The notes beneath the pieces were generated by a model that was not told where the DNA came from, made no database searches, and worked only from the letters and a program-made list of their open reading frames with translations. Below, one piece after another: positions 1-33,259 of a DNA stretch of 33,259 nucleotides; the stretch's first letter is position 1, and each line of letters starts with the position of its first letter. The position numbers were made by a program, and so were the translations under genes. This DNA is from Megasphaera sp. NM10 (lineage in GTDB: Bacteria > Bacillota > Negativicutes > Veillonellales > Megasphaeraceae): assembly GCF_000417505.1 (NCBI RefSeq), contig NZ_APHY01000061.1:3-33261 (forward strand). Direction: 5' to 3'.

Positions 1-242
1 CGGTCGGCCATCTTCAATATCTGCTGGGCAACACCGGCCTGCAACAAGCCGTAGTTTTCATTTTCCTTGCAAATGGGGTAATTTTCTTCGTACCGCAAGA
101 ATTGCTGGGTATCGAAGTAATGCTGCCGAATCGTATAGACCGCTATATTATACAGGTTATTGCTGTATTTGCACATTTCCCGGAGCATGGTATACTCTTG
201 TTTCGACAAGCCGCGGATGACATTCGATTGCGTCAAGTACAT
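1..242 (-). CDS. tnpB: IS200/IS605-family TnpB (OrfB) transposase, N-terminal part
   Basis: Reading the minus strand from an ATG at 242-240 gives about 80 residues that run off the window edge. They contain a core typical of TnpB N-termini: YNIAVYTIRQHYF, then a tyrosine-rich LRYEENYP segment, KENENYGLL, and a QQ.LK..DR end. TnpB proteins are RNA-guided nucleases carried by IS200/IS605 elements; the RuvC-like catalytic part would lie outside the window. A strong ribosome binding site (GGAGGTGA, 250-257) sits 7 bases before the ATG, and a TATAAT -10 lies at 271-276 on the same strand. The overlapping plus-strand frame is a shadow. Whether the element is intact cannot be seen. Confidence 0.85.
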   Translation of the reverse strand, partial: MYLTQSNVIRGLSKQEYTMLREMCKYSNNLYNIAVYTIRQHYFDTQQFLRYEENYPICKENENYGLLQAGVAQQILKMAD

Positions 243-316
243 CTAGGATTCACCTCCTCTGTTATCTACCATTATACCGTAGACGAAGTGAAAAGGCTAA
301 GATGGAAAAGACATAG

Positions 317-353
317 GGTGGATTTCGCAGGCATCGAACCTGCGAAATCCACC
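317..353 (-). other. Perfect 15-bp hairpin resembling a tRNA acceptor/T-arm minihelix
   Basis: GGTGGATTTCGCAGG and its exact reverse complement flank a 7-base loop. Read on the minus strand the loop is TTCGATG, closed by G-C, as in a tRNA T-loop (T54 T55 C56 R57 A58). The stem divides into a 5-bp T-stem (GCAGG/CCTGC) and a 7-bp acceptor-like helix (GGATTTC/GAAATCC), followed by ACCC instead of ACCA. It lies about 75 bases upstream of tnpB, so it could instead be a subterminal hairpin of the IS200/IS605 left end. The structure is seen; either role is inference. Confidence 0.5.
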
Positions 354-554
354 GCCATTGATGCCCCTACCTAAGAGGAAGGAGTCTTCTGGCGAAACTA
401 TGATAAAATAGTGTAATCCTCTGACGAAAAAATAGTAGCGAATGCGAGTATATTCTCTCCTATTATCGCATTTTTGTTCATGTAAATGCAAGGTAAAATA
501 GAAAACAAATTCAGAAATATGACCTTTTATGTATACTATATTTTGCATAAAAAT

Positions 555-596
555 TATAGCCTGTTTTAAGGCTATACGCAAAGTGAAAATATGTAA
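555..596 (+). promoter_or_regulatory. Operator-like sites upstream of glpK
   Basis: A perfect inverted repeat TATAGCC-N8-GGCTATA (555-576) is followed by the box GTGAAAATATGTAAA (583-597). The same box recurs upstream of the dehydrogenase operon, starting the same distance (23 bases) before the -35 element. This suggests a common glycerol regulator; its identity cannot be read here. The rest of the 243-707 gap is AT-rich and shows no further gene. Confidence 0.5.
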
Positions 597-604
597 ATAT
601 TTAG

Positions 605-633
605 TTGAAATAATGTGCTAGGTGATGTATGAT
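605..633 (+). promoter_or_regulatory. Predicted glpK-glpF promoter
   Basis: TTGAAA (605-610) and TATGAT (628-633) are spaced by 17 bases, a good housekeeping-sigma promoter about 75 bases before the glpK start codon. Confidence 0.6.
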
Positions 634-635
634 GA

Positions 636-2213
<1,578 letters not shown>

Positions 2214-2231
2214 GAGAGAGGTGCTGGAATC

Positions 2232-2963
2232 ATGATGTTTGACAACTTATTAGGAGAATTTATCGGGACGATGGTCCTCATCGTCTTCGGGGCCGGCGTC
2301 TGCGCCTGCAACACGCTGACCAAATCGAAAGGCCAGAACGGCGGCTGGATTTGTATAACCGCAGGATGGGGTTTCGCCGTAACTCTCGGCGTTTACACGG
2401 CAACGACCCTCGGTGCTCCGCAGGGTGACCTGAACCCGGCTGTTACGCTCGGCAAGACGATGATCGGGATTTACAGTGTTCCTCAGTTCTTCGCCACGTC
2501 CATCGCTCAGATCCTGGGCGGTATCCTCGGCGCAGCTATCGTCTGGCTGGCTTACCTGCCCCATTGGGCTGAAACGGAAGATAAACCGGCGAAACTCGGT
2601 ATCTTCTGCACGGCTCCGGCTATCCGCAACTATCCGGCCAACTTCCTTTGTGAATTCATTGCTACTTTCTTCCTGATGTTCGTTATCTGGATGATTTTCT
2701 CCAATAAAGTCGGTGCCATTCCTCCTGGAGTCGGCCCGTATATCGTCGGCATCCTCATCTGGGCTTTGGGTATGAGCCTTGGCGGTCCTACGGGGTACGC
2801 CATGAACCCGGCTCGAGATTTGGGTCCTCGTATTGCTCATGCTATCCTGCCGATTGCCGGTAAAGGCGGTTCGGACTGGGCTTATGCCTGGGTTCCTGTT
2901 TTCGGCCCGCTGGCTGGTGCCTTTGCTGCCTACGTCGTAGCCATGGCTTTACATGTCTTCTAA
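2232..2963 (+). CDS. glpF: Glycerol facilitator (MIP family channel)
   Basis: A 243-aa integral membrane channel for passive glycerol entry. Both half-helix signatures are present: NPA at residues 68-70 (LNPAVTLGK) and NPAR at 192-195 followed by Asp (MNPARDLGPR). The Asp after NPAR is typical of glycerol facilitators rather than water-only aquaporins. Six hydrophobic segments are apparent. Translation probably starts at the tandem ATGATG (2232/2235), preceded by GAGAGG. It lies directly after glpK, and a hairpin terminator follows, so glpK-glpF appears to be a two-gene unit. Confidence 0.96.
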   Translation: MMFDNLLGEFIGTMVLIVFGAGVCACNTLTKSKGQNGGWICITAGWGFAVTLGVYTATTLGAPQGDLNPAVTLGKTMIGIYSVPQFFATSIAQILGGILGAAIVWLAYLPHWAETEDKPAKLGIFCTAPAIRNYPANFLCEFIATFFLMFVIWMIFSNKVGAIPPGVGPYIVGILIWALGMSLGGPTGYAMNPARDLGPRIAHAILPIAGKGGSDWAYAWVPVFGPLAGAFAAYVVAMALHVF

Positions 2964-2989
2964 TTTATTTAATATATGGTTTTGGGAAA

Positions 2990-3022
2990 GGGCTTGTCAT
3001 TCATCGGCAAGCCCTCTCCTTT
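2990..3022 (+). terminator. Probable terminator after glpF
   Basis: Stem GGGCTTG (2990-2996) / CAAGCCC (3008-3014) with an 11-base loop, followed by a pyrimidine-rich tail (TCTCCTTTACTT). The tail is imperfect, so read-through is possible. Confidence 0.6.
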
Positions 3023-3125
3023 ACTTAAGTTTATAAATTTGTTTATAAATTTTGAACATAATTTCATACTTAATCAAAGGTAATATTCCTATATTTTTGC
3101 ATGAAAAAATAGTATAATTCGGCTA

Positions 3126-3177
3126 TGTGAAAATATGTAAAAATAGTCTTGCAATTATTTTCACAAACCGATATAAT
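3126..3177 (+). promoter_or_regulatory. Promoter and operator of the glycerol-3-phosphate dehydrogenase operon
   Basis: TTGCAA (3149-3154) and TATAAT (3172-3177) have a 17-base spacer. A perfect inverted repeat, TGTGAAAATA (3126-3135) and TATTTTCACA (3156-3165), flanks the -35 with arm centres 30 bp apart. The right arm lies between -35 and -10, where a bound protein would block polymerase. The left arm belongs to the GTGAAAATATGTAAA box shared with glpK. Confidence 0.65.
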
Positions 3178-3230
3178 AAGGGCATCAAAGATAGTGATAC
3201 TTGGTATTTACAGAGAAAGAGGTTGTGAAC

Positions 3231-4691
3231 ATGACAAAACAAGCAGATGTCGTCGTAATTGGCGGCGGTATTACCGGCACAGCCATTTTGCACGAACTGG
3301 CAAAGTACAATCTTCGTGCAGTCCTGGTTGAACAGGAACCGGAACTGGCTGCCGGCACGACAAAGGCCAACAGTGCCATCCTTCACGCAGGTTTCGATGC
3401 GCCTACGGGCAGTATGAAAGCCCGCATGAATGCCGCAGGCAATGCGATGTATCATGAATTGAAAGACGAATTGGATCTGGACATCCGCTGGTCCGGCTCG
3501 TATGTAGCCGCCCTCGACGACGAACAGATGGACGTCCTCAAGGAACTCCTCGAACGGGGCAATGCCAATGGCGTTCCCGGACTGAAAATCGTCAGCGGCG
3601 ATGAAATGCGCAAAGAAGAACCGAATGTCAGCAAGGACATCAAAGGCGCACTCTGGGCTCCGACTGCCGGCATCTGCTGGCCTTTCGGCCTGGCCCTGGC
3701 TTTTGCGGAAAATGCCGTCATCAACGGCGCTGAAGTCATCCGTGAATGTCAGGTTACGGGCATTACCGTAGAAGACGGTGCCGTCAAAGCCGTCGAAACG
3801 GACAAGGGTACTATCGAAACGAAATACGTCATCAATGCCGCCGGCGTCCATGTCGACGAAATCAGCCGCCTTGCCGGGGACGATACCTTTAAGATCCATC
3901 CGCGCCGCGGCGAATACATCCTCTTTGATAAAACGGCTCAGAAAGACCTCGTTTACTCGCCGATTTTCCCGACACCGACGAAAATGGGCAAAGGCATCCT
4001 GGTCTGCGCGACGACACATGGCAACGTCTTCGTCGGCCCGAACGCCCAGGATATGCCGGATGAAGAAAAAGACGACACGGCCGTCACCATTCCGGGCATG
4101 GACGACATCCTGGACAAAGCCCGCCGTCTGGTCCCGAACATCCCTGTAGGCGCTACCATTACGGAATTTGCCGGTGTCCGCGCCGTATCCAGCACGGGCG
4201 ACTTCATCCTCGGCCCGTCGGAAAAGACGAAAGGCCTCATCCAGGCTGCCGGCATCCAGTCTCCGGGCCTGACTTCGGCTCCGGCTATCGCCAAATATCT
4301 CGTCGACGGCATCGTCGCTGAAACCGGTGCGACAGCCAAGACGGACTATAAGAAAGGCCGTCCGGCTCAGCCCTGCTTCCGCATGATGGCTGAAGCTGAC
4401 CAGAAAGCCCTCATCGCCAAGGATCCCCGTTATGGCCGCGTCATCTGTCGCTGCGAAACGATTACGGAAGGGGAAATCGTCGATGCCATCCATCGCCCCG
4501 TCGGTGCCCGCACCGTCGACGGTGTCAAACGCCGCACGCGTGCCGGCATGGGCCGCTGCCAGGGTGGCTTCTGCGGACCTCGTGTTACACAGATTTTGTC
4601 CCGTGAATTGAACATCCCCGTTACGGAAGTACGGAAAGAAATGCGTAATTCTTACATGTTCTACAACAAAGAAAGCGGAGGTAAGGCATAA
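3231..4691 (+). CDS. FAD-dependent glycerol-3-phosphate dehydrogenase-like protein (GlpA/LhgO type, BFD Fe-S domain)
   Basis: A 486-aa flavoprotein expected to oxidise glycerol-3-phosphate to dihydroxyacetone phosphate. The N-terminus has the FAD-binding fold (VVIGGGITGTA, residues about 9-19) and the body is a DAO-type oxidoreductase domain. The C-terminal region has a BFD-like [2Fe-2S] pattern: Cys406, Cys408, Cys443 and Cys448 (CRC, then CQGGFC). The ATG at 3231 is used because GAAAGAGG (3215-3222) precedes it by 8 bases. The stop overlaps the next start by one base (TAATG), implying translational coupling. An anaerobic GlpA-like role is inferred from the next two genes and from glpK/glpF; oxidation of another 2-hydroxy acid is a less likely alternative. 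Confidence 0.85.
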   Translation: MTKQADVVVIGGGITGTAILHELAKYNLRAVLVEQEPELAAGTTKANSAILHAGFDAPTGSMKARMNAAGNAMYHELKDELDLDIRWSGSYVAALDDEQMDVLKELLERGNANGVPGLKIVSGDEMRKEEPNVSKDIKGALWAPTAGICWPFGLALAFAENAVINGAEVIRECQVTGITVEDGAVKAVETDKGTIETKYVINAAGVHVDEISRLAGDDTFKIHPRRGEYILFDKTAQKDLVYSPIFPTPTKMGKGILVCATTHGNVFVGPNAQDMPDEEKDDTAVTIPGMDDILDKARRLVPNIPVGATITEFAGVRAVSSTGDFILGPSEKTKGLIQAAGIQSPGLTSAPAIAKYLVDGIVAETGATAKTDYKKGRPAQPCFRMMAEADQKALIAKDPRYGRVICRCETITEGEIVDAIHRPVGARTVDGVKRRTRAGMGRCQGGFCGPRVTQILSRELNIPVTEVRKEMRNSYMFYNKESGGKA

Positions 4692-5959
4692 TGGGTGAAC
4701 AACTTTATGATATTATCATCGTTGGCGGCGGCCCGGCAGGCTTATCCGCTGCCTACAGCGCTTGGCAGAACGGCGCTAAAAAAATTCTCGTCCTCGAACG
4801 TGACCGCGAAGCTGGCGGCATCCTCCAGCAGTGCATCCACAATGGTTTCGGCCTCCATCACTTCAAAGAAGAACTGACCGGCCCGGGCTACGCCCAGCGC
4901 TGCTATGACCTGGTCAAGGATAAACCGGAAATCGAAATCCTCGTCGACACCATGGTCCTCAGCGTCAATCTCGACAAGACGGTTACGGCTGTCAGCCCGG
5001 CTCACGGCCTGATGAAAGTACAGGGCAAGACGATCATCCTCACCATGGGCTGCCGCGAACGTACACGCGGTGCCATCCGTATCCCCGGTTATCGTCCGGC
5101 TGGCGTCTTTACGGCCGGTGCAGCGCAGCGCATGGTCAACATGGAAGGCTATCTGCCCGGTAAGAAAATCGTCATCCTCGGCAGTGGCGACATCGGCCTC
5201 ATCATGGCCCGCCGCATGACCCTGGAAGGCTGTAAAGTCCAGGCTGTCCTGGAAATCTGCCCCTTCTCGAACGGCTTGACCCGTAATATGGTACAATGTC
5301 TGTATGACTATGATATTCCTTTGTATCTGTCTCATACCATTACGGCCATCCACGGCAAAGACCGGGTCAACGGCATTACGGCCGCCAAAGTCGACGACCA
5401 TATGAAACCCATTCCGGGCACGGAATTCGACATCGACTGCGATACGCTGCTCCTGTCCGTCGGCCTGATCCCGGAAAATGAATTGTCCCGCGGCTTGGGG
5501 CTGGCTATGCATCCGCTCACCAATGGTCCTATCGTCGACCAGCATCGTGAAACGAGCATCCCTGGCATCTTTGCAGCCGGCAACGTCGTCCACGTCCATG
5601 ACCTGGTAGACTTCGTATCGGAAGAAGCTGAAATTGCCGGTAAATACGCTGCCCTCAAGGCACAGGAACAGCTGCCGGAAGACGTAGCCGACGTCAAGGT
5701 CGAAGCCATCGACGAAGTCCGCACCTGCGTTCCCCAGCACGTCCGCGCTACGGCAGAAGGCGAAACGATCCGCTTGTTCATGCGTGTCCGCAAACCCATG
5801 AAGAAAGTCCGCCTCACTGTCAAGAGCGGTGACGATACGCTGCTGACGAAAGTCCTCCCCGTCGCCAAACCGAGTGAAATGATCGCCGTCAACGTACCGG
5901 CTGAAAAAGCCAAGGGCCATCATGCGGATTGGACCGTTTCCGTAAAGGAGGAAGCATAA
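4691..5959 (+). CDS. NAD(P)/FAD-dependent oxidoreductase, partner subunit of the GlpA-like dehydrogenase
   Basis: A 422-aa pyridine nucleotide-disulphide-type flavoprotein. It has an N-terminal FAD dinucleotide fold (IIVGGGPAGLSAA, about residues 9-21) and a second nucleotide-binding fold near residue 160 (ILGSGDIGLIMARR). No CxxC redox disulphide typical of dihydrolipoamide dehydrogenases is visible, so it probably relays electrons between flavin, pyridine nucleotide and Fe-S partners. GGAGGTAAG precedes the start, which overlaps the upstream stop by one base. In many anaerobic Firmicutes this gene sits between a GlpA-like flavoprotein and DUF1667, as here. Confidence 0.85.
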   Translation: MGEQLYDIIIVGGGPAGLSAAYSAWQNGAKKILVLERDREAGGILQQCIHNGFGLHHFKEELTGPGYAQRCYDLVKDKPEIEILVDTMVLSVNLDKTVTAVSPAHGLMKVQGKTIILTMGCRERTRGAIRIPGYRPAGVFTAGAAQRMVNMEGYLPGKKIVILGSGDIGLIMARRMTLEGCKVQAVLEICPFSNGLTRNMVQCLYDYDIPLYLSHTITAIHGKDRVNGITAAKVDDHMKPIPGTEFDIDCDTLLLSVGLIPENELSRGLGLAMHPLTNGPIVDQHRETSIPGIFAAGNVVHVHDLVDFVSEEAEIAGKYAALKAQEQLPEDVADVKVEAIDEVRTCVPQHVRATAEGETIRLFMRVRKPMKKVRLTVKSGDDTLLTKVLPVAKPSEMIAVNVPAEKAKGHHADWTVSVKEEA

Positions 5960-5960
5960 C

Positions 5961-6332
5961 ATGAGTGTAGAAACGAAACAACTGAACTGCATCAACTGCC
6001 CGCTGGGCTGCCTGCTTACTGTTACCCTGGAAGACGGTAAGATTACCAAGGTCACAGGCAATACGTGCCCGCGCGGTGAAAAATATGCCCATCAGGAATT
6101 GACCGACCCGCAGCGCATGCTGACCTCGACGGTCCGCATCGAAGGCGGCGAACTGCCGCTCCTGCCGGTCGTATCCAAGACGACGTTGCCGAAAGGCAAA
6201 ATCCTCGACTGTGCAGCAGCCCTGCGCAGCGTCGAAGTCAAAGCCCCGGTCCATACAGGCGACGTCATCGTCAAAGATATCCTGGGCCTCGGCGTAGATA
6301 TCGTGGCCAGCCGCGATATGGGCAAAGAATAA
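5961..6332 (+). CDS. DUF1667 small Fe-S protein, third subunit of the glycerol-3-phosphate dehydrogenase set
   Basis: A 123-aa protein with Cys10, Cys13, Cys17 and Cys36 (CINCPLGC, then NTCPRG), resembling the Fe-S motif at the N-terminus of molybdopterin oxidoreductases, so a [4Fe-4S] cluster is likely. No cofactor-binding domain follows. AAAGGAGG sits just before the ATG, one base after the previous stop. The family is uncharacterised but occurs with the two flavoproteins upstream. Here it ends the operon and is followed by a strong terminator. An electron-transfer role is inferred. Confidence 0.85.
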   Translation: MSVETKQLNCINCPLGCLLTVTLEDGKITKVTGNTCPRGEKYAHQELTDPQRMLTSTVRIEGGELPLLPVVSKTTLPKGKILDCAAALRSVEVKAPVHTGDVIVKDILGLGVDIVASRDMGKE

Positions 6333-6366
6333 GCATCGGTACCAATATTCCCTCTTACATATACCA

Positions 6367-6400
6367 GAAAGGGGCTGTCGCATGTGCGACAGCCCCTTTC
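6367..6400 (+). terminator. Terminator of the glycerol-3-phosphate dehydrogenase operon
   Basis: A perfect 16-bp inverted repeat (GAAAGGGGCTGTCGCA and its complement) with a 2-base centre, ending in CTTTCTC. Its core CTGTCGCATGTGCGACAG recurs with small changes in five other terminators in the window. Confidence 0.85.
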
Positions 6401-6430
6401 TCGTTGCTCGTTGTTCGTGGCTAGTGGCTA
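6399..6430. repeat. Heptanucleotide tandem repeat, degenerate
   Basis: Read on the minus strand this is a run of 7-base units (AGCCACT, AGCCACG, AACAACG, AGCAACG). Similar period-7 tracts occur at 7027-7054, 17178-17222 and 33009-33029, always beside a terminator or the TGTAGGGG repeat. Confidence 0.5.
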
Positions 6431-6436
6431 GCGAAA

Positions 6437-6543
6437 AGAGGTTGCAGGGGTCGTCCTCTACAGCGATCTTCTTCAGCAGCCGTCCTGTCGTTTTTTACAG
6501 TCATGCCCTGACGGGCTGAAAAGGCACGTGCTTTAGAGGGACT
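6437..6543. repeat. Degenerate copy of the TGTAGGGG intergenic repeat
   Basis: It shares the internal module of the better copies at 17088-17157 and 26696-26790, including CCTGACGGGCTGAAAAGGCA and CTTCAGCAGCCGTCCTG, but its ends are diverged. Confidence 0.55.
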
Positions 6544-6554
6544 CATTAATTTGC

Positions 6555-6582
6555 TTGATTTATTAGGCGAACATGGTACAAT
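6555..6582 (+). promoter_or_regulatory. Predicted promoter of the antitoxin RNA
   Basis: TTGATT (6555-6560) and TACAAT (6577-6582) with a 16-base spacer, directly ahead of the structured RNA that ends at the terminator at 6652-6672. Confidence 0.6.
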
Positions 6583-6588
6583 AAAAAC

Positions 6589-6672
6589 AGAGATAGTCCG
6601 ATGGTGGTACATCGGTCTCCTCTGTGGTTTATGTTTGAAGAAGGCCGTGTACCGCGAGTACGCGGTTTTTTT
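6589..6672 (+). ncRNA. Putative antisense antitoxin RNA of a type I toxin-antitoxin pair
   Basis: About 85 nt from the predicted start to a textbook terminator: CCGCG-AGTA-CGCGG followed by seven T (6652-6672). Inside, ACAGAG (6587-6592) pairs with CTCTGT (6620-6625) around CCGATG/CATCGG. On the opposite strand the same hairpin is followed by a T-rich tail and can end the toxin mRNA, so the two RNAs would overlap along almost the whole antitoxin. This 3'-overlapping layout is known from txpA/RatA-type systems. No protein is claimed; the plus-strand frame over this region (6551-6913) is not credible. Confidence 0.6.
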
Positions 6673-6684
6673 CATGCTAAAGGT

Positions 6685-6765
6685 TTATCGCTTCGTTGCT
6701 GAAATAATCAGCACTATAAGAGTTGCGAATGCAATCATCAATGACAATGCTTCGTATACACTCAT
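6685..6765 (-). CDS. Small hydrophobic holin-like peptide, type I toxin
   Basis: A 26-aa peptide beginning MSVYEALSLMIAF, continuing with a hydrophobic membrane segment, and ending SATKR. The start MxxYEALxLMI, single transmembrane helix and short basic tail match the Firmicutes putative holin-like/TxpA-BsrG type I toxins, which insert into the cell's own membrane. GAGGTGA (6771-6777) lies 5 bases before the ATG and is half-buried in a hairpin. A good promoter lies upstream, and an antisense RNA converges from the other side. The gene is below usual gene-finder length limits. The family match is from memory of the motif; toxicity is inferred. Confidence 0.72.
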   Translation of the reverse strand: MSVYEALSLMIAFATLIVLIISATKR

Positions 6766-6773
6766 GCTGATCA

Positions 6774-6789
6774 CCTCGCTTTCGCGAGG
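6774..6789 (-). promoter_or_regulatory. Hairpin covering the toxin ribosome binding site
   Basis: On the minus strand CCTCGC-GAAA-GCGAGG forms a 6-bp stem with a GNRA tetraloop. Its 3' arm contains GAGG of the toxin's Shine-Dalgarno sequence. Sequestering the site in this way is common in type I toxin mRNAs. Confidence 0.55.
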
Positions 6790-6823
6790 GAAACCGAATA
6801 CATCGAACTATCTCATGGAGTTC

Positions 6824-6852
6824 AGTATACCAGATTTACTACCAGGCTTCAA
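6824..6852 (-). promoter_or_regulatory. Predicted toxin promoter
   Basis: On the minus strand TTGAAG (6852-6847) and TATACT (6829-6824) have a 17-base spacer. Transcription from about 6817 would give a leader of about 50 nt and an mRNA of about 235 nt ending near 6582. Confidence 0.6.
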
Positions 6853-6907
6853 GGAAAAGCCATTGTTCGTAATTCATAAAGCCATACCATCATTATCGAA
6901 TAGGTTG

Positions 6908-7018
6908 TGGTGAAATCTCGCAGCGGGCCGCCCATCCTCTGCTGTCCGTTTCAGCAGCCATCTTGCGCCTTCCGTTGGTCGGCACCCGATGGGCTGGAAA
7001 GGCTCTGGGACGGCCCCT
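6908..7018. repeat. Second degenerate copy of the TGTAGGGG intergenic repeat
   Basis: It contains recognisable parts of the family: GTCCGTTTCAGCAGCCAT, CGATGGGCTGGAAAGG and the end GGCCCCTACG. Together with 6437-6543 it brackets the toxin-antitoxin locus. Confidence 0.5.
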
Positions 7019-7026
7019 ACGCAGCT

Positions 7027-7054
7027 AACCACTAACCACTAGCCACTAACCACT
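7027..7054. repeat. Four tandem heptamers
   Basis: AACCACT, AACCACT, AGCCACT, AACCACT in direct succession, immediately before the cysK terminator. Confidence 0.75.
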
Positions 7055-7055
7055 T

Positions 7056-7089
7056 AAAAGAGGCTGTCGCATGTGCGGCAGCCTCTTTT
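7056..7089 (-). terminator. Terminator of cysK
   Basis: AAAAGAGGCTG...CAGCCTCTTTT with the shared GTCGCATGTGC core, including one G-T pair. The T tract follows on either strand, so it can work in both directions. It lies 28 bases after the cysK stop. Confidence 0.8.
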
Positions 7090-7117
7090 CTCATGTATTG
7101 GTTGGAGGATGGTCTAT

Positions 7118-8062
7118 TTATTTCGTTTTCTGCTGGATGAAGCCCGGCGTCGTGAGGTAACGGTCGCCGTTATCCGGCAGGAAGGCTACGATGGTCTTGC
7201 CGGCGTTTTCCGGACGTTTTGCGACTTCCGAAGCGGCATAGAGAGCTGCACCGCCGGAGATACCGATGAGGAGGCCTTCGGATTCGGTGAATTTCTGAGC
7301 CGTTTCATAAGCCTGTTCTGTCGTAACCGTGAAGACTTCGTCGTAGATCTTGGTATCCAATGTTTCCGGAACGAAGTTTGCGCCGATGCCCTGGAGTTTG
7401 TGCGGGCCTGCATGGCCTTCGGAGAGGAGCGGCGAATCTTTCGGTTCGATAGCGATGATCTGGACGGACGGTTTCTTTTCTTTGAGGTACTGGCCGACGC
7501 CGGAGAGCGTGCCGCCTGTGCCGACACCAGCTAAGAAGATGTCGACAGCGCCGTCTGTATCTTCATAGATTTCCGGGCCCGTCGTCAGGCGATGGATTTC
7601 CGGATTGACCGGGTTGGTGAACTGGCCGGGGATGAAGGAATCGGGGATTTCTTTGGCCAATTCGTTGGCTTTGTCGACAGCGCCTTTCATGCCGGTCTTG
7701 CCCGGTGTGAGGACGATTTCAGCGCCATAAGCGGAAATGAGGTTGCGGCGTTCGATAGACATGGTTTCCGGCATGGTGAAGATGGCGCGGTAGCCTTTGG
7801 CAGCAGCTACGGCAGCCAGGCCGATACCCGTATTGCCACTGGTCGGTTCGATGATGACCGAGCCTTTTTTGAGGATGCCTTTCTTTTCAGCGTCTTCGAT
7901 CATGGCTTTGGCGATGCGGTCTTTGGCGGAGCCGGCCGGGTTGAAAGCGTCGAGTTTGACCAAAAGGTTAGCAGCTACGCCAGCGGCGTTGTTGTAACGT
8001 TCCGGTTTCAATAATGGTGTGTTGCCGATCAACTGTAACATGGATGTGTAGATTTTGCTCAT
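7118..8062 (-). CDS. cysK: Cysteine synthase A (O-acetylserine sulfhydrylase)
   Basis: This PLP enzyme makes cysteine from O-acetylserine and sulfide in the cytoplasm. The 314-aa product has the expected length. Lys47 in NPAGSAKDRIA is the PLP-binding lysine, TSGNT (74-78) is the substrate loop, GTGGT (181-185) the phosphate-binding loop, and ISGGAALYA lies near the C-terminus. An AGGAGA-type site precedes the ATG. It lies 144 bases downstream of cysE on the same strand, with its own candidate promoter and operator in between, so it may be read both from the cysE T-box transcript and independently. Confidence 0.96.
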   Translation of the reverse strand: MSKIYTSMLQLIGNTPLLKPERYNNAAGVAANLLVKLDAFNPAGSAKDRIAKAMIEDAEKKGILKKGSVIIEPTSGNTGIGLAAVAAAKGYRAIFTMPETMSIERRNLISAYGAEIVLTPGKTGMKGAVDKANELAKEIPDSFIPGQFTNPVNPEIHRLTTGPEIYEDTDGAVDIFLAGVGTGGTLSGVGQYLKEKKPSVQIIAIEPKDSPLLSEGHAGPHKLQGIGANFVPETLDTKIYDEVFTVTTEQAYETAQKFTESEGLLIGISGGAALYAASEVAKRPENAGKTIVAFLPDNGDRYLTTPGFIQQKTK

Positions 8063-8117
8063 GAGAATCTCTCCTTTTCCTATGATTCATCCCCCGATGA
8101 ATGCAAAAATATGTTGA

Positions 8118-8146
8118 AGTATAGTAAGGTATACCAAATGGGTATA
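8118..8146 (-). promoter_or_regulatory. Candidate cysK promoter with overlapping palindromic operator
   Basis: TATACC-N5-GGTATA (8130-8146) is a perfect inverted repeat. On the minus strand its outer arm lies at the -35 position, 17 bases before a TATACT -10 (8123-8118). ATACC/GGTAT-type arms resemble operators of Rrf2-family regulators such as CymR; that identity is a guess. Confidence 0.45.
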
Positions 8147-8206
8147 GATTTTATGTACACCTGTAGAGGGATTTTTCATTTCCATACAGGGTGACAACGA
8201 AGTTTA

Positions 8207-8905
8207 TTATTTCAATGGCCGCATTTTGCCAACGCAGCGTTCATCTTGCTGGTGGTCCATCATTTCGACGCGGTGCTGCAAGAGGGCTACCTGATGCTGC
8301 AGGGCGATGATCTGATCTTCGATGGGGTCGGGCAGGCGGTTGTGGTTGAGGTCGACGTCGCGTTCGCTGTGGCTGGCCTTGAGGCGCTTGCCTTTCTGGA
8401 CGACGACGCGGCCCGGGATGCCGACGACTGTCGAGTACGGCGGCACTTCTTTGAGGACGACGGAACCGGCGCCGATTTTTGAGCTTTCGCCGACGGTGAA
8501 GGACCCGAGGACCTTGGCGCCGCAGGCGACGACGACGTAGTCGCCGATGGTCGGATGGCGTTTGCCCTTTTCCTTACCCGTCCCGCCGAGGGTGACACCC
8601 TGATAGAGGGACACGTTGTTGCCGATGACCGTCGTTTCTCCGATGACGATGCCCATGCCATGGTCGATGAACAGGCCTTCGCCGATTTGGGCGCCGGGAT
8701 GGATCTCGATGCCCGTGAAGAAGCGGGAAATCGTGGAAATGAGGCGTGCCGTGACGAACCACTGATGCTTATAGAAGAAGTGGGCCAGGCGATGGGCCCA
8801 GATGGCATGAAGGCCGGAATAGCAGAGCAAGACTTCCAGCGTGTTCTTGGCGGCTGGATCGCGGTCCTTGATGACGCGAATGTCGTTGCGAAGTGATTTG
8901 AACAT
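8207..8905 (-). CDS. cysE: Serine O-acetyltransferase
   Basis: It acetylates serine with acetyl-CoA, the first committed step of cysteine synthesis, and supplies CysK. The 232-aa protein has the N-terminal helical SAT region ([18 protein letters not shown]) and a left-handed hexapeptide beta-helix ([18 protein letters not shown], then VIGETTVIG and further imperfect hexapeptides). The catalytic Asp-His pair is in IDHGMG. A tail of about 50 residues after the helix (from about ERDVDLNHN) includes a glutamine/histidine-rich, probably coiled-coil segment. AGGAGGG precedes the ATG. Expression is probably governed by the T-box leader immediately upstream. Confidence 0.95.
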
Positions 8906-8940
8906 GGCGTAGCGCCCTCCTGTGTCGTAAAAAAGTAAAT

Positions 8941-9185
8941 AAAAAAAGACCTGCCGTCATACAGAGACGGTGGTCCGTGGTTCCACTCTGATTGCAGTCT
9001 TTCGACTGCCACTCAATACCCGTAACGGCGGCAACCGGGATGACCTACTCACGTTCAATCATCCTGCTCCCAAAGGCATTCCATCACATTCAACTTCGAT
9101 AGGGGCTTTCAGCCGGTGGCCCTTACTCTCTGTGCCGTTATCCTGTGTGTACTTGTTTTGGTCATTGCATTTTTGTTTTCGTGTT
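8941..9185 (-). promoter_or_regulatory. T-box riboswitch leader of cysE, probably tRNA-Cys specific
   Basis: On the minus strand the leader has a stem I base TAACGGC/GCCGTTA, an AGAGAGTAAGG (AG-bulge) element, the specifier context GGAATGCC with TGC (Cys) at 9078-9076, and the conserved T-box sequence AGAGTGGAACCACGG (8989-8975). The terminator is GACC-A-CCGTC ... GACGG-CA-GGTC followed by seven T. Uncharged tRNA-Cys would stabilise the antiterminator and allow cysE transcription. The T-box and terminator are clear; the specifier is assigned from the GAA-NNN context. Confidence 0.85.
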
Positions 9186-9191
9186 GAACAC

Positions 9192-9220
9192 ATGATACCC
9201 CTTCACAGGACGTTTGTCAA
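9192..9220 (-). promoter_or_regulatory. Strong promoter for the cysE T-box transcript
   Basis: Minus-strand TTGACA (9220-9215) and TATCAT (9197-9192) with a 17-base spacer; the -35 is a perfect consensus match. Confidence 0.8.
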
Positions 9221-9318
9221 TAGAAAAATTGTAAAAAGATGACAAAATTGGTGTCTTATTCAAAAAGGCCGATAGAATCACGTTCTTTATATATCCATAT
9301 AAGGGATTTGCCGTTTTT

Positions 9319-9386
9319 CGTTCATCGTTCGTCGTAACCAGGGCTTTTGTTTTTTTCGACCTACGACGAACGGCCTGCGATGAACG
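9319..9386. repeat. Palindromic CGTTCATCG repeat, copy 1
   Basis: CGTTCATCGTTCGTCGTA is followed after 25 bases by TACGACGAACGG and CCTGCGATGAACG, nearly its reverse complement with a short insertion. A second copy with the identical right-arm segment GACGAACGGCCTGCGATGAA lies at 29116-29198. Confidence 0.7.
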
Positions 9387-9737
9387 ATGTTTTCATAAAG
9401 ACTCATTATTTTTGATTAAATTTGTCTGCATACAATATCCATGTTTAGTAGATATGAATTGTATTCTCTACAATCAATCGTATACTGTAAAGCAAAATGA
9501 GCTTAATATGAGATAAAGTAATTTAAAAAATCTAAAAATATCATTACAAAAACATATCCTTTAGCGTGGTTAAGCGAAGTATATAGCGTAAATAAGCCAT
9601 TTTTCTGAAAGGCTTATTGATAAAAAGCATGGAGTGTTAAAAGAACACCATATTAGTAATGAATGAGCTAATAACAAAAACAGCATAGATGACCATTCAA
9701 GGTTTCTCATTTTGTATTACCCATTTTTCTATACTTA
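9387..9737. other. AT-rich gene-free stretch with two small hairpins
   Basis: No credible gene is seen. Two perfect inverted repeats stand out: AATAAGCC/GGCTTATT (9591-9598 and 9611-9618) and GTGTT/AACAC (9634-9638 and 9644-9648). They could belong to a small RNA or a long leader, but nothing identifies one. Confidence 0.4.
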
Positions 9738-9765
9738 TTGCACTTTGCGCATGAAATGGTATACT
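9738..9765 (+). promoter_or_regulatory. Predicted promoter of the lactate/menaquinone/ETF gene run
   Basis: TTGCAC (9738-9743) and TATACT (9760-9765) with a 16-base spacer. The -35 lies inside an imperfect palindrome TGCACTTTGCGCAT, a motif that recurs as TGCACTTTGTGCAT at 32989-33002. A repressor bound here would cover the -35. Confidence 0.6.
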
Positions 9766-9830
9766 TATGTTAAATACTTTACTTCATAGTATTCGTTGTA
9801 GTTGTGATTTATAAGTAAAGAGGTGTGAAA

Positions 9831-10376
9831 ATGGAAAAGACAGAATTGTATGAAACATTCCAGAAAGGGTTGACCAGCGTCAACGGCGAAAGTTACATCG
9901 CCAAAAAAGCAGACGTTGCTGCAACTCTCACCAAAATTTTCCAGGACAAGGACACACATGAAGTTGCCCTCGTTGAAACGCCGCTCCTGAAAGAAATCGG
10001 CGCTGTAGACGCATTGAAAGCCGCAGGCATCAAAGTGGATACGGATCACTTCCGCAAGAATGCCCCGGACGACAAAGGCGGCGTTACCGAAGCCGATTAC
10101 GGCATCGCCAACTTGGGCTCCATTGTCCAGATGAAGGACGACATCGACTGTCGTATCGTTGAAACGGTATCGGACGTCTATGTCGGCATCGTCAAACTTT
10201 CTAAGATCGTCGATACTTTCGATGACATGATCGACATCATGGCCGAAACGAAACCGTTCCCGAAATTCGCCGGTATCATCACCGGCCCGAGCCGGACAGC
10301 TGATATCGAATGTGTCGGTACTGTAGGGGTTCATGGCCCGCGTCAGTATTCGGTCATCGTCGTAGAAGATGCGTAA
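9831..10376 (+). CDS. lutC: LUD-domain protein, LutC-like lactate utilization subunit
   Basis: A 181-aa protein of the LUD (DUF162) family, the LutC/YkgG subunit of the Fe-S L-lactate oxidation complex. The C-terminal motif GPSRTADIE followed by GVHGPRQYSVIVVED is characteristic. No Fe-S cysteine motif is present, as expected for LutC. ATG 9831 is chosen: AGAGG lies 7 bases upstream, whereas the in-frame GTG at 9825 overlaps that site. The gene for the LutB-LutA fusion follows 15 bases later. Function in lactate oxidation is inferred from the family and context. Confidence 0.85.
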   Translation: MEKTELYETFQKGLTSVNGESYIAKKADVAATLTKIFQDKDTHEVALVETPLLKEIGAVDALKAAGIKVDTDHFRKNAPDDKGGVTEADYGIANLGSIVQMKDDIDCRIVETVSDVYVGIVKLSKIVDTFDDMIDIMAETKPFPKFAGIITGPSRTADIECVGTVGVHGPRQYSVIVVEDA

Positions 10377-10391
10377 GGGAGGGAACAGCAC

Positions 10392-12554
10392 ATGTCTAAC
10401 GAATTACTGAAGCAAGAAATCGAGCGCGCCATGGATAATGCGCCGCTGCAGAAGGCGTTGAAGAACTTTACGACAGCTTATCCTGGCAACCGTGCAAGAG
10501 TTTACAAAGGATATGACTTTGAAGCGCTTCGTGAGAAAGTCCATGAAGTAAAATCCTATGCTCGTGACCATCTGGACGAAGTCATGGCCGAATTCATCAA
10601 GAATGCGGAAGCCAACGGGGCTCACGTATTCGTCGCTCATTCTCCGGAAGAAGCTATGGACTATGCTTTGAAACTGGCAAAAGACAACAACGTCAAACTT
10701 TGCGTTAAGTCGAAATCCATGGCATCGGAAGAAATGCACTTCAACCAGAACTATGAAAAAGCAGGCATTACGGCTCAGGAAACGGACTTGGGCGAATTCA
10801 TCAACTCCATCGCTGGTGATACGCCGTCCCACATGGTTATGCCGGCTATTCATTATTCTAAAGAAGACGTTGCCGACCTCTTTGAATCGTATACGAAACA
10901 GCCGGAAGAACCGGTCATCACGAAAGAAGTCAAGACGTCCCGCCGCGTCATGCGTCCGAAATTCCTCAGCGCTGAAATGGGGGTTTCCGGTGCCAACGTC
11001 GCTGTCGCTGAAACGGGGACAGTCATTACCATGACGAATGAAGGCAACGGCCGTATGGTCGCAACCCTTCCGAAAACGCACTTATATATCTTTGGTATTG
11101 AAAAATTCGTCGCTAAGATGAGCGATATCCGCTACATCTTCAAAGTACTGCCTCGTAACGGTACAGCCCAGAACATCACGGCATACCTTTCCTTCTACAC
11201 GGGCGCTACGAAAGTCGTTACGGATCCGGAAAACGATACGAAGGAAGACAAGAACTTCCACATGATCATCCTCGATACGCCGGAACGCCGTAAGATCATG
11301 GCCAGTGAAGATTACAAAGATATCTTCTGCTGCATCCGCTGCGCTGCCTGCCTGAATGTATGTCCGGCCTTCCGCCTCGTCGGCGGCCACGTATATGGCG
11401 GCTCCATTTATACCGGCGGTATCGGCACGCTGCTCACGAGCTTCCTCAACAGCCGTGAACGCGGTAAAGATATCCAAAACATCTGTCTCCAGTGCGGTAC
11501 GTGTAACACAGTCTGCGGCGGCAAACTCGATATTGCCGGCATGATCCTGAAATTACGTACGAAATTCGCTCAGGAAGATGGCCTCAATCCGGTCCATAAA
11601 TTCTGTCTCGATACGGTTGCTGACCGTCACCTCTTCCACTCTATGCTGCGCATCGCTTCCGTTGCTCAGGGCATGATTACCAAAGGTCAGCCGATGATCC
11701 GTCATCTGCCGATGTTCTTGTCCGGTCTGACAGCAGGCCGCAGTCTGCCGAGCGTTGCTCCGCAGCCGTTCCGCGATATCCTGCCGACAATCAAACAGGA
11801 TGTTCCCAATCCGAAGGGCAAGATCGCTATCTTCACGGGCTGTCTCCTCGACTTCGTCTATGTCGACATCGCAACGGACGTCGTCAAAGCCCTCAACATG
11901 GCTGGCTATATCGTAGAAATGCCGCTTGGCCAGGCTTGCTGCGGTGCTCCGGCTACCTATATGGGCGATGTTGAAAACGCCAAGAAAGCTGCTGAAATGA
12001 ACTTGAACGCTATGGAAGCTGAAAAATACGATTACATCGTATCGGCTTGCCCGACTTGTACGCATGCCCTCCGCGATTATGTCGACTTCTTCAAGGACGA
12101 TCCGGAAATGCTCAAGAAAGCGGAAGCACTCCGCAGCAAGACCTTCGACTTCTGCAAACTCGTTTCCATGCTCGGCGGCTTGCCGGATACCGGCGATGGC
12201 GTACCGATGAAGGTCACCTATCACGACTCCTGCCACTTGAACCGTTACCTCGGCGTCACCAAGGAACAGCGTGAACTCTTGAAAGCTACCAAGGGCGTCG
12301 AACTCATCGAAATGCACGATTGCGATAAATGCTGCGGCTTCGGTGGTTCTTACTCCGTTAAATTCCCTGAAATGTCGGCTCCGATCCTCGAAGAAAAGAT
12401 CAACAACATCGTCGCTTCTGGCGCAGATGTCGTCGCTGTCGACTGCCCGGGCTGCTTGCTCCAGATCCGTGGCGGCCTCGATGCTCGCGGCTTGAACAAC
12501 ATTCAGGTTAAACACACAGCACAGATCGTCGTTGAAAAACGCGAAAAAAAATAG
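10392..12554 (+). CDS. Lactate utilization Fe-S protein, LutB-LutA fusion
   Basis: A 720-aa protein that joins in one chain the activities usually split between LutB and LutA. Residues about 1-290 form the LUD domain. Two [4Fe-4S] motifs follow: Cys314/317/320/324 (CIRCAACLNVCP) and Cys365/368/371/375 (CLQCGTCNTVC). The C-terminal third holds two CCG cysteine-rich domains with CC pairs at 516-517 (QACCGAP) and 647-648 (CDKCCGFGGS), as in LutA, GlpC and HdrB. It should pass electrons from lactate oxidised to pyruvate to a carrier or quinone. GGGAGGGA precedes the start. The quinone-synthesis genes directly downstream support a membrane-quinone acceptor, though this is inference. Confidence 0.88.
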   Translation: MSNELLKQEIERAMDNAPLQKALKNFTTAYPGNRARVYKGYDFEALREKVHEVKSYARDHLDEVMAEFIKNAEANGAHVFVAHSPEEAMDYALKLAKDNNVKLCVKSKSMASEEMHFNQNYEKAGITAQETDLGEFINSIAGDTPSHMVMPAIHYSKEDVADLFESYTKQPEEPVITKEVKTSRRVMRPKFLSAEMGVSGANVAVAETGTVITMTNEGNGRMVATLPKTHLYIFGIEKFVAKMSDIRYIFKVLPRNGTAQNITAYLSFYTGATKVVTDPENDTKEDKNFHMIILDTPERRKIMASEDYKDIFCCIRCAACLNVCPAFRLVGGHVYGGSIYTGGIGTLLTSFLNSRERGKDIQNICLQCGTCNTVCGGKLDIAGMILKLRTKFAQEDGLNPVHKFCLDTVADRHLFHSMLRIASVAQGMITKGQPMIRHLPMFLSGLTAGRSLPSVAPQPFRDILPTIKQDVPNPKGKIAIFTGCLLDFVYVDIATDVVKALNMAGYIVEMPLGQACCGAPATYMGDVENAKKAAEMNLNAMEAEKYDYIVSACPTCTHALRDYVDFFKDDPEMLKKAEALRSKTFDFCKLVSMLGGLPDTGDGVPMKVTYHDSCHLNRYLGVTKEQRELLKATKGVELIEMHDCDKCCGFGGSYSVKFPEMSAPILEEKINNIVASGADVVAVDCPGCLLQIRGGLDARGLNNIQVKHTAQIVVEKREKK

Positions 12555-12586
12555 GCAATAACGTTGGCCGGAAAGGTAAATAGAGC

Positions 12587-13615
12587 ATGATGATAAAACA
12601 GACACTCTTAGAAACCAGCGCCCGGAAGTTTATGCCCAAATTGTTTGCCGGTATCAGCGATGACCAGGTCCGCAGAGTGAAAGAGTATATAAAACTATAT
12701 ACGCAGCATCCCTTTGAAGGTACAGCCACTGGCGCTGTCCTCGACGATGCAGCCTCTTCGCAGGGGAAGATGATCCGTCCCCGCCTGGTACTGATGGCCG
12801 GCTCGTTCGGAACAGACCGCGACGATGTGCGGGAGCGGTTGTATAAACTGGCGGCCGTAGTGGAAATGACCCATCTGGCCTCACTGATCCATGACGATAT
12901 TGTCGACGATGCACCGGTCCGGCGCGGCAAGCCGTCGGTGCAGAGCAAGTACGGGAAGAACGCAGCCGTCTATGCCGGCGATTTCCTGATGAGCCGCATC
13001 ACCTTCTACTTGATGCGCGAGGGATTGAACCGGGCAGGTATGGTCATCGCCCAGGTTGTAGAGGAAATGTGTGCCGGCGAAATCGGCCAGGCCATGTGCC
13101 GCTATAAAGAGGACGTCACTATTGACCAATATCTGCAGAACATCCACGGCAAGACCGTCGCCTTGTTCCGCGCCTGCTGCCGCATCGGTGCCATGGAAAG
13201 CGGTTGTGACGAACGGGTATCGCGGATGCTCGAGTCCTTCGGCGAATGTCTGGGCTATATGTTCCAGATGCGCGACGACCTCCTCGACTTCGTACCCGAT
13301 AGTTCGATGATTGGCAAGAAAGCCCACCAGGATTTCCGCGAAGGGATCTATACCCTGCCGGTCCTCCTGGCACGGGAACAGCCCGGCGGCCGCCGGCTCC
13401 TCTACCCCTATATGGAAAGGAGCGCCGAAGGGACGCTGACTCATGCGGATATCTGCCGCATGGAAGAAATCGTCGCAGCCCTGGGCGGCCTGGAAGGCGC
13501 GTGGAACCAGATCCACACCTACCAGAAACGGGCTGAGGACATCCTCGAAGCCCTGCCGTCAAGTGATATTTCCCTGCAGCTCGGCAAGATCGTACGTAAG
13601 CTGGGGGCCGTGTGA
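12587..13615 (+). CDS. hepT: Trans-polyprenyl diphosphate synthase
   Basis: A 342-aa isoprenoid chain-elongating enzyme that probably makes the side chain of menaquinone. The first Asp-rich motif is IHDDIVDDAPVRRGKPS and the second is MRDDLLDF, each followed by the usual context (KKAHQDFREGIYTLPVLLA). Starts at 12587 and 12590 (ATGATG) are equally possible. It sits 32 bases after the lactate-oxidation gene and abuts menA. Chain length cannot be read from the sequence by eye, so the symbol is given for the family; an octaprenyl or nonaprenyl product is possible. Confidence 0.85.
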   Translation: MMIKQTLLETSARKFMPKLFAGISDDQVRRVKEYIKLYTQHPFEGTATGAVLDDAASSQGKMIRPRLVLMAGSFGTDRDDVRERLYKLAAVVEMTHLASLIHDDIVDDAPVRRGKPSVQSKYGKNAAVYAGDFLMSRITFYLMREGLNRAGMVIAQVVEEMCAGEIGQAMCRYKEDVTIDQYLQNIHGKTVALFRACCRIGAMESGCDERVSRMLESFGECLGYMFQMRDDLLDFVPDSSMIGKKAHQDFREGIYTLPVLLAREQPGGRRLLYPYMERSAEGTLTHADICRMEEIVAALGGLEGAWNQIHTYQKRAEDILEALPSSDISLQLGKIVRKLGAV

Positions 13616-14548
13616 ATGGAACAGCAACATTGCTTAACACCTAAGCTGGCCGTTCGCCTGGCTGCACCGCACACCTGGCTGGCTTCTGTATATCCCGCCG
13701 TATTCGGTGAACTGTATTGCCTCCTGAAGGGCTACCCCCTTACGGGGACGCTGGCCATCACCCTCTTTTGGGCCTGCGTCTTCATGCAGTCCGCCGTCAA
13801 TACGCTGAATGATTATTTTGATTTTGTAAAAGGCACGGACACTGCCGACGACAACGTCGAGGTGAGCGACGCCGTCCTGGTTTATGAAAACATCAAGCCT
13901 GGACAGGCATTGGCTTTGGGACTTGGCTACTTAGTTGCAGCCGGTCTCCTGGCCTTGCCGGCACTGGTCACAGCCGGACCGGCGCCGCTGATCATCGGCG
14001 TCATCGGAGCCATCGCCGTATGGACCTATTCCGGTGGTATCCTGCCGATATCCTATCTGCCGATTGGCGAGTTCGTTTCGGGCTTTGTCATGGGCGGCCT
14101 CATCCCCATGGGAATCGTCGCCGCCGTCAGCAGTACCTTCGATTTTTCCGTTTTGCCTGCGGCTCTGCCCTTCATCATCAGTATCGGTCTCATCATGATG
14201 ACCAATAATACGAGTGATATTGAAAAGGACAGGCAGGCCAAGCGCCGGACCTTACCGGCACTCTTGGGAAGGACTCAGGCCGTCCGCCTGTACCGGGCTG
14301 CCGTATGGATCTGGATGGCACTCATCTGCCTCCTGCCCGTATGGTATATCGGTTGGTGGGGCCTCATCAGCCCGGCTTTCTTTATCGTGTTTGCCCGACA
14401 TACCTTTGTCAATCTGCTTCAGTCGCCTCTGGAACCGCAGGGGCGGGTGAAACAGATGAAAGGTATCATCGCCGCCAATCTCTTTGGCAACGGTGCCTAT
14501 CTGTTAGCACTCGCGATGGTCCTCTTCGGAGGTGGTACTTTTGGCTGA
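13616..14548 (+). CDS. menA: 1,4-dihydroxy-2-naphthoate polyprenyltransferase (UbiA family)
   Basis: A 310-aa membrane prenyltransferase joining the polyprenyl chain to dihydroxynaphthoate. The two Mg-diphosphate-binding motifs are present: NTLNDYFDFVKGTD (NDxxDxxxxxD type) and NNTSDIEKDRQAKRRTLP (DxxxD plus basic residues). Eight or so hydrophobic segments are visible. Its ATG follows the hepT stop with no gap and it has only a weak purine-rich site, implying translational coupling. The neighbours hepT and menG favour menA over other UbiA paralogues. Confidence 0.88.
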   Translation: MEQQHCLTPKLAVRLAAPHTWLASVYPAVFGELYCLLKGYPLTGTLAITLFWACVFMQSAVNTLNDYFDFVKGTDTADDNVEVSDAVLVYENIKPGQALALGLGYLVAAGLLALPALVTAGPAPLIIGVIGAIAVWTYSGGILPISYLPIGEFVSGFVMGGLIPMGIVAAVSSTFDFSVLPAALPFIISIGLIMMTNNTSDIEKDRQAKRRTLPALLGRTQAVRLYRAAVWIWMALICLLPVWYIGWWGLISPAFFIVFARHTFVNLLQSPLEPQGRVKQMKGIIAANLFGNGAYLLALAMVLFGGGTFG

Positions 14549-15251
14549 ACTCTCAAAACGGGAGAAGGTATATCATGTATTCCAGCAGATTTCCCAGACT
14601 TATGACCGCGCCAACGGGCGCATCAGTCTCGGCATGGAAAGCCGTTGGAAAGACTGCCTCATCGAAGCTGTCTGTGAGCAGGCAGCCAAGGGCAGCCGTG
14701 TCCTGGATGTGTGCAGTGGCACTGGGGACATCGCTATTTCCCTGGCAGCGCACCGGCCGGATCTCAAGGTCACTGGCCTCGATTTTTCGCCGGCGATGCT
14801 CGACGTAGCCCGCAAAAAAGGCGCGCCGCTTGCTAACGTTACCTGGCAGGAAGGTGATGCCATGAACCTGCCTTTTGAGGATAATACCTTTTCGGCAGCC
14901 TGTATCTCCTTCGGGCTTCGCAACACATCGGACTACCTGCGCGTCCTGCAGGAAATGACCCGCGTCGTCGTTCCCGGCGGCTGGGTATATTGTCTCGACT
15001 CCTTTGTCCCCGATTCTCTGGTCATCCGGCCCTTTTATTCGGTGTACTTCCGGTATGTCATGCCCTTCCTGGGCGGCGGCTTCCGCCATCGGCAGGAATA
15101 CACCTGGCTGTGGCAGTCGACGCAGGATTTTCTCAGGAAGAAGGAGCTCCTGGACTTGTTTGGACAAGCCGGATTGATTGACAGGCAGATGAAAAGCCGC
15201 TTATTTGGGGCCTGCGTGCTCCACAAGGGGAAGAAGCCTGCGGTCGAATGA
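14541..15251 (+). CDS. menG: Demethylmenaquinone methyltransferase (UbiE/MenG)
   Basis: A SAM-dependent methyltransferase for the last step of menaquinone synthesis. The 236-aa product shows VLDVCSGTGDIAISLA (SAM motif I), LDFSPAML, and the UbiE signatures YDRANGRISLGM and ISFGLRNTSD. The likely start is TTG at 14541, because GGAGGTGG (14528-14535) sits just upstream; a GTG at 14532 would overlap that site. With this start the gene overlaps the menA end by 8 bases. It completes a hepT-menA-menG cassette. The genes making dihydroxynaphthoate are not in the window. Confidence 0.9.
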   Translation: MAELSKREKVYHVFQQISQTYDRANGRISLGMESRWKDCLIEAVCEQAAKGSRVLDVCSGTGDIAISLAAHRPDLKVTGLDFSPAMLDVARKKGAPLANVTWQEGDAMNLPFEDNTFSAACISFGLRNTSDYLRVLQEMTRVVVPGGWVYCLDSFVPDSLVIRPFYSVYFRYVMPFLGGGFRHRQEYTWLWQSTQDFLRKKELLDLFGQAGLIDRQMKSRLFGACVLHKGKKPAVE

Positions 15252-15338
15252 AGGATTATGAAAAGGACTTACATTACGTTACGATAGATACGAACGGAAA
15301 TTAAGATAGCAAACCGTATGGTTAAGGAGGGTAAGAAC

Positions 15339-16634
15339 ATGAGTAGTGAAGAAAAATTTGATGCCATCGTGGTTGGCGGCGGTTTAGCTGGTTCTGCTGC
15401 AGCCTTGACAATGGCCAGAGCTGGTTTGGATGTTATGATGGTGGAGCGCGGTAAATTCTGCGGTTCCAAGAACTCCAGCGGCGGCCGTCTCTATGGACAC
15501 AGCTTGGAAAAACTGATTCCGAATTTCGCAGCAGAAGCTCCGATTGAACGTAAGATTACGCAGGAACGCCTGTCGCTCATGACAGAAGGCGGCGCACTGA
15601 GCTTCCAGTATGGTTCGGATAAACTGGAAAACCTCAAATATCCGTCCTACTCGGTACTGCGTTCTAAATTCGATAAATGGTTGGCCGATAAAGCCGAAGA
15701 AGCCGGCGTCATGCTGACAGAAGGCTTCCTCGTCGATAAACTGGTCGTCGAAGACGGCAAAGTCATCGGTGTCATGACGGGCGGCGAAGAATTCGACGCT
15801 GATGTCGTCATCCTGGCTGATGGCGTCAACTCCCTGCTGGCACAGCAGATCGGCATGAAGAAAGAACTGGAACAGAAAGACGTTGCAGTCGGCGTCAAAG
15901 AAGTCATCGAACTCGGTGAAGACGTCATCAACGAACGCTTCGGTTTGAGCGGCAACGACGGCGCAGCCTGGATGATGGCTGGCGACCCGACGGGCGGCAA
16001 CCTCGGCGGCGGCTTCATTTACACCAACAAAGACAGCCTGTCCCTGGGCATCGTTACGACCATCAGCGATATCGGCCGCGTCGATGTCAGCGTACCGGAC
16101 ATGGTTGAACGCATGAAAGCTCATCCGGCTATTGCTCCCTTCATCAAAGGCGGGAAACTGAAAGAATATTCGGCTCACCTCGTTACCGAAGGCGGCCTCA
16201 AGATGATGCCGGAACTCGTCCGTGACGGCGTCCTCGTCGCTGGCGATGCAGCAGCTATGGTCGTTAACCTGGGTTACACCGTCCGCGGCATGGACCTGGC
16301 TATCGAATCGGGCCGTCTGGCTGGCGAAGCCGTCATCAAAGCGAAGAACCGCAACGACTTCTCGGCTGAAAGCCTCTCGGTTTACAAGACCTTGTTAGAA
16401 GAAAGCTTCATCATGAAGCTCATGAAACAGTATCAGAACCTGCCGGGCCTCTTGGAAGATCACATTATCTTCAACGATTTCCCGAAGATGGCCGACGAAT
16501 TTGCCGGCATGGTCTACAAAGTAGACGGCGGCGCACCGGTCGCTCTGCCCATGATTGCTCTGACAGTTTTGGCAAACAACGGCGGCTTGGCTAATCTCTT
16601 CGATTTAGGTAAGAAAGCTTGGGAGGCGATGTAA
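15339..16634 (+). CDS. fixC: FixC-type electron-transfer-flavoprotein:quinone oxidoreductase
   Basis: A 431-aa FAD protein of the ETF-QO/FixC family that passes electrons between ETF (FixAB-like) and quinone. The N-terminus has AIVVGGGLAGSAAALTMARA, followed by the family motif KNSSGGRLYG. A distal FAD region contains VAGDAAAMVVNLGYTVRGMD. The ATG at 15339 is preceded by AAGGAGGGTAAG; the longer frame from 15318 runs through this site. An 87-base gap separates it from menG with no obvious terminator. fixX follows after one base. fixA/fixB are not in the window. Confidence 0.93.
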   Translation: MSSEEKFDAIVVGGGLAGSAAALTMARAGLDVMMVERGKFCGSKNSSGGRLYGHSLEKLIPNFAAEAPIERKITQERLSLMTEGGALSFQYGSDKLENLKYPSYSVLRSKFDKWLADKAEEAGVMLTEGFLVDKLVVEDGKVIGVMTGGEEFDADVVILADGVNSLLAQQIGMKKELEQKDVAVGVKEVIELGEDVINERFGLSGNDGAAWMMAGDPTGGNLGGGFIYTNKDSLSLGIVTTISDIGRVDVSVPDMVERMKAHPAIAPFIKGGKLKEYSAHLVTEGGLKMMPELVRDGVLVAGDAAAMVVNLGYTVRGMDLAIESGRLAGEAVIKAKNRNDFSAESLSVYKTLLEESFIMKLMKQYQNLPGLLEDHIIFNDFPKMADEFAGMVYKVDGGAPVALPMIALTVLANNGGLANLFDLGKKAWEAM

Positions 16635-16635
16635 G

Positions 16636-16920
16636 ATGGCAAAGATGAGTGTAGACGATAAACTGGGTTTCGATAAGTTCGTGACCGATGAACACGAATC
16701 TCATATCCAGATCAACGAAGATTATCATGACGAAGCAGAAATCAAACGCTTAGTCATGGCATGTCCGGCTAACCTGTATCACTATGATGACGGCAAACTG
16801 GTCTTCAGTCATGAAGGCTGCCTCGAATGTGGTACGTGCCGCGTCATTTCCGGCGGCAAAGGCGTAAAGAGCTGGAAACATCCGAAAGGCGCTATGGGCG
16901 TAGAATTCCATCAGGGCTGA
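16636..16920 (+). CDS. fixX: FixX-like ferredoxin
   Basis: A 94-aa ferredoxin partner of FixC. It carries MACPANLY and a C-terminal Cys cluster GCLECGTCRVI, enough for one [4Fe-4S] cluster in the FixX/ETF-QO C-terminal arrangement. The ending WKHPKGAMGVEF is typical of the family (W..P.G..GV.F). It is the last gene of the run and is followed by a strong terminator. Confidence 0.93.
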   Translation: MAKMSVDDKLGFDKFVTDEHESHIQINEDYHDEAEIKRLVMACPANLYHYDDGKLVFSHEGCLECGTCRVISGGKGVKSWKHPKGAMGVEFHQG

Positions 16921-16935
16921 TCGCAGAGGGAAAGT

Positions 16936-16970
16936 AAAAAAGGCTTGTCGCATGTGCGGCAAGCCTTTTT
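16936..16970 (+). terminator. Terminator after fixX
   Basis: AAAAAAGGCTTGTCGCA, centre TG, TGCGGCAAGCCTTTTT. Same core as the other family terminators. Confidence 0.85.
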
Positions 16971-16974
16971 ACTT

Positions 16975-17157
16975 TGTAGGGGTCGCCACGTGGGCGACCC
17001 GTTAGAACTTTGGATGAGTTCCCTAGCAAACTGGCTGGGGGAATCACATATATCCTCAAGCGGGCTCGCCCTCTACATTGGTCCGTTTCAGCAACCGTCC
17101 TGCCATTCCTTGTAGTCATGGCCTGACGGGCTGAAAAGGCACGTGCGAGCCCCTACA
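16975..17157. repeat. TGTAGGGG intergenic repeat, long copy
   Basis: It begins TGTAGGGGTCGCCACGTG and ends CACGTGCGAGCCCCTACA, so the ends are inverted. The right module (17088-17157) is almost the exact reverse complement of the left module of the copy at 26696-26858. Confidence 0.75.
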
Positions 17158-17177
17158 ACTAAAAATTGGAGAAATTC

Positions 17178-17222
17178 GCACGAGCCACGAACTACGAGCC
17201 ACCAGCCCCTAGCCACAACCCT
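17178..17222. repeat. Heptanucleotide tandem tract
   Basis: Successive 7-base units ACGAGCC, ACGAACT, ACGAGCC, ACCAGCC, CCTAGCC and a diverged end; same family as 7027-7054. Confidence 0.6.
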
Positions 17223-17230
17223 CCCCGGCA

Positions 17231-17260
17231 TGTACACGGGCGATGCATATATGGTATAAT
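17231..17260 (+). promoter_or_regulatory. Predicted promoter of the metallo-hydrolase/DUF445 genes
   Basis: TATAAT (17255-17260) with a weaker TGTACA -35 (17231-17236) at 18 bases, about 45 bases before the start codon. Confidence 0.5.
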
Positions 17261-17306
17261 AAAAAGTATGCAATAGCCATTAAACAACCGATAAGGGGGT
17301 TACTAT

Positions 17307-18005
17307 ATGAGTGTACAGATTACCTTTTTGAATCACAGCGGCTTTGCCGTCGAGACCGATTCCAAGGTGCTGGTCTTTGATTACTACAAGGATCCATCGG
17401 GGACGGTCAAGGCTTACAGCCAGGTCGGCAGGAAGCCGTTGTGGTTCTTTGTCAGCCATTGGCACGAAGACCATTTCAACCGCAGCATCGGCCAGTTCGG
17501 CGGTGCCCAGTACATCGTCAATGAAGATGTGCGCCTCAAGGACATTCCGGCAGACCGGTTCCATGCCATGAAGTTGTATGAAACGCTGCCCCTGGGAGAT
17601 ACGACGGTGACCCAGTATGGGTCGACTGATGAAGGCGGGTCGTTCCTGGTGGAAACGGACGGCTTGAAGATTTTCCATGCCGGCGACTTGAACTGGTGGC
17701 ACTGGCTCGGCGATACGGATGAAAATAATGCCGAAGCCAAGAGCAACTTCGACCGGGAAATGAAACACCTTGCCGGACAGACTTTCGACATTGTCTTTTT
17801 CCCTGTCGACGCCCGCCTGGAAGGCGCCCGCGAATGGGGCGTCACGGGTTTCCTGAAAGACGTTTCGGTCACGAAATGCCTCATCCCCATGCATTATTTC
17901 GGCACGCCCTGGACGCCGTCGGCAGCTTTTAAACAGGCTTATCCGGACGTACCCTTGTGGATTCCCCAGCATGATGGCGACGACGTCATCATCGGCGGGC
18001 AGTAA
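17307..18005 (+). CDS. Metallo-beta-lactamase-fold hydrolase, UlaG/COG2220-like
   Basis: A 232-aa cytoplasmic protein with the metal-binding signature FVSHWHEDHFNRS (HxHxDH) around residue 51, a second metal site at FHAGDLNWWHW, and a distal histidine region (IPMHYFGTPW). The Leu-Asn-His-Ser-Gly-Phe start fits the UlaG-like group of predicted phosphodiesterases and lactonases. The substrate is unknown. A GGGGG-containing site precedes the ATG, and the first DUF445 gene follows after 9 bases, so the three genes probably form an operon. Confidence 0.85.
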   Translation: MSVQITFLNHSGFAVETDSKVLVFDYYKDPSGTVKAYSQVGRKPLWFFVSHWHEDHFNRSIGQFGGAQYIVNEDVRLKDIPADRFHAMKLYETLPLGDTTVTQYGSTDEGGSFLVETDGLKIFHAGDLNWWHWLGDTDENNAEAKSNFDREMKHLAGQTFDIVFFPVDARLEGAREWGVTGFLKDVSVTKCLIPMHYFGTPWTPSAAFKQAYPDVPLWIPQHDGDDVIIGGQ

Positions 18006-18014
18006 GGAGGTATC

Positions 18015-19289
18015 ATGGCAAGTAATACACACGGGGGCAGACGCAGCCAGATTGCCAATTATATCCTGATTACGGCGGCAGTCCTCCTGCTTCTGGCATA
18101 CCCCTTCCAAGACTTTTTTGTCGGCGGACTGCTGACCCATCTGGCCGGGGCGGCCCTCATCGGCGGCCTGGCAGACTGGTATGCCGTAACGGCCCTGTTC
18201 CGCCGGCCTTTGGGCATCTCCTTTAAGACGGCCCTCATTCCGAACAGCAAGGAACGCATTGCCGAAATGGCCCGGCATATGATCGAATATGAAATCCTGA
18301 CCGTTTCCAATATGTACAACGTCCTCAAACATCATCCCATCCTGGGCGCGACGCTGGATTATCTCCATACGGAAAAGGGGTTCCAGTCGGCAGAACGCGT
18401 CTTCGGTCAGATCCTCAATACCTTCTTGTACACCATCGACATGAAGACCGTCGTCAAGGCCTTTGCCGGCATCGGCGGCCAGGCTATCGAGAAAGTCGAC
18501 CTGGCACCGATCATGAGCAAGGCCATCAAAATCGGCCTGCGCGGTGAATCGGGGAAGGATTTCCTCGATTTCATGATCCTCAACCTGGAAGACCTCGTGC
18601 GCAGTGAAACGATGAAGCGCTATGTCGGCGAAATCTACGAAGCCTCCCTGCGCCAGTACGCCAAGCACAATATCTTCCTCGGCTGGGCCATCAAGGCGGC
18701 CTTGAAGATGGAAGTCTTCCAGCCGGACCACGTAGCCGGCCTCTTGCAGACGAAGTGCCTGGACCTCCTGGCCGAAGCCAAGGAAGACAATTCCCTACAG
18801 CGCCAGCAGGCCCTGCGCTATTTGTGGAAACAGACGGAAAAGATCGAATTCAACGACGAATGGCGCCAGCGCATCGACAGCTATAAGAACCGCATGTACA
18901 ACAGCCTGGTCACGCGGCCGGACACGAAAGAAGCCTGGCAGCGCTACGTCCAGGACCCGGAACGGCAGAAGCGGGTCTGCAAGGTCGCAGCTAATTACGT
19001 CATCAATAAACTGGAATCGTGGCGCCAGAGCCCAGACCAGGTGGAACATATGAACCGCCAGGCCCTGGCCTTTGCGGCCCGCGAATTGAAGCGTCTCCAG
19101 GTCTGGTTCGGCAAGACGGCAGAACAGGAAATCCTGAAATACGACGGCAATTACCTGGCAGAACAGCTGGAAAACAGTGTCTGGTATGACCTGCAGATGA
19201 TCCGCGTCAACGGTTCGCTCGTCGGCGCCATCCTGGGTGCCGTCATTTACCTGGTCATGTACGCCGTGAAGGGAGGGGCTATCTTATGA
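18015..19289 (+). CDS. DUF445 membrane-anchored protein 1
   Basis: A 424-aa protein of the DUF445 (YjiN/YheB) family. N-terminal membrane segments (ILITAAVLLLLAYPF, then the glycine-rich LAGAALIGGLADWYAVTALF) are followed by a long helical, charged middle region and a C-terminal membrane anchor (VGAILGAVIYLVMYAV). GLADWYAVTALFRRPLG is the family signature. The function of the family is not established. TAAGGAGG immediately precedes the ATG. Its stop overlaps the next gene's start (ATGA), so the two paralogues are translationally coupled and may form a hetero-oligomer (inference). Confidence 0.88.
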   Translation: MASNTHGGRRSQIANYILITAAVLLLLAYPFQDFFVGGLLTHLAGAALIGGLADWYAVTALFRRPLGISFKTALIPNSKERIAEMARHMIEYEILTVSNMYNVLKHHPILGATLDYLHTEKGFQSAERVFGQILNTFLYTIDMKTVVKAFAGIGGQAIEKVDLAPIMSKAIKIGLRGESGKDFLDFMILNLEDLVRSETMKRYVGEIYEASLRQYAKHNIFLGWAIKAALKMEVFQPDHVAGLLQTKCLDLLAEAKEDNSLQRQQALRYLWKQTEKIEFNDEWRQRIDSYKNRMYNSLVTRPDTKEAWQRYVQDPERQKRVCKVAANYVINKLESWRQSPDQVEHMNRQALAFAARELKRLQVWFGKTAEQEILKYDGNYLAEQLENSVWYDLQMIRVNGSLVGAILGAVIYLVMYAVKGGAIL

Positions 19290-20566
19290 CATACAGACAG
19301 CGTGCCAATATGATTTTAGGCCTGTCTTTCGTCTGCTTCATCGCCATTTTCCTCTGGTGGTATACGCATGACGTCTCGGTCTGGGAAGAACTGCTGTTCT
19401 TCGTCATCCAATCGGCCCTCATCGGCAGTATCGCCGACTGGTTCGCCGTTACGGCGCTCTTTGAAAAGCCGTTGGGCTTTCCGTATCACACGGAACTGCT
19501 CTATCGCCATCGCGACCAGATCATCGACAGCATGACCAAGATCATCTCGGAAAAGCTTCTCCAGCCCAATATGTGGCAGGATAAGCTCTATCAGATTTCT
19601 TTCATCGATAAGCTCGTCGGCTGGCTGCGCGGCCCGAACGGCCGGGAAAAGTTCCGCAGCGTCCTCTACGAAGTGGCTCAGCGGGCTTACCGCTACGCTC
19701 AGAAGGGTGGGACCCAGGCATCCATAGCCTCGCACATCCGCAAGTACCTGAAACAGCAGCCCCTGGTCAGTTTCTTCCAGGACCGCCTCATTTCCCTTTT
19801 GGAAGACCCGAACAGCAACATGTTCAACGATGCCATCGGCCTCGTGCGGGAACTGGTCAACAGCGACGACTTCGACAGCCTCCTGGAAAAGCTCATCCTC
19901 CAGTGGCGTGAAGAATCGCAGCATTCGTCCATGTCCAGCCTCACACTGACCAAAGTCCTGGGCATTGTCGATACCCGTAAGATTGCCAAGGATATCAAGA
20001 TGGGCATCGTCGAATGGCTCGACCAGTGGGAACATGCCGAAGGGGAACAGCGCGAATGGCTGTGCCGCAAACTGGAACTCTTCCTCTATTCCATGAACGG
20101 CCAGATGGCCTTTGGCGTCCAGAACTGGCAGGACCAGTTCGTCGACTCCCTGCCCATCGAGCAGTGGCTGACGGCGACCCAGAATTCGGCCAAGGACTAT
20201 TTCACCAAAGGCGACCAGGGCAAGGAAGAACTGAAGGATTTATTGGAAGAACAGTTCATCCATTACCTGGAATACTGCCGGTCCTATCCGGAAATCAAAG
20301 ACTGGCTCGATGAACAGATACGCCGGGCCTGCAACGTCATCCTGGAACATGAACACTCGCTCATCGCCGTCGCCGTCCGCGACGTCCTGTCGGGCTTCGA
20401 CAAGAAGCGGTTCAACCAGTTCCTGGAAAGCAAAGTCGGCGAAGACCTGGCCTGGATCCGTATCAACGGGGCCATCGTCGGCGCATCCATCGGCATCTGC
20501 GTCTTCGGCTTTTTGAAATTATATCAGTTCACCATCGTACCGCTCCTGCGGGGCATCGTACTGTAG
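19286..20566 (+). CDS. DUF445 membrane-anchored protein 2
   Basis: A 426-aa paralogue of the preceding gene with the same layout: an N-terminal membrane region with IGSIADWFAVTALFEKPLGF, a long helical charged body, and a C-terminal anchor beginning INGAIVGASIGICVFGFLKL. The two are clearly diverged, so this is an old duplication. It ends the operon, 6 bases before a terminator stem. Function unknown. Confidence 0.88.
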   Translation: MTYRQRANMILGLSFVCFIAIFLWWYTHDVSVWEELLFFVIQSALIGSIADWFAVTALFEKPLGFPYHTELLYRHRDQIIDSMTKIISEKLLQPNMWQDKLYQISFIDKLVGWLRGPNGREKFRSVLYEVAQRAYRYAQKGGTQASIASHIRKYLKQQPLVSFFQDRLISLLEDPNSNMFNDAIGLVRELVNSDDFDSLLEKLILQWREESQHSSMSSLTLTKVLGIVDTRKIAKDIKMGIVEWLDQWEHAEGEQREWLCRKLELFLYSMNGQMAFGVQNWQDQFVDSLPIEQWLTATQNSAKDYFTKGDQGKEELKDLLEEQFIHYLEYCRSYPEIKDWLDEQIRRACNVILEHEHSLIAVAVRDVLSGFDKKRFNQFLESKVGEDLAWIRINGAIVGASIGICVFGFLKLYQFTIVPLLRGIVL

Positions 20567-20572
20567 TGGGGG

Positions 20573-20606
20573 AAAAGGGGCTGTTGCATGTGCGACAGTC
20601 CCTTTT
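20573..20606 (+). terminator. Terminator after the DUF445 pair
   Basis: AAAAGGGGCTGTTGCATG paired with TGCGACAGTCCCTTTT, with two G-T/mismatch positions; same core as the other family members. Confidence 0.8.
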
Positions 20607-20607
20607 C

Positions 20608-20701
20608 TGTAGGGGCTCGCACGTGGCGAGCCCGCTCAGGCAAATCAGTGATAACGGGATTCTTGCATATGCTGACGGGCGCCCCACGTGCGAGCCCCTA
20701 C
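20608..20701. repeat. TGTAGGGG intergenic repeat, compact copy
   Basis: 94 bp, starting TGTAGGGGCTCGCACGTG and ending CACGTGCGAGCCCCTAC; near-perfect terminal inverted repeats around a short variable centre. Confidence 0.8.
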
Positions 20702-20810
20702 TATAGAGAAAAAGGGACCATGCATGATGGTAAATACCTTCCTTTGAACGCCGCTACGCGTCAAAAATGCGCCATTTCGTGACACATCGGACGGCTTGAG
20801 ACGAATCTGG

Positions 20811-20819
20811 TGATATAAT
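20811..20819 (+). promoter_or_regulatory. Extended -10 promoter of the LytTR regulator
   Basis: TGATATAATA contains a consensus TATAAT (20814-20819) with an upstream TG dinucleotide. No good -35 exists at the usual distance. It lies about 40 bases before the start codon. Confidence 0.5.
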
Positions 20820-20859
20820 AAACTTGTAAAATACTTGTTTATTGAAAGGAGGCGTCACG

Positions 20860-21591
20860 ATGGTACGAATTGCGATTTGTGATGATTTACAGGAACAGTT
20901 GGACATCATTCAAAAGGCAGTCCAACAGTATTTCCACGATAAAAAGGAACCGACCGAAGTCTTTACCTATAACAATGCCATGGATTTCGTCGATGCTTTT
21001 GAAAAGGAAGGGAATTTCGACATCGTCCTGCTGGATATCTGTATGCCCGGCCTGCTGGGGACGGACATTGCCGCAGAGATGCGCAAGCAGAAGAGCCGGG
21101 CGGAAATCGTCTTCTTGTCGACGAGCGAAGAATTTGCCGTCGAAGCCTTTGCCGTCCGGGCTGCCCATTACCTGGTCAAGCCCTTTACGCAGAAAGAGTT
21201 CGACCAGGCCATGGACCGCGTCATGGAAAGCATCCGCCAGCGCCACAGCGGCAAGATGATCTTCCGCCTCGTCGGCGGCGGTATCCAGGTCGAAGAAGTC
21301 AACGCCATCCTCTACGTCGAAAGCAATGGGCACATCCAGCAGGTCTATACGGCAGACCACTTGCTGCTGGAAACGCGGCAGTCCCTGGCTAGTCTCTTGG
21401 ATACGCTGGATGCCATTGCGCCGGGCCAGTTCGTATCGCCTGGGAAAGGCTATATCGTCAACCAGTCGGCTATCCGCGTCATCAAGAGCGATTACATCGA
21501 AATCCAGGGCCATAAGATTCCCCTGGCCAAGCGGAAATATCGCCAGTTCCAGGAAAGTTATTTAAAATTTATCTTCGGGCAGGAAGCCTGA
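20860..21591 (+). CDS. LytTR-family response regulator (AgrA/LytR-like)
   Basis: A 243-aa regulator. The receiver domain (about 1-125) has the acidic pair Asp8/Asp9, phospho-acceptor Asp59 (IVLLDICMPG), the switch Ser/Thr in FLSTSE, and Lys in YLVKPF. The C-terminal LytTR DNA-binding domain (about 135-240) shows ILYVESNGH, SPGKGYIVN and KIPLAKRKYRQFQESYL. The ATG at 20860 follows AAAGGAGG by 7 bases. Two AgrC-like kinases lie 2.3 kb away on the opposite strand and are the obvious partners. It is unusual in heading an apparent operon of metabolic genes (13-base gap to the next). Confidence 0.92.
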   Translation: MVRIAICDDLQEQLDIIQKAVQQYFHDKKEPTEVFTYNNAMDFVDAFEKEGNFDIVLLDICMPGLLGTDIAAEMRKQKSRAEIVFLSTSEEFAVEAFAVRAAHYLVKPFTQKEFDQAMDRVMESIRQRHSGKMIFRLVGGGIQVEEVNAILYVESNGHIQQVYTADHLLLETRQSLASLLDTLDAIAPGQFVSPGKGYIVNQSAIRVIKSDYIEIQGHKIPLAKRKYRQFQESYLKFIFGQEA

Positions 21592-21604
21592 GAAGGAAGT
21601 CATT

Positions 21605-22999
21605 ATGGAGTATAATCACGTAACCCCGGCCGTCGTCGCGGACCTCGAAGCCATCGTCGGCGCTAAATATGTCTGGACGGACCGGGATAAAAAGATTCCC
21701 TATGGACAAGACGAAGGGACCGGGCCAGCCTGTCTGCCCGACGTCGTCGTCCTGCCGGCGTCGGCCGAAGAATTGGCGGCTGTCGTCCGCCTGGCCAATG
21801 ACGCCGTCATCCCGGTCATCCCCAGGGGGACCGGGACCGGCCTGGAAGGCGGAGCTGTGGCCGACAGCCGCGGCGGCATCGTAGTCAGTACGGAACGGAT
21901 GGACCGTATCGTAGAAATCAATGAAGACGCCATGTACATGGTCGTCCAGGCCGGCGTCATTACGGCGCGGATACAGGAAGAAGCCCGCAAGCGCGGCCTC
22001 CTCTATGCCGGCGACCCCTGCAGCGGCGACTGCTGCTGTATTGGCGGCAATGGCGCGACCAATGCCGGCGGCAACCGGGCCGTCAAGTACGGGACGACGC
22101 GGGATCAGATCTACGCCATCGAAGTCGTCACGCCGACCGGGCAGATCGCCCATCTCGGCAAGCGCCTGCACAAGATGACGGCCGGTTATCCCCTGGAAAA
22201 AATCGTCATCGGTTCCGAAGGGACGCTGGGCATCATTACGGAGCTGACTTTGAAGCTCGTACCCCTGCCCAGGGCCACGGCCCACGTCCTGGCCGTCTTT
22301 CCGTCGCCGGAAACGGCCCTGGCCCTGGTCACGGCCCTGCCCAAGGCAGGTATTACGCCGACGTGCCTGGAATTCATGGACTATGACGTCATTTCCGTCG
22401 TCCAGGACTGGCTCAAAGAAAAACAGCCCTGCCCGGCCGGCGGCGCCTATATGATTATCCAGCTCGACAGCTCGCGGGACGAAACGCTCGATGACGACTG
22501 CGTCACTGTCGATGAAGTCTGCCGCCGCCTGGGAGCTGTCGATGTCTTCATGGCCGACGCCGATAAAGTCTGGAAGGCCCGCAAGGCCTTTACGGAAGCG
22601 TCGGCTGCGGACTGCCCCGTGGCGGCCATGGAAGACTTCGTCGTCCCGCCGGACCGGCTCCTGCCCTTCATGGAACGCTTACGGGATTTGGGACAGGCGC
22701 TGGGCGTCGTCTTCCGCGGTGTCAGCCACGCCGGCGACGGCAATATCCATCTCGATGTCCTGCGCAAGGGCTTCGCCGATGAAGGGGATGAAAAGCAGAA
22801 AGTCGCCGCCTTTGAAGATAAGGCCTGCCAGGCAGCTTATGAGCTGGGTGGTGCCATTTCCGGGGAACACGGTATCGGTCAGGCCCGCAAGGCCCTGTTC
22901 GCCAAGTATACGGATCCGGTGGAACTGGCCTTGATGAAGGCTGTGAAGCAGGCCTGGGACCCGAAGAATATCCTGAATCCCGGAAAAATTTTTGACTGA
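21605..22999 (+). CDS. glcD: FAD-linked 2-hydroxyacid dehydrogenase, GlcD/D-lactate dehydrogenase type
   Basis: A 464-aa flavoprotein of the GlcD/DLD family, oxidising D-lactate, glycolate or a similar 2-hydroxy acid. The PCMH FAD domain has VIPRGTGTGLEGGAV and GDPCSGDCCCIGGN. The C-terminal FAD-oxidase domain has the metal-binding HAGDGNIHLD and SGEHGIGQARK, with NPGKIFD at the very end as in the family. AGAAGGAAG precedes the ATG. No GlcE/GlcF partner is adjacent, so it may use ETF or another acceptor. The substrate is not determined; D-lactate fits the lactate genes at 9831-12554. Confidence 0.88.
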   Translation: MEYNHVTPAVVADLEAIVGAKYVWTDRDKKIPYGQDEGTGPACLPDVVVLPASAEELAAVVRLANDAVIPVIPRGTGTGLEGGAVADSRGGIVVSTERMDRIVEINEDAMYMVVQAGVITARIQEEARKRGLLYAGDPCSGDCCCIGGNGATNAGGNRAVKYGTTRDQIYAIEVVTPTGQIAHLGKRLHKMTAGYPLEKIVIGSEGTLGIITELTLKLVPLPRATAHVLAVFPSPETALALVTALPKAGITPTCLEFMDYDVISVVQDWLKEKQPCPAGGAYMIIQLDSSRDETLDDDCVTVDEVCRRLGAVDVFMADADKVWKARKAFTEASAADCPVAAMEDFVVPPDRLLPFMERLRDLGQALGVVFRGVSHAGDGNIHLDVLRKGFADEGDEKQKVAAFEDKACQAAYELGGAISGEHGIGQARKALFAKYTDPVELALMKAVKQAWDPKNILNPGKIFD

Positions 23000-23012
23000 G
23001 GTATAGAAAACT

Positions 23013-23912
23013 ATGGAAACCTATTGTAATGACTGTCCCCGCCGCTGCGGCGTCGTCCGCGCGGCCTTTTGGGATGAAAAAAAGATGCCCGGCTTTTGCC
23101 ACAGTCCGCTCCAGCCCGTCGTAGCCCGGGCGGCCCTGCACCAGTGGGAAGAACCCTGTATCAGCGGCAGCCACGGCTCTGGCGCCGTCTTTTTCACGGG
23201 CTGCAACCTGCGCTGCTGTTTCTGCCAGAATGCCACCATTTCCATGGGCGGGACGGGCGTGCCCATTACGGTGGACAAGCTGCGGGAGCTTTACGGCCGG
23301 CTCATCGCCCAGGGGGCGCACAACATCAACCTGGTCACGCCGACGCCGTATAAACAGGCCATCTTGGCGAGTCTGGCCGCCCCCCTGCCGGTACCGGTCG
23401 TCTACAACTGCGGCGGCTATGAATCGCAGGAGACGATTGACGATTTCAAGGGCAAAGTGCAGATCTATCTGCCCGATTTGAAATACCTCGACCCGAAATT
23501 GGCCAAGCGCTACAGTGCTGCCGAAGACTATCCGCAAGTCGCCACGGCGGCCATCCTGCGCATGTACGACCAGGTCGGCCCTTATGAAATGGACGACGAC
23601 GGCATCCTGCAGAAGGGCGTCGTCATCCGCCACCTCATCCTGCCGGGCTGCGTAGACAATACGAAAGCCGTCATCGACTGGGTGCGAGACCACTTCGATG
23701 ACGGCCAGGTCTTATTCAGTTTGATGCGCCAGTATGTACCCTGCGGCCGGGCCGGGGAATACCCCGAAATCGACCGGCCCTTGTCGGACGAAGAGTACGA
23801 TGAAGCCGAACAGTACCTCTTCGACAGCGGCATCGAAGACGGCTTCGTCCAGGAAAAAGGCAGTGCCAGCGACGCCTTCATCCCGGCCTTCGACGGTACA
23901 GGCGTCGTCTAA
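23013..23912 (+). CDS. PflX-like radical SAM protein (COG1313)
   Basis: A 299-aa radical SAM protein. The cluster motif CNLRCCFC (CxxxCxxC) follows GAVFFTG. An N-terminal Cys-rich part (CNDCPRRCGV) resembles the PflX group of pyruvate-formate-lyase-activase homologues. VTPTPYKQAIL and VYNCGGYESQETI fit that group. GAGGT lies 10 bases before the ATG, 13 bases after the dehydrogenase stop. No glycyl-radical enzyme is adjacent, so its target is unknown. Its TAA overlaps, in the opposite direction, the TAG of the converging kinase gene, leaving no room for a terminator. Confidence 0.85.
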   Translation: METYCNDCPRRCGVVRAAFWDEKKMPGFCHSPLQPVVARAALHQWEEPCISGSHGSGAVFFTGCNLRCCFCQNATISMGGTGVPITVDKLRELYGRLIAQGAHNINLVTPTPYKQAILASLAAPLPVPVVYNCGGYESQETIDDFKGKVQIYLPDLKYLDPKLAKRYSAAEDYPQVATAAILRMYDQVGPYEMDDDGILQKGVVIRHLILPGCVDNTKAVIDWVRDHFDDGQVLFSLMRQYVPCGRAGEYPEIDRPLSDEEYDEAEQYLFDSGIEDGFVQEKGSASDAFIPAFDGTGVV

Positions 23913-25264
23913 GACGGGCTGCCCTTGCCCCAGGGGACGCGGATGTACGTAGAGAACCAGCCGTCTTCACAGGTGCAGAGGACGCTGGCGTCATAGGTGT
24001 CGCGGAAGCGGCTCAGCGATTTCATGCCGATGCCATGGCCCTTGACCTTTGTCGTCGGCAGGCCGTCTTCATCGAGGGCTACGGTCCCGTCGAAGCGGTT
24101 CTTGACCAGGATGCTGAGGATGTCGCCCTGGCAGATGGTCAGCAGGGACAGGGCGCGATGGCTTCCGGGCTGCTTTTCGCTGGCATGGATGGCATTTTCG
24201 ATGAGGTTGGACAAGACGATGGCCAGGTCGGAGCTGAGAGCCGTATTTTCCTTGGGGATGACGGCTTTGACGGTAATGGGCATGTGCAGGGCTTCGGCTT
24301 TGGCCAGATACGTCGACAAGGCGGCGTTGACCAGGGGATTCTGACAATACTGTTTGCGCTTGGTCTGATTCAGCTCGGCACCGATTTCCTCGATGAGCTG
24401 CAAGGCTTCTTGGGAACGATGGGACACGATGAGTTGTTCCAGTTCGTCCAGGTAGGCCTTGCGTTTTTTATATATGGCCTTCATCTGGTTCTGTGACTCC
24501 AGCAGGGAATGGGTATAATCGTAGCTGGCTTCGATTTGGGCTGTCATATTTTCTGTCCGTTCGTACATCTTCAGGGTCTGATCGGTTTAGCGGAGGCCCG
24601 TGCGGATGCTCTGGGCGATGATGAGCAAAGCCAGGAGCAGGATACTGCGGGGCAGGAGCATCCGGTCCATGATGAGGACGTCCGAACTGGCCATGATGAA
24701 GTACATGTCCAGCAGCAGGAAGAGCGGCAGCATGCTGATGTATTTCCAATAGTGATGCGTCGTCAGATGACGGTATTTCACGAAGACTTCATTGAAATAA
24801 CGGCGCAGCATGGGCATAAGGGCCATGTAGCAGACGATATAGAACAGCCATTGGGCCGGATAGATGGCTGCCGACAGGGCCGGCCGGGAGCTGTCGCCAT
24901 GGAAGATGGCCAGCAGGATCAGGGCCATCAGGGTGTGGACGAAGATCGTACAGGCTGCGCGGATGGAAAAGACGTAGAGATGGAGGAATACATAAGGCCG
25001 GATCGTCACGACGGCCCAAAGAAAATGGGGAATCCAGGCGATGACAAAGACTTTTTTATATAAGATGAAGCTGTGTTCCCAGGGACCCCAGACGAACATA
25101 TAGAGGAAAAAGATGAGTTCCATGAGGTACAGGACGGCATATCCACCCAGGACGAGGACTTTCTGCCGATGCTTCAGCAAGGGTTCAAAGGCATAGTACT
25201 GGAGGATAGCTGGCGGCATGAGGGCTGTCGTCATCAGGAAAACGGTCACGATGTTGTAAAGCAT
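23909..25264 (-). pseudogene. AgrC/GHKL-like sensor kinase B: ATP-binding domain intact, no His box, one in-frame stop
   Basis: Codons 1-225 (25264-24590) encode about six membrane helices. An in-frame TAA (24589-24587) follows, and the same frame continues for 225 codons to a TAG at 23909, encoding a dimerisation/ATPase half. Alignment by eye with the neighbouring kinase shows the two halves are one protein; the stop may have been CAA (Gln). The ATPase half has a perfect N box (NLIENAIHA, Asn353/Asn357) and G box (GHGIG, 409-413). Where the phospho-acceptor should be, it reads MKAIYKKRKAYL, with no histidine. No ribosome binding site precedes ATG 24568 after the stop, so separate translation of the second half is doubtful. 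It could be a decaying pseudogene, a base error, or a read-through gene. Confidence 0.7.
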
Positions 25265-25283
25265 GGCTGAGTATCACTTCCAA

Positions 25284-26600
25284 TCAAGTCTGATAGGGAA
25301 TCGTCAAATACAGGCTGGCCAGGTGGTTGTGGAGGTCATAGCGGAAGGTCGCCTCGTAGAGCCGGGAGAACTGATTCAGGTCCGGAACGAACTGGGCATA
25401 GGGCGCTTCCCGGAGGAGGTCGTTTTTGTCGTCCGGGATGTCCGGTGATACGGCATGTTTAATGAAGACCAGCAGGCCGCCGTGTATGGGCGTCGTCCCG
25501 ATGATGAGCAGGCGCTGGTCTTTCGGCAGGGACTGGAGGGCCTGGGCCGACATGGCAATGGCTTTGGCCAGGATGTCGCCCAAGGCGATTTCAAAGGGCA
25601 GGGACGGGGGGAAAGGCAGGTCGGCCATGATGGATACGCCGTCCTGTTTCAGTCTTTCCAGGCCCGGTGTGATGGCCGTGTTGATGGCTTGGTTCTTGGT
25701 CCACTGCTGCAGCTGTGTCTGGGAAAGTTCTGTGTCGATGGTCTTCAAGAAGGCCAGGGTGGCTTTGTCGTCATCCTGGCTGATGAGTTCTGAGAGCAGG
25801 CGCAGCTGGTGGCGGCTGTCGTGGCGGAAGATGGACATGCGTTTCTGGGCGTCCTGCAAGAGGCTCGTATAGTTGCTCAGGGCATCCATCTGGGCGGCCA
25901 GGAGATGATTCCGACGCTGTAAGTCGACCTGCTGGGCAATGAGCTTGGTGCCCATGTACATGATGAGAGCGATGAAGATGCCCGACAGGGCGTGGAAGAT
26001 GCGGGGAAGGAAATAGTCATGGGCCGGCGGTCCGTCTTCGAGGGATAAGACACCGGAGTACATGCTCAGCAGGATGGGCAGCCAGGCGCAGTATTTCCAA
26101 AAGGCCAGCAATGGGAGCGAGCGGTATTTCAGGAAGATGCGGTCGAAGAAGACCAGCAGCAGTGGGGAAAAGAGGACGTACAGGGCTGTATACAGCACCA
26201 GATGGATGGGCAGATAGGTAAAGAAGGCACTGCGCGGGATGAAGAGCAGGACCAGGTTCATCGACAGGGCGTGGATGGTCGTCGTGTAGATGCCCTGCAT
26301 GCCGGCGACGAAGAGGTTCTGATAGGCATAAGGGCGAGAAATCAGGGAAAAAGACAGGACATAGGGAATCCAGTAGGCCATGAGCAGCTTCTTATAGGAC
26401 AAGAAGCGGAACTCCAGCCAGCCGAACTGAAAGATAGCCATGAAGAGGACGATTTCTATGAGGAAAATGACCAGGTAACTGCGCCGCACGCGGGTCCTCT
26501 GCGGCTCCTGTAAAATCTGCCGGAAAGCGAGGTACTGTATACATGTCGGAGGTAAGATAGACAGCAAAAAGCAAGCCGTCGTCAAGACCGTAGCTGACAT
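25284..26600 (-). CDS. AgrC-like sensor kinase A: His box intact, degenerate ATP-binding domain
   Basis: 438 aa with about six N-terminal membrane segments, then a helical linker and a His box SIFRHDSRHQLRLL with phospho-acceptor His260 (25823-25821). The GHKL ATPase part has lost its key residues. The N-box position reads LGDILAKAIA (Asp342 and Lys346 replace the two Asn), and no GxGxG box is present before the final SLYLTIPY. It probably cannot bind ATP as a conventional kinase. ATG 26600 is chosen because AAAGGGAG lies 8 bases upstream; the frame upstream to 26666 is not convincing. Kinase B begins 19 bases downstream, so the two are probably co-transcribed. The signal is unknown; the topology resembles peptide receptors, but no peptide gene was found. 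Confidence 0.8.
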   Translation of the reverse strand: MSATVLTTACFLLSILPPTCIQYLAFRQILQEPQRTRVRRSYLVIFLIEIVLFMAIFQFGWLEFRFLSYKKLLMAYWIPYVLSFSLISRPYAYQNLFVAGMQGIYTTTIHALSMNLVLLFIPRSAFFTYLPIHLVLYTALYVLFSPLLLVFFDRIFLKYRSLPLLAFWKYCAWLPILLSMYSGVLSLEDGPPAHDYFLPRIFHALSGIFIALIMYMGTKLIAQQVDLQRRNHLLAAQMDALSNYTSLLQDAQKRMSIFRHDSRHQLRLLSELISQDDDKATLAFLKTIDTELSQTQLQQWTKNQAINTAITPGLERLKQDGVSIMADLPFPPSLPFEIALGDILAKAIAMSAQALQSLPKDQRLLIIGTTPIHGGLLVFIKHAVSPDIPDDKNDLLREAPYAQFVPDLNQFSRLYEATFRYDLHNHLASLYLTIPYQT

Positions 26601-26695
26601 GCATATCACTCCCTTTCTATCAAATACAAGATACCTTATTATGGCATATTTATGTGGCTGGCACATGGATGTTTCTGATAAGGTGCATTATAATT

Positions 26696-26858
26696 TGTAG
26701 GGGCTCGCACGTGCCTTTTCAGCCCGTCAGGCCATGACTACAAGGAATGGCAGGACGGTTGCTGAAACGGACCACTGTAGAGGGCGAGCCCGCCGGGCAT
26801 ATGTAAGAATCCCGTGGTCGATTTGCGTGGACGGGCGCCCCACGTGGGCGCCCCTACA
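26696..26858. repeat. TGTAGGGG intergenic repeat, long composite copy
   Basis: 163 bp from TGTAGGGGCTCGCACGTG to GGGCGCCCCTACA. The left 95 bp are the inverted counterpart of 17088-17157, and the right part matches the ends of the copies at 20608 and 33030. It lies between the kinase A start and the ilvN terminator. Confidence 0.8.
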
Positions 26859-26859
26859 G

Positions 26860-26896
26860 AAAAAAGGAGCTGTCGCGATGCGACAGCTCCTTTTTT
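26860..26896 (-). terminator. Terminator of the ilvCBN operon
   Basis: A perfect 16-bp inverted repeat (AAAAAAGGAGCTGTCG and complement) with a 5-base loop. On the minus strand it ends in a T run. The ilvN stop codon overlaps its outer edge. Confidence 0.85.
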
Positions 26897-27398
26897 ACAT
26901 CGCCTTGACCGGTACGAGTCCTCGTGAGAGGGAAATGGTCCCGGTCCGGGCGATTTCTAATATTTCATATGGCGACAATACCTTGATGAGGGCATTGACG
27001 TGGTCTTCGCGTCCTGTAACGCGGAGGATGAGCGAGTTCAAGTTGACATCGACGACTTTGGCGTGGAACAGGTTGGCCAGGCTGGCCAGCTCGTCGCGGA
27101 CTTGCGGCGTGTCGTAGCGGACCTTGATCATGGCCAGTTCGTAGCTGATGAAGGGCGCTTCATCGAGGTTGATGATCTTGATGACGTCGATGAGCTTGGC
27201 CAGCTGGCTGATGGTCTGCTTCAATTCTTTATCGTCTTCGATGCTGATGACGATATTGAAGCGCGACACATCTGGTTCTTCCGTATAACCGACGGTCAAC
27301 GATTCGATGTTGATGGCCTTGCGGCTGATCAGGCCAGCAATATGTGTCAATACGCCCGGTTTATTATCGGACAAAATAGCCAGATGCTGTTTTCTCAT
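26895..27398 (-). CDS. ilvN: Acetolactate synthase small (regulatory) subunit
   Basis: A 167-aa regulatory subunit that confers feedback inhibition by branched-chain amino acids on IlvB. The N-terminal ACT domain has KPGVLTHIAGLISRKAINIE, and the C-terminal half shows the usual second domain (EIARTGTISLSRG at the end). The ATG overlaps the ilvB stop by one base (TGATG), with GGAGGTGA just upstream, showing translational coupling. It is the last gene of the operon. Confidence 0.95.
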   Translation of the reverse strand: MRKQHLAILSDNKPGVLTHIAGLISRKAINIESLTVGYTEEPDVSRFNIVISIEDDKELKQTISQLAKLIDVIKIINLDEAPFISYELAMIKVRYDTPQVRDELASLANLFHAKVVDVNLNSLILRVTGREDHVNALIKVLSPYEILEIARTGTISLSRGLVPVKAM

Positions 27399-29098
27399 CA
27401 GGCGTCACCTCCTAAAATCATGTCACTCAATGCTTTGCCGCCGGGAACTGTCGGGTATACCCGTTCTTCCGGCGAGATGCGGATATCGACCAGGGCCGGC
27501 CCTTTATGGGCAAAGGCCTCTTTCAGGACGGGGGTTAAATCGTCCTGTTTTTCGATGGCGTATCCTTTGACGCCCAGCGATTCGGCCAGCATGGGCAGGT
27601 TTTTGCGCTTATTCAAAGTGCATTGTGAATAATGGTGGTTATAGAAGAAATCCTGGAGCTGGACGATCATTCCCAGCGTATCGTTGTGCAAGACGATGAC
27701 TTTCACGTCGATGCCGTATTCCGACAAGGTCGCGAATTCCTGACAGTTCATGAGGATACTGCCGTCGCCGGAAAAGACGACGACTGTTTTTTCGGGACAG
27801 GCCACTTTGGCACCGAGGGCAGCCGGCAGGCCGAAGCCCATCGTGCCCAGACCACCGGAAGAAATGAAGTGTTTCGGCTCATCCGTCGTGAAGAATTGAG
27901 CTGCCCACATCTGATGCTGACCGACGTCGGTAATGGCTACGGTATCGTCGTCCCGGGTGATGTCCCGGACGGCGGCGAAGATTGACTGGGGTGAAATGCA
28001 GCCTGGACGCGGCGGCGTCGCGAAGGGGTGGCTTTTCTTCATGGCCAGGACCTCATGACGCCAATCGGCAAAGGCGGCTCCATAATCGAAGGCGCCTTCT
28101 TTCAGCTTCTTGGCGAAAATGGGCAGGGACCAACGCAGGTCCCCTTTGATGCCTAAGTCGATGTCGATGATCTTGTCGATTTCGACATCATCGATTTCAA
28201 AATGGATGATCTGTGCATTGGGAGCAAACGTATCGGCTCGGCTGGTCAGGCGTTCGTCGAAACGGGCCCCTAAGGCGATGAGCAGATCGCAGCCTGAGAT
28301 GGCTTTGTTCGATGCATAAGAGCCGTGCATCCCGCCCATACCGAGATGGAGTTCGTGAGAATCGGGGATGGCTCCTTTGCCCATGAGTGTCGTGACGACG
28401 GGAATCTTCGTCGTATTGACGATGTCTTCGAGATACTTCGTCGTTTCCGACAGGATGACACCGCCGCCGACGAGGAAGACCGGTTTCTGGCTGTGCTGGA
28501 TCATGGCGACAGCCCGGTCGATGTCATAAGCTTGTCCAGTTGTTTCGACGACGTAGCCCGGCAGATGGACTTTATCGGGATATTGGAAATAGATTTCCGC
28601 TTCCAGGGCGTCTTTGGCAATATCGATCAGGACTGGACCGGGCCGGCCTGTCGATGCGATGTAAAAGGCTTCTTTCAGGACGCGCGGGATAGAAGCGGCG
28701 TTCTTTACCAGGTAGTTGTGCTTGGTAATGGGCGACGTAATGCCGGAAATATCGGCTTCCTGGAAGGAATCGCGGCCGATGAGGCCCGTCGGGACCTGTC
28801 CGCTGATGATGACCATGGGGATAGAGTCCATGTTGGCCGTAGCAATGCCCGTAACCATGTTGCATACCCCTGGTCCGGACGTGGCGATGCAGACGCCGGG
28901 CCGGCCGGTAACGCGGGCGTAGCCGTCTGCAGCGTGGACCGCTCCTTGTTCATGACCGGTAAGGATGTGCCGGAAGTTGTCTTTATACATTTCTTCGTAT
29001 AGTGGCAGGATGGCCCCTCCGGGATAGCCGAAGACGACGTCGACGCCTTCCCGTTTCAAACATTCCAGCACTGCCCTTGCACCTGTCATTTTTATCAT
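27398..29098 (-). CDS. ilvB: Acetolactate synthase large (catalytic) subunit
   Basis: This TPP-dependent enzyme condenses pyruvate into acetolactate (or with 2-ketobutyrate), the first common step of valine, leucine and isoleucine synthesis. The product is about 566 aa, the normal length. GYPGGAILPLYE is followed by the catalytic Glu in GHEQGAVHAADGYAR; the TPP/Mg motif is GDGSILMNCQEFATLSEYGI, ending with VIVLHN. ATGs lie at 29101, 29098 and 29089. The second is preferred because GAGG (29108-29105) lies 6 bases before it. It follows ilvC by about 100 bases containing a palindromic repeat. Confidence 0.95.
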   Translation of the reverse strand: MIKMTGARAVLECLKREGVDVVFGYPGGAILPLYEEMYKDNFRHILTGHEQGAVHAADGYARVTGRPGVCIATSGPGVCNMVTGIATANMDSIPMVIISGQVPTGLIGRDSFQEADISGITSPITKHNYLVKNAASIPRVLKEAFYIASTGRPGPVLIDIAKDALEAEIYFQYPDKVHLPGYVVETTGQAYDIDRAVAMIQHSQKPVFLVGGGVILSETTKYLEDIVNTTKIPVVTTLMGKGAIPDSHELHLGMGGMHGSYASNKAISGCDLLIALGARFDERLTSRADTFAPNAQIIHFEIDDVEIDKIIDIDLGIKGDLRWSLPIFAKKLKEGAFDYGAAFADWRHEVLAMKKSHPFATPPRPGCISPQSIFAAVRDITRDDDTVAITDVGQHQMWAAQFFTTDEPKHFISSGGLGTMGFGLPAALGAKVACPEKTVVVFSGDGSILMNCQEFATLSEYGIDVKVIVLHNDTLGMIVQLQDFFYNHHYSQCTLNKRKNLPMLAESLGVKGYAIEKQDDLTPVLKEAFAHKGPALVDIRISPEERVYPTVPGGKALSDMILGGDA

Positions 29099-29115
29099 CA
29101 TTCACCTCTTAATAT

Positions 29116-29198
29116 CGTTCATCGTTTGTCGTAGTTCGTTCATCGAAGCGGCCATTCATCGTCCTTTTCGATGAACGACGAACGGCCTGCGATGAACG
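29116..29198. repeat. Palindromic CGTTCATCG repeat, copy 2, between ilvC and ilvB
   Basis: CGTTCATCGTTTGTCGTAG on the left and CGACGAACGGCCTGCGATGA on the right, plus an inner TTCATCG/CGATGAA pair. Being inside the operon transcript, it would form a large hairpin that could pause polymerase or protect the ilvC mRNA end. Confidence 0.7.
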
Positions 29199-29206
29199 GA
29201 TCTTAC

Positions 29207-30253
<1,047 letters not shown>

Positions 30254-30292
30254 TTATCGTTGGGATTTAGAGATTTGTCAAAAGAGGCCAAC

Positions 30293-30590
30293 AAAAAAAA
30301 CTCCGCCCCTTCTGTAAGGGACGGAGTATAATTCCGCGATACCACCCTGATTCCCGGCGCATTGCTGCAGCCGGACTCTCTACAACGTACCAACATACGC
30401 GTTTCTGGTAACGGTGAAATGCCGTCGGCGCCTAATGAAATTCAGCGTCGATCTTCGGAGAGGAGCTTCATCAGTATCATCGTACTGGCTCGCACCGGCC
30501 GCCAGCTCTCTGAAAAGCAATGGTACAGACTACTTTCTCTCGTCATTAGATTTACGAATATTTCGCTTCACGGTTTGTTTCCTGAAGCTT
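30293..30590 (-). promoter_or_regulatory. T-box riboswitch leader of ilvCBN
   Basis: Minus strand: AG-bulge element GAGAGAAAGTA, distal AGAGAGCTGGCGGCCGG, a specifier region GATGAAGCTCCTCTCCGAAG, the T-box AATCAGGGTGGTATCGCGG (30352-30334), and a terminator CTCCGTCCCTT ... AAGGGGCGGAG followed by eight T. The specifier is probably CTC (Leu, 30465-30463); the register GAA-GCT (Ala) cannot be excluded by eye. Low charging of the tRNA would allow read-through into ilvC. Confidence 0.9.
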
Positions 30591-30596
30591 GAACAC

Positions 30597-30625
30597 ATTG
30601 TACGCAATTTGCTGGTCTATGTCAA
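30597..30625 (-). promoter_or_regulatory. Promoter of the ilvCBN T-box transcript
   Basis: Minus-strand TTGACA (30625-30620) and TACAAT (30602-30597) with 17 bases between, a near-consensus promoter. Confidence 0.85.
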
Positions 30626-30696
30626 GATGTTTTTCCATAAATTTTTAAAATAAAACAAGGTTAAACGTTAAATGATTAGGCAAAACGTTTATAGAT

Positions 30697-30778
30697 TGTA
30701 GGGGCTCGCACGTGGCGAGCCCGCCCGATATATGTGGGAATACCGAGGTCGGTTTGCGCGAGCGGACGCTCCACGAAC
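30697..30778. repeat. TGTAGGGG intergenic repeat, right end decayed
   Basis: It starts TGTAGGGGCTCGCACGTG and keeps the internal GGTCGGTTTGCGCGAGCGGA but loses the right terminal repeat after CGCTCCACG. It lies between the ilv promoter and the cstA terminator. Confidence 0.7.
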
Positions 30779-30783
30779 AACCT

Positions 30784-30819
30784 AAAAAGGCTTGCCGCTG
30801 TGCGACAAGCCTCTTTTTT
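30784..30819 (-). terminator. Terminator of cstA
   Basis: AGGCTTG/CAAGCCT stem with the shared TGTCGCACAGCGGCA-type core and T tails on both strands, immediately after the cstA stop codon. Confidence 0.8.
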
Positions 30820-32697
30820 CTAATGATGATCAACTGTAAGTTCTTTGAAGCGTTTGGCGACCGGGTCGGTCTTGATGAGTTCTTCCAGGTGTTTCAATTC
30901 TTCGGCTTCTACAGTTTCTGTCGTATCGTAGCTGGGCGGTACGGTCTTAGCCAGGTACAGGCATCTTCTGATCGAGGAGATGCTGACGATGATGACCAGG
31001 AGAGCCATGATGGCCGAAACGGTGAACAGGAGCCATTCTTGTTTGGGCAGATAGATGTTGAACATGTTGAGGTAATCGGCCCAGAAGATGACGACGGTCA
31101 GGAAAGCCCAGGGGATAATCGTGACCCAGGCGAAGCGGGCCTTACCCATAGCGCAGATGACAACCGTCGAGATGGCCAGGGTAATGATGGCCAGCAGCTG
31201 GTTGGATACACCGAAGATAGGCCAGATGGTGGACAAGTTCCCTTGGAGGACGATGTAACCCCATGCACCGGAGATCAGAGCCGAGGCGATGATAGCGCCG
31301 GGCAGCCAATGGGGATCGCCGAACTTCGGCCATACGCGGCCGACGAGTTCCTGAAGCATGTAACGGCCGACACGGGTACCGGCATCGATGATGGTCATGA
31401 TGAAGAGGGCTTCAAACATGATACAGAAGTGATACCAGTAGTTCATGAGGTGGTCGAGGCCAGGGATGTTGGAGAAGATGAAAGCCATGCCGACAGCCAG
31501 GGAAACGGCACCGCCCGGACGATGGGCGACGTTTTCACCGACCATGGCGTTCAGCTGCGGCAGGTCGACGACCTGGATGCCCAGGGCCTGGAAATGTTCT
31601 GCCGACGAGTTGATGGCGAAGTAGTCATTCGGTACGAGCGAGCAGGCTGCAATCAAAGCCATCATGCCGACGAAGGATTCGGTCAGCATAGCACCGTAGC
31701 CGACGGGCAGGATGGAGCGTTCGTTCATGAGCATCTTCGGCGTCGTGCCCGTAGAGATCATGCAGTGGAAGCCGGAGACGGCACCGCAGGCGATGGTGAT
31801 GAAGATGTACGGCAGGACAGGGCCGGTGATGACCGGGCCGCCGCCGGCGCAGAACTGGGTGATAGCCGGCATCTGGACGGTCGGGCCGACGATGATGATG
31901 CCGATAGCCAGGGCGCCAATGGTCCCGATCTTCATGTATGTCGAGAGGTAATCACGCGGAGCCAGGAGCAGCCATACCGGAAGGGCAGCGGCTACGAAGC
32001 CGTAAATGATGAGAGCGATGGAAATCCCTTTGGCGCTGATGGTGAAGAGCGGAGCCAAAGTAGGCGATGCCTGGACGGCAGGGCCGAGGACGACGGCCAG
32101 CAAGGTCAGGGCGACGCCGATGACAGTGCCTTCTTTGATGCGGCCAGGACGCAGGAACTGCATATAAATACCGATGAAGATAGCGATAGGAATGGTCATG
32201 CCGATGGTGAAGGTACCCCACGGGCTGTCGTGCAGGGCGTTGACGATGACGACGGCCATCCCGGCCATAGCCAGGATGTTGAGGAACAGGACGGCGAAGG
32301 ACGTAGCCAAGCCAGTCTTGTCACCAATCTGGGCTTTTGCGATTTCAGCGATGGATTTGCCATCGTAACGCATGGAGCAGAAGAGGATGACCATGTCGTG
32401 GACGGCACCGGCGAGGACGCCACCGATGAGGATCCACAAGGCACCGGGCAGATAACCGAACTGAGCGGCAATGACCGGGCCTACGAGCGGGCCGGCACCG
32501 GCGATAGCGGCGAAGTGATGGCCGAAGACGACGTACTTGTTGGTAGGCACGTAGTCGTGGCCGTCTTCAAAGCGGAAGGCCGGCGTGACCTTGTACTGGT
32601 TGACCGTCAAGACTTTGGCAGCGATGAAAGCGCCATAGAAACGGTAAGCCAGTACAAATACTAATGCAGAGATAATGACTAAATACAAACCATTCAT
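30820..32697 (-). CDS. cstA: CstA-family carbon starvation / pyruvate-type transporter
   Basis: A 625-aa polytopic membrane protein with many hydrophobic segments. The CstA signature is near the N-terminus: NKYVVFGHHFAAIAGAGPLV, then GALWILIGGVLAGAVHD. The distal part includes SGFHCMISTGTTPKM. Family members import peptides (CstA) or pyruvate (BtsT/YjiY). At 625 aa it is shorter than the Escherichia coli protein and near the Gram-positive form. AGGAGGG precedes the ATG. Its substrate here is undetermined; pyruvate would suit the lactate-centred metabolism of the neighbourhood. It appears to be transcribed alone. Confidence 0.93.
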   Translation of the reverse strand: MNGLYLVIISALVFVLAYRFYGAFIAAKVLTVNQYKVTPAFRFEDGHDYVPTNKYVVFGHHFAAIAGAGPLVGPVIAAQFGYLPGALWILIGGVLAGAVHDMVILFCSMRYDGKSIAEIAKAQIGDKTGLATSFAVLFLNILAMAGMAVVIVNALHDSPWGTFTIGMTIPIAIFIGIYMQFLRPGRIKEGTVIGVALTLLAVVLGPAVQASPTLAPLFTISAKGISIALIIYGFVAAALPVWLLLAPRDYLSTYMKIGTIGALAIGIIIVGPTVQMPAITQFCAGGGPVITGPVLPYIFITIACGAVSGFHCMISTGTTPKMLMNERSILPVGYGAMLTESFVGMMALIAACSLVPNDYFAINSSAEHFQALGIQVVDLPQLNAMVGENVAHRPGGAVSLAVGMAFIFSNIPGLDHLMNYWYHFCIMFEALFIMTIIDAGTRVGRYMLQELVGRVWPKFGDPHWLPGAIIASALISGAWGYIVLQGNLSTIWPIFGVSNQLLAIITLAISTVVICAMGKARFAWVTIIPWAFLTVVIFWADYLNMFNIYLPKQEWLLFTVSAIMALLVIIVSISSIRRCLYLAKTVPPSYDTTETVEAEELKHLEELIKTDPVAKRFKELTVDHH

Positions 32698-32834
32698 AAA
32701 ACAATCCCTCCTTTATGAAATTGTGTGTAGGCTACTCTACTTCCCACGGATCCGGAGCTATACTTATTTCTAATTGGTGTAATATGAATTATGTATCGCA
32801 CGAGAAATAAAGTATACACTGTACTTATACACTT

Positions 32835-32863
32835 ACTATAGGCTAAAGGAGAGAAAAATTCAA
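32835..32863 (-). promoter_or_regulatory. Predicted cstA promoter
   Basis: Minus-strand TTGAAT (32863-32858) and TATAGT (32840-32835) with a 17-base spacer. This leaves a leader of about 130 nt with two direct AGTGTATA repeats. A separate palindrome CTTTGCGCAAAG lies upstream at 32945-32956. Confidence 0.6.
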
Positions 32864-32980
32864 GTTACTTATAGTAAAGATTACGAAAACAGCATGATAT
32901 AAATTCATAATAAAAATAATAAAACGTTATAAAACGGGCATTTCCTTTGCGCAAAGAGAATTTTGAGTATATTATCAATG

Positions 32981-33009
32981 GTCAACAATGCACTTTGTGC
33001 ATTATTGAC
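32981..33009. promoter_or_regulatory. 29-bp palindrome, candidate operator
   Basis: GTCAACAATGCAC-TTT-GTGCATTATTGAC: 13-base arms with one mismatch around a 3-base centre. There is no T tail, so it is more operator-like than terminator-like. The core TGCACTTTGTGCAT matches the lactate-operon promoter site at 9739-9752 in 13 of 14 bases. Confidence 0.55.
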
Positions 33010-33029
33010 AGTGGCTCGTGATTCGTGCC

Positions 33030-33111
33030 TGTAGGGGCTCGCACGTGGCGAGCCCGCTGGGGATATGTAGAATATCCATGAACCGATTTGCGTAAACGGG
33101 CGCCCCACGTG
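33030..33111. repeat. TGTAGGGG intergenic repeat, cut at its right end
   Basis: It starts TGTAGGGGCTCGCACGTG and ends abruptly at CGGGCGCCCCACGTG, where other copies continue into GGGCGCCCCTACA. A short heptamer tract (ACGAATC, ACGAGCC on the minus strand) flanks it on the left at 33009-33029. Confidence 0.7.
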
Positions 33112-33179
33112 TGTTATGTGCAATAACATAGTTTACATAAATAGGGGTCTTCCCCCTACTGAAAAAAGTGATACTTTTA

Positions 33180-33207
33180 GGCATAAGAAGGAGTTGATTC
33201 TTATGCC
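33180..33207 (+). promoter_or_regulatory. Hairpin holding a ribosome binding site and start codon
   Basis: GGCATAAGAA (33180-33189) and TTCTTATGCC (33198-33207) form a perfect 10-bp stem around GGAGTTGA. The Shine-Dalgarno GGAG is in the loop and the ATG (33203-33205) in the 3' arm. A second hairpin, TAGGGG/CCCCTA, lies upstream at 33142-33158. Confidence 0.6.
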
Positions 33208-33259
33208 ATGGGAAGAAAGGAATGATCACCAAGCTATGTTAACTGCAAAGAATTACGTT
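33203..33259 (+). CDS. Start of an unidentified gene, cut by the window end
   Basis: Nineteen codons (MPWEERNDHQAM...) remain open to the window edge. AAGGAG (33188-33193) lies 9 bases before the ATG, supporting a real start. Too little is present to name a family. It lies just past a truncated intergenic repeat, which may mark the edge of a mobile or inserted segment. Confidence 0.45.
   Translation, partial: MPWEERNDHQAMLTAKNYV

Follow-up and report, generated by a model that had tools for sequence, protein, structure and literature searches.

A conserved Megasphaera gene block that may couple lactate oxidation to menaquinone finished from an imported precursor and to an ETF:quinone enzyme

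A 33,259-nucleotide stretch of DNA from Megasphaera sp. NM10 (hereafter the window) harbors seven genes head to tail on the + strand (9825-16920), i.e., lutC-like, ldhH, hepT, menA, menG, fixC, and fixX. We give about an even chance to the reading that they form one functional module, in which lactate is oxidized onto menaquinone finished from an imported ring precursor and menaquinol is drained via FixCX and EtfAB. LdhH and the LutC-like LUD protein would convert lactate to pyruvate and pass the electrons to menaquinone, HepT would build the side chain for this menaquinone, MenA would couple the side chain to 1,4-dihydroxy-2-naphthoate (DHNA) imported from other microbes, and MenG would methylate the MenA product. 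FixC-FixX would reoxidize menaquinol and deliver electrons to one of two EtfAB pairs, from which an acyl-CoA dehydrogenase would reduce enoyl-CoA (acryloyl-CoA or crotonyl-CoA). The block would offer fermentation a membrane quinone step between lactate and enoyl-CoA. Its features are:

9738..9765, + strand: sigma-70-like promoter, TTGCAC - 16 nt - TATACT, upstream of lutC (read in the sequence)
9825..10376, + strand: LUD-domain protein, LutC-like, 183 aa from GTG 9825 (PF02589, 83.4 bits, cut-off 22.6)
10392..12554, + strand: LdhH, L-lactate dehydrogenase (quinone) large subunit, 720 aa (NF045670, 998.5 bits, cut-off 800)
12587..13615, + strand: HepT-like polyprenyl diphosphate synthase (PF00348, 202.4 bits, cut-off 27)
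13616..14548, + strand: MenA-like UbiA prenyltransferase (PF01040, 107.9 bits, cut-off 34.2)
14532..15251, + strand: MenG/UbiE demethylmenaquinone methyltransferase, 17-base overlap with menA (TIGR01934, 229.9 bits, cut-off 158.35)
15339..16634, + strand: FixC, ETF:quinone oxidoreductase flavoprotein (NF007450, 501 bits, cut-off 466)
16636..16920, + strand: FixX ferredoxin-like subunit, four cysteines (NF011993, 85.6 bits, under the cut-off of 166)
16931..16975, + strand: terminator-like hairpin with T run, 3' of fixX (fold -27.5 kcal/mol)

The initial annotation had described seven co-directional genes with overlaps or short gaps, and this layout was confirmed gene by gene, the intergenic gaps being, in order, 15, 32, 0, -17, 66 (87 with the fixC start at 15339), and 1 bases. 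A conserved ribosome-binding site and ATGAGT make 15339 the most likely start of fixC, and the lutC-like gene more likely starts at ATG 9831, with a conserved AAAGAGGTG ahead of it, than at GTG 9825. The shared strand, the short gaps, the promoter-like site, and the hairpin are consistent with a single transcript from lutC to fixX. A TTG...TATACT pair with equal spacing lies ahead of lutC in six of nine aligned leaders, which include two close-relative pairs. The site at 9738-9765 was not among the promoters listed by a consensus scan of the window, and the pattern scan listed nine promoters versus 7.6 in shuffles. The terminator claimed after fixX was recovered as a stable T-run hairpin (z -7.08; 0 of 200 shuffles equally stable), which the simple pattern scan did not list, and the internal terminators listed by that scan were at shuffle level (nine versus a mean of 9.1). 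A promoter in the menG-fixC gap was considered and rejected, as the aligned gaps, inspected by eye, show a ribosome-binding site and no conserved -35/-10 pair.

For lactate oxidation, the gene earlier called a LutB-LutA fusion is present as described and is better identified as the known LdhH architecture, based on NF045670 and a domain content of LUD, 4Fe-4S dicluster, and two CCG stretches (PF02589, PF13183, PF02754). The curated cut-off and these domains place the protein in the quinone-linked L-lactate dehydrogenase family, and quinone-dependent activity is predicted. Its partner retains the LutC-like label on account of the LUD domain (PF02589), but no equivalog-level match was found for it in the profile search. 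The combination of LUD, Fe-S, and CCG regions with an adjoining LUD partner resembles the LUD-type lactate dehydrogenases LutABC/LldEFG. In the 20 inspected loci of other Negativicutes, ldhH has lutC beside it and none of hepT, menA, menG, fixC, and fixX within about 1.5 kb, whereas in the window block these five genes follow.

At the other end of the block, FixC shares 53% identity with its E. coli counterpart across 398 residues, does not reach the cut-off of the E. coli FixC model NF007542 (492.1 bits, cut-off 610), and has T. maritima EtfC (7koe_C) as its nearest PDB chain. FixX is 46% identical to E. coli FixX, with four cysteines in both, and matches 7koe_D (E 4e-15). These four cysteines suggest that FixX holds one 4Fe-4S cluster. 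Four are also found in eight more Megasphaeraceae rows and five in the four Lachnospiraceae/Clostridiales rows; a FixX paralogue in genome G001 has 11. With FixC above NF007450 and FixX apparently of the one-cluster type, the pair probably belongs to the E. coli type. FixABCX of E. coli takes part in carnitine metabolism, its operon serving crotonobetaine reduction with the cai genes alongside, whereas the block has no fixAB and combines fixCX with genes for lactate oxidation and the late steps of menaquinone synthesis.

Alternatively, FixCX and EtfAB could bifurcate as EtfABCX, from NADH to ferredoxin and menaquinone or in reverse, with lactate sharing the quinone pool, so that the net effect would be lactate-driven NAD reduction divided between two enzymes. 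We regard this as unlikely, albeit with several points in its favor: both proteins have homologues in the T. maritima complex (EtfC for FixC, EtfX for FixX), EtfABCX is reported to bifurcate with menaquinone (PMC10734219), a link between EtfABCX, menaquinone, and lactate has been proposed for Moorella (PMC12051018), and M. elsdenii EtfAB is described as the bifurcating type (PMC10320503). However, T. maritima EtfX has two clusters (PMC10734219), for which the four to five cysteines of the block FixX are too few, and the etfAB genes that would mark a bifurcating EtfABCX are not found beside fixCX, the two EtfAB pairs of the source genome lying on contigs C22 and C60 and the block on C61. Lactate is used via an NAD-dependent LDH in Moorella (PMC12051018), whereas LdhH would serve in the window. 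In the forward direction, bifurcation would also require another menaquinol outlet, and SdhB/FrdB was under the cut-off in the source genome by profile search.

The one-cluster, E. coli-type FixX and the sub-threshold SdhB/FrdB together favor FixCX-EtfAB as the outlet for menaquinol and not as a second inlet. Of the two directions raised by the initial annotation, the entry of lactate electrons into menaquinone is favored over menaquinone driving lactate oxidation through ETF. The potentials line up in the same order, from lactate (-190 mV) through menaquinone (-74 mV) to crotonyl-CoA (-10 mV) (PMC5861303, PMC10734219). Acetobacterium LctBCD and the M. elsdenii lactate dehydrogenase likewise send lactate electrons to or through EtfAB, but as flavoprotein LDHs working with EtfAB and with no quinone step (PMC5861303). 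Since the M. elsdenii enzyme is reported to reduce EtfAB itself (PMC5861303), the quinone would be dispensable in principle. Further counterpoints are that EtfAB is encoded outside the block, with at least four ETF matches in six of the seven family genomes without the block, and that these seven of 17 members live without it.

Less probable again is a small respiratory chain, in which menaquinone feeds a quinol oxidase (e.g., cytochrome bd) or another reductase and both lactate and ETF are inputs. LdhH-type and FixC-type enzymes are both able to feed quinone, and one of the ten block-bearing genomes (G005) combines the block with SdhB/FrdB over the cut-off; however, SdhB/FrdB was under the cut-off in the other nine, and no terminal oxidase occurred among the ten proteins scanned at 8207-19289. 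A published scheme of lactate degradation in M. elsdenii contains a fumarate reductase (PMC6374331), which the SdhB/FrdB search did not bear out in the source genome or in its 99% relative G002.

On the preferred reading, with lactate electrons passing through menaquinone to EtfAB, the quinone would be finished by the products of hepT, menA, and menG. All three late-pathway families are represented above their cut-offs (PF00348, PF01040, TIGR01934), consistent with menaquinone as the product, although MenA, HepT, and FixX are under the cut-offs of their best NCBIfam models. HepT, scoring 192.5 bits against TIGR02748 (cut-off 456.55), has both Asp-rich motifs in 14/14 loci, and the MenG motif is present in 12/13. 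The MenA-like protein is the sole UbiA match over the cut-off in the source genome, and its top NCBIfam matches are menA models, each below its cut-off. The MenA pattern NDxxDxxxD was found in none of the 14 loci; by eye, the window reads NDYFDFVKGTD, with DIEKD as the second motif. In the MenA tree, window-type MenA forms one clade with the MenA of Adlercreutzia, in which two of three genomes tested contain MenD. An apparent MenA-MenG fusion in G005 (555-aa open frame) was discarded because of a stop codon after MenA residue 305.

The early pathway genes searched for in the family were MenB, MenD, and MqnA/D, with 14 known genomes as controls (over cut-off: MenD in seven, Mqn in four, MenB in seven). 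By profile search, neither MenD nor MqnA/D exceeded its cut-off in any of the 17 family genomes, MenD did not do so in the four block-bearing Lachnospiraceae/Clostridiales genomes, and MenB did so in one family genome only (G014), which is not the source genome. The idea that the G014 MenB signals a complete pathway was rejected, since the gene stands alone and MenD is under the cut-off in that genome. The source genome, with MenD, MenB, and MqnA/D all under their cut-offs, yields no complete Men or Mqn pathway and displays the salvage pattern of late genes without the tested early genes. The earlier claim that the operon supplies quinone synthesis consequently holds for hepT, menA, and menG and not for the ring. 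With MenD and MqnA/D over the cut-off in 0/17 genomes, the part of menaquinone synthesis that was found is limited to its finishing half, and imported DHNA is the likely ring source. The lack of DHNA synthesis genes had been named in advance as evidence against the coupling; it was observed for the genes tested, and is read here as dependence on imported DHNA by analogy with Lactiplantibacillus plantarum, which makes MK-6 and MK-7 when given DHNA and is quinone-free otherwise (PMC10746273). Late genes without early genes also characterize the menA/menG-only salvage of the Lactobacillus type, for which use of DHNA has been hypothesized (PMC4746308). In L. plantarum, exogenous quinones are used for extracellular electron transfer, whereas in the window the finishing genes lie within a lactate dehydrogenase operon. 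The locus for extracellular electron transfer in Listeria, which includes dmkA/dmkB of its own, resembles the block in placing quinone genes with one electron-transfer locus, and differs in containing an NADH dehydrogenase and flavin-based export in place of a lactate dehydrogenase and FixCX.

It is improbable that the ring is instead made in the cell by an unrecognized route, or that the product is another prenylated quinone, with no need for neighbors. The coverage of just MenB, MenD, and MqnA/D in the early-gene searches, the position of MenA below all equivalog cut-offs, and the MenB match in G014 would agree with such a route, but MenG exceeds its cut-off, the MenA clade is shared with Adlercreutzia (MenD in two of three genomes tested), and the G014 MenB is solitary.

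The claimed physical coupling was borne out across genomes. The same ten of 17 family genomes encode both LdhH and MenA, the other seven lacking LdhH, MenA, and FixC, and the block order is identical in all ten. Eight of these blocks are on one contig, those of G012 and G016 being interrupted by contig ends, and FixC gave strong matches in nine, the tenth having fixC truncated at a contig end. The same order recurs in four MAG loci labelled Lachnospiraceae or Clostridiales (L009-L012), where it is preserved at 48-66% identity to Megasphaeraceae. The LdhH and MenA trees unite the Megasphaeraceae with these loci (SH-aLRT 100 and 95) and place other Negativicutes apart; both are quick trees with one support type, the LdhH tree joins two Megasphaeraceae genera and Lachnospiraceae at a fork without branching order, and the MenA tree carries a long-branch warning. 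A survey of gene order in other Negativicutes had been suggested, and within this class the order was seen in Megasphaeraceae and not in the other loci examined: 300 genomes of the class were sampled, and the 20 top-scoring non-family loci of each search, viewed with flanks of about 1.5 kb, had lutC by ldhH and none of hepT, menA, menG, fixC, and fixX in these flanks (20/20). Among loci numbered up to L086, neighbors were inspected in L007-L029, giving two Megasphaera and four Lachnospiraceae/Clostridiales loci with the block and 17 without; L007 and L008 coincide with the assemblies G001 and G012 and were counted once. Occurrence beyond Megasphaeraceae is thus a minimum estimate, as it derives from 80 of 125 confirmed loci and six exact peptide patterns. 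The late-menaquinone loci L026-L028 were checked for a comparable coupling, and the 14 neighboring proteins scanned included neither a lactate enzyme nor an ETF enzyme.

More tentatively, and with less confidence than in the electron route itself, the block may be a horizontally shared, self-contained module for 'enoyl-CoA respiration', such that Megasphaera and certain Lachnospiraceae would need cross-fed DHNA in order to remove lactate. If true, enoyl-CoA respiration would take place in fermenters without ring synthesis, which would obtain the head group of their membrane quinone from neighbors alone. Megasphaera are known lactate users of the rumen and gut. The finishing genes in a lactate dehydrogenase operon, with ring genes not found, suggest that lactate use of a Megasphaera-type bacterium may depend on a precursor from its neighbors, i.e., that lactate removal is possibly a matter of vitamin (K2) cross-feeding. 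The link between the Megasphaera lactate dehydrogenase and EtfAB is already known at the isolated-enzyme level (PMC5861303). In searches of open-licence papers, no title or abstract opening concerned a lactate-menaquinone-FixCX operon, a term search of the main text of PMC8914356 found neither menaquinone nor quinone, and Megasphaera was not found in PMC4746308.

That the genes are merely adjacent, each serving general metabolism without functional coupling, is very improbable: hepT, menA, and menG do differ in codon bias and diverge faster than ldhH and fixC, but the order is preserved between Megasphaeraceae and Lachnospiraceae/Clostridiales despite the identity of 48-66%, and the block was lost or gained as a unit more than once. 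The family tree calls for three such changes, and in two cases well-supported branches leave no alternative. Co-loss of adjacent genes is possible by one deletion and is thus not independent proof of common function. The family tree, built on EtfAB, covers 15 of the 17 genomes, G010 and G015 being excluded because the relevant EtfAB pair is missing or incomplete. As for codon usage, closeness to EtfAB was 0.57-0.65 for lutC, ldhH, fixC, and fixX versus 0.35-0.36 for hepT, menA, and menG, with a reference of two genes only and the remaining window genes at 0.42-0.70. Such a split would be expected if the electron carriers are abundant and the biosynthetic enzymes scarce, and separate promoters would fit it too.

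The Megasphaera-type genome (2.61 Mb, 99.85% complete) that carries the window on its contig C61 encodes a collinear seven-gene block, with the following features in and around it.

9738-9765: promoter-like TTGCAC-16-TATACT, upstream of lutC
9825-16920, + strand (one strand throughout): LUD-domain LutC-like protein, LdhH, HepT-like polyprenyl synthase, MenA-like UbiA prenyltransferase, MenG/UbiE, FixC and FixX (profile matches)
3' of fixX: hairpin plus T run, strong by fold, absent from the list of a simple pattern scan
Upstream of the block, opposite strand: CysE (protein scan)
Downstream of the block: metallo-hydrolase and DUF445 protein (protein scan)
Block flanks: cysK and a second DUF445 gene (named by eye)

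Family and domain matches and gene positions bore out the seven-gene collinear block of the initial annotation. The intergenic distances are 15, 32, 0, -17, 66 and 1 bases in gene order, and FixC more likely starts at 15339, as judged from a conserved ribosome-binding site just before it. Six of nine aligned lutC leaders, with two pairs of close relatives among the six, have a promoter-like pair at the same spacing. None of the neighbouring proteins that were scanned (CysE, metallo-hydrolase and DUF445) showed an evident tie to the block. In addition, a long imperfect palindrome, possibly a small mobile repeat, was spotted by eye between cysE and lutC (9317-9392), and two T-box leaders above the Rfam gathering score lie on the - strand at 8960-9174 (108.8 bits), preceding cysE, and at 30314-30555 (137.9 bits).

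LdhH was present in 10 of the 17 Megasphaeraceae genomes examined and MenA in the identical ten. Strong FixC matches (>600 bits) were detected in nine of these, the tenth having just the first 19 residues, at the end of a contig, and the other seven family genomes gave matches of at most 24 bits or none; one genome (G001) has an additional FixC paralogue. The seven genes are collinear on a single contig in eight of the ten, the contig of G012 stopping at the fixC start and the block of G016 being divided over two contigs. When the block is mapped onto an EtfAB tree covering 15 of the 17 genomes, its presence requires three changes, two of them forced by well-supported branches; it was thus lost or gained as a whole on more than one occasion. 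As one deletion can remove adjacent genes, this pattern shows that the block acts as one piece, but does not in itself show that its parts function jointly.

Four metagenome-assembled genomes that carry the label Lachnospiraceae or Clostridiales (L009-L012; 4 of 21 non-Megasphaera loci with neighbours examined) show the same gene order, with identities to the window proteins of 66% for LdhH, 49-52% for MenA, 48-51% for HepT and 57-59% for FixC; L009 and L010 are near-copies of each other, and L010 starts within lutC. ArsA-type genes lie downstream in both L011 and L012, which makes a binning accident less likely. In a sample of 300 genomes from the class, the closest LdhH outside the family was 46% identical and the closest MenA at most 37%. 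The survey of gene order in other Negativicutes proposed with the annotation revealed lutC beside ldhH in all 20 best loci, and in their flanks of about 1.5 kb no hepT, menA, menG, fixC or fixX. Megasphaeraceae and the four metagenome loci group together against 20 other Negativicutes in the LdhH tree (support 100), and likewise in the MenA tree (support 95; long branches elsewhere). The simplest reading is transfer of the block, as one set, from one of the two lineages to the other, in either direction.

The quinone synthesis attributed to the block holds for its late genes (hepT, menA, menG), but MenB, MenD and MqnA/D, which make the ring, were not over cut-off in the window's genome, so it seems to carry only the finishing half of menaquinone synthesis. 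Across the 17 family genomes, neither MenD (weaker matches in all 17) nor MqnA/D exceeded the cut-off, and MenB did so in one, G014; among 14 control genomes, the same searches recovered MenD in 7, MqnA/D in 4 and MenB in 7. The G014 MenB-type enzyme (L003 1393-2289, 417.8 bits) stands alone, in a genome without MenD over cut-off. MenD was likewise below cut-off in the four genomes of L009-L012, in both assemblies of L007 and L008, and in the three of L026-L028, where menA adjoins menG without the block. Two of three Adlercreutzia genomes had MenD over cut-off; in the third, Adlercreutzia sp. ZJ304 (L018), which has MenA, MenD fell short of it, perhaps because this genome too has the late pathway alone or because its assembly has a gap. 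According to a proposal by Ravcheev and Thiele, bacteria whose genomes hold menA and menG alone obtain 1,4-dihydroxy-2-naphthoate (DHNA), the ring precursor, from others (PMC4746308), and MK-6 and MK-7 are reported in L. plantarum grown with DHNA, whereas cells grown in its absence contained no quinone (PMC10746273). The initial observation was confirmed and is wider than stated, and its interpretation is partly right, the correction being that the ring is probably imported.

Codon index, calculated against a reference of two genes only (EtfAB), was 0.57-0.65 for lutC, ldhH, fixC and fixX, 0.35-0.36 for hepT, menA and menG, and 0.42-0.70 for other window genes, which puts the first group closer to EtfAB in codon usage than the second. 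Identity to the window genes in six genus members (near-copy G002 excluded) was 47-71% for hepT, menA and menG versus 84-90% for ldhH and fixC. This codon split and faster divergence fit electron carriers made in large amounts and biosynthetic enzymes made in small ones, and given these contrasts one promoter may not account for the whole block.

The individual parts are already known, and their combination was not seen in the literature searched. Titles and abstract beginnings yielded none on this operon, with subscription journals mostly outside the scope and novelty not proven; PMC8914356, which surveys the lactate genes of gut bacteria, uses neither the word menaquinone nor quinone in the main text, and the available part of a review (PMC11406415) mentions menaquinone once, for Desulfovibrio.

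The initial annotation suggested that lactate electrons enter menaquinone, or that menaquinone drives lactate oxidation through ETF; the former is favoured here. Electrons would pass from lactate via LdhH to menaquinone, and thence via FixCX and EtfAB to enoyl-CoA, a route we favour at about an even chance. It rests on the placement of LdhH in the quinone-linked lactate dehydrogenase family (998.5 bits; cut-off 800), on an E. coli-like, presumably one-cluster FixX (46% identity, 53% for FixC; four cysteines in both FixX), the E. coli fix operon being one that serves the reduction of crotonobetaine, on two EtfAB pairs, one adjoining an acyl-CoA dehydrogenase, on the lack of SdhB/FrdB over cut-off in the window's genome, and on the falling order of potentials given in PMC5861303 and PMC10734219 (lactate -190 mV, menaquinone -74 mV, crotonyl-CoA -10 mV). 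SdhB/FrdB exceeded the cut-off in only one of the ten block genomes (G005) and in three without the block; against this picture, a figure legend of PMC6374331 includes fumarate reductase in the M. elsdenii lactate scheme. Alternatively, quinone would not be required, since the M. elsdenii lactate dehydrogenase is reported to reduce EtfAB, from which, together with butyryl-CoA dehydrogenase, the electrons reach crotonyl-CoA (PMC5861303). A scheme for Moorella that combines an NAD-dependent LDH with EtfABCX and menaquinone (PMC12051018) is related in idea, but its enzymes differ from those of the block.

The acyl-CoA dehydrogenase gene by EtfBA (L195 8274-9424, contig C22) is split over two frames in the draft assembly of the window's genome, compared with a single frame in five other genomes examined, reflecting either a frameshift or a sequencing error. 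Block FixX has four cysteines in the window and eight further Megasphaeraceae rows and five in four Lachnospiraceae/Clostridiales rows, unlike the two-cluster T. maritima EtfX and the 11-cysteine FixX paralogue of G001. The latter lies with its FixC on one strand of L205 (1301-7704, contig C144) together with a Fer4_5 protein, a second HepT-like synthase and an FMN-dependent lactate oxidase-like protein; no MenA match occurs in this stretch, which is, by its predicted proteins, a further neighbourhood of lactate-type enzyme, polyprenyl synthase and FixCX.
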